A model generated the notes under the pieces. The model had not been told where the DNA came from. It saw only the letters and a list, made by a program, of their open reading frames with translations, and did no database searches. The position numbers and the translations under genes are program-made. A stretch of 64,000 nt of DNA. Origin: Photobacterium pectinilyticum (GTDB lineage Bacteria > Pseudomonadota > Gammaproteobacteria > Enterobacterales > Vibrionaceae). The DNA is taken from positions 12,727-76,726 of the forward strand of contig NZ_JANEYT010000012.1 in the NCBI RefSeq assembly GCF_024357955.1, given 5' to 3'. The first letter of the stretch is position 1. Every line of letters starts with the position of its first letter. Positions 1 to 64,000 of the stretch are shown piece by piece.

Positions 1-6
1 AACAAT

Positions 7-83
7 GGTGGCTATAGCTCAGTTGGTAGAGTCCCGGATTGTGATTCCGGTTGTCGCGGGTTCAAATCCCGTTAGCCACCCCA
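7..83 (+). tRNA. tRNA-His (GTG)
   Basis: A 77-nt tRNA with the extra 5' G typical of tRNA-His, a seven-pair acceptor stem (GGTGGCT against AGCCACC), the T-loop TTCAAAT and an encoded CCA end. The anticodon GTG lies at 41-43. It is identical to the second tRNA-His at 385-461, including the preceding bases aacaat/acaat, which suggests a recent duplication or ongoing gene conversion. It is the first gene in the window, so earlier members of the cluster could lie outside. Confidence 0.98.
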
Positions 84-114
84 TTATTAAAGACTTCATT
101 ATTGAAGCATTTGT

Positions 115-185
115 CGTGAATCGCCTAGTTTGATAGTGCATCATGGCTCTTGGAATAGCGGACCAGAGGTTAACCCTCTTGGAGC
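115..185 (+). pseudogene. Decayed tRNA-Pro copy between tRNA-His and tRNA-Pro
   Basis: Bases 115-146 align with the first half of the intact tRNA-Pro at 210-286: CG.TGAAT, then AG.TTG.TAG.GCATC and TGG. The block GGACCAGAGG at 160-169 is identical to the 3' side of the Pro anticodon arm, and TTAACCCTCTT at 170-180 is a shortened T-arm. About 14 extra bases separate the halves, and the acceptor stem cannot pair (the 3' side reads ggagc instead of ttcaccg). The anticodon loop and CCA end are lost. This is seen by eye; it is most simply a duplicated tRNA-Pro that has decayed. Confidence 0.6.
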
Positions 186-209
186 AAAGCCAAGTAAAAA
201 GAATTTTGT

Positions 210-286
<77 letters not shown>

Positions 287-294
287 CTCTTCGA

Positions 295-322
295 AAGCCT
301 CGTCAGAAACGGCGAGGCTTTT
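295..322 (+). terminator. Hairpin after tRNA-Pro
   Basis: The stem GCCTCGTC/GGCGAGGC (297-304 with 311-318) is followed by four T. It looks like a weak intrinsic terminator or a tRNA-precursor processing hairpin. The short T run makes full termination uncertain, so the downstream tRNA-His could be partly read through from here. Confidence 0.5.
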
Positions 323-384
323 ATACATCCTATAGATGTATTCGGTTAGTAGGAATTTAGTCCTTTTAACTAACCACAAACAAT

Positions 385-461
385 GGTGGCTATAGCTCAG
401 TTGGTAGAGTCCCGGATTGTGATTCCGGTTGTCGCGGGTTCAAATCCCGTTAGCCACCCCA
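385..461 (+). tRNA. tRNA-His (GTG), second copy
   Basis: Identical over 77 nt to the tRNA-His at 7-83, with anticodon GTG and an encoded CCA end. It is the last tRNA of the cluster and is followed directly by a strong terminator. Confidence 0.98.
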
Positions 462-470
462 TATTGGAAA

Positions 471-498
471 GCCCCGTCAGAAATGACGGGGCTTTTTT
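471..498 (+). terminator. Terminator of the tRNA cluster
   Basis: A nine-pair stem GCCCCGTCA/TGACGGGGC (471-479 with 484-492) with a GAAA loop, followed by six T. This is a classical intrinsic terminator. Confidence 0.93.
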
Positions 499-886
499 CG
501 TTTTTGTGATTTTCCCCTTCCTTTAACCCCTTCAGTAAAAGTGTGATCTGCTGTCAATAATGTCTATTCTCAGCTTAGATCTCTGGCATGTGACTATTTC
601 ACGAGATATAGGTTTACATTAAGGTGTTGAAATGGTTTATGTTTCTACAATGTTAAATGGGGCGTTCTTGCTCTCTGTATATTTATGCAAAATTTAAAAG
701 TGTTAGCTATATCATATAACTGTAATTACAGCTGCTTTCACTGCTAAATGCGGATGTTGTGTATAGGGGTTATATCTGTTTTCTCTCTTGTTTTCTTACT
801 CTTCCTCCATTTTATGTGATTATTTATTCTTTTTTTATTCGTTTTCCTGGTTTTTACTTGCGCGTTGTTGATTTATTGTGAAATAT
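499..886. other. AT-rich intergenic stretch without a gene
   Basis: About 390 bp between the tRNA terminator and the ABC-transporter promoter. It is rich in A/T, with T-runs on the plus strand, and has no convincing reading frame. A CRP-like element GTGA-N5-TCAC at 590-602 has a spacer one base short of the CRP norm. No repeat or RNA structure stands out. Confidence 0.6.
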
Positions 887-914
887 TTGACAGATTATGT
901 CCTGAACATACATT
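887..914 (+). promoter_or_regulatory. Probable sigma-70 promoter of the peptide ABC operon
   Basis: A perfect -35 box TTGACA (887-892) is followed after 16 bp by TACATT (909-914), which matches the -10 consensus at four of six positions. It lies about 75 bp upstream of the chosen start of the first operon gene. Confidence 0.5.
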
Positions 915-989
915 CAGCAAATTATGCTGAAAGAAGGGATTCAATTTTTCAGACAGGGCAGAACGCTGCCAAGCAGTTGGGGTCTGGTA

Positions 990-2708
990 ATGGCTTTATT
1001 GGAAGTGAAAAACCTGCGTATCGAATACCCATCACGACATGGGGTTCATGCTGCAGTGAAGTCGCTCTCGTTTTCAATTGAACGAGGCGAGATTGTCGGT
1101 GTGGTCGGTGAGTCCGGCGCCGGTAAGTCGACCGTGGGCAATGCAGTCATTGATTTGCTTAGCCCGCCAGGACGAGTTGCGAGTGGAGATGTTTACCTCG
1201 ATGGTGAGCTTATCTCGGGGTTGAAGCCGGAGCAAATGCGCTCAGTGCGCGGATCGAAAATTGGTTTTATTTTTCAGGATCCGATGACCTCGCTTAATCC
1301 ACTCTTTACGGTTGAGCAGCAGCTGACCGAAACGATTGTGACAAATCTGAAGGTGAGCCAGAGTGAAGCGGTGAAACGGGCCATCAACTTGATGGAACAA
1401 GTCGGGATCCCGCAGCCAGAAATACGTATCAAACAGTATCCGCATCAGTTTTCAGGTGGTATGCGTCAGAGGGTAGTGATTGCTATTGCCTTGGCTGGCG
1501 AACCGGATTTAATCATTGCCGATGAGCCAACCACTGCGCTGGATGTGTCGATTCAGGATCAGATCCTGAATCTTATTCGCGAACTGTGTCGGAAGAAAAA
1601 CGTCGGTTGTATGCTGGTGACCCATGATATGGGTGTTGTTTCCAACGTGACCGATAGGGTTGCTGTGATGTATCGCGGTGATTTGGTGGAAATCGGTGAT
1701 ACGGAGCAGGTGTTGTGCCGCCCGAACCACCCGTATACACAAAGCTTAATTTCAGCTGTTCCGCGTTCCGATATTAAACTCAAGCGTTTCCCGCTGGTAA
1801 GCTATATCGAAGACGCGAAGGAAATGAGCCAGCTTGATGTGAAAAATCATTGGCTGGGCCAAAGTGAAGATCAACGTCGTTATACCGGTGCCTTGCTGCA
1901 GGTTGAGAATGTTAATCTACGCTTTGTTACCAAGGATTCATTTTTCGAAAGCCGTCGTGAATACGTCCAGGCGAATAATGACGTCAGTTTTGAGATCTTT
2001 GAAGGGGAAACGTTCGGGTTGGTGGGAGAGTCGGGTTCAGGTAAGTCGACGATAGCCCGAGCGATCACTGGCTTGTATCCGCCTAACTCCGGTAAAATTA
2101 CCTTTGAAGGTGTCGATCTTACTGCACTCAAAAATGAAGCCGAGCGCCGTCCGCTGCGTCGCCAGATGCAGATGGTGTTCCAGAACCCTTATACTTCAAT
2201 GAATCCGCGAATGAAGGTTGCCGATATCATCGCGGAACCTATTCGTTTCCACCGACTGACTGAAAATGAAAGCCAGACTCGTCAAATCGTTAATGATCTG
2301 CTTGACCACGTAGGTTTAGGTAGTGCATCTGGTGTGAAGTACCCGCATGAATTTTCGGGTGGCCAACGCCAGCGGATTTCGATTGCACGGGCATTGGCTA
2401 CCCGCCCCCGCCTATTGATTTGTGATGAACCGACATCGGCATTAGACGTGTCAGTCCAGGCACAAATTCTTAATCTACTCAAAGATCTCCAGGATGAGCT
2501 GAATTTGACCATGCTGTTTATCAGTCATGATCTCCCGGTGATCCGCCAGATGTGTGATCGCATCGGTGTGATGCAGAAGGGCACCTTGCTAGAGGTTGCC
2601 CCGACCGAGCAGTTGTTCACTGCACCACAGCATGAGTACAGTCGTCAGCTGATCTCTCTGATGCCTGAGTTCAAGGGCATGAGTCAGGAAGGACTGAAGT
2701 TAGCTTAA
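990..2708 (+). CDS. Peptide/nickel-type ABC transporter, fused double ATPase
   Basis: A cytoplasmic ATPase with two complete ABC modules in one chain, as in YejF or GsiA, equivalent to OppD plus OppF. Counting from the start at 990, the first Walker A (GESGAGKST) is near residues 40-48, the signature FSGGMRQR near 154 and Walker B with ADEPTTALDV near 177. The second Walker A (GESGSGKST) is near 346-354, followed by FSGGQRQR and CDEPTSALDV. The frame is open back to 924, but 924 has no ribosome site; ATG 990 follows a GGGG-containing stretch and begins MALLEVKNL, usual for the family. It heads an operon with a binding protein and two permeases and should energise uptake of di- or oligopeptides; the substrate cannot be told. 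Confidence 0.9.
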   Translation: MALLEVKNLRIEYPSRHGVHAAVKSLSFSIERGEIVGVVGESGAGKSTVGNAVIDLLSPPGRVASGDVYLDGELISGLKPEQMRSVRGSKIGFIFQDPMTSLNPLFTVEQQLTETIVTNLKVSQSEAVKRAINLMEQVGIPQPEIRIKQYPHQFSGGMRQRVVIAIALAGEPDLIIADEPTTALDVSIQDQILNLIRELCRKKNVGCMLVTHDMGVVSNVTDRVAVMYRGDLVEIGDTEQVLCRPNHPYTQSLISAVPRSDIKLKRFPLVSYIEDAKEMSQLDVKNHWLGQSEDQRRYTGALLQVENVNLRFVTKDSFFESRREYVQANNDVSFEIFEGETFGLVGESGSGKSTIARAITGLYPPNSGKITFEGVDLTALKNEAERRPLRRQMQMVFQNPYTSMNPRMKVADIIAEPIRFHRLTENESQTRQIVNDLLDHVGLGSASGVKYPHEFSGGQRQRISIARALATRPRLLICDEPTSALDVSVQAQILNLLKDLQDELNLTMLFISHDLPVIRQMCDRIGVMQKGTLLEVAPTEQLFTAPQHEYSRQLISLMPEFKGMSQEGLKLA

Positions 2709-2715
2709 TCATTTC

Positions 2716-2737
2716 ATGCCGCTGTCTACAGCGGCAT
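2716..2737 (+). other. Intercistronic hairpin
   Basis: A ten-pair perfect stem ATGCCGCTGT/ACAGCGGCAT just after the ATPase stop codon, without a T run. It is more likely an mRNA processing or stability element between the ATPase and the highly expressed binding-protein gene than a terminator. Confidence 0.5.
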
Positions 2738-2800
2738 AGGACACAACAAAAGCAAATACAACAGCAAGGGAGTTACCTCCCCGCATAAAGGAGCTATGCA

Positions 2801-4357
2801 ATGAAAACCCTCAAGACCAAGTTGGCCGTGGCCTTAATGGCTGCCGGCCTGAGCTTTAGTGCCGCCGCAGCTGACATCAAAGTCGCCTATGATGCTGATC
2901 CAGTATCACTTGATCCGCATGAGCAATTATCTGGTGGCACTCTGCAGCTATCGCACATGGTCTTCGACCCATTGGTGCGCTTTAAGCAAGATCTCGACTT
3001 TGAGCCACGCTTGGCAACGAAATGGGAGCGTGTTGATGATGACACTTTCCGTTTTCACCTACGTCAAGGCGTGAAGTTCCACTCAGGTAATACCATGACG
3101 GCAGATGATGTCGTGTGGACTTTCCAGCGTCTGAAAGATTCACCTGATTTCAAAGCGATTTTCGACCCTTTCTCTGCGATGGAAAAAGTGGATGATTACA
3201 CGGTTGATCTAAAAACAACGGGTCCATACCCGCTTGTTCTACAAACAGCGACATACATCTTCCCAATGGACAGCAAGTTCTATACGGGCACCACAGAAGA
3301 CGGTCGTGATAAAGCTGCGATTGTTAAGCACGGTAACTCGTTTGCATCGACGAACATGTCTGGCACCGGCCCATTTATCGTGACGAGTCGTGAGCAAGGC
3401 GTGAAAGTAGAATTTGAACGTTTTGATGGTTACTGGGATACCGCCTCTCCAGGCAACGTTGACACTATCACTTTGCAGCCTATCAAAGAGAATGCCACTC
3501 GTGTTGCAGCACTGCTTTCTGGTGGTGTCGATATGATTGCTCCTGTCGCACCTAATGATCACAAACGTGTTGAATCTTCGAAGGACTTGGATTTGGTGAC
3601 CCTACCAGGCACACGTCTTATCTCGTTCCACATGAACCAAAATAGCAACGAAGCGCTGAAAGATGTCCGTGTGCGTCAGGCGATTGTTCACGCGATCAAC
3701 AACGACGGTATCGTACAGCGTATCATGCGAGGCTTCGCGACAACGGCCTCTCAGCAGAGTCCGGTTGGTTACGCTGGCCACAATGAAGCGTTAGATGTCC
3801 GTTTTGATGTTGCTAAAGCGAAAGAGTTAATGAAAGAAGCGGGCTATGAAGATGGCTTCACTTTAACCATGATGGCACCAAACAATCGTTACGTGAACGA
3901 TGACAAGATCGCCCAAGCTGCCGCCCAGATGCTTTCTAAAATCGGGATCAAAGTTGACCTTAAAACGTTGCCAAAAGCGCAATACTGGCCGGAATTTGAT
4001 GTCTGTGCGGCTGACATGATGATGATCGGTTGGCACGCAGATACAGAAGATTCAGCGAACTTTACCGAGTTCCTAACAATGACGCGTAATGAAGATACTG
4101 GTCGCGGGCAATACAACTGTGGCTATTACTCAAACGCCGAGGTGGATGGTTTGATTGAGGCATCAAACGTTGAAACTGATCCAACCAAACGTTCTGCTCA
4201 GCTGAAGAAAGTTGAAGAAATTCTGTATAACGATGCGGCATACGTTCCGTTGCATTGGCAAAACCTAGCGTGGGCTGCAAAGTCTAACGTGAAGATCGCG
4301 CCGATTGTGAACGCAATGAACTTCCCGTACTTCGGTGATCTGGTAGTTGAAGAGTAA
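2801..4357 (+). CDS. Periplasmic peptide-binding protein of ABC transporter (SBP family 5)
   Basis: A 518-residue extracytoplasmic solute receptor of the OppA/DppA family. It has a Sec signal peptide with Lys at 3, 6 and 8, a hydrophobic core and probable cleavage after the Ala run near residue 24. The mature start DIKVAYDADPVSLDPHE is the conserved N-terminus of the family. A strong AAGGAG precedes the ATG. It sits between the ATPase and permease genes and is bounded by two hairpins (2716-2737 and 4372-4400), an arrangement that usually lets the receptor be made in excess over the membrane subunits. The ligand is probably a short peptide, but this is inference. Confidence 0.92.
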   Translation: MKTLKTKLAVALMAAGLSFSAAAADIKVAYDADPVSLDPHEQLSGGTLQLSHMVFDPLVRFKQDLDFEPRLATKWERVDDDTFRFHLRQGVKFHSGNTMTADDVVWTFQRLKDSPDFKAIFDPFSAMEKVDDYTVDLKTTGPYPLVLQTATYIFPMDSKFYTGTTEDGRDKAAIVKHGNSFASTNMSGTGPFIVTSREQGVKVEFERFDGYWDTASPGNVDTITLQPIKENATRVAALLSGGVDMIAPVAPNDHKRVESSKDLDLVTLPGTRLISFHMNQNSNEALKDVRVRQAIVHAINNDGIVQRIMRGFATTASQQSPVGYAGHNEALDVRFDVAKAKELMKEAGYEDGFTLTMMAPNNRYVNDDKIAQAAAQMLSKIGIKVDLKTLPKAQYWPEFDVCAADMMMIGWHADTEDSANFTEFLTMTRNEDTGRGQYNCGYYSNAEVDGLIEASNVETDPTKRSAQLKKVEEILYNDAAYVPLHWQNLAWAAKSNVKIAPIVNAMNFPYFGDLVVEE

Positions 4358-4371
4358 TTCTTCACTGCAAC

Positions 4372-4400
4372 AACGTCAGGCCAAGGTTGGCCTGACGTTT
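4372..4400 (+). terminator. Attenuating hairpin after the binding-protein gene
   Basis: The stem AACGTCAGGCCAA/TTGGCCTGACGTT (13 pairs, 2-nt centre) is followed by TTTCTTTAG. It lies inside the operon, before the permease genes, so partial termination or 3'-end protection of the binding-protein mRNA is likely. Confidence 0.75.
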
Positions 4401-4425
4401 CTTTAGTTTATGAAAGGGATAAGAA

Positions 4426-5403
4426 ATGTTTACGTTTCTGGTTAAGCGCCTGTATCAGGCACTGATAGTGATGTTTGTGATCAGTCTGGTCGCGTTTGCA
4501 ATCCAGGATAACCTTGGCGATCCGCTGCGTGAGTTGGTGGGGCAATCTGTCTCAGAGGCAGAACGACAAGCACTTCGTGACGAACTGGGCCTGAATGATC
4601 CATTTGTGACTAAATACGCTCGCTTTGTTGGTAATGCGGTTCAAGGTGACTTAGGGACATCTTACTTTTTTAAACGTCCGGCACTGGACGTGATAATGGA
4701 TAAATTGGTGGCGACGCTCGAATTGGTATTTGGCGCCTCCGTGATTATCGTCTTGCTCTCGATACCACTGGGTGTTTATTCTGCGATTAACCCCAAAAGC
4801 TTTTTTACCAAAGTGATTATGGCCTTCAGCAGTGTGGGTATATCCATTCCGGTTTTCTTAACCGCTATTATGCTGATGTATGTATTTTCAATAGAGCTCG
4901 GTTGGCTACCTTCGTTTGGACGAGGCACTACCACTAGTCCATTAGGTTGGGAATCGGGTTTGTTTAATTTAGATGGACTGGCGCACCTTGTTTTACCATC
5001 GATTGCTCTGGCATCGATTATGCTGCCGTTGTTTATTCGCCTCGTGCGCTCTGAAATGCTGGAGGTTTTGAGCTCGGAATATATCAAGTTTGCCAAGGCG
5101 AAAGGATTAGCGCTGAACAAAATTTATTATCAGCATGCGCTGAAAAACACCATGTTGCCAGTGATCACTGTCGGTGGTGTGCAGATCGGTACTATGGTTG
5201 CTTATACCATTTTGACCGAGACGGTTTTCCAATGGCCGGGAACGGGTTTCTTGTTCTTAGAAGCAATTAACCGGGTCGATACCCCTCTTATTACGGCATA
5301 TGTGATTTTTGTTGGTTTGATATTTGTGGTCACTAATACCATTGTGGATCTGCTTTACGGTCTGATTAACCCGACTGTTAACCTGACTGGAAAAGGAGCG
5401 TAA
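4426..5403 (+). CDS. Peptide ABC transporter permease, OppB/DppB type
   Basis: A 325-residue inner-membrane permease. An N-terminal helix (residues 7-26) is followed by a periplasmic segment with a conserved LGLNDPF motif, then at least five further hydrophobic segments. The cytoplasmic ABC-interaction loop is visible as EYIKFAKAKGL near residue 224. A GAAAGGGA ribosome site precedes the ATG. The downstream permease begins three bases after the stop codon, showing tight coupling. Confidence 0.92.
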   Translation: MFTFLVKRLYQALIVMFVISLVAFAIQDNLGDPLRELVGQSVSEAERQALRDELGLNDPFVTKYARFVGNAVQGDLGTSYFFKRPALDVIMDKLVATLELVFGASVIIVLLSIPLGVYSAINPKSFFTKVIMAFSSVGISIPVFLTAIMLMYVFSIELGWLPSFGRGTTTSPLGWESGLFNLDGLAHLVLPSIALASIMLPLFIRLVRSEMLEVLSSEYIKFAKAKGLALNKIYYQHALKNTMLPVITVGGVQIGTMVAYTILTETVFQWPGTGFLFLEAINRVDTPLITAYVIFVGLIFVVTNTIVDLLYGLINPTVNLTGKGA

Positions 5404-5406
5404 TCG

Positions 5407-6348
5407 ATGTCAATGACTCAAACGACAACACCTAGCCGCTTGCAGCGCTTTCTAGATTCTGATTTCATCTATCACTTCAAGCGCGATAAAGTCGCGATGC
5501 TGAGTTTTGCGGTCTTTTTAGCATGCGCACTGAGTGCCGCTTTCGCTCCGTTGCTAGCACCGGTTAACCCTTATGATCCAACCGCCATTGACATCATGGA
5601 TTCTGAGATGGCACCAATCTGGATGGAATATTCAGACCCGCGTTTCTTGCTCGGTACCGATCCGCAAGGGCGCGACATTTTATCGACCATTCTTTATGGC
5701 ATGCGCATCTCATTGATCATCGGTATTTTGGCGGTTGCTGTACAGATGGTTCTGGGCGTGGTTATTGGCCTTAGTGCGGGTTACTTCGGCGGCCGTATTG
5801 ATAGTTTCTTAATGCGCTTTGCCGATATTCAGCTATCGTTCTCTACCATGATGGTGGCGATCATTGTTTCGGCTATCTTCCGCGCTGGTCTTGGTACTCA
5901 GCTATATAGTCAGTATGCAGTGGTGATGCTGGTGGTGATTATCGGTATTGCTGAGTGGCCACAGTATGCGCGAACCATTCGCGCTTCCGTATTGGCTGAA
6001 AAGAAAAAAGAGTATGTTGAAGCGGCGAAAGTGATGGGCTTCAAGGCGCCACGGATCATGTTCCGCCATATTCTGCCTAACTGCTTGTCACCGATTTTGG
6101 TTATCTCAACCGTACAGGTTGCCAATGCCATCATGTCTGAGGCTGCCCTCTCCTTCCTTGGGCTCGGGCTGCCAGTGGACCAACCGTCGTTGGGCTCGCT
6201 GATAAGTATCGGCTTTAACTATATCTTCTCTGGCTCCTGGTGGATCACCGCTTTTCCTGGGATGGTATTGGTTGTGTTGGTGTTGGTCATCAACTTGCTA
6301 GGTGACTGGTTGCGTGATGTGTTTAACCCGAAAATTTACAAAGGGTGA
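5407..6348 (+). CDS. Peptide ABC transporter permease, OppC/DppC type
   Basis: A 313-residue inner-membrane partner of the preceding permease. It has the OppC hallmarks: a first helix near residues 28-50, the motif LLGTDPQGRDILS near 82, and the EAA loop KKKEYVEAAKVMGF near 199-212. The start ATG 5407 follows AAAGGAG; a second in-frame ATG two codons later is less well placed. It ends the four-gene importer operon; tatD begins 64 bp downstream. Confidence 0.92.
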   Translation: MSMTQTTTPSRLQRFLDSDFIYHFKRDKVAMLSFAVFLACALSAAFAPLLAPVNPYDPTAIDIMDSEMAPIWMEYSDPRFLLGTDPQGRDILSTILYGMRISLIIGILAVAVQMVLGVVIGLSAGYFGGRIDSFLMRFADIQLSFSTMMVAIIVSAIFRAGLGTQLYSQYAVVMLVVIIGIAEWPQYARTIRASVLAEKKKEYVEAAKVMGFKAPRIMFRHILPNCLSPILVISTVQVANAIMSEAALSFLGLGLPVDQPSLGSLISIGFNYIFSGSWWITAFPGMVLVVLVLVINLLGDWLRDVFNPKIYKG

Positions 6349-6412
6349 TAGCAAAACGTAGCGATATTCATTAAGTTGTTCCCATTGCTTAGAAAATTAA
6401 GTGGGAACAGCG

Positions 6413-7210
6413 ATGATTGATATCGGGGTCAACTTGACTAACAGCCGGTTTGATAAAGACCGCCACGAGGTCGTGGAGCGCGCCAAAACAGCGGGTGTCC
6501 ACGGCCTTATTCTTACCGGTACCAGTATCGAAGAAAGCCGACAGGCGGTGGCAATGGCCCGTCAGTGGCCGGGCTATACTTACAGCACCGCAGGGGTGCA
6601 TCCCCATGATGCCAAAAGTGTCCAAGACTTGGCGCTGACCGATCTCCGCGAACTGGCTGCTCACCCTGAAGTGGTGGCCATCGGTGAATGTGGACTCGAC
6701 TTTAATCGGGATTTCTCTCCAAGACCGCAGCAGGAAGCCGTATTCGAGGCCCAGTTGGCGTTGGCTGCTGAGCTTAATATGCCTGTTTTCATGCACTGCC
6801 GTGATGCCCATGAGCGCTTTATGGCAATTCTCAAGCCGTGGCGCGATAAGTTACCGGCAGCAGTATTGCATTGTTTCACCGGTACCCAAGAGGAGCTTCG
6901 GGACTGCTTGGCGCTGGACTTGCACATCGGGATCACCGGTTGGGTCTGTGATGAGCGCCGCGGCACCGAGTTGCGTGAGATTGTTGCCGACATTCCAGAT
7001 AACCGCTTGATGGTGGAGACCGACTGTCCTTATCTGCTGCCGCGGGATTACCGGCCCAAGCCAAAATCGAGCCGCAATGAACCCAAGTTTCTGCCCCATA
7101 TCGCGTCCGTGATTGCAGAGTGTCGCGGTCAGCAACCTGAGCAAGTGATGGCCAATGCGTTTGTTACCACCCAGGCATTTTTCAATATCGGATCAACAGC
7201 CACCGAATGA
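6413..7210 (+). CDS. tatD: TatD-family metal-dependent DNase
   Basis: A 265-residue TIM-barrel hydrolase closely matching E. coli TatD, a 3'-5' exonuclease on single-stranded DNA and RNA linked to repair of oxidative damage. Metal ligands are recognisable: Glu92 in GECGLDFNR, His128 in MHCRDA, His153 in LHCFTG and Asp204 in [10 protein letters not shown]. The frame extends to a GTG at 6401, but MIDIGVNLT at 6413 matches the known N-terminus. In other Vibrionaceae tatD follows tatABC; here a peptide importer takes that place. hemB follows after 47 bp. Confidence 0.95.
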
Positions 7211-7239
7211 GGGTGGTATGATCCACATAAGCGATTTAA

Positions 7240-8307
<1,068 letters not shown>

Positions 8308-8353
8308 TCTGAAAGAAGAGTAGGTAAGTCTTTACTTATCGGCTGTGATAATC

Positions 8354-8382
8354 AGGGCCTGCACTATGGTGCAGGCCCTTTT
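8354..8382 (+). terminator. hemB terminator
   Basis: An 11-pair stem AGGGCCTGCAC/GTGCAGGCCCT with a TATG loop and four T. It separates hemB from the convergent asnC gene. Confidence 0.88.
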
Positions 8383-8407
8383 GTTAGCGCTGAATAATCG
8401 CAGATGG

Positions 8408-8869
8408 TCAGGGGTGGACGTTGCGGTTGATTGGGTTTTGCAGCGAGATCAGGGTCTCGGTTGACTGGACTTCGTCGATTGCCTGCAGCTTATCAATCAG
8501 CACGTACTGCAGCTCTTCTATCGATTTGCACATCAACTTGACGAAGATATTGTACGCCCCGGTGGTGTAGTAGGCCTCGACCACCTCGTCAAGCTCATTG
8601 AGCTTGGTCAGTGCCGAGTGGTAGTCCCGTGCTGCGTTGAGGTTGATACCGATAAAGCAGCACACGTCGTAGCCGAGTAGCTTGGGGTTGATGATCACTT
8701 CGGTGCCGGTGATGATTTCAGCTGCACGCATTTTTTCGACCCGGACATGGACGGTAGCAGGGCTGACGTTGAAGCGCTTGGCCATTTCGGCATAGGGGGT
8801 ACGGGCATCGCTCATCAGGGTATTGAGGATTTCCCGGTCGAGATCATCAATTCGAATTTGGCTGGTCAT
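8408..8869 (-). CDS. asnC: Lrp/AsnC-family regulator AsnC
   Basis: A 153-residue transcription factor. The N-terminal helix-turn-helix (about residues 24-45, containing FNVSPATVHVRVEKM) is followed by the RAM ligand domain with LGYDVCCFIGI and VEAYYTTGAYNIFVKLM. It matches E. coli AsnC closely over its whole length, including the C-terminal QNPI.R...P, so it is AsnC rather than Lrp. In E. coli it activates divergent asnA in response to asparagine. Here the divergent neighbour is a broken EAL-domain gene, not asnA, so the target must lie elsewhere or be asnC itself. Confidence 0.93.
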   Translation of the reverse strand: MTSQIRIDDLDREILNTLMSDARTPYAEMAKRFNVSPATVHVRVEKMRAAEIITGTEVIINPKLLGYDVCCFIGINLNAARDYHSALTKLNELDEVVEAYYTTGAYNIFVKLMCKSIEELQYVLIDKLQAIDEVQSTETLISLQNPINRNVHP

Positions 8870-8978
8870 GGTGGAAGCAATCCTTGGTTTATACGTGCTT
8901 GGTCATATCTTATACTGACACCACGCTATGTCGCTAAATTATATTAAAAAATAGCCGTTTGGCTAGTTACTGTCCCTT

Positions 8979-9348
8979 ATGCGCTTGATTGTTATTTTTT
9001 CTTCTCAGCGGGTTACCGCTCAAGGCGTCGACCTACGATACTTTAGTGATCCATTCTTACCACAAGGGCATTCGCTGGACGGATGGTTTTCAGGCCGGGC
9101 TGGAGTCGGCCGCCAGTATGCAAGGGGGTCGCTCCATGTTAATTATATGGACAGTAAGTGCTATCAGTCACCGGCTTATCTCAATGAAGATGGGCAAGCA
9201 GACGGTAGATGAATGTGTCGAGAATGAAGCGAACCTTGCCAAGCTCGGTGAATTGGAAATGGATTATGCCCTGGGCTATGTGTTTGGCTACCCACAGCCG
9301 TTGCCTAAGCTGGTTGCTCAATTGAGCCAGCGTAAAGAGGTGTTATAA
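8979..9348 (+). pseudogene. Remnant of a periplasmic-sensor EAL-domain protein
   Basis: Three pieces in two frames look like one gene with most of its middle removed. The start MRLIVIF is in frame with 8979. After a run of six T the signal-peptide end (LLSGLPLKAS) and the sensor start YDTLVIHSYHKGIRWTDGFQAGLE continue in the frame of 8989. Near 9130 the sensor continues back in the 8979 frame as HVNYMDSKCYQSPAYL. The 3' part (8989 frame) is the end of an EAL phosphodiesterase domain: VDECVENEANLAKLGELE, then DYALGYVFGYPQPLP. All GGDEF/EAL catalytic motifs are missing. It cannot make a working protein. Confidence 0.7.
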
Positions 9349-9349
9349 T
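9322..9349 (+). promoter_or_regulatory. Extended -10 promoter of rsmJ
   Basis: TTGAGC (9322-9327), a 16-bp spacer and TATAAT (9344-9349) preceded by TG at 9341-9342, an extended -10 element. It lies in the last codons of the upstream pseudogene and about 60 bp before the rsmJ start. The leader carries a small hairpin, CCTGCC (9363-9368) with GGCAGG (9379-9384). Confidence 0.65.
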
Positions 9350-9408
9350 CCGCAACTTAATGCCTGCCGTGTTTGGCTGGCAGGTGCTGTATTTACCGGA
9401 GTGTGTGT

Positions 9409-10179
9409 GTGCAACTAGCCTTAATTTCTGAGTCCCCTGAGCGTCAACATGAACTTGATCTGTTGGCTGAACGCTGGGGACTATCCCATGACCCAGACAG
9501 CGTGTTTGCATTGGTCCTGACAACTGAGCGGCTGGAGCTTCGCAAGCTTGATGAGGCTAAATTGGGCGCGGTATATGTCGACTTGGCGAGTGGCGCCGTG
9601 GCACATAGGCGTAAATTCGGTGGTGGCCGGGGTCAGGCGATTGCCAAAGCGGTGGGTCTCAAGGGAGGCGTGACACCAACCGTGGTTGATGGTACGGCAG
9701 GATTGGGACGCGACGCGTTTGTTTTGGCCTCGCTCGGCTGCAAGGTACAGATGGTCGAGCGCCACCCAGTAGTGGCTGCGTTGCTGGACGACGGTTTGGC
9801 CCGCGCCAAAGCGGATAGCGAAATCGGTGGCTGGATCAGCGAGCGGATGACACTGCTGCATGCCTCGAGCCATAACGCGCTGGAGTTGCTGGCTGCCGAT
9901 CCGGATTTTGTGGCCCCGGATGTGGTGTACCTTGATCCGATGTACCCACACAAGAAGAAATCGGCGTTGGTGAAAAAGGAAATGCGGGTGTTCCAAACTT
10001 TGGTCGGGGCCGATCTTGATGCTGATGGTTTGCTGGCCCCAGCGTTAGCTTTGGCCACCAAGCGGGTGGTTGTCAAGCGGCCGGATTATGCCGAGTTTTT
10101 AGCAGGGCAAAAGCCTGCGACAGCCATCGAAACCAAGAAAAACCGCTTCGATGTGTATGTGAAAGCAGCAATGAAGTAG
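9409..10179 (+). CDS. rsmJ: 16S rRNA (guanine1516-N2)-methyltransferase
   Basis: A 256-residue SAM-dependent methyltransferase that modifies G1516 of 16S rRNA in the small subunit. It matches E. coli RsmJ (YhiQ) along its length: the substrate-side block [19 protein letters not shown], the SAM motif [16 protein letters not shown] and the catalytic-type [20 protein letters not shown]. Upstream codons are open to 9373, but GTG 9409 lies seven bases after GGAG and gives the family N-terminus (VQLALISE). It has its own promoter inside the preceding pseudogene. Confidence 0.95.
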
Positions 10180-10221
10180 CAGTTGGCGGTTAGCAGCGGT
10201 ATATTGTAATGAGAATAGTTA

Positions 10222-10252
10222 CTCCGGCCTGACAGGGGTCGGACGGCCGGAG
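10222..10252 (+). promoter_or_regulatory. Leader hairpin overlapping a ribosome-binding site
   Basis: CTCCGGCC (10222-10229) pairs perfectly with GGCCGGAG (10245-10252). The 3' arm contains the GGAG eight bases before the ATG at 10261. A second purine-rich GAGGGA immediately before the ATG stays outside the hairpin but is very close to the start codon. The structure could gate translation of the next gene. Confidence 0.4.
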
Positions 10253-10260
10253 ATGAGGGA

Positions 10261-10749
10261 ATGGCAAAGTCGTTATGTAAATATCGCCGGGTTGAGATCA
10301 CGGCCCAGTTTTCCACCATTAGCCGGATGGTCAGTACGGCTAATTATATGTGCAGTAGCTGTGCCCGTGTGGCCTCGGAAAAAGGCTACCTGTGTAAGCC
10401 TAGTGCCCTGAAGCGTCCGACAGATATGGCTCATGTGATCAAACCGAGTTTGGCGGCGGTCGAAGCGGTAGCCGTTGATACGGCGGCGGTTTCCGAGGTG
10501 ACCAACGTGTCCTCTTTAGCGAGGGCTTCTGCCCCGGCCCCTGTTTTGGCTACCAAGCTGGATACGCCAGTGCCAGTTATTGCTTCGCACCCAGCGGTGG
10601 TTGCGTGCCGTAAAGTGGCAAGGAAGAAAGCCAAGCAGCTTAAAAAACTGAAGAAACTGGCAAAGAAGCAGAACAAGCAGTTGAAGAAGGCCATCAAGGC
10701 GACCCGTCGCTATCACAAGGCTATAGAGAAGGCTCAAGCTTCGGTGTAG
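10261..10749 (+). CDS. Conserved-looking hypothetical protein, Cys cluster plus Lys-rich tail
   Basis: A 162-residue protein of unknown function. The N-terminal 50 residues carry four cysteines (6, 31, 34 and 45) in a C...CxxC...C pattern that could hold a zinc ion. Residues 55-113 are Ala/Val/Pro-rich and look disordered. Residues 114-162 are a highly basic, probably helical tail (VARKKAKQLKKLKKLAKK and onward). The overall form suggests a nucleic-acid or ribosome-associated protein, but that is inference. It is preceded by a hairpin that covers part of its ribosome site and ends at a strong terminator. Confidence 0.72.
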   Translation: MAKSLCKYRRVEITAQFSTISRMVSTANYMCSSCARVASEKGYLCKPSALKRPTDMAHVIKPSLAAVEAVAVDTAAVSEVTNVSSLARASAPAPVLATKLDTPVPVIASHPAVVACRKVARKKAKQLKKLKKLAKKQNKQLKKAIKATRRYHKAIEKAQASV

Positions 10750-10767
10750 CGAGCTATTGACGGGTAT

Positions 10768-10796
10768 AAAAAAACCTCCTGGCGGAGGTTTTTTTG
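10768..10796. terminator. Bidirectional terminator
   Basis: AACCTCC/GGAGGTT with a TGGC loop, flanked by a run of A on the left and seven T on the right. It can terminate the plus-strand gene ending at 10749 and, on the minus strand, the small reading frame ending at 10807. Confidence 0.9.
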
Positions 10797-10806
10797 TTCT
10801 GGGCAA

Positions 10807-10896
10807 TTATGATTCTTTGATCAGTACTGCTGTCATCAGGCAGGTGATCACAGAAACAATGATGCCAGAAACGATTAACCAAGGAAGCATATCCAT
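10807..10896 (-). CDS. Candidate 29-residue single-span membrane protein
   Basis: Reading the minus strand, an ATG at 10896 opens a frame for 29 residues: MDMLPWLIVSGIIVSVITCL then MTAVLIKES. Almost the whole peptide is one hydrophobic helix with a charged C-terminus, the usual form of bacterial small membrane proteins. It stops 11 bp before the bidirectional terminator at 10768-10796, which serves this strand. No strong Shine-Dalgarno sequence is visible (upstream is gatacctaact). An internal Met at codon 3 is an alternative start. No function can be given. Confidence 0.42.
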   Translation of the reverse strand: MDMLPWLIVSGIIVSVITCLMTAVLIKES

Positions 10897-11045
10897 AGTT
10901 AGGTATCCATCTGTTGAGCAACATGAGCCCCTATTGAAACCTGTTTACAAAATGCTAGCAATGGGATGGATATAGCTTGAAACGCCTGTTAACAAATGGA
11001 AACGAATATTCGCTCTGGGACACATAATTCATTGTCTTTAAGTAT

Positions 11046-11072
11046 AAAAAAGCACCCTCTTGGGTGCTTTTT
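11046..11072. terminator. Terminator of hemCDXY
   Basis: A stem of A-run plus AGCACCC (ending 11057) with GGGTGCT (11062-11068) around TCTT, and five to six T on either strand. It lies about 30 bp past the hemY stop codon on the minus strand. Confidence 0.9.
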
Positions 11073-11100
11073 AATTGCTGGATGTTATGTTGCTTTTTTG

Positions 11101-12288
11101 TTAGCTTTTGGCGGGTAGTGCCAGAGTCAGGGCTTGTCGTGACAATGCGGCAGCGCCTTGTTTGTCATCTAGCTGCTCCATCACTTCAACCAAATAGCCG
11201 TAGTCAGCGACATCGCTGCGCAGAGCGATGGCTTTCTCGAAATGCTCTTTAGCTTCTTCCAGCTTGCCTTCACGCATAAACAATTGGCCTAGTGCGCTAT
11301 GGGTGCTCGGGTTGTTGCTATCATAGCGGAGTAAATCCTGCAGGCGAACAATTGCTGGGTGGCTGTCGGCCAGTTTTAGGGTCGGGATAAGGTTGATCAA
11401 CGACTCGTCAATGTTCTTTTTCAAGGCATCACGCAGCACGGTATAGGCTTCACTGTCGGCGTTGTATTGGCTCATTAGTTTGACGAAACACGCCACGAGA
11501 TCCGGGCGTTGCTTGGCCTTGCGGCTCAAACTGTTCCAGTGACCCATCAGGCCTTCACTGCCTTGTTGCTTAGCGATGTGGCGCATGATGCCGCATTCGG
11601 CTTTCGCTTCGAGTTTGGCTGCCTCTTCAGTATCTACCACACCAGATTTCTCCAGTTGAGGAAGCAGTGCTAGCAAGGGTTTCCAGTCTTCAAGACGGAC
11701 GTAGCAGTCTTTCAATAGGGTCAGTAGCACGGGGTTGCGGCTATGGTCGTGCTTGATATCTTGCAGAGTGGCAACAGCCTGCTCAAATTGCTGCTGGCGG
11801 AACTGAAGCTTGGCGCGGGTCAGGGCAACAGCCAAGCTCTGGCCATCAAGGTCGGCAGCCAGTCTCAGGTATTCGTCCCGTTGGCTGGCATCGCCTTGGC
11901 CTTGTGCGGCTTCGGCTGCTGCTAAGTAGTTCAGCAGTGGTGCATCGCTGTGCTTGGCTGACTTGACCACCAGTTTTTCAGCCTGTTTCCAGTCACCTTC
12001 GATCACCTTAGTCAGGCCTTCAGATGTCTGTAGGCGGGCTTTGCGGGTTTTACGGCCTGAGAACCAGCCGCGGGTCGAGCTACCCAGTGAGAACAGGCGT
12101 TTGAGGATATTCTCCAGCAGGAAAAAAGCACCGAACAGCACGACCACGAGGATGATCAGTGTCGTCAGGCTCATTTCCACGGTTTGGTTGGCCGCCGAGA
12201 TAAGCACATAACCTTGGTTTCCGGCCAGCATCGGGCCGACAACGATGCCGGCAATCAGTGCGGCGACCAGCAATAGCAATTTGATCAT
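11101..12288 (-). CDS. hemY: HemY, TPR membrane protein of haem operon
   Basis: A 395-residue inner-membrane protein. Two hydrophobic segments (residues 3-23 and about 41-60) anchor a cytoplasmic tail made of TPR-like helices; the clearest repeat is near residues 340-365 (STHSALGQLFMREGKLEEA). It is the last gene of hemCDXY and overlaps hemX by four bases (ATGA). This proteobacterial HemY is not the protoporphyrinogen oxidase of the same name. It is thought to help organise or regulate tetrapyrrole enzymes, but its exact role is unsettled. Confidence 0.93.
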   Translation of the reverse strand: MIKLLLLVAALIAGIVVGPMLAGNQGYVLISAANQTVEMSLTTLIILVVVLFGAFFLLENILKRLFSLGSSTRGWFSGRKTRKARLQTSEGLTKVIEGDWKQAEKLVVKSAKHSDAPLLNYLAAAEAAQGQGDASQRDEYLRLAADLDGQSLAVALTRAKLQFRQQQFEQAVATLQDIKHDHSRNPVLLTLLKDCYVRLEDWKPLLALLPQLEKSGVVDTEEAAKLEAKAECGIMRHIAKQQGSEGLMGHWNSLSRKAKQRPDLVACFVKLMSQYNADSEAYTVLRDALKKNIDESLINLIPTLKLADSHPAIVRLQDLLRYDSNNPSTHSALGQLFMREGKLEEAKEHFEKAIALRSDVADYGYLVEVMEQLDDKQGAAALSRQALTLALPAKS

Positions 12289-13520
12289 GCAGGGTTCTCC
12301 TCTGTGCTAAGCGGTTTCACCTGCTGGCGTAGACGATCGCTGATAGTATCGGTGATCAGTGCTTGCGACTGCAGCTTGCTCGGGTAGTCGGCTTCGATGT
12401 TTTCTTGGCCGAGTGCCTCGAGTGTGGCGATGAAGCTCTGAACGGCAGGATCGTCCATATTATAGAACTGCTCAGCCCAGTCTTTGGCCATGGCCAATGA
12501 CGTGATATATAGCTCGCCCTGCTCGCGGTATACCGACTTGATCGCGGTTTCCAGCTTAGACTTGATGTTTTCCTGCAGGTAGAAGTCTTGCTTCGGAGTC
12601 AGCAAAGGGATAACACTGCCATCGCGCTGGCGGTAGGTGATGAAGTGATCGCTGAAGTTCTTCAGTGAGGTCATCATGTTTTGCTTCCAATCGTCGACGG
12701 AGGTAGACACTTCGGTGGTCTCTACAACTTCGGCTTCTGGCAGAATAGCGTTGGCCAATGGTAGCTTGCCAATTTCTTCCTGGAGGCTAGTAAGGCGCAA
12801 TACCAGGCCATCACGGTCAATACGGGCAACCGCTTTCAGTGCTGTGATATCAGTATGCATCGCCTGGCGGATAGGCGTTAGGCTTGGATCGTTAAGCTCA
12901 GCGATACGGTGATCGGCAGATTCGAGCAAAATAGTCGCACTGGCGGTGTCATGTTCCAGCCACAGTTTTCGGCCCGCCATCTTGACCAGGTAATCGGCCT
13001 CCGCCAGCAGCCAGTCGTTTGGACGGCGGCCTTTCATTTCTGATAGGGCCATCTGCAAACCGGTAATCGACTTTTCCTGCTGCTCAATCGACGTTTCGGT
13101 GCGCTGCAGGCTGGAATTAACTTGGCTTAGGGTTTCTTGCTGGGATGTTTTGAGAGATGACTGAAGCTGGGATTGAAGTTGTGAGACTTCTTGCTGCAAA
13201 GCCGCCATTTGGCTGTTTTGGGTTTGGGTCTGTTGGTGCCCGTGGTAGTAAAGACCGGCACCGAGAGCGATGACCAAGGCGATAGCAATTGCACCGGTTT
13301 TGCTGCCACCCGGCTTTTCGCTCGGTTGACTGGCTGGTGCTGCGGCGGCCGGTTGTGCTGGCTGCTCTGCTTTTACCTGTTTTTCAGGAGTTGGCTTTTT
13401 CTCAGCGGCTGGCTTTGGCGCTTGCGCTTTGGCGCTTGCTTGTCCTTGCTTATTGGTATTGTTTGCTGCGGATTGTTGTTTATCTGCAGGGTTTTCATTA
13501 TTGGTTTTTTTATCAGTCAT
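12285..13520 (-). CDS. hemX: HemX, membrane protein of haem operon
   Basis: A 411-residue protein with a long low-complexity N-terminus rich in Ala, Lys, Pro and Gln (residues 1-70), one transmembrane helix near 75-92 (GAIAIALVIALGAGLYYHG), a Gln/Ser/Leu-rich coiled coil to about 155, then a globular periplasmic part. It is often labelled a uroporphyrinogen-III methyltransferase by name carry-over, but no methyltransferase motif is visible. It overlaps hemD by eight bases and hemY by four, so the four genes form one transcription unit. Confidence 0.92.
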   Translation of the reverse strand: MTDKKTNNENPADKQQSAANNTNKQGQASAKAQAPKPAAEKKPTPEKQVKAEQPAQPAAAAPASQPSEKPGGSKTGAIAIALVIALGAGLYYHGHQQTQTQNSQMAALQQEVSQLQSQLQSSLKTSQQETLSQVNSSLQRTETSIEQQEKSITGLQMALSEMKGRRPNDWLLAEADYLVKMAGRKLWLEHDTASATILLESADHRIAELNDPSLTPIRQAMHTDITALKAVARIDRDGLVLRLTSLQEEIGKLPLANAILPEAEVVETTEVSTSVDDWKQNMMTSLKNFSDHFITYRQRDGSVIPLLTPKQDFYLQENIKSKLETAIKSVYREQGELYITSLAMAKDWAEQFYNMDDPAVQSFIATLEALGQENIEADYPSKLQSQALITDTISDRLRQQVKPLSTEENPA

Positions 13521-14280
13521 CCGATTTTCCCATTGTGCCTATTTTGCTTAGGGTCGTGAACAGCGGGCCATTGGCCGCACTTCCCACATTGGAAATTAAA
13601 CGAAAACCAAGCCCATGGGCTTGATCGGCGATTCGCTGGCTTGGTACGAATAGCTGGCAGTTAAGAAACCAAGCCATAGCGCTGTCTGGTATAAGCTTGA
13701 CCAGTTGGTCAAGTTGCTCACTGCTGGTGACGACCAGGGTGTCAACTTTGGCCTGCTGCCAACTCCGGCTCAAGGCCGGGCCATCAAGCGGTAACCAGTT
13801 GCGCTGGTATGTCTCGCAATAGGAGACATCTGCCCCACCTTGGCACAGGCGCTGGTAGATCAATTCGCGCCCGCCATTGCCGCGTAAGATGAGCACTTGT
13901 CGCTCAGCTACATCAGACAATATTGGCAAGGCCAACAGTCCCTCACTGTCGCAACGCCCGGACGGGGACAAAACAGTTTGTCCTGTATAGTCTTGCAGCG
14001 CTGCGGCGGTTTTCTGGCCGACCGCTATATAATGCACGTTTTTTGGCCAACTGGCACCTACTGACATCATGTAATTGTGCGCTAGATTGGCGGCGTGAAC
14101 ACTGACGGCAATCAGAAAATCGCCATTTTTCAGGTGAGAGAGTGCGTTAGGTAGGTGCTGAAGTTGCTGCCCCGGCTGAATTTCCAGCAGGGGCTGCGCA
14201 ATTGCGTTGATCCCCGCAGCGATCAGCTGCTGTGTTAGCTGGTGGCATTCTGGTGCCGGGCGGGTGATCAGTATGGTCAT
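13513..14280 (-). CDS. hemD: Uroporphyrinogen-III synthase
   Basis: A 255-residue cytosolic enzyme that closes the linear tetrapyrrole hydroxymethylbilane with inversion of ring D to give uroporphyrinogen III. It has the family start ILITRPAPE and the diffuse two-domain pattern, including VVTSSEQLDQL and a typical C-terminal SNVGSAANGPLF. Its ATG shares one base with the hemC stop codon (TGATG), so translation is coupled. Confidence 0.93.
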   Translation of the reverse strand: MTILITRPAPECHQLTQQLIAAGINAIAQPLLEIQPGQQLQHLPNALSHLKNGDFLIAVSVHAANLAHNYMMSVGASWPKNVHYIAVGQKTAAALQDYTGQTVLSPSGRCDSEGLLALPILSDVAERQVLILRGNGGRELIYQRLCQGGADVSYCETYQRNWLPLDGPALSRSWQQAKVDTLVVTSSEQLDQLVKLIPDSAMAWFLNCQLFVPSQRIADQAHGLGFRLISNVGSAANGPLFTTLSKIGTMGKSDD

Positions 14281-15212
14281 CAGGCGTTGCCGTAAAGCTC
14301 GTCGAGAATAGTCTTGGCCCCATCGGCCAACAGCTGATCGGCGAGTTCAAGGCCCAATTTTTCGGCGTCATCGCGAGGGCCGCGGACTTCACCGCGAACA
14401 ATCTGGCTTCCGTCAGGCTCACCGACCAGAGCGCGCAGCCAGATCTGATCGCCTTCCAGTACCGAATAGCTGCCGATTGGTACCTGGCACCCGCCTTGTA
14501 GGCGGTTGTTCATGGCGCGCTCGCACAATACGCGGGTTTCCGTATCTTGGTGGTTCAATGCAGCCAGTAGTTTGCATACACGCTCGTCGTCAAGGCGACA
14601 TTCAATGCCAACAGCGCCTTGGCCTACCGCCGGTAGGCTGGTTTCCGGGGCAATGGCCTCGCGGATACGATCTTCCATTTTTAGGCGCATAAGGCCAGCA
14701 CAGGCAAGGATGATGGCATCATATTCGCCGTCATCCATTTTGCGCAGGCGGGTGTTGACGTTGCCGCGCAGATCTTTAACCACCAGATCAGGACGTTGGG
14801 CACGCAGCTGGCATTGGCGACGCAAGCTTGATGTCCCTACTACGGCACCGGCTGGCAGTTGCGCCAGATTTTCATAGTGGTTGGAGACAAACGCATCACG
14901 TGGGTCTTCTCGCTCACAGATGGTGACGAGGCCCAACCCTTCAGGGAACTCTACCGGGACGTCTTTCATTGAGTGTACGGCAATGTCGGCACGGCCTTCC
15001 AGCATCGCCACTTCGAGTTCTTTGACAAATAGCCCTTTGCCACCCACTTTTGCCAACGGAGTATCGAGAATAATATCGCCTTTGGTGACCATAGGAACCA
15101 GTTCGACTTCCAGGCCGGGGTGGGCTTGCTCTAGAGCTGCTTTGACAAATTCGGCTTGCCACATTGCGAGTGGGCTCTTGCGCGTGGCAATACGGATTGG
15201 GGTATCGGTCAT
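14280..15212 (-). CDS. hemC: Hydroxymethylbilane synthase (porphobilinogen deaminase)
   Basis: A 310-residue enzyme that links four porphobilinogens into hydroxymethylbilane. The dipyrromethane-binding Cys is in [12 protein letters not shown], and the N-terminal motif [15 protein letters not shown] is diagnostic. The frame is open to 15269, but ATG 15212 gives the conserved start. It is the first gene of hemCDXY and is divergent from cyaA, as in E. coli. A CRP site lies about 135 bp upstream. Confidence 0.96.
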
Positions 15213-15346
15213 AGGATCGGGTCCATATATGTAATTGAGCACTATTATTATTGTTTCTAATCCTACCACTACTGGGCAGGGATGGTAATTGATGTGTGGC
15301 TGCGAGTGCGTTGGGGCAATATTGTCTTGCTATAAACTGCAATTAA

Positions 15347-15362
15347 TGTGATATTGGTCACA
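15347..15362. promoter_or_regulatory. Perfect CRP site between hemC and cyaA
   Basis: TGTGA-TATTGG-TCACA matches all ten conserved CRP bases at the right spacing. It is about 135 bp before hemC and 260 bp before cyaA, so it could serve either gene; the nearer one is hemC. Confidence 0.75.
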
Positions 15363-15502
15363 TATGTTCTCGGTGGTATACAGATAACCGATCGCAAAGT
15401 GGCGGTTTGGTGAGCTTGTACTAATTTGTGAGAAAGTGACTACGGAAAGGTCCGCTGGCAACATTTCAGTCCATTAATAACCTGTCATAAAACGGCGCTA
15501 TC

Positions 15503-15538
15503 TTTACGGTTAATACAAAAACTGTTAGATTGATCACG
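15503..15538 (+). promoter_or_regulatory. cyaA promoter with overlapping CRP site
   Basis: -35 TTTACG (15503-15508), a 17-bp spacer and -10 TAGATT (15526-15531). Over the -10 box lies TGTTA-GATTGA-TCACG (15523-15538), a near-consensus CRP site. From memory, the E. coli cyaA P2 promoter carries almost the same element (TGTTAAATTGATCACG), where CRP represses; the same negative feedback is inferred here. Confidence 0.75.
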
Positions 15539-15623
15539 TTTTTACTCCTGGTTCGAGCCATCTCAACCGCTTTAATGACAAGATTTGGGCCGCTCTTAAG
15601 CTGGTAGCTCTTGGAAGAGTAAT

Positions 15624-18182
15624 TTGCAGAACTATATTGAAACGCTTAAAGGTAGATTAGATAAGCTCAATGAGCTAAGACTCGAGCGGGCGCGTGCCGC
15701 CATGACACCGCAGTCTGTACAGGTGTTCAATCTGTTGCCTATCTTACTTCACTATAATCACCCGGCGGTACCTGGCTATCTTGATCAGGAAGTATCGGTG
15801 GGGATTGCGTCTTTTACTGCCACCAAACAGCAGCAACAGTTGATCGATGACTGTGGTTTGGCCAGTTCTACTCCGATTTATACTCCTGCAAATGATATGC
15901 ACCCTATCCAGGGGCTTTATGCGATGGGCAGTACCGCCTCGTTGGGGCAGAGTCTAACCAGCGATCTTGATATTTGGGTCTGCATCCGGACCGACATGCC
16001 AGCTGAAAACCGTCAGGCTCTCGATGCCAAGTGTGCGGTGATCTCTGAATGGGCCATGGCCCAAGGAGTTGAGGCAAACTTCTTTCTGATCGACGAAAAC
16101 CGCTTCCGTGAAAACTTCTCTGAGCAGATGACCGGTGAAAACTGTGGTTCAAGCCAGCATTTATTGCTACTTGATGAGTTTTACCGTTCAGCCGTTAATC
16201 TGGCTGGCCAGCGCCTGCTATGGTTTATGGTGCCGCCGGAAATGGAGGAGTGTTACGATGATTACATCTGCTATCTTGAAAATGGCGGGTATATCCATCG
16301 TGATGAATGGATAGATTTTGGCGGTGTGTCCCGCATTCCGGCCGAGGAATATTTTGGTTCCAGCTTGTGGCAACTCTATAAAAGTATCGACTCGCCGTAT
16401 AAGTCAGTACTAAAAGCCATCCTGCTTGAAGCTTATTCTTGGGAATATCCTTATACCCAACTGCTTAGTGTTGACGGTAAACGGCGTTTCTTCTCCATTG
16501 ACCGTACAGAATTCTGCATGGATGCCTATTACCTGATGCTGGAGAAGGTGACCCGTTACCTTGAGCGTATCAATGATCACCGTCGTCTGGATCTGGTTCG
16601 TCGTTGTTTTTATCTCAAGACCCATGAAAAGCTGACCCGCGCGCCTGCGTCTGGCTCGGTACCGTGGCGCCGTAAGGTGTTGCAGGAGCTGACCGACGAA
16701 TGGCAGTGGCCGCAAGAGGTACTTGTAGAGCTCGATCGTCGCCGCGACTGGAAGGTCGAGCAGGTCAAGAGTGCGCACAACGAACTGCTCGATGCCTTGA
16801 TGCTCAGCTACCGTAACCTGATCCGTTTTGCCCGCCGTAATAACATTACCTCGGCAATCAGTCCGGAAGATATCAGTATTTTGGCCCGTAAGCTGTATGC
16901 GGCATTCGAGGTACTGCCGGGCAAGGTGACCTTACTCAACCCGCAGCTGTCCCCGGATTTGCATGAGCAGGATTTGAGCCTGATCCAGGTACCGGCCGGG
17001 CGAACTAATACTGCTGGATGGTACCTCTACAAGCAGTCGCTCGATCCGATGGCTATCATGGGCCGCCCGGCACTGGAGCATAACCGCTACCTCAGCAAGT
17101 TGGTGGCATGGGCCTATTTCAATGGACTGTTGACTGAATCGACCTGCCTGCACAACGTAATACGCGACTCAGCGGTTGATATCGACAAGCTTTACCAGCT
17201 GGTCAGTGATATCCGCAATACTTTCCCAATCCGTCGTCCGCAACCGAGTTTGCAGGCGCTGTCGAGCCCGTGTGAAATTCGCCAGCTTGGCCTGTTTGTC
17301 AATTTGGAGAACGACCCTACCACCCGGCTGCGTAACCGCTCGGTCAAATTTGATTTCAAGAATACTGATATCTTCAGTTATGGCCCAGACCAAATGTGCT
17401 TGGTCGGTAGTGTCGATTTGGTGTACCGCAATTCGTGGAACGAAGTGCGTACCCTGAACTTCACCGGTGACAGTGCCATGCTGGATGCATTGAAGACGGT
17501 ATTGGGCAAGATGCACCAAGATGCGTTGCCGCCGGAGTCGGTGGACGTATTTTGTTACAGCAAGCACATGCGTGGCTTGATCCGCAACTTGGTGTACCAA
17601 CTGGTGGCCGAGTGTATCGAGATGCGCCTCAAGCCAGTTGAGCAGGAAAAGCGTCGCCGTTTTAAGGCGATCCGTATTGCCCGTCAGACCCACGGCCTGT
17701 TCTTTGAGCGTCGCGGCGTGTCGGTGCAGAAACTGGAAAACTCCGTCGACTTCTACAGCTGTATCTCGACCAACAAACTGCTGGGCTCGGCTAATTTGGT
17801 GATGGGCAAGACCGACGAGCCACATCCGCCGGAAATTGTCGATGCTTATGCCAGCGAAGGTTTGATCCAGTTTTTCTTCGAAAATTGTGATTCAGGGTTC
17901 AACATCTATATTCTGGATGAGTCCAACCGTATTGAGGTTTATCGCCAGTGTAGCGGTGACAAGGATGAGATGGTGCATGGGGTGAACCGTTTTTACACTT
18001 CGGCCCATGATCGTTTTAGCTATAGCGCTAATTTTATCAATTTCAACCTGCCGCAGTTTTACGACATTGTCCATAGCGAAAATGGCGCGCCGCAGGTACT
18101 ACCGTACAAGAGCGGTCAGCAGCCGTCGCGACGACCGGAGGTAACTCCTCAGCCGTTGATGAACGCCAACTTTTCGCGCTAA
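15624..18182 (+). CDS. cyaA: Class I adenylate cyclase
   Basis: An 852-residue enzyme that makes cAMP from ATP and so drives CRP-dependent carbon control. The catalytic nucleotidyltransferase-type motif is GSTASLGQ through SDLDIWVC, with Asp114 and Asp116 as metal ligands. The C-terminal half is the regulatory region that responds to the glucose PTS. Translation starts at TTG 15624 after GGAAGAG; E. coli cyaA also uses TTG, a known device to keep cyclase low. Length and sequence are normal. Confidence 0.97.
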   Translation: MQNYIETLKGRLDKLNELRLERARAAMTPQSVQVFNLLPILLHYNHPAVPGYLDQEVSVGIASFTATKQQQQLIDDCGLASSTPIYTPANDMHPIQGLYAMGSTASLGQSLTSDLDIWVCIRTDMPAENRQALDAKCAVISEWAMAQGVEANFFLIDENRFRENFSEQMTGENCGSSQHLLLLDEFYRSAVNLAGQRLLWFMVPPEMEECYDDYICYLENGGYIHRDEWIDFGGVSRIPAEEYFGSSLWQLYKSIDSPYKSVLKAILLEAYSWEYPYTQLLSVDGKRRFFSIDRTEFCMDAYYLMLEKVTRYLERINDHRRLDLVRRCFYLKTHEKLTRAPASGSVPWRRKVLQELTDEWQWPQEVLVELDRRRDWKVEQVKSAHNELLDALMLSYRNLIRFARRNNITSAISPEDISILARKLYAAFEVLPGKVTLLNPQLSPDLHEQDLSLIQVPAGRTNTAGWYLYKQSLDPMAIMGRPALEHNRYLSKLVAWAYFNGLLTESTCLHNVIRDSAVDIDKLYQLVSDIRNTFPIRRPQPSLQALSSPCEIRQLGLFVNLENDPTTRLRNRSVKFDFKNTDIFSYGPDQMCLVGSVDLVYRNSWNEVRTLNFTGDSAMLDALKTVLGKMHQDALPPESVDVFCYSKHMRGLIRNLVYQLVAECIEMRLKPVEQEKRRRFKAIRIARQTHGLFFERRGVSVQKLENSVDFYSCISTNKLLGSANLVMGKTDEPHPPEIVDAYASEGLIQFFFENCDSGFNIYILDESNRIEVYRQCSGDKDEMVHGVNRFYTSAHDRFSYSANFINFNLPQFYDIVHSENGAPQVLPYKSGQQPSRRPEVTPQPLMNANFSR

Positions 18183-18202
18183 GTCGCTGAAAATAAGCAA
18201 AG

Positions 18203-18232
18203 AAAAGCGGGAGCCTAGGCTCCCGCTTTTTT
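18203..18232 (+). terminator. cyaA terminator
   Basis: A perfect palindrome AAAAGCGGGAGCC with its complement, ending in six T. It also faces the convergent cyaY gene and can work in both directions. Confidence 0.92.
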
Positions 18233-18256
18233 GTTTGGGCAGGTTGATGATTAGGC

Positions 18257-18568
18257 TTACCAATCGACAGCTTCACCGGCGTGTAGTGAGCATTCTTTTT
18301 TGACCAGGGCGATAAGTTCGTTGCCACTACGGGTACAGTGCCACTCGCCATCCTTGTACTTGAAGTGATAACCGCCTGATTTTGATGCCAGCCAGATTTC
18401 ATGTAATGGCTCTTGGCGGTTAATCACAATTTGGCTGCGGTTTTCAAATTCCAGTGTCAATACGTTGCCAGTGGTCTCGTATTCGATGTCGACACCAGAT
18501 TCGTCGATGCCTTCTTCGATGCTCATCAGCACTTCATCTGCTAACTTATGAAATTCTGTATCATTCAT
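18257..18568 (-). CDS. cyaY: Bacterial frataxin CyaY
   Basis: A 103-residue iron-binding protein that tunes iron-sulphur cluster assembly on IscS. The frataxin fold is clear: an acidic first helix (residues 1-25, with DTEFHKLADEVLMSIEEGID), then strands with VLTLEF, QIVINRQEPLHEIWLAS and GGYHFKY. The frame is open to 18634, but ATG 18568 gives the family length (about 106). It converges on cyaA and is divergent from lptM, as in E. coli. Confidence 0.95.
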   Translation of the reverse strand: MNDTEFHKLADEVLMSIEEGIDESGVDIEYETTGNVLTLEFENRSQIVINRQEPLHEIWLASKSGGYHFKYKDGEWHCTRSGNELIALVKKECSLHAGEAVDW

Positions 18569-18646
18569 CCCCGATCGTCCTATTGCTTTTCCTAGTGTGG
18601 GTGCGATTATAGAGGGCAATGAAATGATAATCACTGGCTTTCAAAA

Positions 18647-18766
18647 ATGCGTAAAGGTTTATTAGCAATTTTGGTGTTGGGCGTACTGGCCCTTACCGGT
18701 TGTGGTCAGAGTGGGGCTCTCTACATGCCTGACGACAGCGAGCAGCAGCAACAGAACGATCAATAA
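18647..18766 (+). CDS. lptM: Small lipoprotein LptM (YifL)
   Basis: A 39-residue lipoprotein: a signal peptide with MRKGLLAIL, then VLGVLALTGC with the lipobox LTGC and lipidated Cys19, then GQSGALYMPDDSEQQQQ. The GxxGxLY/P segment after the Cys and the position between cyaY and lysA/dapF identify LptM. In E. coli it associates with the LptDE lipopolysaccharide translocon and aids its oxidative maturation. The ribosome site is weak. It may be cotranscribed with lysA, which begins 26 bp downstream. Confidence 0.9.
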   Translation: MRKGLLAILVLGVLALTGCGQSGALYMPDDSEQQQQNDQ

Positions 18767-18792
18767 ACGGTTCAGACAGGGAAGAGACTACA

Positions 18793-20046
18793 TTGGATTA
18801 TTTTAATTATCAGCAAGATGGCCAGCTATGGGCCGAAGAGATTCCACTGGCCGATTTGGCTGACCGTTTTGGCACACCGCTCTATGTCTATTCGCGTGCG
18901 ACGCTCGAACGTCATTGGCATGCTTTTGACCAAGCGGTGGCCGAACATCCCCACCTGATTTGTTATGCCGTAAAGGCAAACTCCAATATCGGCGTGCTTA
19001 ATGTACTGGCGCGACTGGGTTCCGGTTTCGATATCGTTTCGGGTGGCGAGCTCGAGCGGGTAGTCGCCGCGGGTGGCGATCCGGCCAAGGTCGTGTTCTC
19101 CGGGGTCGGTAAGACCGCCGCGGAAATGAAGCGGGCCCTGGAACTTGGCATCAAATGCTTCAATGTAGAATCCGAACCTGAGCTGGAGCGGCTTAATCAG
19201 GTTGCCGGTGAGTTGGGCAAGGTAGCGCCGGTATCACTGCGTATTAATCCGGATGTCGATGCCCAGACCCATCCGTATATTTCAACTGGCCTGCGCGACA
19301 ATAAATTCGGCATTGCCTTTGAGCGAGCGCCAGAAGTGTACCGTTTGGCCCATCGCCTGCCGCACCTAGCTGTAACGGGGATGGATTGCCATATCGGCTC
19401 GCAGTTGACAGCCATTGACCCGTTCATTGATGCCACCGACCGCCTGCTGGCATTGGTTGATACCCTTAAAGCCGAAGGCATTGTTATTCATCATCTTGAT
19501 GTGGGTGGCGGCTTGGGTGTTACCTACAGCGATGAGCGTCCGCCTCAGCCTTCGGAGTATGCCAGAGCGTTGATGGCGCGCCTGACCGACCACCGTGACT
19601 TGGAGCTGATTTTCGAGCCGGGCCGGGCGATTGCTGCCAATGCTGGGGTGATGTTGACGCGAGTGGAATACCTCAAGCTTACCGAATACAAGAACTTTGC
19701 CATCGTCGATGCGGCGATGAACGACATGATCCGTCCTACCCTTTACCAAGCGTGGCAAGATATCGTGCCAGTTATCCCGCGTAATGGTGAGAAGGTGTCT
19801 TATGATCTAGTCGGCCCTATCTGTGAAACCGGTGACTTTATCGGTAAAGATCGCGAGCTGTGCCTAGAGACTGGTGACTTGCTGGCGGTACGTTCGGCAG
19901 GGGCTTATGGTTTTGTGATGTCGTCGAACTACAACACCCGCGTGCGCGCAGCGGAGATCATGGTTGATGGCGGCCAGGCCCACGTAGTGCGTGAACGCGA
20001 AGAACTCGCGCAGCTGTGGCAATCAGAGCAGCTGTTGCCAGAATAA
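18793..20046 (+). CDS. lysA: Diaminopimelate decarboxylase
   Basis: A 417-residue PLP enzyme that makes L-lysine from meso-diaminopimelate. The PLP lysine is Lys61 in YAVKANSN. Other family marks are the phosphate-binding GGGLGV, the substrate motif EPGRAI, and the partner-subunit GPICETGDF. The start is TTG 18793 after GGGAAGAG; no ATG fits. It precedes dapF, whose product makes its substrate, so the two final lysine steps are adjacent. Confidence 0.95.
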
Positions 20047-20060
20047 CGAGAAGGAACAAC

Positions 20061-20891
20061 ATGCAGGTTAATTTTTCGAAAATGCATGGGCTAGGTAACG
20101 ATTTTATGGTCGTCGACTGTGTGACCCAGAATGTGTTCTTCTCGCCGGATGCGATCCGGCGTTTGGCTGACCGCAACCGTGGGGTTGGGTTTGATCAGCT
20201 ATTGGTGGTAGAGCCGCCCTATGATCCCGAGACGGATTTCCATTACCGGATCTTCAATGCCGATGGTAGTGAGGTGGAGCAGTGTGGTAATGGTGCCCGC
20301 TGTTTTGCCCGTTTTGTCTGGATGAAGGGGCTGACCAACAAATACCATATTTCGGTCAGCACCAAAGGCGGTAAAATGGTACTCAAGCTGGAGAACGACA
20401 ACCAGGTCTCTGTGAATATGGGGGTGCCTGAGTTCGATCCGGGTAAAATTCCTTTTCGTGCCAATCAAAGCGAGAAAACTTATATCCTGCGGGCGGGTGA
20501 AAAAACCGTATTTTGCGGGGCCGTCAGCATGGGCAACCCACACTGTGTCACAGTGGTGGATGATGTCGAGACTGCAGCGGTCGAGACCTTGGGGCCGATC
20601 CTTGAATCCCACGAGCGTTTTCCTGAGCGGGTGAATGCCGGCTTTATGCAGGTGATCAATCGCAACGAAGTGAAGCTGCGGGTTTATGAGCGTGGTGCTG
20701 GTGAAACCCAGGCATGTGGTAGCGGGGCTTGTGCCGCGGTGGCGATTGGCCGGATGCAGGGGCTGCTGGACGACAATGTGAAGGTGTCGCTACCGGGGGG
20801 GGATTTACAAATCCGCTGGCCGGGAGAGGGCAAGCCTTTGTATATGACAGGTGCGGCAACGCATGTGTTTGATGGACAAATTGTATTATGA
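20061..20891 (+). CDS. dapF: Diaminopimelate epimerase
   Basis: A 276-residue cofactor-free epimerase that converts LL- to meso-diaminopimelate for lysine and peptidoglycan. The catalytic cysteines are Cys75 (EQCGNGARC) and Cys219 (TQACGSGAC). ATG 20061 follows AGAAGGA and gives the conserved [15 protein letters not shown]. It overlaps the next gene by four bases (ATGA). Confidence 0.97.
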
Positions 20892-21592
20892 CCGATATAT
20901 CTCAGCTTGACGTTTGTGCCCCCGATGAGGATGCCGTCTCGTTGAACGAGCAGGAGGTAGCGGACTTTTTGTTGGCTAACCCTGACTTCTTTGCCCGCCA
21001 TCCAGAGTTGTTGAGCCGGATCCAGGTCCACCATGCCGACCGTGGCGTAGTGTCTCTGGTTGATGTCCAGCTTGAGCGCTTGCGCAGTAATGTTGGTGAG
21101 TTGGAAGAGAAAATTACTGGCTTGGTTGGGGCGGCGACCCACAACAGCCAACTTTTCCATACCTTTGCCAAGGCCCAGCAACAGTTGTTCCAGACTCATA
21201 ATATCTACCAGGCATTGTGTGTACTGGAAACACTGGCCGATGAGCTGAATCTTGACATCAGCCTGCGTCTGTTTGATAGCCTGGATGATAACCTGTTCCT
21301 TGACCGCCGCAGCTTCGAGAGCTTCAGCCGTTCGCGGCTGTCATCGCGCCCGGTCTATCTGGGTCGGTTGCGGAAGCTTGAAGCGGATCTGCTGTTTGAC
21401 CAGCCGCCGCAGCTGGGGTCGTTCTTGATCTTGCCGCTTGGCAATGACAGGCCGTTTGGGGTACTGAGCTTTGCCAGTGTCGATGGCGGTCATTTCCAGC
21501 CGGAGATGGACACCTTGTTTGTCGAGCAGTTGGCCATGGTCCTCGCCAAGCTGATCCACCACTGGGAATATACCCGTGAGGTGATTGAGTGA
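20888..21592 (+). CDS. DUF484 family protein (YigA-like)
   Basis: A 234-residue protein. An N-terminal segment with [20 protein letters not shown] (residues 21-40) is the DUF484 signature. It is followed by a coiled coil near 60-85 and a GAF-like domain to the end ([19 protein letters not shown]). It is always near dapF and xerC in gammaproteobacteria; the function is unknown. It is joined to both neighbours by four-base stop/start overlaps, so it belongs to the dapF-xerC operon. A sensory role is only inferred from the GAF-like fold. Confidence 0.88.
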
Positions 21593-22500
21593 GCTTGCCA
21601 GCTGGCTTGGAAAAGCCGCTGCAGCGATTTTACGAATACCTGCGCAGTGAACGGGAGCTTAGCCTTCATACCCAACAAAACTACAAGCGCCAGCTGACAA
21701 CGTTGGCCGAGCAGCTGGTGGCGTTGGGCGTCGATAACTGGCAGGCCGTCGATGCCGGTTGGGTCCGCCAGTTGGCCTCCAAGGGGATGCGAGATGGTCT
21801 TAAGGCCAGCAGCCTGTCGATGCGATTGTCAGCACTACGTAGCTTTTTCGATTACTTGGTCCGGCAAGGTGTCCTCAAGGCTAACCCGGCTAAGGGGGTG
21901 TCTGCACCGCGTAAGGCCAGGCCGCTGCCGAAGAACCTGGATGTTGACGAGATGGATCAGTTGCTCAGCGTCGATGAGGACGATCCCTTGTCTATACGCG
22001 ATCGGGCGATGATGGAACTGATGTATGGCGCTGGCTTGCGCTTGTCGGAGCTGGTGAGTCTCAATGTCAAGGATGTCAGCCTGCGCAAAGGCGATTTGCG
22101 GGTGATCGGTAAGGGCGACAAAGAACGTGTTGTACCGTTTGCCGGGCTGGCCCGCGAATGGGTTGGACACTGGCTGAAGGTGCGGGGCCAGTTGGCTGCG
22201 GCTGGCGAGCCCGGGTTGTTTGTGTCCAAACTGGGCCAGCGTATTTCTAACCGCAATGTCCAGAAGCGGATGGCGGAATGGGGCCAGAAGCAGGCGGTAT
22301 CGAGTCATATCAACCCGCACAAACTGCGCCATAGTTTTGCCACCCATATGCTTGAGTCCTCGGGGGATCTGCGGGCGGTTCAGGAATTGCTGGGCCATGC
22401 TAATCTCTCGACCACCCAAATCTATACCCATTTGGACTTCCAGCACCTGGCACAGGTGTATGATGAAGCCCATCCCCGAGCCAAACGCAACAAGCGTTGA
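21589..22500 (+). CDS. xerC: Site-specific tyrosine recombinase XerC
   Basis: A 303-residue recombinase that, with XerD, resolves chromosome dimers at dif. The full active site is present: Arg151 (GAGLRLSE), Lys175, His244 and Arg247 ([11 protein letters not shown]), His270 (LGHANLSTT) and the nucleophile Tyr279 (QIYTHLDF). The N-terminal SAM-like DNA-binding domain covers about 1-105. GTG start at 21589, overlapping the DUF484 stop. Confidence 0.96.
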
Positions 22501-22528
22501 GCTGGGGTGTTTTTGAGAGTAGCCGCTG

Positions 22529-23251
22529 ATGCAGTTTTACCGACCTTTTTCCGCGCCCAAGGCACTGACCTTTGATCTTGACGATACCCTCTATGATAAC
22601 CGACCGGTGATACGCCGGGCTGAGCAGTCAATGCATGATTGGTTGGCGGTTAACCACCCGCGGTTGAAAGGGATAGGGGGAGCTGGTTGGCTGCAATTGA
22701 AAAAGCGTCTTGCCAAAGCCGATCCCATGCTGCGCCATAATGTGACTCAATGGCGGTTTGAATTGCTCAAGATTGGCTTTATGCAGCTGGGCTATTCCCT
22801 TTCAGCTGCGGAACAGGCCGCTGGCGAAGGGGTCGCGGTGGTTCTTGAGGTCAGAAATCAAGTGGATGTCCCTGCAGAAACGCACCGGGTATTGGCGATG
22901 CTCAAGCAACAGTTGCCGCTAGTGGCGATTACCAATGGCAATGTCGATGCGGAAAAAATCGGGCTCGCGCAGTATTTTGATGGGGTGCTGATGGCGGGCC
23001 GTGATGGATTAGCCAAACCTGAGCCCGATTTGTTTGTCAGCGCGGCGGTAGATCTAGGCATCCCCCCGAGTGATATTCTCCATATTGGCGATCACTTGGT
23101 GACCGATGTCGGTGGCGCCAAGCAAAACGGTTTCAAGGCCTGCTGGTTCAATGATCAGCTCCGTGTGCTGAGTCGTGAGCCACGCGCCAAGTGGCTACCG
23201 GATGTCGAAATCAGCCAGCTGTCACAGCTGTTGGCATTGGTGTCTGAGTGA
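22529..23251 (+). CDS. yigB: HAD-family phosphatase YigB
   Basis: A 240-residue HAD hydrolase. Motif I is FDLDDTLYDN (nucleophile Asp17), motif II is ITNGN, and motifs III/IV are KPEPDLF and HIGDHLVTDVGGA. The E. coli homologue dephosphorylates FMN and the riboflavin intermediate 5-amino-6-(5-phosphoribitylamino)uracil; substrate use here is inferred. It follows xerC by 28 bp with a weak ribosome site and ends the operon that starts with lysA. Confidence 0.92.
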   Translation: MQFYRPFSAPKALTFDLDDTLYDNRPVIRRAEQSMHDWLAVNHPRLKGIGGAGWLQLKKRLAKADPMLRHNVTQWRFELLKIGFMQLGYSLSAAEQAAGEGVAVVLEVRNQVDVPAETHRVLAMLKQQLPLVAITNGNVDAEKIGLAQYFDGVLMAGRDGLAKPEPDLFVSAAVDLGIPPSDILHIGDHLVTDVGGAKQNGFKACWFNDQLRVLSREPRAKWLPDVEISQLSQLLALVSE

Positions 23252-23286
23252 GGCAAACCCACATATAGCCGGTTATTTGAGCGATC

Positions 23287-23314
23287 AAAAAAGGGACAGC
23301 ATGCTGTCCCTTTT
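23287..23314. terminator. Bidirectional terminator between yigB and the bufferin operon
   Basis: The palindrome GGGACAGCATGCTGTCCC (23293-23310) flanked by six A and four T. It serves yigB on the plus strand and the DoxX gene on the minus strand. Confidence 0.9.
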
Positions 23315-23345
23315 CTGTCTTTATCTGTTTCGCCCTGAAATAGGT

Positions 23346-23801
23346 TTACTGCAATAAAGACTGCTTCGGCTTGCTGCTGATGAGATGGTCGACAGAAATC
23401 ATCCCGGCGCCCCAGAACACGTTGATCAGCATCATCATGCCCCATAACTGGTGGTCGAAGAAGCCCTTCTCCCACAGCAGCGGGTAGGACACTACCGCAA
23501 TGATATTGAATACGAACAGTGCCAGTGCCATTGGTCGGGTGAACAAGCCGAGTGCCAAGAAAACGGGCAGGATCAGCTCGGCTGCCGTGCCCGAATAGGC
23601 GGCGAATTGCCAGGGGAACAGGGGCACTTGGTATTCATACTCGAACAGGTAAAGGGTGCTGTCCCAACTGCTGTATTTCACCATCCCGGACTTGAAAAAT
23701 ACCCATGCCACCCACAGTCGGGTGAACAGCAGGAACAGAGGGATCAGGGGCTCGGTGATCCGCTGGGCCGTGATATCGATTTGTTTGAGAAAATTCAGCA
23801 T
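23346..23801 (-). CDS. DoxX-family membrane protein of bufferin operon
   Basis: A 151-residue protein with four transmembrane helices. The DoxX fold is seen in LWVAWVFFKSGMVKYSSW (first helix and following loop), GTAAELILPVFLALGLFTRP (second) and two later helices (FVFNIIAVVSYP, MMMLINVFWGAG). ATG 23801 lies inside the bufC stop (ATGCTGA) with GGGAG upstream; a GTG two codons earlier is too close to that ribosome site. It is the last gene of the operon. DoxX proteins often accompany MNIO-peptide operons. A role in redox or electron delivery in the membrane is inference. Confidence 0.85.
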   Translation of the reverse strand: MLNFLKQIDITAQRITEPLIPLFLLFTRLWVAWVFFKSGMVKYSSWDSTLYLFEYEYQVPLFPWQFAAYSGTAAELILPVFLALGLFTRPMALALFVFNIIAVVSYPLLWEKGFFDHQLWGMMMLINVFWGAGMISVDHLISSKPKQSLLQ

Positions 23802-24583
23802 GCACACTCTCCCTCAGGCAAGCCGTGGATACGGGTGAAAAGTTGTTGTTGGATCAGCTCGCCTAGAATGGCCAGCATGGTACCGTCAGCGTCGCCCAAT
23901 GCACGACCTTGCTGGCACAGGTGTAACAAAGCTGTCGCCGTCGTGGTTGTTGCCATCACCAGCATACCTTGTGAGCGGTGCTGGATAATGACCGACTCCG
24001 GCTGATTCATATCAATCGGCTCAACCTGATCATCGGTGATCATCTGCCACAGGCTGGCGACAGGGTAATGGGCATCGAAGCTGTAGATAGGCTCAGCAAC
24101 TTCCATTACCAACTGAGGCAGGTTGTCCTCGGTGATCAGTGTTAGTTGCTCGAACGGAAAATCTGTACTGACCGGAGCATGCTGGCTAGCTCGGTCGACA
24201 AGCCACTCCAACTGGGCCAGTTCGGCTAGATAAGGAACCGCCTCAATTACTGACGGCTGGCCGGAAATTGTATCGGCAAAGCCGTCGCCGTAATCGGTCA
24301 CATTGCCTTCCCCTAGCGGGTAGGCCAGTACATGCTGGCGGGCGAGTTGGGCGAAACACTCGTCACCGACCACGGCCTTGCAGCATGGATAGGAGGCTTC
24401 CAGCACTTCCGACAGGCTGATAATAAAGTTGTTACGGTAGATTTGTATCAGTTGTTCCGGGGCAAACTGACCGGTCGTAACGGTTTCATTAGCAGGGCTT
24501 GGCCGGTAGTGCAGCGCTTCGGCGAAATCCTGTTGTAGTTTATGTAGTTGGTGCGGCTTTTTAGGCTGCGGAGATCCCATCAT
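23795..24583 (-). CDS. bufC: DUF2063 partner protein of MNIO enzyme (BufC-like)
   Basis: A 262-residue protein. Residues 10-105 form the DUF2063 domain: QLHKLQQDFAEALHY, QLIQIYRNNFIISLSEVLEA and YPCCKAVVGDECFAQLARQH, with LAYPLGEGNVTDYGDGF just after. In related pathways (MbnC, BufC) such a protein binds the precursor peptide and hands it to the DUF692 enzyme. It overlaps bufB by 23 bp and the DoxX gene by seven. The start at 24583 is chosen because GGAGGAGG lies just upstream; the adjacent ATG 24580 is equally possible. Confidence 0.85.
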   Translation of the reverse strand: MMGSPQPKKPHQLHKLQQDFAEALHYRPSPANETVTTGQFAPEQLIQIYRNNFIISLSEVLEASYPCCKAVVGDECFAQLARQHVLAYPLGEGNVTDYGDGFADTISGQPSVIEAVPYLAELAQLEWLVDRASQHAPVSTDFPFEQLTLITEDNLPQLVMEVAEPIYSFDAHYPVASLWQMITDDQVEPIDMNQPESVIIQHRSQGMLVMATTTTATALLHLCQQGRALGDADGTMLAILGELIQQQLFTRIHGLPEGECAC

Positions 24584-25430
24584 TGGCCTCCTCCGCAATA
24601 ATGTATCGCGCCTTGTCGGCTTCCCCAAGTAGCACGTCGAGCGCAGGAATATCGAGATCCCATTCAATCAGCGTTGGCACCCCGCCAAGCGCGGTGAAGT
24701 GCTGGCGTACCCACTGGCGATAGAGTTGCCATACTGGTTCGCTAACGGGTTTGCTGTGGGTGTCTATCCATATTTCGCCTTGTTCGAACTGTTTGACGGT
24801 AAAGCCCGCCAGGTGGATCTCTTTAACCGTGCGAGGGTCAATAGCATCCAGATAGGTTTGGCAATCGAAGCCGTGGTTGAAACTGCTGACGTAGATGTTG
24901 TTGAGGTCGAGCAGCAAACCGCATCCGGTGCGTTGTTGGACAGCTCGCAGAAATTCCCATTCCGGAATCGTGGAGTGGTTGAAACTCAGGTAACTGGATG
25001 GGTTCTCGACCAAGAGCTGACGGCCGAGCGTGTCTTGTACTTGTTCAACCTTGTGGCAGAAGTGGGCCAGTGCCTCCTCGGTATAGGGCAGGGGCAACAG
25101 ATCATTGAAGTACTGACCGTCAACCGAACTCCAGCTGAGGTGGTCGGATACCGCAATCGGGTCTATTTCATCCACGAGCTGCTTGAGCCGGGATAGGTGC
25201 TGTTTATCCAGCGCATCGGCAGAGCCGAGAGACATCCCGACCCCATGGCAGCTGATCGGGTAGTGGTTGGCAATGTCCCTGAGTTGCTGGCGGGCCGTCG
25301 AGTGAGGCGTAAAAAAATTCTCGCTGTGGATTTCCAGCCAGCTGATATCTGGCTTGTCGGCGAGAAATTGATGGATGTGGGGGGAGCGAAGCCCCACCCC
25401 TACCATCTTGTCAGGAGACAACCTGCTCAA
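24561..25430 (-). CDS. bufB: MNIO (DUF692) multinuclear iron oxidase, BufB-like
   Basis: A 289-residue TIM-barrel enzyme of the MNIO family (relatives of MbnB and TglH), iron enzymes that oxidise cysteines in peptides. Metal-ligand motifs are visible in order: LEIHSENFF, CHGVGMSLG, VSDHLSW, VENPSSYLSF, LLLDLNNIYVSSFNHG, EIHLAGF, DTHSKPV and IEWDLDIP. The start is TTG 25430, directly after the precursor stop, with AGAGG inside the precursor's last codons; ATG 25406 is an alternative. Likely role: convert core cysteines of the two precursor peptides to thiooxazole-type, copper-binding groups. Confidence 0.9.
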   Translation of the reverse strand: MSRLSPDKMVGVGLRSPHIHQFLADKPDISWLEIHSENFFTPHSTARQQLRDIANHYPISCHGVGMSLGSADALDKQHLSRLKQLVDEIDPIAVSDHLSWSSVDGQYFNDLLPLPYTEEALAHFCHKVEQVQDTLGRQLLVENPSSYLSFNHSTIPEWEFLRAVQQRTGCGLLLDLNNIYVSSFNHGFDCQTYLDAIDPRTVKEIHLAGFTVKQFEQGEIWIDTHSKPVSEPVWQLYRQWVRQHFTALGGVPTLIEWDLDIPALDVLLGEADKARYIIAEEANDGISAA

Positions 25431-25691
25431 TTACTCGGCCTCTTTAGAACTACCGGCCAAGCGATCGCAAAGGCCTTTAGGCACCATGACGAAAGCATCT
25501 TTCTGGCCATCGGTTTTCGAGGTGCCGGCACAAGAGCTGGTTTTGGTCGCACAGTCATTTTTACCGGCTTTGACCACCCCGTAGCATTTTTCCTTTTCTG
25601 CCGCGACGGCCACAGAAGGTGTTAGTGCCGTACCCGCAAGGGCAAGTAAACCAGAAACCGCAGTAGCAACAGCAAGATTAGACTTTTTCAT
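25431..25691 (-). CDS. bufA: Bufferin-type precursor peptide, copy 2
   Basis: An 86-residue DUF2282-like peptide. It has a Sec signal (MKKSNLAVATAVSGLLALAG and on to VAVAA) with cleavage near residue 31, then a core with Cys36, Cys47, Cys54 and Cys75 (EKCYG, NDCAT, SSCAG, GLCDR). From KEKCYG to RLAG it is identical in protein sequence to copy 1. The tail SSKEAE differs. It directly abuts bufB. In the bufferin family such exported peptides have their central cysteines modified by the MNIO and bind copper in the periplasm; that is family knowledge, not shown here. Confidence 0.9.
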   Translation of the reverse strand: MKKSNLAVATAVSGLLALAGTALTPSVAVAAEKEKCYGVVKAGKNDCATKTSSCAGTSKTDGQKDAFVMVPKGLCDRLAGSSKEAE

Positions 25692-25738
25692 AATGATTCC
25701 TTCATTTGAGTGTTATCAAGTTGGTAGGTGATTAAAGG

Positions 25739-26005
25739 TTATGATGAGCTGGTTGAGCCGCCAGCAAGACGATCACACAAGCCTTTAGGAACCATCACGA
25801 ATGCATCTTTCTGGCCGTCGGTTTTTGAGGTACCGGCACAAGAGCTGGTTTTGGTGGCACAGTCATTCTTGCCTGCCTTGACTACGCCGTAGCACTTTTC
25901 TTTTTCCTCAGCAGCGACCGCGGCGGTGGTGGTCATGGCGGTTCCGGCTAGTGCAATCAGGCCTGTTACTGCAGTCGCGAGTGCAATGTTGGTGGTCTTT
26001 TTCAT
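25739..26005 (-). CDS. bufA: Bufferin-type precursor peptide, copy 1
   Basis: An 88-residue paralogue heading the operon. The signal peptide ([20 protein letters not shown], ending TAAVAA) cleaves near residue 32. Cysteines are at 38, 49, 56 and 77. The 48-residue core is identical to copy 2 although about 21 of 48 codons differ synonymously. The tail is GGSTSSS. The AGAGGA ribosome site is strong. It lies 47 bp upstream of copy 2, and an inverted repeat sits just ahead at 26032-26049. Confidence 0.9.
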
Positions 26006-26031
26006 GTTTAATCCTCTTAAATACGCTGACT

Positions 26032-26049
26032 GTTGCAGGAAAATGCAAC
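26032..26049. promoter_or_regulatory. Inverted repeat before bufA (possible operator)
   Basis: GTTGCA-GGAAAA-TGCAAC: six-base perfect arms with a six-base spacer, 27 bp upstream of the first precursor ATG. The size and spacing suit a dimeric regulator, or it could form a hairpin in the leader. No sigma or metal-regulator consensus could be assigned. Confidence 0.4.
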
Positions 26050-26318
26050 GTTTCCTTTTGGGTTAACTGACACCTTGTTGGTGCTCTCGGTACATAAGAA
26101 AGGGCGAGTTAGGAATAACTTTCATGCTTTCTTAATTTTTTTAACTTTTCGTTAACTTTGTGTAGTTCCAAGCATAGAACAAAACAATCTGGCAAGAGGT
26201 TGATAAGGTGAAATTTTTGTCACGCTTTATTGATGGGTTTGTCATCTGTTGGCTGGGTGGTGTGGCAGAGGGGAGGTTTCTCGCATCACGGTGGGCTTTG
26301 TGGTTATAATCATCACCA

Positions 26319-26334
26319 TTGTATAAATAACCAG
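26319..26334. promoter_or_regulatory. LexA-like SOS box before uvrD
   Basis: TTGT-ATAAATAA-CCAG is close to the E. coli uvrD SOS box (CTGTATATATACCCAG, from memory), including its off-consensus CCAG end. It overlaps a likely -10 box TATAAA (26322-26327) with TTGTGG at 26298 as -35. Control of uvrD by LexA is inferred. Confidence 0.6.
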
Positions 26335-26343
26335 TAGAGAGCG

Positions 26344-28515
26344 ATGGACGTTTCACTTCTGTTAGATGGCCTAAATGACAAGCAACGCGAGGCGGTGGCG
26401 GCACCGTTGGGTAACCACCTGGTTTTGGCCGGCGCCGGGAGTGGTAAAACCCGGGTTTTGGTCCATCGCATTGCCTGGTTGATGACGATAGAGCAAGCCT
26501 CGCCTTACTCCATCATGTCGGTAACCTTTACCAACAAGGCAGCCGCTGAGATGCGCGGCCGGATCAATGAGTTGATGCACGGTTCGTCGGCAGGTATGTG
26601 GAACGGCACCTTCCATGGCCTGTGTCACCGCATGCTGCGCGCCCACTATTTGGATGCCAACTTGCCGGAAGATTTCAATATCCTCGATTCTGACGATCAG
26701 ATGCGTTTGATGCGCCGTTTAATCAAGGCCCAGAATCTTGACGAGAAGCAGTGGCCGGCCCGCCAGGCAGTGTGGTATGTCAATGGCAAGAAAGACGAAG
26801 GTCTGCGTCCACAGCACATTGACTCGTTCAATGACCCGGTCGAGCAAACCTGGCTGCGTCTTTATACTGCCTATCAGGAAGCATGTGATCGTGCTGGTTT
26901 GGTCGATTTCGCCGAGTTGCTATTGCGTGCCTTCGAGTTGCTGCAGCGTAGCAAGCATATCCGTGAACACTATCAGGCTCGCTTTAAGCACATTCTGGTG
27001 GATGAATTCCAGGATACCAACAACATCCAGTTTGCCTGGTTGCGCCTGATGGCCGGTCCGGACTGTAATGTGATGATTGTGGGTGATGATGACCAGTCAA
27101 TTTACGGCTGGCGTGGCGCCAAGGTGGAGAACATCCAGCGCTTCCTCAATGATTTCAAGGGGGCTAGTTCGATCTTCCTTGAGCAAAACTACCGTTCGAC
27201 CGCTAACATCCTGAAAGCGGCCAATGGCTTGATCGCCAACAACAACGAGCGAATGGGCAAGAATCTGTGGACCGATGGTGCTGAAGGTGAGCTGATCTCT
27301 ATTTATTCGGCCTTCAACGAGCTCGATGAAGCCCGCTTTGTGGTTGGCAAAATCAAAGAGCTGCGCGATCAGGGCGGAGCCTTGAGCGATGCAGCCATGC
27401 TTTATCGTAGCAATGCCCAGTCGCGGGTATTGGAAGAAGCGTTGATCCAGTCGGGAATGCCGTATCGGATTTATGGCGGTATGCGTTTCTTCGAGCGTCA
27501 GGAAATCAAAGATTCCCTGTCGTATTTGCGACTGATTGCCAACCGTAATGATGATGCCTCGTTTGAGCGGGTAGTGAATACCCCGACCCGTGGCTTGGGC
27601 GATCGCACACTGGAAACAATCCGCATGACAGCCCGTGACCGCGGAGCGACCATGTGGCAAGCCAGTGTTGCCTTGCTGGAAGAGCAAGTGCTGGCTGGCC
27701 GTGCAGCCAATTCGCTGCGCCGCTTTATCGAACTGGTCAATGCTCTGGAAGATGATACCCGCGAGCTGCCGCTGTATCAGCAAACCGATGAAGTGATCCG
27801 TAATTCTGGCCTACGTGCGATGTACGAGCAGGAAAAAGGCGAGAAAGCCCAGGCACGAATCGAAAACCTTGAGGAACTGGTCACCGCAACCCGCCAGTTC
27901 GAGATCCCGGAAGAAGCCGAGGAGATGAGCCCGTTGTCGGCGTTCTTGTCCCATGCTGCGCTGGAAGCGGGCGAAGGTCAGGCTGATGAGTTCGATGATG
28001 CTGTCCAGCTGATGACCATGCACAGTGCCAAGGGGTTGGAATTCCCGGTGGTATTTATGGTTGGCGTCGAAGAAGGGATGTTCCCGAGTTCGCGCACTAC
28101 CGAGGAAGTGGGCCGCTTGGAAGAGGAGCGCCGCTTGTGCTACGTGGGTATGACCCGTGCTATGCAGAAGCTCTACATTTCCTATGCGGAGATGCGTCGT
28201 TTGTACGGCAAGGACAACTTCCATAAACCGTCGCGTTTTATCCGCGAGATCCCGGAAGAGTTTATCGAAGAAGTACGGATGAAGGCCAAGGTGTCACGAC
28301 CTGCCAGCAGCGGTCGCTTCAGCCAGACCCAGGTCAACGATAACTTTAACCAAACGGGTTATACCCTTGGTCAGCGGGTCAAGCACCCGAAATTTGGTGA
28401 GGGGACCATCATCAACTTTGAGGGAAGCGGTGCCCAGAGCCGGGTACAGGTAGCCTTCAATGGTGAGGGCATCAAATGGTTGGTGACCCAATATGCCAAG
28501 CTTGAGCCGATGTAA
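26344..28515 (+). CDS. uvrD: DNA helicase II
   Basis: A 723-residue superfamily 1A 3'-5' helicase for nucleotide excision and mismatch repair. Walker A is AGAGSGKT near residue 30, motif II is VDEFQDTN, motif III is GDDDQSIYGWRGA, motif IV is EQNYRST, and motif V/VI are TMHSAKGLEFP and YVGMTRAMQKL. It matches E. coli UvrD along the full length, including the C-terminal Tudor-like KFGEGTI segment that binds RNA polymerase. A LexA-like box lies in its promoter. Confidence 0.97.
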   Translation: MDVSLLLDGLNDKQREAVAAPLGNHLVLAGAGSGKTRVLVHRIAWLMTIEQASPYSIMSVTFTNKAAAEMRGRINELMHGSSAGMWNGTFHGLCHRMLRAHYLDANLPEDFNILDSDDQMRLMRRLIKAQNLDEKQWPARQAVWYVNGKKDEGLRPQHIDSFNDPVEQTWLRLYTAYQEACDRAGLVDFAELLLRAFELLQRSKHIREHYQARFKHILVDEFQDTNNIQFAWLRLMAGPDCNVMIVGDDDQSIYGWRGAKVENIQRFLNDFKGASSIFLEQNYRSTANILKAANGLIANNNERMGKNLWTDGAEGELISIYSAFNELDEARFVVGKIKELRDQGGALSDAAMLYRSNAQSRVLEEALIQSGMPYRIYGGMRFFERQEIKDSLSYLRLIANRNDDASFERVVNTPTRGLGDRTLETIRMTARDRGATMWQASVALLEEQVLAGRAANSLRRFIELVNALEDDTRELPLYQQTDEVIRNSGLRAMYEQEKGEKAQARIENLEELVTATRQFEIPEEAEEMSPLSAFLSHAALEAGEGQADEFDDAVQLMTMHSAKGLEFPVVFMVGVEEGMFPSSRTTEEVGRLEEERRLCYVGMTRAMQKLYISYAEMRRLYGKDNFHKPSRFIREIPEEFIEEVRMKAKVSRPASSGRFSQTQVNDNFNQTGYTLGQRVKHPKFGEGTIINFEGSGAQSRVQVAFNGEGIKWLVTQYAKLEPM

Positions 28516-28566
28516 ACGCTCAAAAGAGCAATCGCTGGTTCGATGTTAGTCAAATGACGAAAACAC

Positions 28567-28595
28567 AACCCGTGGCATCTGCCACGGGTTTTTTT
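28567..28595 (+). terminator. uvrD terminator
   Basis: An 11-pair stem AACCCGTGGCA/TGCCACGGGTT followed by seven T in all. It may also act weakly for ggt on the minus strand. Confidence 0.9.
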
Positions 28596-28636
28596 ATGCC
28601 GGTTTACTCAGTGGTGCTGTGTATCCAGCGGTGATC

Positions 28637-30406
28637 TTATTTTGCGATGACTTTGCCTTCTCGGCGCGGATCGGCAGCACCGGTCAGGTTTTTGCTGTTG
28701 AGCTTGATGGCCTGAACACCAGAGTTGAGCTCCTTGACCTGTACCTCGAAGCCGAGGGTTTCCAGCTGTGGCGCCCAGCTTTCTGCATCGGTACCGGCTT
28801 CCAGCTCAAACGGGCCGAAGCGGTTGTTCATGTTAGGCAGGTTGATGGCTTGTTGCAGCTCCAGCCCCCAATCGAGGTGGGCGACTAGGGTCTTGGCAAC
28901 GTAACCAATGATTTGACTGCCGCCCGGTGAGCCGATAGCCAGGTAGGGCTTGCCTTTTTGCATCACGATGGTCGGTGCCATGGAGGATCGGGGGCGCTTG
29001 CCGGGCTCGACCCGGTTGGCAATCGGCTTGCCGTTGTCATGGCTACGGAAGGAAAAGTCGGTCAGCTCGTTGTTGAGCAAAAAGCCGCGCACCATTACCC
29101 GGGAGCCAAACCCGTTCTCGATGGTGGTGGTCATGGAAATCACGTTACGGTTCTTATCGACGATTGAAAAGTGACTGGTCGAGGGCAGCTCGATTGATTC
29201 ATCCATGGCATAGCGCATGGCGTGATCCCACTGCGGGGTGCCCGCTTCGGCTTTGGCCAAGGTTTTGTCCGTGTTGAGCAAGGCTGCCCGCTGTTGGAGG
29301 TAGTCACCCGCTAGCAACCCCTTGGTGGGCATTGGTACATAATCGCTGTCGGCCATATAGTGACCGCGGTCGGCAAAGGCGAGGCGGGAGGCATCGCCGA
29401 GCAAGCGCCAGCTGGTCAGGTTGTCCGGCCCCAACTCCGCAAGCGGATAGTGGCTGAGCATTCCCATGATCTGACCCAGCGTCAGGGCGCCAGAGCTTGG
29501 TGGCCCCATCCCGCAGATCTCGTACTGGCGGTAAGGCGCGCAGATGGCAGGCCGCTCCTTGACCTGATAAGTGGCGAGATCCATGGTGCTGAGGACGCCC
29601 GGGTTGCCAGGTGCCGTACGTACCGCCTTGACGATATCTTTGGCTATCTCGCCGGTGTAGAAGGCGCTGGCTCCGCGCTCGGCGATTTGGCGCAAGGTAT
29701 CGGCATATTCCTGGTTCTTCAGCGTTTGGCCGGCCTGAATCGGTGAGCCATCGTTATTGAAGAAATAGGCTTTGGTTGCCTCGAAGCGTTGCAGGTGGGT
29801 TTGGTCTTTTTCGACCAGTGACGCCAACCTTGGGCTGACGGTGAAGCCGTCTTTGGCAAGCTGGATCGCTGGTTCGAACAGTTTCTTCCAATCCAATTTA
29901 CCGTGACGCTGATGGGTATACCACATCAGTCTGACGGTGCCCGGGGTGCCGACCGAGCGGCCACCGACGACGGCATCGAAGAATTGCAGAGGCTGGCCCT
30001 TGTTATCCTGAAATAGCAGGGGAGTGACGGCGAACGGTGCCGTTTCTCGGCCATCAAAGGTGGTAAGGGCTGCCTTTTTTTGATCCCAATACACCATAAA
30101 TGCTCCGCCACCGATACCGGAGGATTGGGGCTCGGTCAGGCCCAGTACCAATTGGGTGGCGACCATGGCATCGATAGCGTTGCCGCCCTGACGTAAAATG
30201 TCAGCGCCGGCTTCACTGGCGTATGGATTGGCAGAGGCGATCATCCAGTCTTTGCCCGTCACTGCTTTCTGTTCGGTGAGTCCGGTGGCAGCTTCCGGGG
30301 CGAGTTGATCCGTACTTTGTTGGCTGTCTTTGGCAAAGGTGGATGTCGGCAGGGTCAGCAGGCAGGCTGACAATAGGACGACCCGGTGTCGGTGATTCCA
30401 TTCCAT
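28637..30406 (-). CDS. ggt: Gamma-glutamyltransferase (Ntn hydrolase), periplasmic
   Basis: A 589-residue preproenzyme that cleaves gamma-glutamyl bonds of glutathione in the periplasm. A Sec signal peptide (residues 1-25) ends in STFA. The autocleavage/catalytic site is the Thr in STSHFSIVDKNRN, which splits the chain into large and small subunits. The small subunit shows the substrate motifs ISMTTTIENGFGS and RPRSSMAPTI and the oxyanion GSPGGSQI. AGGAG lies nine bases before the ATG. It is downstream of rarD-rhtC on the same strand but 120 bp away, so probably a separate unit. Confidence 0.94.
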   Translation of the reverse strand: MEWNHRHRVVLLSACLLTLPTSTFAKDSQQSTDQLAPEAATGLTEQKAVTGKDWMIASANPYASEAGADILRQGGNAIDAMVATQLVLGLTEPQSSGIGGGAFMVYWDQKKAALTTFDGRETAPFAVTPLLFQDNKGQPLQFFDAVVGGRSVGTPGTVRLMWYTHQRHGKLDWKKLFEPAIQLAKDGFTVSPRLASLVEKDQTHLQRFEATKAYFFNNDGSPIQAGQTLKNQEYADTLRQIAERGASAFYTGEIAKDIVKAVRTAPGNPGVLSTMDLATYQVKERPAICAPYRQYEICGMGPPSSGALTLGQIMGMLSHYPLAELGPDNLTSWRLLGDASRLAFADRGHYMADSDYVPMPTKGLLAGDYLQQRAALLNTDKTLAKAEAGTPQWDHAMRYAMDESIELPSTSHFSIVDKNRNVISMTTTIENGFGSRVMVRGFLLNNELTDFSFRSHDNGKPIANRVEPGKRPRSSMAPTIVMQKGKPYLAIGSPGGSQIIGYVAKTLVAHLDWGLELQQAINLPNMNNRFGPFELEAGTDAESWAPQLETLGFEVQVKELNSGVQAIKLNSKNLTGAADPRREGKVIAK

Positions 30407-30527
30407 GGGGGAGTACTCCTTACTTAAGCTGTAGCTAGCCTAAGTAAGGTAAGTGGTGGTGTCTAACGGTTGACTGTTTTTTGTGCAGCGGGTCAACCTG
30501 TGTGAGGCATTCTAGTCGTCGCGTTGA

Positions 30528-31187
30528 CTACGCGATAATGCTGATCAGGATCAGGCTACCGATAAGGGTGAACAAGGCGCCACAGGTGGCATCAATCCAT
30601 GGTGTCCATCGCTGCAGCTTTTGTTGTAGGCGAGCACCGGTCAATAGCCAGGCCAGCAGGGCAAACCACAGAAACGAGGTTCCCCACAACAAGCCGATTG
30701 CCGTCGCTTTGCCACCCAAAGACATACTGGCGGGCACCAAGGTTGATAATAAGCTGATAAAGAAAACCAGAGCTTTGGGGTTGAGGATATTGGTGGTAAA
30801 GCCCTTGGCCAGTGCTTGTTTACGGTTAGCAAGCACTTGCTTATCTTGTTTGGCTGTTTGTTGTTCTGCTGGCTGATAGCGCTGCTGGTAGTGTTGCCAC
30901 GTGCCTTTGAGCGCGCCGATCCCAAGCCACAGCAGGTAACTGCCGCCAGCAGCTTGCAGCAGTGTAAATAACATAGGGTGCTGGTGGATGAGCAAACTCG
31001 CACCGGTCAGGCTGAGGATAGAATGGAGCAGGATCCCCAATGACAAGCCGAGGGCGATCATAATCCCGGTCTGGCGGCCGTAGCGGCCGGCATTTTGTAC
31101 CACCAAGGCGAAGTCGGGCCCCGGACTCATCAGGGCGACGATATGGACAGTTACCAGAGTGGCGAGGGTGGTCATTTCATTGATCAT
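30528..31187 (-). CDS. rhtC: LysE/RhtB-family amino-acid exporter, RhtC-like
   Basis: A 219-residue inner-membrane protein with six hydrophobic helices and the family motif VHIVALMSPGPDFALVVQNA near residues 14-33. A Gln-rich cytoplasmic loop (about 105-120) joins the halves; NPKALVFFISLLSTLVP follows. In E. coli rhtC (threonine export) is next to recQ, as here, which supports the name; the exported amino acid is not certain. It starts inside the end of rarD (ATGA overlap). Confidence 0.8.
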   Translation of the reverse strand: MINEMTTLATLVTVHIVALMSPGPDFALVVQNAGRYGRQTGIMIALGLSLGILLHSILSLTGASLLIHQHPMLFTLLQAAGGSYLLWLGIGALKGTWQHYQQRYQPAEQQTAKQDKQVLANRKQALAKGFTTNILNPKALVFFISLLSTLVPASMSLGGKATAIGLLWGTSFLWFALLAWLLTGARLQQKLQRWTPWIDATCGALFTLIGSLILISIIA

Positions 31188-32107
31188 GCTTGCTTAGCCT
31201 TGCTCTTTTGTTGTTTGCGGGTATTGCGATGGTGTCTCAGACCGTCTGAACTGAATAAGATCAGCGCCGCCCAGATAAAGGCAAAGGTATAGCCTTTATC
31301 GACAGTAAATTTTTCGTCATAGACAGTAATCGCCAACAGGAACATCAGGCTCGGGCCGATGTACTGGAAAAAGCCTAGCGTTGAGAGCTTGAGCTTGGTG
31401 GCTGCACCAGTAAAGCACAATAGTGGCACAGTGGTGACTATGCCGGCTGCCATTAGCAGCAGATTAGTGGTCATCGGGTTGACGGACCAGTCCGATGTTG
31501 GACTGGTGGCAAAAAGAAAGACGTAGCCGAGCGCCAGAGGCAACAACAAGCTGGTTTCCATAAACAGCCCCGTGGCCGCATCAAGGTTAACTTTTTTGCG
31601 CAGCAGGCCGTAGAGGCCGAAGCTAGCAGCTAATGCCAGTGCGATCCACGGTAATGAGCCGAACTGGATCAGTTGGACTGCCACACCAGTTGCTGCCAGT
31701 GCTACAGCAACCCATTGCAGCGGCCGTAGGCGCTCGCCGAGGAAAAGCATCCCGAGCAAGACATTGAGCAGTGGGTTGATGTAATACCCCAGGCTGGCAT
31801 CGAGCATGTAGTTGTTGTTGACTGCCCAGATGAAAATCAGCCAATTTCCTCCGACCAGCAATGAGGTTGCCAGCAATAGCATGACCACTTTCGGTCGACC
31901 TAATACGGCCCGTACTTGCCCCCATCCCTTGCTAACCATCAATATTAGTGCAAGAAACACGAACGACCAGATCACCCGGTGGCTGAGGATCTCCATTGCA
32001 CTTACATGCTGGAGGGACTTGAAATAGATCGGGGCGACACCCCACATGGTGTAGGCCGACAGGGCGAGGATGACGCCGCGCTGGGTCCGGGTATTTTGCG
32101 CTTCCAT
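31184..32107 (-). CDS. rarD: RarD, EamA-type transporter
   Basis: A 307-residue inner-membrane protein with ten predicted helices in two EamA repeats. It matches RarD by AYTMWGVAPIYFKSLQHVSA.EILSHRV and YYINPLLNVLLGMLFLGERL. The transported compound is unknown; the family is named after chloramphenicol resistance in Pseudomonas. It forms a two-gene unit with rhtC and diverges from recQ across a 246-bp gap. Confidence 0.92.
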   Translation of the reverse strand: MEAQNTRTQRGVILALSAYTMWGVAPIYFKSLQHVSAMEILSHRVIWSFVFLALILMVSKGWGQVRAVLGRPKVVMLLLATSLLVGGNWLIFIWAVNNNYMLDASLGYYINPLLNVLLGMLFLGERLRPLQWVAVALAATGVAVQLIQFGSLPWIALALAASFGLYGLLRKKVNLDAATGLFMETSLLLPLALGYVFLFATSPTSDWSVNPMTTNLLLMAAGIVTTVPLLCFTGAATKLKLSTLGFFQYIGPSLMFLLAITVYDEKFTVDKGYTFAFIWAALILFSSDGLRHHRNTRKQQKSKAKQA

Positions 32108-32353
32108 GATTACCTGAAAAGTTGGTGCCGAGCTGGCAGGAGAGAAATAAATATTCAGTTGTGTATGCAGGCGCAGTATAAATCGTGATCGATCCCAATA
32201 CTATTGTCTTTTTCATCAGCAAACTCAGCCTCGGGCTACGGAAATGAATTGAACCAGGGGTGACTCCCATCGGCGATCTGAATGGTATAGAATAGCCAGC
32301 CTTGTCCATCTTCAGGTGCCCCGTGTCGGGTCACCCGCGCCAATGAGAACGTT

Positions 32354-34198
32354 ATGCCAGCAAGCCAGCCGTGCAAGACCGAAAGCCCTATGACCTGTGA
32401 ACAGGTGCTGCAGGATGTGTTCGGCTACCAGCAGTTCCGCGAGGGTCAGCAATCTGTTATCGAGGCGGCGGTGTCCGGGCAGGATTGTTTGGTGATCATG
32501 CCGACCGGTGGCGGCAAGTCGCTGTGCTACCAAATTCCGGCCTTGTTGCGTGATGGGTTGACACTGGTGGTGTCTCCCTTGATTTCCCTGATGAAAGATC
32601 AGGTGGACCAGCTTAAGGCCAACGGGGTGGCTGCCGCCTGTATAAATTCCACCATGTCGTGGGAAGAAGTACAGGGTACCTTTCAGGCGATGGAACAAGG
32701 CCAGATCAAGTTGGTTTATGTCTCGCCAGAGCGCCTGCTTGGCCGTGATTTCTCCGAGCGGCTGGCCAGCTTGCCATTGAGCATGGTTGCCGTGGATGAA
32801 GCGCACTGTATCTCGCAGTGGGGGCATGATTTTAGGCCGGAATACGCCGCTCTTGGCAGTATGCGTCAGGCATTTCCCGATGTACCAGTGATCGCCCTGA
32901 CGGCAACAGCGGATGATACCACTCGGCAGGATATCATTGCCCGTTTGGCCCTACAGGCCCAGCATACCTATCTCGGCAGTTTCGACCGGCCGAATATCCG
33001 TTACACCCTGCAGGAAAAATACAAGCCGATGGCCCAGCTGACCCGCTATTTAGCTGGGGTGCGCGGCCAGTGCGGTATTATCTACTGCAATAGCCGCAAA
33101 CGGGTGGAGCAGATCAGCGAAAAGTTAAATGAGAGTGGGATCCGTGCTGCTGGCTATCATGCCGGGATGGGTCATGACGAGCGAGCTTGGGTACAGGAAG
33201 CTTTCCAGCGTGATGATGTGCAAATTGTGGTGGCGACGGTGGCATTCGGCATGGGGATCAACAAGCCCAACGTCCGTTTCGTGGTTCATTATGATATCCC
33301 GCGTAACATTGAATCCTATTATCAGGAAACCGGACGGGCAGGCCGAGACGGCTTACCGGCTGAAGCGATCCTGTTTTACGACCCGTCAGATTTAGCCTGG
33401 CTACGGCGCTGCCTGGATGAGAAAGAAGACGGTGCCCAGAAGTTGGTGGAAAGCCACAAGCTCAATGCCATGGGAGCCTTTGCCGAGGCCCAAACCTGTC
33501 GGCGGCAGGTGTTGCTCAATTACTTTGGTGAAGCGCGGGAAGAACCTTGCGGTAACTGCGATGTGTGTCTCGACCCGCCCAAGCATTTTGATGCCTTGGA
33601 AGTGTCGCAAAAGGCACTTTCCTGTGTCTACCGGGTTAACCAAGGTTTCGGTATTACCCATGTGGTGGAAGTGCTGCGCGGCATGCAGAACCAGCGTATT
33701 CGTGAATATGGCCACGATAAACTGAGTACTTATGGTATTGGCCGCGAGCATAGCCATGAGTTTTGGGTCAGTATTTTACGCCAGCTGATCCACCGTGGTT
33801 TCCTGACCCAGAACATTGTCCGCAGTTCGATATTGCAGCTGACGGCCAAAGCTCGCGAAGTACTGCGCGGGGAAATCCCCCTTGAGCTGGCCGTGCCGAG
33901 GCTGGATATTGCTGCCCGCAGTGCCAAGAGCGACAAAATGGCCAACCGCCAGTACGACAAAAAGCTGTTCGCTAAACTACGTAAGCTACGCAAGGCCATT
34001 GCCGACGAAGAAGATTTGCCGCCGTACGTGGTATTCAATGATGCCAGTTTGATGGAGATGGCTGAGCGTTTGCCGACTTCGGCGGGTGAGCTGCTGTCGG
34101 TCAATGGTGTTGGCCACCGCAAGTTGGAAAAATACGGCAACGTCTTTTTGGGACTGATTGAAGATCATCTGACTGCAGGTGAAGAGGTCGGTTTCTGA
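32354..34198 (+). CDS. recQ: ATP-dependent DNA helicase RecQ
   Basis: A 614-residue 3'-5' helicase of the RecF recombination pathway. Motif 0 is [10 protein letters not shown], Walker A is MPTGGGKS, motif II is DEAH ([20 protein letters not shown]) and motif VI is [10 protein letters not shown]. The zinc site is formed by C(RR)...CGNCDVC, followed by a winged helix and a C-terminal HRDC domain (about 530-605). ATG 32354 gives the E. coli-like N-terminal length; ATG 32390 is a less likely alternative. Confidence 0.96.
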
Positions 34199-34509
34199 AC
34201 CGTTTTCTAAGTCGGTGGGTGTGAAACAGGCAAAAAAATACCGGACAATCTGCGCCCGGTATAAAATGCGTATTAGATACAAACAGGGGCTTGGCCCCAG
34301 CATGATCTGTTCGCTACAAAACAGCTTGCGTATTTGGTGAGAATGTTAAATTCACCGATTGCTTACCGGGTCTCCCCAATCAGCAACACTTTCATAAAAC
34401 CATGAACCTCCCCCCCTTGGCTAGGGGCTAGTTATTGCTTGATACTCACAGAAACAATTGGTTACAGGAAATTTCCTGCAGCTAAGCATTGCTAAAAGGA
34501 ATACGCGCT
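34199..34509. other. recQ downstream gap
   Basis: 311 bp without a plus-strand gene. It holds a terminator that works only on the minus strand (34232-34262), a GGGGC/GCCCC mini-hairpin near 34285-34300, and the ribosome site of the next gene. Confidence 0.6.
34232..34262 (-). terminator. Orphan minus-strand terminator
   Basis: ATACCGG (34238-34244) pairs with CCGGTAT (34256-34262). On the minus strand the stem is followed by seven U (A-run 34232-34238). On the plus strand no T run follows, so it does not look like a recQ terminator. No annotated minus-strand gene lies immediately upstream, which hints at a short minus-strand RNA from 34265-34500. Confidence 0.55.
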
Positions 34510-34795
34510 ATGGCAATAAGTTCGCACTATTGGTGTCGACGGTTGGATACCGCAGTAAGACTGTTAGAGCTCGGCGGGCCTGAGTTCGACTATGATAGCT
34601 TTACCGAAGTGGCAGATATGTTGCTTCAGGGGCTGGGGATCACGGTTAGACTTGCATGTATGGCTGGTGGACTTTGAAGGCTGCCGTTTGCTGCTGAAAG
34701 GTGAGCACTACAGTGGCCAGATGTGGCTAGAAGGGCTCGACAGTGAAGCACAAGAAACACTGTTATTCCTCGCTGGATTGCTGGGTGAGCGGTGA
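34510..34795 (+). pseudogene. DUF3630-like gene broken by one frameshift
   Basis: ATG 34510 follows AAAAGGA and gives MAISSHYWCRRLDTAVRLLE, with GPEFDYDSFTEVADMLLQGLGITV. Near 34646-34651 the frame must change by one base to continue as DLHVWLVDFEGCRLLLKGEH, ending ...ETLLFLAGLLGER. Together they form one small acidic domain that I take to be the DUF3630 family known next to recQ in Vibrionaceae. The span is 286 nt, one base over a multiple of three. It is either a fresh pseudogene or a sequencing error; the function is unknown. Confidence 0.7.
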
Positions 34796-34913
34796 TACTC
34801 TAGGCAAAGCGGTGGTTTGCTGTATAATCCCCGCCTTCGGTTGCTACTGGCGGTGTGAGAGCTGGCGGTAGTGTTTTGGGTTCCCTCTCCCCCAATGACA
34901 AAAAGGTCTGACA

Positions 34914-35609
34914 ATGACGACTTCTCAATTTTTGCCTGTGCAGCAGCGCAAGGCCCTTTCTTTTTTGGTGGTTTTCCACCTGTTGATCATCGCATCAAGC
35001 AACTATTTGGTTCAGCTTCCCTTTACAGTCATGGGATTGCATACCACATGGGGCGCCTTTACCTTTCCGTTTATCTTTCTTGCGACTGACTTGACGGTAC
35101 GTATTTTCGGTGCGGCAATGGCAAGGCAAATTATTCTCAGGGTAATGATGCCAGCGCTGGTGATTTCCTATGTGCTGTCGGTTCTCTTCTATCAAGGGGA
35201 GTATCAGGGCCTAGGCCACCTCGCTGAGTTCAACTTGTTCGTTGCCCGGATTGCGATTGCTAGCTTTATGGCTTACCTGCTGGGGCAAATCATGGATGTG
35301 TCGGTGTTTAACCGGCTGCGCCAGACCAAGCAATGGTGGGTCGCCCCGAGTTGCTCGACCTTGTTCGGTAATGCCCTCGATACCTTAGCCTTCTTCGCTA
35401 TTGCATTTTATAACAGCCCAGATGCATTCATGGCAGAGAACTGGGTCGAGATCGCTCTGGTGGATTATGGTTTTAAATTGCTGATCAGCCTTGGGTTGTT
35501 TGTGCCTATGTACGGGGTGTTGCTCAATTACCTGATTAACAAGCTGACGACCGTGCCGCCAGCCCGACAGAGCAGTGACAAGCAACCGCGCAGCACCTTG
35601 GGCGTCTAG
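34914..35609 (+). CDS. yhhQ: Queuosine precursor transporter YhhQ
   Basis: A 231-residue inner-membrane protein with about six helices. It matches E. coli YhhQ (DUF165/QPTR), which imports preQ0 and preQ1 for queuosine tRNA modification. Shared blocks are SSNYLVQLP, TTWGAFTFPFIFLATDLTVR, RIAIASFMAYLLGQIMDV and FGNALDTLAFFAIAF. AAAGG lies seven bases before the ATG. A TATAAT box is at 34823-34828 without a good -35. No convincing preQ1 riboswitch was found in the short leader. Confidence 0.94.
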   Translation: MTTSQFLPVQQRKALSFLVVFHLLIIASSNYLVQLPFTVMGLHTTWGAFTFPFIFLATDLTVRIFGAAMARQIILRVMMPALVISYVLSVLFYQGEYQGLGHLAEFNLFVARIAIASFMAYLLGQIMDVSVFNRLRQTKQWWVAPSCSTLFGNALDTLAFFAIAFYNSPDAFMAENWVEIALVDYGFKLLISLGLFVPMYGVLLNYLINKLTTVPPARQSSDKQPRSTLGV

Positions 35610-35650
35610 CTTTCCCTTATCAGGGTTTCGCACCATAATAAGCACAGTTT

Positions 35651-35675
35651 AAGGCCAGCATTGCTGGCCTTATTC
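35651..35675 (+). terminator. Hairpin after yhhQ
   Basis: AAGGCCAGC/GCTGGCCTT with an ATT loop, followed by only an interrupted T stretch (attcagttt). It is a weak terminator, so some readthrough into the GNAT gene is likely. Confidence 0.55.
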
Positions 35676-35697
35676 AGTTTGGTATATAGGAGGAATT

Positions 35698-36144
35698 ATG
35701 CATATCCGTGAGGCCAGTACTGAAGAAGCCGTAACGGTGTTGGTCGCGATCACCGAGTTTGCTCGCCCCGCTACCGAAGACGAGCTAAAGCAGAGACTCC
35801 GTGTCCACCGGGCTTTGATTTTAGTGGCTGAGATAGATGGCGAATTGGCTGGGGTCAAGATCGGTTATCAGCTGTCGGAGGATTGTTTTTACAGCTGGCT
35901 GGGTGGCGTTGCACCAGCTGGACGCCGTAGTGGTGTGGCACAGGCCCTGCTCGAGGCTCAGGAGGCATGGGTACTGGCTCAAGGTTATCAGACGCTGAGA
36001 GTGAAATCCCGAAATCGGTTTCCAGCCATGTTGCGCTTATTGTTGAGAAATGGTTATCAAATCGAGCACTTAGAAAAGAAAGACGGTATTGAAGACTTCA
36101 GGTTGCATTTTGTTAAACAACTAAATGACAATAATTCTCAATAA
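35698..36144 (+). CDS. GNAT-family N-acetyltransferase
   Basis: A 148-residue acetyl-CoA-dependent acetyltransferase. The coenzyme-A loop is APAGRRSGVAQAL near residues 76-88, preceded by the beta strand CFYSWLGGV. The C-terminal strand/helix has RVKSRNRFPAMLRLLLRNGY. The ribosome site ATAGGAGGA is excellent. The substrate is unknown. The ryhB promoter overlaps its stop codon region. Confidence 0.88.
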   Translation: MHIREASTEEAVTVLVAITEFARPATEDELKQRLRVHRALILVAEIDGELAGVKIGYQLSEDCFYSWLGGVAPAGRRSGVAQALLEAQEAWVLAQGYQTLRVKSRNRFPAMLRLLLRNGYQIEHLEKKDGIEDFRLHFVKQLNDNNSQ

Positions 36145-36149
36145 AATGC

Positions 36150-36177
36150 TTGCATCTCAAATGAGAATGGTTATTAT
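36150..36177 (+). promoter_or_regulatory. ryhB promoter with Fur box
   Basis: -35 TTGCAT (36150-36155), a 16-bp spacer and -10 TATTAT (36172-36177). Between and over them, 36157-36175 matches the 19-bp Fur consensus at about 12 positions (centre GAGAATGGTTATT). Repression by Fur-iron is inferred from this and from the RyhB family. Confidence 0.72.
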
Positions 36178-36183
36178 TAGCTT

Positions 36184-36355
36184 GCGCTCAACGAGAAAGG
36201 TTTAAACCGGTTCTCATTGAAGGCACGACATTGCTCACATTGCTTCCAGTGTACTTTAGCTAGGGTGGGTTTTTAGTGTAGGGCTAAAAACGGCTATCCC
36301 TTCTGCTAAGCGGCAGCTACTTCCGGCTTCTAGCTGGAGAGTAGTGCCGCTTTTT
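36184..36355 (+). ncRNA. ryhB: RyhB iron-sparing small RNA (long Vibrio form)
   Basis: Bases near 36224-36252 contain the conserved RyhB core CACGACATTGCTCACATTGC followed by TTCCAGTGT, nearly identical to E. coli RyhB, which base-pairs with mRNAs of iron-using proteins through Hfq. It lacks the E. coli terminator just after the core. The next good terminator is AAGCGGCA/TGCCGCTT with inner pairs (36308-36352) and five T. That gives an RNA of about 170 nt, matching the longer RyhB known in Vibrio. Ends are predicted, not measured. Confidence 0.88.
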
Positions 36356-36388
36356 CTTTATCTAGCGCTGATTGCCTGATCGGCGGCC

Positions 36389-37039
36389 TTAGGCGATCTT
36401 CACCAACTCCCTGACCAGCTTATTGATCCCTTCTGCGGCTTCAGACACGCTGCCCGCTAGCATATACGCAGGGGTAGTCAGCAGCCGGCGCTTCTGATCC
36501 AGGACGAAATCATCGACCGGGCATTTGATATGTTCACCGCCCATTTGGTTGAAAGCTTTTGACGTATCGGGATCCGTACCTATCGTCCCTTTGGCTCCCG
36601 GACCGTAGATCAGTGGGATCATTGCAGGTGCGATGCAAAGGTAACCGGCGGGTTTCTCTTCCTCGGCAAATTGCTGGCAGACCCGTTTGACCTCAGGGTG
36701 GATGGAGCACTCACTACCCTTGAAGGCAAAGTCTGACAGGTTTTTGGCTGCGCCAAAACCGCCGGGGAGCAGTAGAGCGTCATACTGGCTGGGATCCAAC
36801 ATGGCCAGATCATCGATTTGACCACGGGCGATCCGGGCTGCTTCGATCAGCACATTGCGTGTTTCCGCCATTTCTTCACCGGTCAGGTGGTTAATCACAT
36901 GGTGCTGATCCATATTCGGGGCAAAGCAATGCCAACTCGCCCCTTCTTGTTCGATAGCCAGCAGGGAGAGGACGGCTTCATGGATTTCGGCACCGTCAAA
37001 CACCCCTGAGCCGCTCAAAATAACTGCAATTTTCTTCAT
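36389..37039 (-). CDS. elbB: Glyoxalase ElbB (DJ-1/PfpI family)
   Basis: A 216-residue protein of the DJ-1 superfamily, clearly ElbB: KKIAVILSGSGVFDGAEIHEAV, HLTGEEM.ETRNVLIEAARI, LLLPGGFGAAKNLSDFA and the nucleophile region CIAPAMIP, with CPVDDFVLD. E. coli ElbB has weak glyoxalase activity and was named for an effect on isoprenoid yield. GGGAG precedes the ATG. It converges with ryhB; no separate strong terminator is visible beyond the ryhB one. Confidence 0.94.
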   Translation of the reverse strand: MKKIAVILSGSGVFDGAEIHEAVLSLLAIEQEGASWHCFAPNMDQHHVINHLTGEEMAETRNVLIEAARIARGQIDDLAMLDPSQYDALLLPGGFGAAKNLSDFAFKGSECSIHPEVKRVCQQFAEEEKPAGYLCIAPAMIPLIYGPGAKGTIGTDPDTSKAFNQMGGEHIKCPVDDFVLDQKRRLLTTPAYMLAGSVSEAAEGINKLVRELVKIA

Positions 37040-37363
37040 AATGGCTCCCTTTATCGTCAGATTTGTCTATTTTTACTCTCAGTTCATCTTATTTAAGAAC
37101 GCACTGTTAACTTTTTCCACAATTAACGATCATTGCTGGATCGTGGATCAAATGAGCTATATAAGTCTAAGTTGTTGTATTTTATTTGTTTTATTTGTGT
37201 TTTTTTTGATTATTAAAAAATTGATCAACACTTAAAAATGAACTACCAACAAACTTATCCACAGATGTAGGGCCTTGATTGGAAAACAGCAGTTAACAGT
37301 TGATGGTAGTCATGGCATCCTAGGGTCCTCACTCTTTCATCCCCCGGATATAAGACTATCTTT
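37040..37363. promoter_or_regulatory. polA upstream region with DnaA boxes and clustered GATC
   Basis: 324 bp without a convincing gene, very AT-rich. It contains a perfect DnaA box TTATCCACA (37255-37263), a related TTTTCCACA (37113-37121), and four GATC Dam sites within 100 bp (37128, 37139, 37146 and 37223). A replication-linked control of polA or DnaA titration is possible; no experimental basis is known to me. Confidence 0.5.
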
Positions 37364-40135
37364 ATGGCAACTATCCCAGAAAACCCACTTATTCTGATTG
37401 ATGGATCATCTTATCTTTATCGTGCCTACCATGCTGCGCCTAACTTCACTAATTCAGACGGTGAACCAACCGGTGCAGTCTACGGTGTGGTAAATATGCT
37501 GCGCAGTATGCTGCGCCAGTTTTCCACCGAGCACATTGCCGTCATCTTTGATGCGAAAGGAAAAACATTCCGAGATGATATGTATCCGGAATATAAGGCC
37601 AATCGTCCGCCGATGCCGGATGATTTGCGTAGCCAGATCGAACCCCTAAACGCCGTTATCAAGGCTATGGGCTTACCGCTGATTTCGATCCCCGGGGTTG
37701 AGGCCGACGACGTGATTGGTACCTTGGCCAGTCAGGCATCAAAAGCCGGTATGCCGGTCTTGATCAGTACCGGTGATAAAGATATGGCTCAACTGGTTGA
37801 TCAGAACGTTACCCTGATCAACACCATGACGGATGTGGTGATGGATCCGGCCGGGGTTGTTGATAAGTTTGGTATCGGCCCTGAGTTGATCATCGACTAC
37901 CTTGCCCTGATGGGAGACAAGGTCGATAACATTCCGGGAGTACCGGGCGTTGGTGAGAAGACGGCCAAGGCCTTGCTGACGGGGATCGGCGGTCTGGATG
38001 CGCTATATGCCAACCTCGATGATATCCCGCCATTGGGTTTCCGTGGTTCGAAAACCATGCCGAAAAAACTGCAGGACAACAAAGAGGCAGCATACCTGTC
38101 TTACGAGTTGGCAACCATCAAGCTGGATGTTGAGCTCGATGTGACGCCAGAGCAGTTGGTGAAAAGCACACCGGATACCGATGCGCTGACCAAGTTGTTT
38201 GGCCAGCTGCAGTTCCGTCGTTGGTTGTCCGAAATGCTCGACGGCAGTGACGGCCGTATTGTTGCCGATGAAAAAGCGGCATCGCCTGCGGCAGACAGTA
38301 AACCGGTGGCACCGGTAATAGACCGCAGTGGTTATGAAACCGTATTGGATGAAGCGGCGTTTAATCAGTGGCTGGAAACACTGAACTCTGCTGACGTTGT
38401 TGCGTTTGATACTGAAACCGACGGCCTCGATTACATGACGGCAAACTTAGTGGGTGTGTCGTTCGCGGTCGAAGAAGGCAAAGCGGCTTATGTGCCGGTT
38501 GCCCATGACTACCTTGATGCGCCAACCCAGCTGGACCGTGACTGGGTGTTGGCTCAGCTTAAGCCATTGCTGGAAGACCCCGAGCGTGCCAAGGTGGGCC
38601 AGAACCTCAAGTTCGATGCCAGTATTCTTGCCCGCTATGGTATTGACATGCAGGGGATCCGTTTTGACACCATGCTGGAGTCTTACGTATTCAACAGTGT
38701 GGTTGGCCGTCATGACATGGATAGCCTGTCGCTGCGCTACCTTGAGCACAAAGCCATTAGTTTTGAAGACATTGCCGGCAAGGGCAAGAAACAGCTGACT
38801 TTCAATCAGATTGATTTGGAGCAAGCCGGCCCTTATGCGGCAGAAGATGCCGATATTACCCTTCGCCTGCATAACCTGCTGGTTGAAAAAGTGAATGCCG
38901 ATGAAAAGCTCAAGTCGGTGTTTGAAGACATTGAAATGCCATTGGTACCGGTATTGTCGCGTATAGAGCGTACTGGTGTGCTGATTGATAGCATGCAGCT
39001 TGGCGCACAGTCTACCGAGATCGCCGTCCGTCTTGATGAGCTGGAGAAGCAGGCTTACGAGATCGCAGGTGATGAGTTTAACTTGAGCTCGCCAAAGCAG
39101 TTGCAGGCTATTCTGTTTGAAAAGATGGGTCTACCGGTGCTGAAGAAAACGCCTTCTGGTACGCCTTCGACCAATGAAGAAGTGCTGCAGGAGCTGGCAT
39201 TGGATTACCCACTGCCTAAACTTATCTTGGAATACCGTAGCCTAGCTAAGCTGAAGTCGACCTATACCGACAAGTTGCCGAAGATGGTGAACCCGGCAAC
39301 AGGCCGCGTCCATACTTCCTACCATCAGGCCGTGACCGCGACGGGGCGTTTGTCATCGAGTGATCCAAACTTGCAGAACATCCCGGTACGTAATGAGGAA
39401 GGGCGCCGTATTCGCCAGGCCTTCATTGCACCAACTGGCTACAAAGTACTGGCGGTCGACTACTCGCAAATCGAATTGCGTATTATGGCCCACCTGTCGG
39501 GTGATCAGGCCCTGTTGGATGCCTTCCGGCAGGGCAAGGATATCCATGCCGCGACGGCTGCTGAGATCTTGGGGATCCCGCTGGAGTCGGTATCTACCGA
39601 GCAACGTCGCCGCGCTAAGGCGATCAACTTCGGCTTGATCTATGGTATGAGCGCATTTGGTCTGGCTAAGCAGCTGGATATGGGGCGTAACGAAGCTCAG
39701 GAATATATGAATGTGTATTTCGAGCGATACCCAGGTGTGCTCGAATATATGGAGAGCACCCGCAATCAAGCCAGTGAACAAGGGTACGTGGAAACCTTGT
39801 TCGGGCGTCGTTTGCACCTGCCTGATATCAAGTCGCGCAACGGTATGCGCCGCAAAGCGGCTGAGCGTGCAGCGATCAACGCCCCTATGCAGGGAACTGC
39901 CGCTGATATTATCAAACGTGCGATGGTGTTAGTGGATGAGTGGGTTGGCCAGCAGCCTGAAGGCCAAGTACGTTTGCTAATGCAAGTACATGACGAACTT
40001 GTATTTGAAGTACAAGAGTCGGAGGTCGAAAGCGTATCTGTTGAAGTTCGCCGCCTGATGGAAATGGCGGCTGAACTGGCTGTCCCGCTGATTGCAGACG
40101 CCGGTATTGGTGATAACTGGGACCAGGCGCACTAA
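37364..40135 (+). CDS. polA: DNA polymerase I
   Basis: A 923-residue enzyme for Okazaki-fragment maturation and repair. The 5'-3' nuclease domain covers about 1-300 ([45 protein letters not shown]). A proofreading domain keeps its DxE motif ([11 protein letters not shown]). The polymerase domain has motif [17 protein letters not shown], motif [18 protein letters not shown] and motif [14 protein letters not shown]. Length is close to E. coli (928). It is followed by a terminator and the Spot 42 gene, as in E. coli. Confidence 0.97.
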
Positions 40136-40162
40136 ATTAGCCCGAGAGCTTATAATGGTATG

Positions 40163-40192
40163 AAAATAGCCAGCATTGCTGGCTATTTTTTT
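40163..40192 (+). terminator. polA terminator
   Basis: AAAATAGCCAGC/GCTGGCTATTTT with an ATT loop and seven T. Confidence 0.93.
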
Positions 40193-40303
40193 GCTTAAAT
40201 TATTCGTTCAGTGAGTTACGAATGTTAGAAACTACTTACGAAATCCTGAAAAAAAACTACAAAAATACTTTTCAATACTGAGCAATTGATATACAGTTAT
40301 AGG

Positions 40304-40406
40304 CGTAGGGTACAGAGGTAAGATGTTCTATCTTTCAGACCTTTTGTTTCACGTTATTGGATTTGGCTGATTCAGCCGCCCTGGTCATTTGGCCAGGGCG
40401 TTTTTT
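40304..40406 (+). ncRNA. spf: Spot 42 small RNA
   Basis: The first 42 bases are almost identical to E. coli Spot 42 (GTAGGGTACAGAGGTAAGAT onward), and the terminator arm CGCCCTGG/CCAGGGCG with six T is conserved. It sits between polA and engB as in E. coli. Spot 42 is an Hfq-dependent RNA that represses catabolic genes and is itself repressed by cAMP-CRP. The -10 is probably TACAGT or the overlapping TTATA near 40291-40300. Confidence 0.96.
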
Positions 40407-40617
40407 ATTGTGCCGCCAAAAATTCCATCCCTCCGAATTATCCCGTTTACATTTTGACCATCTTGGCACTGATTTGTTGCCATCTCATCTCGTTAGATAG
40501 CGAATAACTTACTGGAAGGTTATGTTTCCAGCGTTTACTGTGTATACCGTAATCCTTCGTTACTCATTTTTAGAGTAATTACTTTAATTTTGTTTTTCAG
40601 AGCGCTATACTCTTGTT

Positions 40618-40714
40618 TGCTTCTTGTTCATATTTGTTTTCGGTAGTGGGCTCCAAGCCGGCTAGCCAACAAATACATGAAATAGCCATCCTGGATTTGG
40701 GGTGGCTTTTTTTT
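40618..40714 (+). ncRNA. Candidate small RNA downstream of Spot 42
   Basis: A promoter TTTAAT (40583-40588), 17-bp spacer and TATACT (40606-40611) is followed about 70 bp later by a strong terminator AGCCATCC/GGGTGGCT (40684-40707) with eight T. The RNA would be about 97 nt. It has a pyrimidine-rich 5' end and an internal GCCGGCTAGCC element that could form a hairpin. It may correspond to VSsrna24 of Aliivibrio, judged by position only. Confidence 0.55.
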
Positions 40715-40951
40715 ATCCGGCCAATCATAAAACTGTAATTTTATTCCATTTTGGGATGTCTTTATTGGACTGCAGTACGCTTTATTTTTAATAAAAAACA
40801 ACTTCACCCACTATTAGTCGCCAACAGCTTAAAACTGGTGGTTATCCTCTGGAACCTAAGATGTAACCTGTGGTTAAGTGTTGCCGGATACACAATTATG
40901 GGAGAAAAAACTTGCGTTGGTGGGGGAAATCACTGATGCTTTCTGGACAAA

Positions 40952-41006
40952 TATAATAACCTCCTATTTCTCTCCCATTGCCCCGCCTTGCTGGTGGGGT
41001 ATTTTT
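40952..41006 (+). ncRNA. Candidate short CU-rich RNA ending at an intrinsic terminator
   Basis: A terminator CCCCGCC/GGTGGGG with loop TTGCT (40981-40999) and TATTTTT stands alone in front of engB, which is on the other strand. A TATAAT box is at 40952-40957 without a good -35. The stretch between is CU-rich (CCTCCTATTTCTCTCCC), resembling an anti-Shine-Dalgarno sequence. The 5' end is unknown and could lie further upstream. Confidence 0.35.
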
Positions 41007-41045
41007 ATGCCTGTGTCCCGTGATATTTGTGCCGCGTCCGTAGGC

Positions 41046-41075
41046 AAAAAAAAGCTCCCAGGCGGGAGCTTTATT
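41046..41075 (-). terminator. engB terminator
   Basis: AAAGCTCCC/GGGAGCTTT with an AGGC loop; eight U on the minus strand. It lies about 20 bp after the engB stop codon. Confidence 0.9.
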
Positions 41076-41095
41076 TAGTGTTGATTTGTAAGTCG

Positions 41096-41752
41096 TTACT
41101 CTTTGTCTTGCGCTTCGTCTTCTTCGAGCATCGCCAGTTGTCGCTCTAGCTCAGGGGCAAACCATTCATCCAATTTACGGCGGACCTGATCTACGCCGAT
41201 CCCCTTGAGTGACGAGAAGGCTTCGACCTGTACATCGCCACCGAATGTCTTGACGCTGTCGCGTACCTTCATCAGTTGCTGTTTACGAGCACCGCTCTTT
41301 AACTTGTCAGCCTTGGTGAGTAGAACCAACACTGGCAGGCGGCTTTCGATCGCCCACATGATCATCTGTTGATCAAGATCCTTAAGCGGGTGGCGGATGT
41401 CCATCAGCACGACTAGGCCCTGCAGGCACTCGCGCTTTTGCAGGTATTCACCCAGTGACTCCTGCCACTTTAACTTCATTTCCAGCGGAACCTGGGCGTA
41501 GCCATATCCCGGAAGGTCAATCAAGTTACAGCCGGGGATCACCTCGAACATGTTGATTAATTGGGTACGTCCGGGGGTTTTAGAAGTGCGGGCGAGGCTC
41601 TTTTGGTCGGTGATGCGGTTTAGTGCACTCGACTTACCTGCATTGGAGCGGCCAGCAAATGCGATCTCAACGCCTGTGTCGTTCGGCAAGTGTCGGATTG
41701 TAGGTGCACTTGTGATAAATCCTGTGTTTCTATAGTTGAGAGGTTGATTCAC
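41096..41752 (-). CDS. engB: Ribosome-biogenesis GTP-binding protein EngB (YihA)
   Basis: A 218-residue essential GTPase of 50S assembly. G1 is [12 protein letters not shown], the switch region is [12 protein letters not shown]3 is [11 protein letters not shown] and G4 is TKADKL. GTG 41752 is chosen because GGAG lies six bases upstream and the N-terminus then matches E. coli length; a TTG at 41767 has no ribosome site. It is divergent from the cytochrome c4 gene. Confidence 0.95.
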
Positions 41753-41910
41753 TGTTAACTCCGTCAAGTCTTGATGTAGTCGACTGATTACTTTTATGTG
41801 AAATTGTGTAAAATGTATGAAAACCGAGCTCGGTTAGTGGTCGCATTGTATACCATGTCACTGAGCATTACTTGTGGTACTGGAAGCTCTATAATTATAA
41901 ACGGAATGTC

Positions 41911-42528
41911 ATGAAGAAATTAGCACTGATATTGACTCTGCTGGCCAGTTGCTCTGCCTGGGCCCAGGGAGATGCAGAAGCCGGAAAGGCAAAAGCCGCA
42001 ACATGTGCCGCCTGCCATGGTGCAGATGGTAATGGGATAATGGCTCAATACCCGAAAATTGCCGGTCAGCACCAGGGTTACTTGGAAAAGCAGCTCAAAG
42101 ATTTCAAACTTGCTATGAGCACTGGTGGTGCTCAAGGCCGTAACGATCCTGTGATGGGCGGTATGGCCATGCCACTGACCGAACAGGATATGGCTGATTT
42201 GGCTGCCTTCTATGCCTCATTACCTATCTCAGATAACACCACTGCCGAGTCGTCGATTGAACTTGGCCAGGCGCTCTACCGGTTTGGTGATGCCGAGCGC
42301 GGCGTGACCGCATGTACGGCTTGTCACGGCCCTCGGGGTAATGGGACCAGCCTGTCTGGTTTTCCTAAGATCTCCGGCCAGAATGGTGAATACGTCAAGT
42401 TACAGCTTGAGAAATTCCGCGACGGTCAGCGTGGCAATGATATGAATGCCATGATGCGTGCGGTGGCCGCGAAGCTGACGGACGACGAAATTACCGCTTT
42501 GTCGCAGTACGTCGGCGGTTTGCACTAA
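41911..42528 (+). CDS. Dihaem cytochrome c4
   Basis: A 205-residue periplasmic electron carrier with a Sec signal peptide (MKKLALILTLLASCSAWAQG, cleavage near residue 19). Two haem c sites are present, CAACH near residue 35 and CTACH near 135, each followed by a distal Met (GMAMP and MNAMMRAVA) in the usual two-domain pattern. It passes electrons to cytochrome oxidases. The start at 41911 gives the signal peptide; the frame is open to 41872. Confidence 0.94.
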   Translation: MKKLALILTLLASCSAWAQGDAEAGKAKAATCAACHGADGNGIMAQYPKIAGQHQGYLEKQLKDFKLAMSTGGAQGRNDPVMGGMAMPLTEQDMADLAAFYASLPISDNTTAESSIELGQALYRFGDAERGVTACTACHGPRGNGTSLSGFPKISGQNGEYVKLQLEKFRDGQRGNDMNAMMRAVAAKLTDDEITALSQYVGGLH

Positions 42529-42561
42529 ATTTCCATTCAGCCAGACTTCCAGTGGTGGTGA

Positions 42562-42589
42562 AAAAGAGGCAGCGTCGGCTGCCTTTTTT
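42562..42589 (+). terminator. Cytochrome c4 terminator
   Basis: AGGCAGC/GCTGCCT with a GTCG loop, preceded by five A and followed by six T. Confidence 0.92.
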
Positions 42590-42794
42590 ATTGCATAGAG
42601 AGTGGCTACATCTGCAAGAAAATAACAGCTTTATTGAGGCAAAACGCAAATGGCTTGGGGGCTTATGAGAGATCGGCTATTTGTATCGGTAGATGTTGAT
42701 GAAGTTGTTAATAGTTTTTGCCTTAAAAGCAAGAGATAACAGAACCTTGTGATTGCTGAAATAAAGTTACAACCAAGTCGCCGGTGTTGGTACA

Positions 42795-42822
42795 TTGCTT
42801 CAAGCCTAGATTGGCGTAAAGT
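42795..42822 (+). promoter_or_regulatory. Promoter of CsrC-like RNA
   Basis: TTGCTT (42795-42800), 16 bp, TAAAGT (42817-42822); a start near 42830 fits. No complete UvrY/VarA palindrome was recognised upstream, so activator control is assumed from the family only. Confidence 0.55.
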
Positions 42823-42829
42823 ATCCCTT

Positions 42830-43278
42830 GTCGACAGGGAGTTGGCACCGGAACGGAAAGCGCCAATGACGGCATGGGCAGGGCGCTCGAAGGAATACAG
42901 GATGTCCGGCAAGGAGCTGGGTAGGCCGCAAGATGTGGTAAGGATTGTCAGGAAAGACACTTACGGAAAAGAAAACACAACATAGGAATCAGCATTCTAG
43001 GGATGGGGTGCACACACGGATGGTGAACTGGTTGCCAGATGGCAACATGCTGATGGAAGCAGCCGGTTAAGGATAGCCGTTTAAACAGGGATAATTGTTC
43101 AAGGACGGAAAAAACACATCAGGATGATGAAGAACAACACGTTGGCATGGAAGCACCAATAACAAAGGATATTGTCAAACCGGGATGTTATATAACTGGT
43201 TACGGACAGACTCGACAGGATATAGCCAGCAATGGCGACCCTACATAGCGACAGGTTGAATAACCTGTCGCTTTTTTC
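42830..43278 (+). ncRNA. csrC: CsrB/CsrC-family regulatory RNA
   Basis: About 449 nt without a reading frame that fits, containing 23 GGA triplets by eye, many as AGGA or GGGA in short hairpin loops (for example ATCAGGATGAT). It ends at AGCGACAGGTT/AACCTGTCGCT (43247-43272) and six T. Such RNAs sequester the translational regulator CsrA. The name csrC follows location: E. coli csrC also lies between engB and yihI. It could equally be called csrB in Vibrio naming. Confidence 0.88.
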
Positions 43279-43403
43279 TTTTCAGACACTTACCTCCCTC
43301 CTACCTTAGTAGTGCACATTTCTCCATCAAATCTGCTATGATACCCGGCTTCATTGAGCGCTGTGGCAATGCCCTGTGCGATAGATTTTACCGGAGAGCG
43401 AAG

Positions 43404-44045
43404 ATGAGCCCTTGTCCGCTGTGCCATAGCCAAAGCACTGCGCTGTTTTTTGAAGATCGGCGTCGGCAGTATGTCCGTTGCGGTGAGTGCGCATTAATTT
43501 TTGCTGATCCCGAGTCGAGATTGTCGTCAGAAGAAGAGAAAGCGCACTATGATTTGCATGAGAATAACCCGGAAGACTTGGGCTACCGGCGCTTTCTCGC
43601 CCGGCTTGCTGAGCCACTGATGGAGCGTCTTGGCGCTACCTCGCTTGATGGTTTGGATTTTGGTTGCGGCCCCGGCCCGACCTTGTCGCTGATGTTGGCT
43701 GAAGCGGGCCACAAGATGGCAATTTATGATCCGTATTTTGCCAATAAGCCAGAGGTGCTGGACACGCAATATGACTTTGTGACCTGTACCGAGGCAATAG
43801 AACACTTTTATACGCCTGCGAAGGAGTGGGGGCAGCTGGTTGGTATGGTAAAATCCGGTGGTTGGCTGGGCTTGATGACCAAACTGGCAAAAGATGCAGA
43901 TGCCTTTGCGCAATGGCATTACAAGAACGACCCAACGCATGTGAGCTTTTTTAGCCGCGAGACGTTCCAATATTTAGCCCAAAGAGATGGCTTGGACGTT
44001 GAGTTTGTTGGGAATGATGTAATTTTGCTGAGGAAAACCCAGTAA
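43404..44045 (+). CDS. SAM-dependent methyltransferase with N-terminal Zn ribbon
   Basis: A 213-residue class I methyltransferase (Methyltransf_23 type). An N-terminal ribbon CPLC...VRCGEC (residues 4-31) is followed by the SAM motif LDFGCGPGPTLSLML, the acidic loop IYDPYF, and TCTEAIEHF as motif II. ATG 43404 follows GGAGAG; the open frame to 43338 lacks a ribosome site. The substrate is unknown. Its stop overlaps the yihI start (TAATG), so the two are coupled. Confidence 0.88.
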   Translation: MSPCPLCHSQSTALFFEDRRRQYVRCGECALIFADPESRLSSEEEKAHYDLHENNPEDLGYRRFLARLAEPLMERLGATSLDGLDFGCGPGPTLSLMLAEAGHKMAIYDPYFANKPEVLDTQYDFVTCTEAIEHFYTPAKEWGQLVGMVKSGGWLGLMTKLAKDADAFAQWHYKNDPTHVSFFSRETFQYLAQRDGLDVEFVGNDVILLRKTQ

Positions 44046-44584
44046 TGACCCGTAAGAAAAGAAGTCGTGCTACCGGATCATCCGATCAGGTAGTCACCAT
44101 TAAGACCCGTACTCAGAATGATGTCGATGGCCTACAACGTAAGAAAGATCGTAAGCGTAAGGGCCTGAAGTCAGGTAGCCGCCACTCGATGGTATCGCCA
44201 GACGATGCTCGTAAGGCCGCGCAGCGTAAAGATCCGCGTCACGGTAGTAAGAAGGCTATCCCTTTGGTTGTTGAACCGAAAAAGCCGATGACTAAGCAAC
44301 AACGCCGCATGAGCGCTGAGCAAGAGCTACAAATGCTGGAAAATGATGCCCAGCTGATGGTACTGCTTGACCGTATCGAAGCCGGTGAGAAACTGGGTGC
44401 TGGCTTGCAGAAGCAAGTTGACCAGAAGCTTGATCGTATCGAACAGCTGATGAACCAGCTTGGCCTAATGGAAGAAGACGAGCCGGAAATGAACGAAGTA
44501 GATACCCCTCGTGGTCCTCGTTCAGATGATGACCTGCTCGATCAGTTCGAAAACATGGACTTTGACGGTTTAGACAAGGAGTAA
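44045..44584 (+). CDS. yihI: Der GTPase activator YihI
   Basis: A 179-residue highly charged protein: a basic N-terminal half (MTRKKRSR, LQRKKDRKRKGLKSGSRH, RKDPRHGSKK), then the core LENDAQLMVLLDRIEAGEKL, and an acidic tail (MEEDEPEMNEVD, ENMDFDGLDKE). This matches YihI, a GTPase-activating factor for the ribosome GTPase Der in E. coli. It is cotranscribed with the methyltransferase and the DUF2489 gene. Confidence 0.92.
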   Translation: MTRKKRSRATGSSDQVVTIKTRTQNDVDGLQRKKDRKRKGLKSGSRHSMVSPDDARKAAQRKDPRHGSKKAIPLVVEPKKPMTKQQRRMSAEQELQMLENDAQLMVLLDRIEAGEKLGAGLQKQVDQKLDRIEQLMNQLGLMEEDEPEMNEVDTPRGPRSDDDLLDQFENMDFDGLDKE

Positions 44585-44587
44585 CCC

Positions 44588-45073
44588 TTGCAGGATTTGA
44601 CATTGTGGCTAGGGCTGGCCGGCTTGATTGTGGCGGTATTGGCAAGTTATGCCGGCTATTTGTTGTTTAAACTCTACCAGCAGACCCAGCGCCATAAGGC
44701 ATTTCTCGCTCGCGCCCAGCGTCAGCAGGAGGAAGGGATTAAGCAGCGCAATGCCAATATCATGGAAAGCGTGTTGATCATTGCTGCCGCCGGCAAGCAA
44801 GATGAATGTGATATGTCGGAAATTGCCATTCGTTTGTACAAGCTGATGGAAGTGCTGCAAGGTGATCATCGGGTGGACTTTTCCAACCAGTATCCGGCTA
44901 TGCATGAGCTTTACCAAGTGGTGAAGGACATGCCACGCGGGGATGCGCGTAAGACCCTGGCCAAGCAAGAGCGCATGCAGCTGGACTTGCTCCGGATGAA
45001 GGCCGAAGCGCGCTTGGTTGAAACTATCAAGTCTGAGCTGGATCTGATCTTGGCTGCCAAGCCAACTGTCTGA
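44588..45073 (+). CDS. DUF2489 family membrane protein
   Basis: A 161-residue protein with one N-terminal transmembrane helix (residues 5-28) and a cytoplasmic helical domain with NIMESVLIIAAAGKQDECDMSE, the DUF2489 signature. TTG start at 44588, five bases after AAGGAG. The gene lies between yihI and hemN in many Vibrionaceae; the function is unknown. Confidence 0.85.
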   Translation: MQDLTLWLGLAGLIVAVLASYAGYLLFKLYQQTQRHKAFLARAQRQQEEGIKQRNANIMESVLIIAAAGKQDECDMSEIAIRLYKLMEVLQGDHRVDFSNQYPAMHELYQVVKDMPRGDARKTLAKQERMQLDLLRMKAEARLVETIKSELDLILAAKPTV

Positions 45074-45224
45074 TTTTGGTTCCTGTTTTCCCCTGTCTAT
45101 ACTCAGAGACAGGGGAATACTGATCGGGGTAGCAGTTTAGTTATCTTCTATCTACATCTTTACCAAGTTGTGTCACACTTGGTGATCAATATTCTCTCCC
45201 CCTCTAATTTAGTGGAACTAAGTC

Positions 45225-46598
45225 ATGTCAAATGAGCAAATTATTTGGGATCAGGCCTTAATCGAAAAATATAACTATTCGGGGCCGCGTTATACCTCAT
45301 ACCCAACAGCGCTGGAATTTCACGAAGCGTTTACGCCTGCGGAATTTGACATGGCGTGTGCCCAGTATCCTGAACGCAACCTGTCGCTGTATGTCCACAT
45401 CCCGTTCTGCCACAAGCTGTGTTATTACTGTGGCTGTAACAAGATCATCACCCGTCACCAGCACAAAGCTGATCAATACCTTGATGCGTTGGAGCAGGAA
45501 ATCCGCCAGCGTTCGACATTGCTGGGTGAGCGAACTGTTAGCCAGCTTCACTGGGGCGGAGGCACCCCAACGTTCCTGACTAAGCTGCAGGTGAGCCGCT
45601 TGATGGGCCTGTTGCGCGAGCAATTTACGTTTACCCCCGATGCCGAGATCAGCATCGAGGTTGACCCGCGTGAAATCGAACTAGATATGCTTGACCACCT
45701 GCGTGGCGAAGGCTTCAACCGCCTTAGCATAGGGGTGCAAGACTTCAATAAAGAAGTGCAGAAGCTGGTTAATCGAGAGCAGGATGAAGCGTTCATTTTT
45801 GCTATGGTAGAGCGTGCCCGCGAACTGGGTTTCCGTTCGACCAACCTAGATTTGATCTACGGCCTACCAAAGCAGACCCCGGATCTGTTTGCCCAAACAC
45901 TCGATCAGGTGCTGACCATGCGCCCGGGTCGTTTGTCGATTTTCAACTATGCCCACATGCCGACACTGTTTGCCGCCCAGCGTAAGATCAAAGATGCGGA
46001 CTTGCCGCAGGCCAATGAGAAGCTGACGATTTTGCAGCAAACCATTGCGACCCTGACTGGTGCCGGATACCAGTTCATAGGTATGGATCACTTTGCCCTG
46101 CCGGAAGATGAGTTGGCGGTGGCCCAGCGTGAAGGTATCTTGCACCGTAATTTCCAAGGGTATACCACCCAGGGAGATACTGATCTGCTGGGTCTTGGGG
46201 TATCGGCAATTTCGATGATTGGTAATTGTTACGCCCAGAATCAGAAAGAGCTCAAGCAGTATTACGCCAGTGTGGATGAAAAACGTGAGGCGCTCTGGAA
46301 AGGGGTTTCGCTGGATGCCGATGACTTATTGCGCCGTGAAGTGATCAAGTCGCTGATTTGTAACTTCCACCTGGATAAAACCGCGATCGAGCAACAGTTT
46401 GATATCGACTTTGATAGCTACTTTGCTGAAGATATCGAATTGCTACAGACCTTTATCAATGATGATCTGGTTGAGGTGAGTGATACCGCGATTGATGTCG
46501 CGCTGAAAGGTCGCCTGCTGATCCGAAATATTTGCATGTGCTTTGATAAGTATTTGCGCCATCGTGCTCGTCAGCAACAGTTCTCGCGGGTGATCTAA
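45225..46598 (+). CDS. hemN: Oxygen-independent coproporphyrinogen III oxidase
   Basis: A 457-residue radical-SAM enzyme that converts coproporphyrinogen III to protoporphyrinogen IX without oxygen. The 4Fe-4S site is HIPFCHKLCYYCGCNK (CxxxCxxC plus the extra Cys of HemN). The SAM motif GGGTPTFL and the family-specific N-terminus YNYSGPRYTSYPTALEF are present. It is full length and has its own terminator. Confidence 0.96.
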   Translation: MSNEQIIWDQALIEKYNYSGPRYTSYPTALEFHEAFTPAEFDMACAQYPERNLSLYVHIPFCHKLCYYCGCNKIITRHQHKADQYLDALEQEIRQRSTLLGERTVSQLHWGGGTPTFLTKLQVSRLMGLLREQFTFTPDAEISIEVDPREIELDMLDHLRGEGFNRLSIGVQDFNKEVQKLVNREQDEAFIFAMVERARELGFRSTNLDLIYGLPKQTPDLFAQTLDQVLTMRPGRLSIFNYAHMPTLFAAQRKIKDADLPQANEKLTILQQTIATLTGAGYQFIGMDHFALPEDELAVAQREGILHRNFQGYTTQGDTDLLGLGVSAISMIGNCYAQNQKELKQYYASVDEKREALWKGVSLDADDLLRREVIKSLICNFHLDKTAIEQQFDIDFDSYFAEDIELLQTFINDDLVEVSDTAIDVALKGRLLIRNICMCFDKYLRHRARQQQFSRVI

Positions 46599-46629
46599 AA
46601 CCAGTATTGGTTTTATCGTCCAGATAAAC

Positions 46630-46665
46630 AAAAAGCCCTCGAGCCGTTATGCTCGGGGGCTTTTT
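46630..46665. terminator. hemN terminator (bidirectional)
   Basis: AAAAAGCCCTCGAGC/GCTCGGGGGCTTTTT around CGTTAT. It has five A before and five T after, so it can also end the small minus-strand frame at 46686. Confidence 0.88.
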
Positions 46666-46685
46666 GATATTGGCTAGCTCAAGGA

Positions 46686-46814
46686 TTAGCCGTGAAACAT
46701 GTTCACCGCGGCAATCAGTGCCAGGATACCGGCAGCAAAATGACCAGGGCCATTGGCTGCGATTTCACTGACAGCAGGCATTGCCACGCTGAATGAAAAT
46801 AGACTTTCCAGCAT
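46686..46814 (-). CDS. Candidate 42-residue hydrophobic protein
   Basis: On the minus strand ATG 46814 opens 42 residues: MLESLFSFSVAMPAVSEIAA, then NGPGHFAAGILALIAAVNMF and HG. The C-terminal half is one membrane-spanning helix; the N-terminal half is amphipathic. It stops just before the bidirectional terminator at 46630-46665. The ribosome site is poor (ttggatccccacc). No function is known. Confidence 0.42.
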   Translation of the reverse strand: MLESLFSFSVAMPAVSEIAANGPGHFAAGILALIAAVNMFHG

Positions 46815-47093
46815 GGTGGGGATCCAACTGTGTTTTTAGTGTTATGTGGTTTAAGTGATGATTGAAGCCGGGGGTATTGTACGCAAAATGAGCGAAGATG
46901 GAATGGGGGGAGGTCAAAAAGCGACCAGTAGTGGCATTTTATTTGCATCTCACCGCCCTCGCTATGCTGCGGTCGAGTTGTCATCTCGATGGCTTTCACA
47001 TGCGGTTTTGGTCATCGCTGGGGACAAGTTGTTGATGCGGAAAGAAACCCTGTGGTGCTGTTGAATGCCTTTCCGCATGAAAGGTGTGCAGGA

Positions 47094-48509
47094 TTAATCG
47101 GTCATGACATTGAGCTCTTTGAGTTTGCGGGTCAGGGTGTTACGGCCCCAGCCCAGCAATCGCGCGGCTTCCTGTTTATGGCCATGGGTGTGCTCCAAAG
47201 CCGCTTCGAGCAGGATTTTTTCAAATTCCGGCAATGCTTCACCGAGCAGGTTTTGGTGCCCTTGTCGAAGGTTGTCGAAGGCCCATTTTTCCAATGCATT
47301 ATGCCAGTGTAGATGGCCACCTTCGCTGGTGTCCGGCTCGCTAGGGGCAACCAGCTCCGGTGGCAGGTCAGCAGGTAGGATTTCCTTACCGCTGGCCATC
47401 ACAGTGAGCCAGCGGCAGGTATTTTCCAGTTGGCGGACATTGCCCGGCCAGTCCAGCATCGTCAACGCTTCTTCGGTATCCGGGTGCAAGGTCTTGACCT
47501 CGACTCCGAGCTCGTTAGAGGCACGCATCAGGAAGTGGCGGGTTAGCTGCGGAATATCCTGGCGGCGATCTTTGAGCGCGGGAAGGTGAACCCGGATGAC
47601 ATTTAGGCGGTGAAACAAATCTTCGCGGAAGTCTCCGGCGGCAACCAACCTTTCTAGGTTCTGGTGGGTCGCAGCGATGATCCGGACATCAACATTGACT
47701 GGTGAATGGCCACCCACCCGGTAGAACTGGCCATCTGCCAGCACCCGCAGTAATCGGGTTTGGATATCTAGCGGCATGTCTCCTATTTCATCAAGAAACA
47801 AGGTGCCGCCGTTGGCCTGTTCAAAGCGGCCTTGGCGGACACTATTGGCACCAGTAAAAGCGCCTTTTTCGTGGCCGAATAATTCCGATTCAATCAAATC
47901 TTTGGGAATGGCTGCCATGTTGAGGGCAATGAATTCCTTGTGGCTGCGCGGGCTATGGCGGTGCAGCGCATGGGCGACCAGCTCTTTACCGGTACCCGAC
48001 TCACCGTTGATCAGCACTGAGATGGACGAGCGGGATAGGCGGCCGATAGCGCGGAATACCTCCTGCATTGCCGGGGCTTCACCGATGATTTCCGGGGCGT
48101 TTTTTTCAACTGTTTCAGGTTGTTGTTGGCGCTTCTGCTCCTGGCTGTGGGTTACTGCACGTTCTACTAAACTAACGGCTTCATCAATATCAAACGGCTT
48201 GGGCAGGTATTCGAAGGCCCCTTCCTGATAGGCATTCACCGCAGCGTCAAGATCGGAGTGGGCGGTCATGATGATTACTGGTAGGGTCGGGTAGTCTGCC
48301 TGTAGCACCTTGAGTAAGGTAAACCCGTCCATACCTGGCATGCGGATATCAGACACCAGTACATCGGGTACGCTGCGCTCCATTGCCTCGACCACGCTAT
48401 CGGCATTGGCGAAAGTTTCACATTTCAGTCCGGCGGCATTGAGGGTTCGCTCCAGTACCCAACGGATTGAGCTGTCGTCATCAACGACCCAAATTAGTCC
48501 TTTGCTCAT
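47094..48509 (-). CDS. ntrC: Nitrogen regulator NtrC (GlnG), sigma-54 activator
   Basis: A 471-residue response regulator. The receiver domain has phospho-Asp in VLVSDIRMPGMDG and Lys in LPKPFD. The AAA+ domain has GESGTGKE, the sigma-54 loop GAFTGA and IIAATHQNLE. The C-terminal Fis-type helix-turn-helix is EAARLLGWGRNTLTRKL. ATG 48509 follows GAGGA and gives the normal length; the open frame to 48614 covers ntrB. When phosphorylated by NtrB it activates glnA and other sigma-54 genes; it follows ntrB after ten bases. Confidence 0.96.
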   Translation of the reverse strand: MSKGLIWVVDDDSSIRWVLERTLNAAGLKCETFANADSVVEAMERSVPDVLVSDIRMPGMDGFTLLKVLQADYPTLPVIIMTAHSDLDAAVNAYQEGAFEYLPKPFDIDEAVSLVERAVTHSQEQKRQQQPETVEKNAPEIIGEAPAMQEVFRAIGRLSRSSISVLINGESGTGKELVAHALHRHSPRSHKEFIALNMAAIPKDLIESELFGHEKGAFTGANSVRQGRFEQANGGTLFLDEIGDMPLDIQTRLLRVLADGQFYRVGGHSPVNVDVRIIAATHQNLERLVAAGDFREDLFHRLNVIRVHLPALKDRRQDIPQLTRHFLMRASNELGVEVKTLHPDTEEALTMLDWPGNVRQLENTCRWLTVMASGKEILPADLPPELVAPSEPDTSEGGHLHWHNALEKWAFDNLRQGHQNLLGEALPEFEKILLEAALEHTHGHKQEAARLLGWGRNTLTRKLKELNVMTD

Positions 48510-48519
48510 GGTGAATCCT

Positions 48520-49578
48520 CTACATAATCGGTAAATACAGGGTGAATTTGGTATGGCCTGGCCAGCTGACGACTTCAATCTTGCCTTGATGCTGGTCGAC
48601 CAGGTTCTGTGCAATAGACAGTCCCAGCCCGGTTCCGCCCTCGCGTCCGGTGATCATGGGGTAGAACAGGGTGTCCTGGATATCACTCGGGATCCCTGGG
48701 CCATCGTCGATGATGTCGATTTTGGCGGCAACCCGGTATCGCTTGCCGTGGATCAGTGTCTGATGGGCGATACGGGTCTTGAGGGTAATATTACCGCCAC
48801 TGTGTTGCTTGAGCGCCAATGAGGCATTGCTGACAATATTGAGGATAGCTTGCTCGAGTTGGTCGGCATCCATGGTGAAATCGGGCAGGCTGGGATCATA
48901 GTCGCGGTGCAGATGGATATCCTCGCCACAATCAATACTGATCAGCTGACGGACTTTTTCCAGTACCACGTGAATATTGTCTTGCTGACGGTTGCCTGGG
49001 CGCTGCGGCCCGAGTAGGCGATCGACTAGGTTGCGTAGTCGGTCGGCCTGCTCGATGATCATCTGGGTGTATTCGGTGTAGCTCGGATCGGGCAAGGTTT
49101 TTTCCAGCAGCTGGGCGGCACCGCGCAAGCCACCCAGTGGGTTTTTGATTTCATGCGCCAACCCGCGCACTAATTCCTTGGCGGCTTGTTGCTGGGCGTG
49201 CTGGCTGAGCTCTTGGCTGATCCGACGTTGTTGATCAATAGGCTTGAGCTCGAGCAATATCAACAACTCGCGCTGCCATGACAGCGGACTCGCATTGAGC
49301 TCGAGGGTATGGTGGCGACCGTCGATGACAAAGGTGAGATCGCTGTCAGCCAACCCTTGCCCACTTTGAAGGGTGTCGGAAATAAGGCCCAGATCTAACG
49401 ATGTGTGCTGGAGCAGATCTGGGAAGCGGGTGTTGTTGAGTCGACGCTTGCTGAACGACAGCAGTTGCTCGGCTGCCGGGTTGACATAGCGTATGGTCAG
49501 CGACTCATCGAGTAATACGATTGCCGTGACTTGGTTGTCCAGGATCAGGGAAGAAAAGTCAGCCGTCACAGTTACCAT
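48520..49578 (-). CDS. ntrB: Nitrogen sensor histidine kinase/phosphatase NtrB (GlnL)
   Basis: A 352-residue cytoplasmic kinase. An N-terminal PAS domain (AIVLLDESLTIRYVNPAAEQLL) precedes the H-box RGLAHEIKNPLGGLRGAAQLL and the ATPase domain (NIVSNASLAL, DDGPGIP, GREGGTGLGLSIA). PII protein controls its kinase/phosphatase balance. The start is ATG 49578; a GTG three codons on is better spaced from AAGG and remains possible. An NtrC operator lies 41 bp upstream, indicating autoregulation. Confidence 0.95.
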   Translation of the reverse strand: MVTVTADFSSLILDNQVTAIVLLDESLTIRYVNPAAEQLLSFSKRRLNNTRFPDLLQHTSLDLGLISDTLQSGQGLADSDLTFVIDGRHHTLELNASPLSWQRELLILLELKPIDQQRRISQELSQHAQQQAAKELVRGLAHEIKNPLGGLRGAAQLLEKTLPDPSYTEYTQMIIEQADRLRNLVDRLLGPQRPGNRQQDNIHVVLEKVRQLISIDCGEDIHLHRDYDPSLPDFTMDADQLEQAILNIVSNASLALKQHSGGNITLKTRIAHQTLIHGKRYRVAAKIDIIDDGPGIPSDIQDTLFYPMITGREGGTGLGLSIAQNLVDQHQGKIEVVSWPGHTKFTLYLPIM

Positions 49579-49618
49579 CCTTGTTGGTGCAGTTCATCAT
49601 GGTGCACTGAACTGCCAA

Positions 49619-49635
49619 TGCACCACATTGGTGCA
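49619..49635. promoter_or_regulatory. NtrC-binding site before ntrB
   Basis: TGCACCACATTGGTGCA is a perfect match to the NtrC consensus (TGCACCA-N3-TGGTGCA). A half-site TGGTGCA lies 20 bp closer to ntrB. It probably represses the local ntrBC promoter. Confidence 0.85.
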
Positions 49636-49689
49636 ATCAAGTGTAGCCTGTCTGCCTGGTATCGTGAACGAAAAAATGGCAAGCGCCTG

Positions 49690-50244
49690 TTATTTGGGCA
49701 CTGGGAGTGGTGCCGGGCGCTGGTTGATACGGGCACGGTGCAAGAAGACAGTTATTTCTTCAGATGATGCAATAACCTTGCCGTGTTTTAGCAACTCTAC
49801 CTGTAGGGTATGGCTGCCGCGGTCAATATTGGTGAGAGGCCAAATTAGTTGGGCCTGCGGGCGGTCGTAGATTTCACCATCGAGGCGCAACCGGGTGCTG
49901 TGGCCTTGGTTGAGTTTGCGGTTACTCGAAGCCATGACTGTTAGGTTGCCCTGGTTGTCGCGTACGGTTTGCTGATCGGACGGACTGGTCAGCTGAATGC
50001 TTGCGGCTGGCAGGGTCGACTCGTTTGGTTGCTCAGTGTCGAGGTCTGTTTCTGCGACGAGAGGTTGGGGATCCGTTGATTCTTGGGGGGCCTGAATGCT
50101 TATCACCGATGCGCCAGGGAAGGGCTGGTCGGAAAAGTGGGTAACGCCATCTTCATCTTGCCAGGTATACATTTCGCTGGCGGCTGTGGTGGTTGAAATT
50201 AGCAGTACTGCTGTTAGCAAGCGGGATATTCTAGTTCTGTACAT
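49690..50244 (-). CDS. DUF4124 periplasmic protein
   Basis: A 184-residue exported protein. Signal peptide residues 1-22 are followed by the DUF4124 motif MYTWQDEDGVTHFSDQPF, a low-complexity linker, and a beta-rich C-terminal half (IQLTSPSDQQTVRDNQGNLT, then TLQVELL) like an immunoglobulin-type domain. It lies between glnA and ntrB and is common there in Vibrionaceae. The function is unknown. Its own ribosome site is weak. Confidence 0.85.
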   Translation of the reverse strand: MYRTRISRLLTAVLLISTTTAASEMYTWQDEDGVTHFSDQPFPGASVISIQAPQESTDPQPLVAETDLDTEQPNESTLPAASIQLTSPSDQQTVRDNQGNLTVMASSNRKLNQGHSTRLRLDGEIYDRPQAQLIWPLTNIDRGSHTLQVELLKHGKVIASSEEITVFLHRARINQRPAPLPVPK

Positions 50245-50307
50245 TTTTGTTATCAGACGGTGGATGATCCCTCATTGTTGGCATTGGGGTTGGTCGGTAA
50301 CAAGATC

Positions 50308-50334
50308 AAAAAGGCCAGCTTGTGAAGCTGGCCT
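50308..50334 (-). terminator. glnA terminator
   Basis: AAGGCCAGCTT/AAGCTGGCCT with a short loop; five U on the minus strand. It lies about 35 bp after the glnA stop and before the DUF4124 gene, so only part of the transcripts should read on. Confidence 0.8.
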
Positions 50335-50366
50335 AAATCTATAATGTCGAGCTGTTTATCAGTTAC

Positions 50367-51776
50367 TTAAACTGAGTAGTACAGTTCGAACTCTAGTGGG
50401 TGCGTGGTCATGTTGATTTTTTCAACATCCTGAGACTTCAAGCCGATGTAAGAATCGATGAAGTCGTCAGAGAATACGCCGCCAGCGGTTAGGAACTCAC
50501 GGTCATCGTCAAGAGCTTGTAGTGCGCCCTGTAGAGATTCGGCAACGGTTGGGATTTCTGCTGCTTCTTCTGCTGGTAGGTCATACAAGTCTTTATCCAT
50601 CGCTTCACCCGGGTGGATCTTGTTCTGGATACCGTCAAGGCCAGCCATCAGCATTGCTGCAAATGCTAGGTACGGGTTAGCGGCTGGATCACCGAAGCGA
50701 ACTTCGATACGGCGTGCTTTCGGGCTTGGTACCACTGGGATACGGATAGAAGCCGAACGGTTACGTGCAGAGTAAGCCAGCATTACTGGTGCTTCGAAAC
50801 CAGGAACAAGACGCTTGTACGAGTTTGTCGCTGGGTTAGCGAAGGCGTTGATTGCACGTGCGTGCTTGATGATACCGCCGATGTAGTAAAGCGCCATTTC
50901 AGAAAGGCCGCCGTACTTGTCGCCAGCGAACAGGTTAACACCGTCTTTCGCCAGTGACTGGTGAACGTGCATACCGCTGCCGTTATCGCCTACTAGTGGC
51001 TTAGGCATGAATGTCGCAGTTTTACCAAATGCGTGAGCAACGTTGTGTACAACGTACTTGTAGATTTGGATTTCATCCGCTTTGGTTGTTAGCGTGTTGA
51101 AACGGGTAGCGATTTCGTTCTGGCCTGCCGTTGCAACTTCGTGGTGGTGCGCTTCAACAACCAAGCCCATTTCTTCCATGATTAGACACATGGCTGAACG
51201 GATGTCTTGTGAAGAATCAACCGGTGCTACTGGGAAGTAACCACCTTTCACGCCAGGACGGTGGCCTTTGTTACCGCCTTCGAAATCTGAACCTGTGTTC
51301 CAAGCCGCTTCTACGTCGTCGATCTTGAAGAAAGAACCAGACATATCAGTGGCAAACTTCACGTCATCGAACAGGAAGAACTCCGGCTCAGGACCGATCA
51401 ATACAGTGTCTGCAACGCCAGTTGCACGCATGAAGTCTTCAGCACGCTTGGCAATAGAGCGAGGGTCACGGTCGTAGCCTTGCATTGTTGCAGGCTCTAG
51501 GATGTCACAGCGGATGTTCAGTGTTGCATCTTCTGTGAATGGGTCTAGTACCGCGCTAGCTGCATCCGGCATCATTACCATATCTGACTCGTTGATACCT
51601 TTCCAACCAGCAACAGAAGAACCATCAAACATCTTGCCTTCTTCAAAGAAGTCAGCATCGATCTGGTGGGATGGGATAGAGATGTGCTGCTCTTTACCTT
51701 TGGTATCGGTAAAGCGTAGGTCAACAAACTTAACTTCATTTTCCTGGATCAGCGCTAGTACACTTTCTACTGACAT
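50367..51776 (-). CDS. glnA: Glutamine synthetase, type I
   Basis: A 469-residue enzyme that joins ammonia to glutamate; the active form is a dodecamer. Motifs are the Asp50-region [16 protein letters not shown], the ATP-binding [16 protein letters not shown], the latch NRSASIRIP and the adenylylation Tyr in KDLYDLP. GGAGG lies before the ATG. It is preceded by a sigma-54 promoter and an NtrC site, the standard nitrogen-control arrangement. Confidence 0.97.
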
Positions 51777-51860
51777 CTTGAATAACCTCCGGTGTTAGAT
51801 TGGGCATCAGGCCGCAATAAATTAGGAATGAGCGTGTTTCGCTCTATTGCTAAAAGACAA

Positions 51861-51877
51861 TGCGATAACTGTGCCAA
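51861..51877 (-). promoter_or_regulatory. Sigma-54 promoter of glnA
   Basis: On the minus strand TTGGCACAGTTATCGCA fits the sigma-54 consensus TGGCAC-N5-TTGC with one mismatch in the -12 element. It lies 85-100 bp before the glnA start. The NtrC site at 51960-51976 is about 110-125 bp upstream of the predicted transcript start, as in E. coli glnAp2. Confidence 0.8.
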
Positions 51878-51959
51878 CTTTTCAAAGCCCCAAAATAGCG
51901 CACTTAGCAGGTATCTGAGGCTGAATTTGTCCATCGCTTGCACTGTTATGGGGATTCCT

Positions 51960-51976
51960 TGCACCAAGTTGGTGCA
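51960..51976. promoter_or_regulatory. NtrC enhancer site of glnA
   Basis: TGCACCAAGTTGGTGCA matches the NtrC consensus completely. A weaker site, TGCACTGTTATGGGGAT, lies next to it at 51939-51955, which would allow cooperative binding. Confidence 0.87.
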
Positions 51977-52145
51977 GTATGGATTGTTATCCCTTTAATG
52001 GTGCGCGTATCTACATTAGCCCAGCGCGATATATTGTCAATTGGCTCGGCCGGGAAAAGTTGATCGAAAAGGCGTTCGGAGGGGGGGCTTTACTGGCCTG
52101 CGATGAAGCAAAATGCCTGGTTAGAGCAAGTAGAACGAAAAAGGC

Positions 52146-52161
52146 GGTGATATAAATCACA
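52146..52161. promoter_or_regulatory. CRP-like site before bipA
   Basis: GGTGA-TATAAA-TCACA matches nine of ten conserved CRP bases with correct spacing, about 100 bp before the bipA start. A TAAAAT -10-like box follows at about 52182. Function not shown. Confidence 0.5.
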
Positions 52162-52261
52162 TATTACGTGGGTTTTGGCGTAAAATCTGTTAGATTATGA
52201 GCCGTTTTTTTAACCAAGTAGCGCCATCCGGTTGCTGCATGTTCTGAGTGAATGTGAATCC

Positions 52262-54091
52262 ATGTCTAATCCACAGATCGATAAATTAAGAAATATCGCA
52301 ATTATTGCGCACGTTGACCACGGTAAAACCACCCTGGTTGACAAACTGCTTCAGCAGTCTGGCACGTTAGAGTCTCGCGGTGACGTTGAAGAACGCGTAA
52401 TGGATTCCAACGACATCGAAAAAGAGCGTGGTATTACCATTCTTGCTAAGAACACAGCAATTAACTGGAATGATTACCGCATCAACATTGTAGATACTCC
52501 AGGACACGCCGACTTCGGTGGTGAAGTTGAGCGTATCATGTCGATGGTTGACTCTGTATTGTTGATTGTTGATGCTGTTGACGGCCCAATGCCTCAGACG
52601 CGTTTCGTAACTCAGAAAGCGTTTGCCCACGGCCTTAAGCCTATCGTTGTTATCAACAAGATCGACCGTCCGGGCGCACGTCCTGAGTGGGTTATGGATC
52701 AAGTATTTGACCTGTTTGATAACCTAGGTGCAACAGATGAGCAGCTAGACTTCACGACTGTTTATGCTTCAGCTCTTAATGGCTGGGCAACAATGGATGA
52801 AGGTGAAGTTGGCGAGAACATGGAGCCATTGTTCCAAGCGGTTGTTGATACGGTTGACGCCCCAAGCGTTGACGTTGATGGCAGCCTACAGATGCAAATC
52901 TCTCAGCTAGACTACAGCTCTTACGTGGGTGTTATCGGTGTTGCTCGTGTAACCCGTGGCTCTGTGGTACCAAACCAGCAGGTTACTATTGTGGGTGCTG
53001 ATGGTAAGACACGTAACGGTAAAGTCGGTACGGTATTGGGTTACCTTGGCCTTGAGCGTCACGAAGTTGAAAAAGCAACGGCGGGCGATATCATTGCAAT
53101 TACAGGTCTTGGTGAACTGAAAATCTCTGACACTATCTGTGATGTGAACGCGGTTGAGGCTCTGCCTGCTCTGTCTGTTGATGAGCCAACTGTAACCATG
53201 ACGTTCCAGGTCAACACGTCTCCGTTCGCAGGTAAAGAAGGTAAGTTCGTTACTTCACGTAACATTCTTGAGCGCCTACAGAAAGAATTGGTACACAACG
53301 TTGCACTTCGCGTTGAAGAAACGGATAACCCAGATCGTTTCCGTGTTTCAGGTCGTGGTGAGCTTCACCTGTCTATCCTGATCGAAAACATGCGTCGTGA
53401 AGGTTTCGAGCTAGCAGTATCACGCCCAGAAGTTATCATCAAAGAAGAAGATGGTCAGCTAATGGAACCGTACGAAACGGTTACCATCGATGTGCTAGAA
53501 GAGCACCAAGGTGGCATCATGGAGAACATCGGCCTACGTAAAGGTGAGCTGACTGATATGTCTCCAGATGGCAAAGGCCGTGTACGTATGGACTTCATGA
53601 TGCCTTCACGTGGTCTGATTGGTTTCCAAACGGAATTCCTAACGCTAACTTCAGGCTCTGGTCTGATGTACCACACGTTTGACCACTACGGTCCACACAA
53701 AGGTGGCGTAATTGGTCAGCGTAACAACGGTGTTCTAATTTCAAACGCAACAGGTAAAGCGCTAACTTATGCGTTGTTTAACCTGCAAGAGCGTGGCCGT
53801 CTGTTTGCTGAGCATGCCGACGAAGTTTACGAAGGCCAGGTTATCGGTATTCATAACCGTTCTAACGATCTGACTGTAAACTGCCTGAAAGGTAAGCAGC
53901 TGACGAACGTACGTGCGTCTGGTACCGATGAAGCGCAGGTGCTTTCGCCACCAATCAAGCACACACTTGAGCAAGCGCTAGAGTTCATTGATGAAGATGA
54001 GCTAGTAGAAGTAACACCAGAAAACATTCGTATCCGTAAGAAACTGCTTACTGAAAACGAACGTAAGCGTGCAAGCCGTACAGCAAAATAA
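52262..54091 (+). CDS. bipA: Translational GTPase BipA (TypA)
   Basis: A 609-residue ribosome-binding GTPase needed for 50S assembly at low temperature and for stress responses. G1 is [10 protein letters not shown]2 is ERGITI, G3 is [12 protein letters not shown] and G4 is [10 protein letters not shown]. The C-terminal part has the BipA-specific [16 protein letters not shown]. The frame is open to 52232; ATG 52262 gives [14 protein letters not shown], the conserved start. Codon choice (GTT, GGT and CTA frequent) suggests high expression. It is divergent from glnA. Confidence 0.97.
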
Positions 54092-54113
54092 TTGCTAACT
54101 GATTGCCGTTAAT

Positions 54114-54150
54114 CAATCCCCCCATCGGTGCTACCATGGGGGGATTGTTG
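54114..54150 (+). terminator. Hairpin after bipA
   Basis: CAATCCCCCCAT pairs with ATGGGGGGATTG around a ten-base loop, followed by TTGTTG. The stem is strong but the U run is poor. Confidence 0.6.
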
Positions 54151-54182
54151 TATCTGGCCCTACAAAAAAAGAAGAACAGACT

Positions 54183-54713
54183 ATGCAGCCCATAATTATT
54201 ACCGGGGGACCGGGATCCGGGAAAACCTCGCTGCTGGATACGTTGGCACAGCGAGGATATATGACTTTTCCTGAAGTCTCCCGTAGCCTGATCCGTGAGC
54301 AGGCCGCTTTGCTTGACGGGGTTCTCCCCTGGACCGATTTGCCGCGCTTTGCTGCGCTGTGCCTTGAGATAATGAACAACCAGCGCGAGCAGGCCCGGCG
54401 AGGGACCATGCCGGCATTTGTCGACAGGGCGATTGGCGATATTTGTGCTTACCTGACTATTGGCGGCGAGAGGGTTGACGAGCACTATTGGGCGATGGCT
54501 AAAGGGTACTTTCCAACGGTTTTCGTCTGTGCCCCGCATGCCGATATTTATGTACAGGATGACGAGCGGCCGCACAGTTTTGTCGAGGCAGAGCAAATCC
54601 ATGCCCAGTTGGTATCAACCTACCGTGAGCTTGGCTACGAGGTGGTCGATGTGCCGTGGGACAAGATAGAAGAGCGGGCCAGCTGGTTACTGGCCCGGCT
54701 CAAGCAGGAATAA
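54183..54713 (+). CDS. Small AAA/P-loop ATPase (AAA_28-like)
   Basis: A 176-residue P-loop protein. Walker A is ITGGPGSGKTSLL near residues 6-18, followed by the family segment YMTFPEVSRSLIREQ and a possible Walker B in PAFVDRAIGDICAY. Such proteins are predicted nucleoside or small-molecule kinases; the substrate is unknown. It stands alone, 91 bp after bipA, and converges on a DUF2959 gene. Confidence 0.85.
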   Translation: MQPIIITGGPGSGKTSLLDTLAQRGYMTFPEVSRSLIREQAALLDGVLPWTDLPRFAALCLEIMNNQREQARRGTMPAFVDRAIGDICAYLTIGGERVDEHYWAMAKGYFPTVFVCAPHADIYVQDDERPHSFVEAEQIHAQLVSTYRELGYEVVDVPWDKIEERASWLLARLKQE

Positions 54714-54722
54714 ATAGGTAGG

Positions 54723-55364
54723 TTAGCTGCGCTGCAACTGGGAGATAAAGCGCTCGGACTCGGTGATAGCGGCTTCCATGTCGGTGATCGCCCGCTGGAT
54801 ATCCCGTTGCAGTGACTGGAATTCTCCCTGTAGAGAACCAATTGCGGCTGCATTGAGGTTATGCTTTAAGTACAGGGTGTTATCCCGTAGGGTATCCAGT
54901 ACCGGATCCATTTTCTGCTCGGCGCGATGCATCGCACTGAGCATGCGCTGGTATGAGGCTTTAGTGCTGTTGAGCTTTGTTTCGCTGTCGCGGCGCAGCT
55001 TGCTGTTGCTATACAGGGACAGCTCATCTTGCCATTCAGCAAACAGGGCGTCGGCGACATCTTCAATGGCAGCGATGCGTTCACGTACTTTCTCGGCAGC
55101 CTCATCGCTGGCCTCGTACTGATCGTTGACTTGGTTGTAGGCGCTTTCCAGATCGCCGCCGTCAAATTGGTTGAGTGCCTTCACTGCATCGAGTGCACTG
55201 GTAAATTGCTGTTGGGCGTCTTGCTGGGCCTCGTTGGCATCCTCGACCCGGTCGACCATGATGTCACGTTTGTGGACGCCGACTTGTTCCATGGCAGAGT
55301 AATAGGCACTTTGGCAACCGGTTAGGGCGGTGAGGCTGAGAAAGATCGCAAGCAGGTAGGGCAT
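54723..55364 (-). CDS. DUF2959 lipoprotein
   Basis: A 213-residue protein. A short signal peptide with lipobox LTGC (Cys16) is followed by a long, almost wholly helical region (about 35-210) rich in Glu, Gln and Ala with heptad character. GGAG precedes ATG 55364; upstream in-frame Met codons would spoil the signal peptide. The function is unknown. It is divergent from yihY. Confidence 0.85.
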   Translation of the reverse strand: MPYLLAIFLSLTALTGCQSAYYSAMEQVGVHKRDIMVDRVEDANEAQQDAQQQFTSALDAVKALNQFDGGDLESAYNQVNDQYEASDEAAEKVRERIAAIEDVADALFAEWQDELSLYSNSKLRRDSETKLNSTKASYQRMLSAMHRAEQKMDPVLDTLRDNTLYLKHNLNAAAIGSLQGEFQSLQRDIQRAITDMEAAITESERFISQLQRS

Positions 55365-55423
55365 AGTTGACTCCATGTGTCCTAATATGTGAAAAGTGAC
55401 TGTGAATACAAGCAAATAATGAC

Positions 55424-56407
55424 ATGACTATGGCTGACAAACCAATAACTAGCAAGCATACATGGCGCCAGCGGACGCGGAACTTCATGGCGTTTTCCGG
55501 TTATTTATACCACCGGGTCGGGCACGATCGATTGACCGTGACGGCGGGATCGATGGCGTATGTGACCTTGCTGTCCTTGGTGCCGTTGATCACTGTGGTG
55601 CTGTCGGCTCTGTCGTCTTTCCCGGTGTTTGCCGGGCAGGGGGAGCTGCTACAGAACTTCGTGATTGAGAATTTTGTTCCGGCCGCGGGCGAGGTGGTGA
55701 AACAATACCTCAATGAGTTCGTCGCCAATGCCGGGAAGATGACGGCGGTAGGGGTGGCCGCCCTGTTTGTGGTGGCGATGATGCTGATTTCCTCCATCGA
55801 TAAATCGCTCAACTATATTTGGCGGGTGCATGAAAAGCGCCGCCCGGTGATCTCGTTTTCGATTTACTGGATGGTACTGACACTCGGTCCGATTTTAGTC
55901 GGGTCGAGTATTGCTGTTAGCTCCTACCTCGGCTCGCTCAATCTACTCGGTAGTGAAGCTGTCAACGGCTTGCTGCAGCGATCTCTACGTTGGTTGCCAG
56001 TGATCATGTCGAGCATGGCTTTTTTGGTTTTGTATCTGCTGGTGCCTAATACCAAGGTGCATTTCCGTCATGCCTTGGTCGGTGCGGTGATTGCCAGTGT
56101 CTTGTTTGAACTGAGCAAGAAGGGGTTCGCCCTTTATATTACCAATTTCCCTTCATACCAGGTGATTTACGGTGCCTTGGCGGTGGTACCTATTTTATTT
56201 GTCTGGGTGTATTTGTGTTGGTGTATTGTATTGTTCGGAGCCGAGATCACCGCTAGCCTTGGTGAAAAGAGCCATTGGCACCCCGAAACCAAGGGCTGGC
56301 AAACTACGGTACCGACCCAGGCCGAATTATCGGGTATCCAACAGTCTGCAGTTCCAGACACAGACATTCAACAGACTGACATTATAGGAAAAGGTAAAAA
56401 CGAATGA
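55424..56407 (+). CDS. yihY: YihY/BrkB-family inner-membrane protein
   Basis: A 327-residue protein with six to seven helices. Family marks are [27 protein letters not shown] and [20 protein letters not shown]. It was once called ribonuclease BN, which is wrong for this family. The true role is unclear. The C-terminal 50 residues are polar and variable. It overlaps dtd by four bases. Confidence 0.92.
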
Positions 56408-56841
56408 TTGCACTGATCCAACGGGTGAGCGAAGCCAGCGTAACAGTGGATGGCCAGGTGACTGGTGCTATCGGCAAGGGCTTGCTTGTTCTGCTTGGTG
56501 TAGAGAAAGGCGACGATGAAGCCAAAGCCAAGCGACTGCGTGAAAAAGTGTTGGGCTACCGGGTATTCGAAGACGAAGACGGTAAGATGAATCTCAATGT
56601 CCAGCAGGCGGGTGGCAGTGTATTGGTCGTTTCGCAGTTCACATTGGCGGCAGAGACAAAGAAAGGGATGCGCCCGGGCTTCTCCAACGGTGCCGCGCCA
56701 CAGGACGCCGAGCGGATGTATGAATATTTTGTCGAATGCTGCCAAGAAACAGGGATCAAAACGGAAACCGGTATCTTTGCTGCTGATATGAAAGTGGCAC
56801 TGCTGAATGACGGCCCGGTAACCTTCTGGTTGCAGGTATAA
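56404..56841 (+). CDS. dtd: D-aminoacyl-tRNA deacylase
   Basis: A 145-residue homodimeric enzyme that removes D-amino acids (and glycine from tRNA-Ala) from tRNA. The signature [21 protein letters not shown] and the cross-subunit motif [11 protein letters not shown] are intact. ATG 56404 follows AAAAGGTAAAAACGA and lies in the yihY stop overlap. Confidence 0.96.
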
Positions 56842-56884
56842 TGATAAAAAGGCGTATTGCCTAGGAATGCTGGAGAAGGATTTC

Positions 56885-57805
56885 ATGTTTCGACTTGTCA
56901 CCCCACAAACGGAAGAAGAGCTAGCCAGCTATTACGACTTTCGCTGGCGTATGCTGCGGGAGCCTTGGCATATGCCGATCGGCTCTGAGCGAGATGCCTA
57001 TGATGGCCTCAGCAGCCACCGGATGATCGTCAGTGACAATGGTCAGACGATTGCCATTGGCCGGTTGTATATGACGCCGGATAATGATGGCCAAATTCGC
57101 TACATGGCGGTACATCCGGATCATCGCCATCAGGGGATGGGGGCTATCGTGTTGATGGCATTGGAATCACTGGCCCGAGAAGAAGGCGCAAAGCGACTGG
57201 TCTGTAATGCCCGCGAGGATGCGATTCCCTTCTATCTACGTAGCGGTTTTACCAACCAGGGAGAGTTGAGCGAGGAAAAAGGGCCGGTCAGGCATCAGCA
57301 GATGCTCAAGCACCTCGAGCCGCTGGCCGAAGTGGTCCGTCATCCTGATTGGTGTCAGGAGTTGCAGGCGTTGTGGCAGTCCCAGATCCCGATCAGTGAA
57401 AGAATGGGGGTGAAGATAAGTCAGTACACTGGCTACCGCTTTGAGGTCAGTGCCCTGATCAATGCCAACCTCAATACCAAAGCCAACATGTTTGCCGGCA
57501 GTATCTTCACCATGGCGACACTTGCAGGCTGGGGCTTTGTCTGGATGCTATTGAAAGAGCGAAAATACAAAGCTGATATCGTTCTGGTTGATAGCCATAT
57601 CCGTTATCGATCCCCGGTCAAGGAGCGGCCGCGTGCGGTTGTCACCGTTGAAGATCTCGAGGGGGATGTTGAGCGTCTTGCCAGTCACCGCAAAGGCCGA
57701 GCTATCGTCAAGGTCAACGTATACAGCGGCGATGAGTTGGCATCGACCTTCACCGGCACTTACATGTTATTGCCGACACAAGTCGAAACCGACACCGTCT
57801 GCTGA
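56885..57805 (+). CDS. yiiD: YiiD: GNAT domain fused to hot-dog thioesterase-like domain
   Basis: A 306-residue two-domain protein. Residues 1-150 are a GNAT acyltransferase with HPDHRHQGMGAIVLMALE as the coenzyme-A loop. Residues 155-300 are the YiiD C-terminal hot-dog domain (NLNTKANMFAGSIFTMATLAGWG). E. coli YiiD has been linked to initiation of fatty-acid synthesis via malonyl-ACP. AGAAGGA precedes ATG 56885. It is the third gene of yihY-dtd-yiiD and its last 46 bp overlap the convergent AsmA-like gene. Confidence 0.9.
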   Translation: MFRLVTPQTEEELASYYDFRWRMLREPWHMPIGSERDAYDGLSSHRMIVSDNGQTIAIGRLYMTPDNDGQIRYMAVHPDHRHQGMGAIVLMALESLAREEGAKRLVCNAREDAIPFYLRSGFTNQGELSEEKGPVRHQQMLKHLEPLAEVVRHPDWCQELQALWQSQIPISERMGVKISQYTGYRFEVSALINANLNTKANMFAGSIFTMATLAGWGFVWMLLKERKYKADIVLVDSHIRYRSPVKERPRAVVTVEDLEGDVERLASHRKGRAIVKVNVYSGDELASTFTGTYMLLPTQVETDTVC

Positions 57806-59817
57806 CCATCCTGCCAGCGCCTGATAAGGCGTTGGCAACCCAACTTCGCATGCAATTCAAGTTGTTGCCCGGTAGGGCTTGCCAAATCCCATTGCCCTTT
57901 CAATGAGGCGTCTATGTCTTTGCCCTTGATAGTGAGCGGCGCTATCGTGAGGCGGCCCCGATCACTGCGGATTTTGAGCGGGGTAATGGCCAGCGAGGTT
58001 TTCTTTTCCGTGTCATCTGTTGGTTTTTCACTTTGGCTGCCCGTTATCGTAGGCTCTGCGGTTGCGGATATACTCTCCTGTGCAGCGGGTGGGTGCCAGG
58101 CCTGCAGAAAAGTGGTTGAGCCCTGGTTGACCTCGCTGTCGCGGAATGTCGCCCGGAGCTCGCCATTCAGGCTATGGGCAAGACCGGTATAGTGCTGGCC
58201 GAGTCCCTGTAGGGCGGCGGTGGCATCTATGCGACCGGCCGCTGGCCATGGCAGGGATAACCACTGTGGCAAAATATTGGCAGGCAGACTATCGCCTTGC
58301 AGTGCTGCGTGCCAAGGCAAGCCTTCTTGATTTAGATCCCATTGCCCTGTTGCCTCTAGCAATCCCCCTTTGAATGGTAGGAAGGCTTGCTCCAGCTGCC
58401 ACTGGCCTTGTTCACTGCGCATCTCGACAAGCGGTTCTTGCAGGTCAATGGTATTGAGACTCGCTTGCCTTGCTGTTGCGGATAGGCTGCCATGCCATAG
58501 GTTGAAATAGGGCTGCTGGCGGATCAGCAGATCGCGACCGTTGACGTTAAGCCCATTGATATACCAAGGTGTATTGCTGTCGGCGGCGGTTAGCTGGGCA
58601 TAACCGATGTTCAGTGTATCGATGCGAATCTGCTTGAAGGGCGAAACGGCCTGTACCAATTGTCCGGCCCAGTCGGCAGGCAGGAACCATTTGATCCCTT
58701 TGCTAGTAAGGTTGTCTAGCCGCAGAGCATCTGGGGTAAAGCGGCCGCTTGCACGCCAATACCCTTCTAGCGCGTTGACTGCGACACCGTTGAGAGCAAC
58801 GGTGCCGGGTGTGAAGCTCAAATCAAGTAGGGGATCGGTAAATGGCCGTTGGTGCCAGCTACCGCTCTCGGCATTGAAAGATAACCAGGCATCCTCTTGT
58901 GAGTAAACGGTGCCGGGCCAATGCCAGTTGGTCAGGGATAAATTAGCATGATTAAGGCTCAGCGATGGCAGCTCGATACTGCTGTCGAGAATATCAGCCC
59001 GGCGTACTGTCGCCTGCCAGCCTTGCGAGGCCAGCGCATAGGCTTGTTGCTGGATTTCATTGGTGAGCTTGAAATCTTGTAGCTGCAGCCCGGAGAGGGT
59101 GAGTTGATGGATATCCACGGAGCGTTTGTCGAGGGCTGCATCAAACTGGCCATTGATGTTGGCATTCTGCCAGTCGAAAGAGAAAGCATTGAGTGTCCAC
59201 TGATTGTTTCGGTGGCTTCCATCAAGTAGGGGCTGCTGGATCTGCCATTGCTGCCAGCGGGCGCTGTCGGCTGCCAGCTGGAAATTACCATCGAATTGTT
59301 GCCACCAAGGGGCCGGATTGCTGGGCTGATAATGCCACTGGTCGAGTTGAAGTTCGCCCTGCTTGAGCCTTAACGAGGGTGTTGATACGTTCAGGTGACT
59401 GATCGCGAGCCGGTGGCTGCGTAATTCGGGCAGTGCAAAGGTGCTTGCTTCCATCGCTTCTGGTGCGAGGTCGGATAGCTGCTTGGCGAAAACAACGGGT
59501 TCGTCAACCAGTATGCTATCAAATTGCCACTGCAGTTGGAGCAGTGAGCTTGGGTTGAACCAAACAGAAAGCCGGTTGGCGGTTATTGGCGGTTGACCGT
59601 CTGTGATAGTCAGTGCGGGGCGTTGTAAGGTCAGGTGCCACGGATCGCGGATATGATAGCGGATGTCGTCAAGGGCCAAGGTATAGGGTGTAAATCGGTT
59701 GACGGCTTGGGTGATCATCGGCGTCGCATACCGGGTATGTAGCAGGGCCAGCACGATGGTGATCCCCAGTGCGATAAGTACAGCAAGGGTGGCGATGATC
59801 TTCCCGATAAAACGCAT
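57760..59817 (-). CDS. AsmA-family protein
   Basis: A 685-residue envelope protein. One N-terminal transmembrane helix (residues 2-24) anchors a long beta-rich periplasmic part with typical repeats such as LDDIRYHIRDPWHLTLQRP and GRFTPDALRLDNL, and a C-terminal AsmA-like end (SDRGRLTIAPLTIKGKDIDASLKG). The family is thought to form lipid-conducting bridges between membranes. ATG 59817 follows GGGAG. The 3' end overlaps yiiD on the other strand by 46 bp. Confidence 0.85.
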   Translation of the reverse strand: MRFIGKIIATLAVLIALGITIVLALLHTRYATPMITQAVNRFTPYTLALDDIRYHIRDPWHLTLQRPALTITDGQPPITANRLSVWFNPSSLLQLQWQFDSILVDEPVVFAKQLSDLAPEAMEASTFALPELRSHRLAISHLNVSTPSLRLKQGELQLDQWHYQPSNPAPWWQQFDGNFQLAADSARWQQWQIQQPLLDGSHRNNQWTLNAFSFDWQNANINGQFDAALDKRSVDIHQLTLSGLQLQDFKLTNEIQQQAYALASQGWQATVRRADILDSSIELPSLSLNHANLSLTNWHWPGTVYSQEDAWLSFNAESGSWHQRPFTDPLLDLSFTPGTVALNGVAVNALEGYWRASGRFTPDALRLDNLTSKGIKWFLPADWAGQLVQAVSPFKQIRIDTLNIGYAQLTAADSNTPWYINGLNVNGRDLLIRQQPYFNLWHGSLSATARQASLNTIDLQEPLVEMRSEQGQWQLEQAFLPFKGGLLEATGQWDLNQEGLPWHAALQGDSLPANILPQWLSLPWPAAGRIDATAALQGLGQHYTGLAHSLNGELRATFRDSEVNQGSTTFLQAWHPPAAQESISATAEPTITGSQSEKPTDDTEKKTSLAITPLKIRSDRGRLTIAPLTIKGKDIDASLKGQWDLASPTGQQLELHAKLGCQRLIRRWQDGQQTVSVSTCVGNNM

Positions 59818-59944
59818 ATTGGCTCCCAGCACGCTATAGATCTGAATATGCCTTCAGTGCAAAAATACTGATGGTTATGATTATTAGGCGGTAATTTCAC
59901 CAAGGCTGCAAGGGTTGGGCGGGAAAACTGGCGTTTAATTAACG

Positions 59945-59969
59945 AAAAAGCCCCTCGTGTGAGGGGCTT
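59945..59969 (-). terminator. pckA terminator
   Basis: AAGCCCCTC/GAGGGGCTT with a four-base loop; five U on the minus strand. Confidence 0.9.
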
Positions 59970-59988
59970 AGAACTGTATGGCTAGCGA

Positions 59989-61620
59989 TTAGTCTAGCTG
60001 AGGTCCAGCTGCGACCAGAGCGGCACCTTCGGTATTGTCGGTGTATTTCTCAAAGTTGTTAATGAAACGCTCAGCCAAGTCTTTCGCCTTGCTTTCCCAC
60101 TGCAGAGGATCGGTGTAAGTCTCGCGAGGGTCAAGGATTTCTGGGTCGACATGTGGCAGCGATGTTGGTACTTCCAAGTTGAAGATTGGGATATTCTTCA
60201 TTTCTGCGCTGTCGATAGAGCCATCAAGGATAGCATCAATGATGGCACGGGTGTCTTGGATAGAAATACGCTTGCCAGAACCGTTCCAGCCAGTATTTAC
60301 CAGGTAGGCTTCTGCGCCTGCTGCTTCCATACGCTTAACCAGTACTTCTGCATACTTAGTTGGGTGTAGCGTTAGGAACGCGTTACCGAAACATGCTGAG
60401 AAAGTTGGCGTTGGCTCGGTGATACCACGCTCAGTACCGGCGAGTTTAGCGGTGAAGCCAGACAGGAAGTGGTACTTGGTTTGTTCTGGTGTCAACTTGG
60501 ACACTGGAGGTAATACGCCGAACGCATCAGCCGATAGGAAGATCACCTTGTTAGCATGGCCGCCTTTAGATACTGGCTTAACGATATTTTCAATGTGGTA
60601 AATCGGGTAAGAAACGCGGGTATTTTCTGTTTTCGAGTTGTCATCGAAATCAATCGCACCATCGCTGCGTACAGTGACGTTTTCTAGTAGTGCGTCACGA
60701 CGAATAGCATTGTAGATGTCAGGCTCGGCTTCTTTCGATAGGTTGATAGTCTTCGCGTAGCAACCACCTTCGAAGTTAAACACGCCGTTATCATCCCAGC
60801 CGTGCTCATCATCACCAATCAGGGCGCGCTTAGGATCGGTAGATAGGGTGGTTTTACCTGTACCTGACAGGCCAAAGAAGACTGCCACATCACCGTCTGC
60901 ACCCATATTGGCAGAACAGTGCATTGATGCGATGTCACGAAGCGGTAGGAAGTAGTTCATCATTGCGAACATACCTTTCTTCATTTCACCGCCGTACCAA
61001 GTACCGCCGATAAGCTGCATTTTTTCCGTGAGGTTGAACACCGTGAAGTTTTCGGAGTTCATTTCGTGCTCTTCCCATTTCTGGTTAGTGCACTTGGCAC
61101 CGTTCATGACCACGAAGTCAGGCTCGAAAGATTCCAGCTCTTCTTCTGTCGGACGGATGAACATGTTTTTCACGAAGTGAGCCTGCCAAGCAACCTCGGT
61201 GATGATACGAATACACAGGCGAGTATCTGGGTTGGTACCACAGAAGCCGTCAATCACGAACAGGCGCTTGCCAGATAGCTGGCCTGTCACTAGCTCTTTC
61301 AGATCGTTCCATGCTTCAACACCAATGCTCTTATTATCGTTTTTGCCTTGGTCTGCCCACCACATGGTATCGCGGGTGGTGTCATCTTTAACAATGAATT
61401 TATCTTTAGGGGAACGGCCAGTGAAAATGCCGGTATCAACCGCGACGGCACCTAGCTCGGTAACGATACCTTTTTCGTATCCCTCCAGGCTTGGCTTGGT
61501 CTCTTCTTCAAACAAAACTTCGTAGCTTGGGTTGCGAACGATTTCCGCAACATTATTGATACCGTATTGAGATAAATCTAGCGTTTTTGCAACCTTTTTC
61601 TCGACGTTCATGACAGTCAT
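59989..61620 (-). CDS. pckA: Phosphoenolpyruvate carboxykinase (ATP)
   Basis: A 543-residue enzyme that turns oxaloacetate to PEP for gluconeogenesis. The PEPCK P-loop is [11 protein letters not shown], with [22 protein letters not shown], the metal-binding region, and the N-terminal [16 protein letters not shown] precedes ATG 61620. The upstream 320 bp contain an inverted repeat but no clear CRP site. Confidence 0.97.
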
Positions 61621-61876
61621 AGGTGCTCCTTGGGTAAGATGTTGTTTAACTGTTGACCATGCTAGCAACCCTAAAGGGGTAATTCAGGGAGGTTTATCAA
61701 AAATTAACCATTAAAAGGTTAAAATTAAGTAAAATTCTTTAATTTATTGTGGGTGGTAATTTTATCGTTATGTGAAGCGTTTAATCTAGCCCCTGTGGTT
61801 TAATACTTTTTCTGAAAAAAGCGAGGCTTAGCATGTTGCTTGCTTACAAAATAAACAGCTAAAGTGTGGGTTAGGT
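61621..61876. other. pckA upstream region
   Basis: About 255 bp of AT-rich DNA up to the hslO terminator, without a gene. It holds the repeat TTAACC-N7-GGTTAA (61704-61722) and a CRP half-site TGTGA near 61770. A GGTAATTTTAT stretch resembles half of the HexR consensus, too weak to call. Confidence 0.5.
61704..61722. promoter_or_regulatory. Inverted repeat before pckA
   Basis: TTAACC-ATTAAAA-GGTTAA: perfect six-base arms, about 85-100 bp upstream of the pckA start. It is a possible operator of an unidentified regulator. Confidence 0.4.
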
Positions 61877-61907
61877 AAAAAAAAAGCCGGACAATGTCCG
61901 GCTTTTG
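61877..61907 (-). terminator. hslO terminator
   Basis: AAAAGCCGGACA/TGTCCGGCTTTT with an ATG-containing loop; nine U on the minus strand. Confidence 0.92.
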
Positions 61908-61940
61908 TAATTCAGTTTCAGTCTTTTTTAAACTGAATAA

Positions 61941-62819
61941 TTAATGCACCTGGTTGCTGTTGCCTGTCGCCGCCTGTTCGAATAGGGCTGCCACATCAAC
62001 ACTGTCGAAGTCATAACTGGTACCGCAGTAGTCACAGTGCAGGGAAACCTTGCCTTCTTCGGTAATGATGCGTTCTACTTCAGCACGCTCGATTGAGCAG
62101 ATTGCAGAGGCACTGCGCTCACGTGAACAACCACACTGGAAAATCACGTCTTGTGGGTCGAATAGCTTAACTGTTTCCTGGTGGTACAGGCGGTATAGGA
62201 CATCTTGCGCTTCTAGGCTGAACAGTTCTTCGTTTTTCACGGTTTCCGTCAGCTGCTCAAGGTGATCGAAGTCACCTTCATGGCCTTGGCCGTCCGGCAG
62301 GATCTGCAGCAGCATACCCGCTGCTTTGGCATTGCCTTCATGTTCGCCAGTGCGCAGCCAAATACGGGTTTTCAGTTGCTCGGAGTTGGCGAAGTAACCT
62401 TCTAGGCAAGAAGCTAGGCTGTCGCCTTCTAGGCCAACTACGCCTTGGTAGCGCTCGCCTTTGGTTGGGGTAATGGTGATCACCATGTGGCCTTTGCCCA
62501 TCAGGTCATGGATAGTGCCTTCGGTAGGTATGTCACCGTCCCAGCGAGCAACACCACGTAGTTTCTGATCATGGTCACCGTTGATCACTGCCAGTTTTAC
62601 CGGGCCGTCACCTTGTAGCTGGACAGTGATTGAACCTTCGAATTTTAGCGTGGCAGTTAGCAGGCTTGTGGCAACCAGCAGTTCACCCAACAGGGTCTGA
62701 ACAGGGGCCGGGTAGTCCTTGCTGGAAATGATCTGTTGGTAAGTATCGCCCAACTGAACCAGTTCACCACGTACTGATACACCGTCAAACAGGTAACGGT
62801 ATAGACTATCTTTTGTCAT
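61941..62819 (-). CDS. hslO: Redox-regulated chaperone Hsp33
   Basis: A 292-residue holdase activated by oxidation. The C-terminal zinc switch has all four cysteines (QCGCSRE and HCDYCGTSY). The N-terminal domain has the family motifs [20 protein letters not shown] and GMLLQILP. It follows hslR after 94 bp on the same strand. Confidence 0.96.
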
Positions 62820-62913
62820 TAGCTTGATTTCTCCAGCAGGTATCTAATTGACCAATTTTGGTATTGAACGTCAACATAACGAAACTTTTCTGCGCTACAC
62901 TGAACTAATACCG

Positions 62914-63324
62914 TTAATCGGAATGACTTTTAAACTTAATTATATCGCGACGCTGCTTTTTATCAGGACGCTTTTCAGGACTCGGGCTGCCGTAGGCATG
63001 GAGGCGACGCATTTTAGCGTGCTCTTCGCGTAATTTTACGCTTTCCGCTGTTTCCCGATAGAGAGTTTGAGCTTCAGGCGCACCGCGGCGGGTGCCTGAG
63101 AGTTTCTCTATGATAATGGTTTTGTCTTCATTACCTTGGCGCACACGGATCTCTGCACCTATTTCAACCAGTTTACTTGGCTTGGACCGTTGGCCGTTAT
63201 ATTGCACTTTTCCGCCATCGACCATGGTTCGGGCAATAGAACGGGTTTTGTAAAAACGTGCCGCCCATAACCACTTATCAAGACGGACCTGAAAGTTGTC
63301 TGAATGCGATGTTTGCTGGCCCAC
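62914..63324 (-). CDS. hslR: Ribosome-associated heat-shock protein Hsp15
   Basis: A 136-residue S4-domain RNA-binding protein that rescues 50S subunits carrying a nascent chain. The S4 fold is VRLDKWLWAARFYKTRSIARTMVDGGKV; the tail is basic (PEKRPDKKQRRDIIKFK). GTG 63324 lies six bases after AAGGAG and gives E. coli-like length; the open frame to 63363 has no ribosome site. Confidence 0.94.
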   Translation of the reverse strand: MGQQTSHSDNFQVRLDKWLWAARFYKTRSIARTMVDGGKVQYNGQRSKPSKLVEIGAEIRVRQGNEDKTIIIEKLSGTRRGAPEAQTLYRETAESVKLREEHAKMRRLHAYGSPSPEKRPDKKQRRDIIKFKSHSD

Positions 63325-63609
63325 AGCATGCTCCTTAACCCGAAAGGGCGCTAAAAGTACCATATTGACGACAGAGCGTCAGCAGGCATTGAGAGTTAAT
63401 AAATGGTGATATGGGATCGGGATTTCAACAACAATCTGGGAATAAATCACATAAAATAGATAGTCTATTGATAGTAGGAGAAACTTTCTCGGCTCACTTT
63501 GATAAACTAAGTCAGATAATTATACGATTTAACCAAGAAGTAATATGTTTTCCTATTACATTTTGATATAACGCGCTAGTTTTTATTTCCGCAGGATGAT
63601 GGATTTTTC

Positions 63610-64000
63610 ATGGTAACAGCAAATTGGTTAGGGACCCTGCAGTCCAATAGTAGGATCTCAATCTCTTCATTGGCCCGCCTCCTTACTTGGACGCTGGTTG
63701 TGATGCTCGCCTGGGTGATTGGCCGAATGGTTTGGTTGGCCTTGCAGCCAACGCCATCTCCCGCCACCTGGCAGGCATCGACTGTCGCTGTATCGTCCAG
63801 CGCTGGTAATGATCGTGGCGAAATCACCAAAGTATTGAACATGAACCTGTTCGGGCGCTATCAGGAAAGTGCTGCTCCGGTCGTGGAACGTAAGCAACCG
63901 GTGAAGCAGGATGCGCCACAGACCCGCCTTAGTTTGACCCTTGTCGGTCTGGTTGCCAGCTCAAACCCGCAAACTGCCCTGGCGGTTATCACCCACCGCG
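63610..64000 (+). CDS. gspC: Type II secretion protein C (partial, runs off the window)
   Basis: The first 130 residues of the inner-membrane clamp protein GspC/EpsC. A cytoplasmic N-terminus is followed by one helix (residues about 22-42: LLTWTLVVMLAWVIGRMVW) and the periplasmic homology region NMNLFGRYQES...TRLSLTLVGLVASSNPQTALAVI. The position after hslR matches the eps operon of Vibrio cholerae. It contacts the secretin GspD. A promoter with TTTGAT and TATACG near 63498-63526 is plausible. Confidence 0.92.
   Translation, partial: MVTANWLGTLQSNSRISISSLARLLTWTLVVMLAWVIGRMVWLALQPTPSPATWQASTVAVSSSAGNDRGEITKVLNMNLFGRYQESAAPVVERKQPVKQDAPQTRLSLTLVGLVASSNPQTALAVITHR

Follow-up and report, generated by a model that had tools for sequence, protein, structure and literature searches.

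Two small cysteine-bearing peptides encoded in tandem at a compact locus of Photobacterium pectinilyticum raise three linked questions: what the locus makes, why it carries two genes for seemingly the same product, and what switches it on. The locus lies in a 64,000-nucleotide stretch of DNA, here called the window, that was analyzed as a whole. A first-pass annotation, made from the letters and open reading frames, had placed five abutting or overlapping genes on the minus strand at window positions 23346-26005 and had assigned them to the families of two secreted cysteine peptides, an MNIO (DUF692) enzyme, a DUF2063 protein and a DoxX membrane protein. These coordinates hold as first noted, and in our profile search DUF2282, PF05114, PF09836 and DoxX all exceeded the Pfam gathering score in their respective proteins, upholding every family assignment.

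The core of a bufferin cluster consists of a precursor, an MNIO enzyme, a DUF2063 protein and a DoxX protein; the Buf1 type is defined by DUF2282 precursors, and clusters with tandem precursor genes exist (PMC12452194). Such clusters are reported to be enriched in Vibrionales, among other orders (PMC13097082). A gene set of this kind is ordinarily read as yielding modified periplasmic copper-binding peptides, here two, and the families found support that reading. Taking all lines of analysis together, we think it very probable, by analogy with studied systems, that the locus is a Buf1-type bufferin (captophorin) biosynthetic operon making two secreted copper-binding peptides, a copper role that is drawn from other genera.

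Organization and genomic setting of the operon

The features of the locus are collected in Table 1. The sole gap among the five operon genes is the 47 nt between bufA1 and bufA2. We chose the start codons of bufB and bufC from ribosome-site-like sequence: bufB begins with TTG immediately after the TAA stop of bufA2, behind AGAGG, and bufC begins with ATG behind GGAGGAGG, inside the 3' end of bufB, such that the two genes overlap by 23 nt. The overlap between bufC and doxX is 7 nt. The operon is flanked on one side by a gene for a HAD hydrolase, itself preceded by DUF484 and xerC-like genes, and on the other by uvrD and then ggt.

Table 1. Features of the putative bufferin operon and its borders, in window coordinates
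Feature	Position	Strand	Description
bufA1	25739..26005	-	DUF2282 (Buf1) precursor, 88 aa; PF10048 84.1 bits (cut-off 22.4)
bufA2	25431..25691	-	Second DUF2282 (Buf1) precursor, 86 aa; PF10048 81.8 bits
bufB	24561..25430	-	MNIO (DUF692) bufferin maturase, 289 aa; PF05114 360.5 bits
bufC	23795..24583	-	DUF2063 (PME type 1) partner, 262 aa; PF09836 70.8 bits
doxX	23346..23801	-	DoxX-family membrane protein, 151 aa; PF07681 61.2 bits (cut-off 23.6)
Palindromic terminator-like hairpin	23289..23314		Between the HAD gene (+) and doxX (-)
Promoter-like element TGAAA-N17-CTTTCT	26096..26124	-	First base 119 nt before the bufA1 ATG

The hairpin beyond doxX has an 11-pair stem and was called on the plus strand only by a terminator scan that returned 5 terminator-like sites in the region against 3.3 expected; it is self-complementary and, by eye, has a run of T on the minus strand too. 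No Rfam family reached its gathering score in 23000-26600, and the leader RNA of bufA1 folds mildly better than its shuffles (z -2.0; 7 of 200 shuffles at least as good).

To place the operon among its relatives we use a comparison set of 81 loci, comprising the window and the best 80 of 153 confirmed BufB relatives, which were chosen by similarity. The order A-B-C-DoxX on a single strand is found in all 81 loci, which is more than chance. In 79 of them uvrD adjoins the operon and is directed away from bufA; it was not found in L077, where the locus ends at a contig end, or in L107, from Aeromonas. On the other side the HAD gene was detected in 30 of the 81 loci, so this flank is less widely shared. 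Thirty-five of the searched relatives belong to the same GTDB genus as the window's genome, and the nearest named BufB proteins among the best 80 of the 153 relatives come from Photobacterium lutimaris and P. rosenbergii (91% each). A wider sample covered 36 genomes of the genus, of which one lacks DUF2282, and 24 other genomes of the order, of which 15 lack it. The window's own genome has a single MNIO gene alongside two DUF2282 genes. These patterns suggest that the bufferin operon of Photobacterium and Vibrio is a long-settled chromosomal part beside uvrD. A plasmid collection has 358 records with MNIO relatives at less than 60% identity, so the family also moves.

The MNIO enzyme and its partners

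BufB is the only protein of the operon that exceeds its NCBIfam cut-off, scoring 386.5 bits against MNIO_BufB (NF050167; cut-off 310). Across the comparison set (window plus best 80 of 153) its residues E33, E37, H62, H97, E142, D175, N177, N178, H206, D223, H225, E256 and D258 are invariant in all 81 loci, and D96, beside H97, is E in two. In HvfB, N175, D242 and H244 are each essential, the alanine variants being inactive (PMC13419390). An alignment through 3BWW matches BufB D223 and H225 to HvfB D242 and H244, and N177 or N178 to N175; the first-pass annotation had singled out missing MNIO metal ligands as the finding that would speak against it, and the counterparts of these three residues are the same in every one of the 81 loci. 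The other invariant residues are probably iron ligands or the catalytic acid, in part by motif mapping. By our own motif-based mapping, BufB has R15-S16 and D258-L259 where FonB, of the Lys-Cys type, has R15-R16 and D249-F250. The DUF2282-type MNIOs are reported to lose conservation at Arg16 and Phe250 (PMC13097082), and in the comparison set R15 is invariant and positions 16 and 259 are variable.

PF09836 is present in all 49 BufC proteins scanned, that of the window included. Against the corresponding NCBIfam models of the Hvf system, BufC (HvfC; 30.1, cut-off 142) and DoxX (HvfX; 48.3, cut-off 80) fall below the cut-offs. A search by sequence found no PDB relative of BufC, its single hit (E 0.81) being unrelated. 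An AlphaFold2 model of BufC, built from a 49-row alignment (mean pLDDT 88.7, pTM 0.82), matched in the PDB at E <= 0.001 only 8hi7_A and 8hci_A, which are TglHI entries, and 3dee, which is NGO1945, with moderate TM-scores of 0.51-0.57 by query length. We infer that chain A of 8hi7 and 8hci is the partner TglI; as modeled, BufC folds like solved MNIO partners.

In Buf1 bufferins modification falls on the central two cysteines, and a disulfide joins the outer two (PMC12452194). By analogy with these relatives, BufA1 and BufA2 would be made with Sec-type leaders, and in the cytoplasm BufB, guided by BufC, would oxidize the central cysteine pair (49 and 56 in BufA1; 47 and 54 in BufA2) to 5-thiooxazoles. 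After export the outer cysteine pair would close into a disulfide, and in the periplasm the mature peptides would bind excess copper. Some redox or membrane role may fall to DoxX. The second precursor gene would raise the dose, the same core being delivered by both copies.

Two precursors with one core

BufA1 has cysteines at 38, 49, 56 and 77 and BufA2 at 36, 47, 54 and 75. Exactly four cysteines are present in all 95 precursors of the 81 loci (window plus best 80 of 153), and the spacing 10-6-20 is kept in 94, the odd one out being that of L082, which has a damaged start. By eye the leaders of both window precursors are Sec-type in look, and together with the family description this makes BufA1 and BufA2 putatively secreted. 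Against the NCBIfam BufA2 model they score 29.8 and 29.0, below the cut-off of 60, and a search by sequence found no PDB relative of the precursor.

The 48-residue cores of BufA1 and BufA2 in the window differ at no amino acid, whereas 23 of their 144 bases differ, in 21 codons; the leaders and C-terminal tails are unlike (GSTSSS versus SSKEAE). Under random placement of these differences the probability of no amino-acid change is near 1e-15 by a simple count that takes no account of codon bias or of multi-step codons. Since the protein core is identical despite the base differences, the two copies look old and both look constrained. In the cores of the 14 two-copy loci, 0 to 4 codons are non-synonymous and 12 to 21 synonymous, and in all 14 both copies keep the four cysteines. 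Most simply, the two precursors would give equal products and the second copy may serve to raise the dose, as this pattern suggests.

The second precursor is confined to one Photobacterium clade. Tandem precursors occur in 14 of the 81 loci (window plus best 80 of 153), all of them from Photobacterium, and among 36 genomes of the genus, a set that overlaps the 81 loci, 12 have two copies, 23 have one and G008 has none. In a concatenated tree of 32 loci, a quick tree with several low supports, the two-copy loci form one clade, which also takes in the single-copy loci L038 and L042 and is adjoined by L045. We considered gene conversion between the two precursors as a source of their likeness. 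In a quick tree A1 and A2 of the window fall with their respective counterparts in L033, L034 and L043, which favors old copies under constraint. In L044, L047 and L048, on the other hand, A1 and A2 cluster together (support 0.29), so that independent duplication or conversion is possible in those loci. The picture suggests that one Photobacterium clade doubled its precursor and held the mature core nearly fixed.

A conserved element upstream of bufA

Within 300 bp upstream of bufA, 64 of the 81 loci (window plus best 80 of 153) carry the pattern TGAAA-N17-C[AT][AT]TC[CT], compared with a mean of 0.15 loci in first-order Markov sequences of the same regions; because the pattern was derived from these same, related loci, the count measures conservation and is not an independent discovery. 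Our earlier guesses at the second box fit just 4, 0 and 1 of the 81 loci. Seventeen loci lack a fit, some of which (e.g., L057) have near versions by eye. The upstream element is probably a promoter, ECF-like by its TGAAA box, a trait of other ECF systems. If so, transcription would start just downstream of CTTTCTTAT. A sigma-70 reading (TTGAAA, TATCCT) is also possible; the base preceding TGAAA is not conserved, and a sigma-70 scan gave no site at the element. Three published promoters were compared with the element by eye, and none fits as given in its source: that of Vibrio ChrR-sigmaE (TGATC-N18-CGTAT, PMC5241685), that of sigma-F (GTAACC-N16-CGAA, PMC3511200) and that of Neisseria sigma-E (GTMAGBWTT and CGTCTAAH, PMC2893595).

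A stricter form of the element has one site in the window's own genome and none in the control. With a looser motif (one mismatch) this genome has 5 sites versus 7 in the reversed control, so that no wider regulon is visible there. Across 13 Photobacterium genomes the strict form gives 14 sites in 12 genomes (2 in the control), of which 12 are at bufA and two have no evident related target. The Vibrio form, allowing up to 2 mismatches, gives 51 sites in 19 of 20 genomes versus 16 in the reversed control; 19 are bufA sites and 32 are others. We inspected 17 regions picked by eye, comprising 15 of these 32 Vibrio sites and the two from Photobacterium. Four precede one membrane protein gene, five precede a different one, behind which a conserved protein is encoded, four precede a small K/Q-rich open frame, one precedes an MsrA-MsrB fusion and three precede unrelated genes, so that 14 of the 17 fall in four gene groups. 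Pfam placed a VTT domain in L177, L193 and L184 and PMSR plus SelR in L180, the remaining members being assigned by sequence likeness; it gave no match for the conserved protein after the VTT-type gene in the example scanned. The element is missing before the VTT homologue and the three Msr matches of the window's genome.

As for a regulator, the scanned neighbors include no sigma factor and no NrsF, and NrsF (PF06532) exceeded its cut-off in none of 40 genomes, the single sub-threshold hit being in G019 and the window's own genome having none. We built one matrix from the 64 bufA sites and another from the 21 of these that come from Photobacterium, and ran both over 8 sigma genes, those over the cut-off among 13 Sigma70_r4_2 matches in the own genome; none of the 8 is preceded by a clear site. 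At the sigma loci the highest score with the first matrix is 10.7, at L115, where the site precedes a FadL-like gene that neighbors a DUF3379 gene. With the second matrix it is 8.9, at the ChrR-type locus L116, where the site lies well ahead of the sigma gene. The bufA1 site itself scores 32.1 and 41.8, and the best off-target sites in the 64-kb window score 6.1 and 4.3; L115 and L116, both above these off-targets, are weak leads.

It is possible, and we put it forward tentatively, that an undescribed ECF-like sigma regulon with the promoter TGAAA-N17-C[AT][AT]TC[CT] controls the Vibrionaceae bufferins, without the sigma-F/NrsF pair of other bufferin clusters, and in Vibrio joins them to MsrA-MsrB and VTT-domain membrane proteins. 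If true, the copper peptide and methionine-sulfoxide repair of Vibrio would form a stress unit parallel to the Neisseria sigma-E regulon. The conserved element offers a handle on how bufferin clusters are switched on where sigma-F/NrsF is absent.

Alternative readings

The same biosynthesis could serve oxidative or general envelope stress, with the operon belonging to an envelope-stress regulon that includes methionine sulfoxide repair. This proposal draws on the recurrence of the Vibrio element before a membrane protein (VTT where scanned), MsrA-MsrB and the small K/Q-rich frame, and on Neisseria, where sigma-E controls an operon with a DoxX-like gene and msrAB (PMC2893595) and where NGO1945, from the same gene cluster, belongs to the DUF2063 family (PMC3511200). 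We nevertheless consider it unlikely, given that the extra Vibrio and Photobacterium sites were picked by eye, that the own-genome VTT and Msr homologues lack the element and that studied relatives bind copper. Moreover, meningococcal sigma-E targets are reported to be unchanged by peroxide, diamide and singlet oxygen (PMC2893595), and Caulobacter msrA homologues to show no sigma-F response (PMC3511200).

A quite improbable variant of the copper-peptide reading would make the precursors unequal, one being the main substrate and the other decaying or differently used. The differing leaders and tails fit this, as do the single-copy L038 and L042 nested in the two-copy clade, which suggest losses in that quick tree; the window cores, alike in protein and unlike in bases, argue against it, as do the few non-synonymous codons and retained cysteines of the 14 two-copy loci. 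Far less probable still, indeed hardly credible, is an HvfA/oxazolin-type or methanobactin-like system. The MNIO superfamily is common to both, and BufB scores 237.5 bits against the HvfB-family model; this is below the cut-off of 360, as is its 80.1 bits against methanobactin MbnB (cut-off 325), whereas the BufB cut-off is exceeded, and an EGKCG motif occurs in neither BufA1 nor BufA2.

Relation to known systems

The first-pass annotation knew of no studied example of this gene set in the lineage. Our literature search likewise found no Photobacterium case, although the four-gene core and tandem precursors are already published (PMC12452194). The operon is thus of a kind already described, an ordinary, well-conserved operon of marine bacteria. 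What is added here is its conserved location, the constrained duplicate and the promoter-like element, of which only the control sequence looks new.

HvfABC (oxazolin) and fontiphorin resemble the present system in pairing an MNIO with a DUF2063 partner, in 5-thiooxazoles and in a link to copper (PMC13097082, PMC13419390), and differ in their EGKCG-repeat precursors and in an MNIO that by score belongs to another subgroup than BufB. Caulobacter CC3254-CC3257 shares the four gene families, their order and a four-cysteine DUF2282 precursor; under dichromate stress such operons of Caulobacter are sigma-F-dependent (PMC3511200). Here, in contrast, the scanned neighbors include no NrsF or sigma gene and the element differs from the sigma-F motif as published; as there are Buf1 clusters that have no sigma factor, its absence here is no sharp difference. 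The GIG operon of Legionella (lpg2105-2108) and Cupriavidus likewise has DoxX, DUF2063, DUF692 and DUF2282 in one operon, and in Legionella it responds to gold and copper (PMC5413113). It has one precursor gene and in Legionella lies on an integrative conjugative element (PMC5413113), whereas the Photobacterium operon sits next to uvrD in a conserved neighborhood.

Elements flanking the bufferin operon

The operon is bordered by a promoter-like element and a hairpin, and the hairpin, lying between doxX and the HAD hydrolase gene that faces it, is likely a terminator shared by the two.

Elements flanking the operon (window coordinates; the 81 loci are the window and the best 80 of 153 confirmed BufB relatives)
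Feature	Position	Strand	Basis
Promoter-like element, TGAAA-N17-C[AT][AT]TC[CT]	26096-26124	-	Conserved 5' of the precursor gene bufA in 64/81 loci
Palindromic hairpin, T run on each strand	23289-23314	both	Read by eye

One precursor, near 3297 in the Vibrio aestivus locus L082, departs from the usual pattern as assembled here: both its leader and the surroundings of its first Cys are missing, for which a frameshift or sequencing error may be responsible.

Related sites elsewhere

In Vibrio regions picked by eye, a form of the bufA element lies 5' of one kind of membrane protein gene (L177, L178, L179, L193), of a second kind (L182-L185, L188), of a small K/Q-rich frame (L181, L186, L187, L189) and of an MsrA-MsrB fusion gene (L180). 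All three membrane proteins scanned from the two kinds carry a VTT domain, and the small frame encodes ~28 aa ending in VPLSLT or VPMSLT.

In the window's own genome (locus L115, contig C135), an ECF sigma gene and a DUF3379 gene are followed by a gene that we take to be FadL-like, and the sequence 5' of this last gene weakly resembles the bufA element (matrix score 10.7; the bufA1 site itself scores 32.1).
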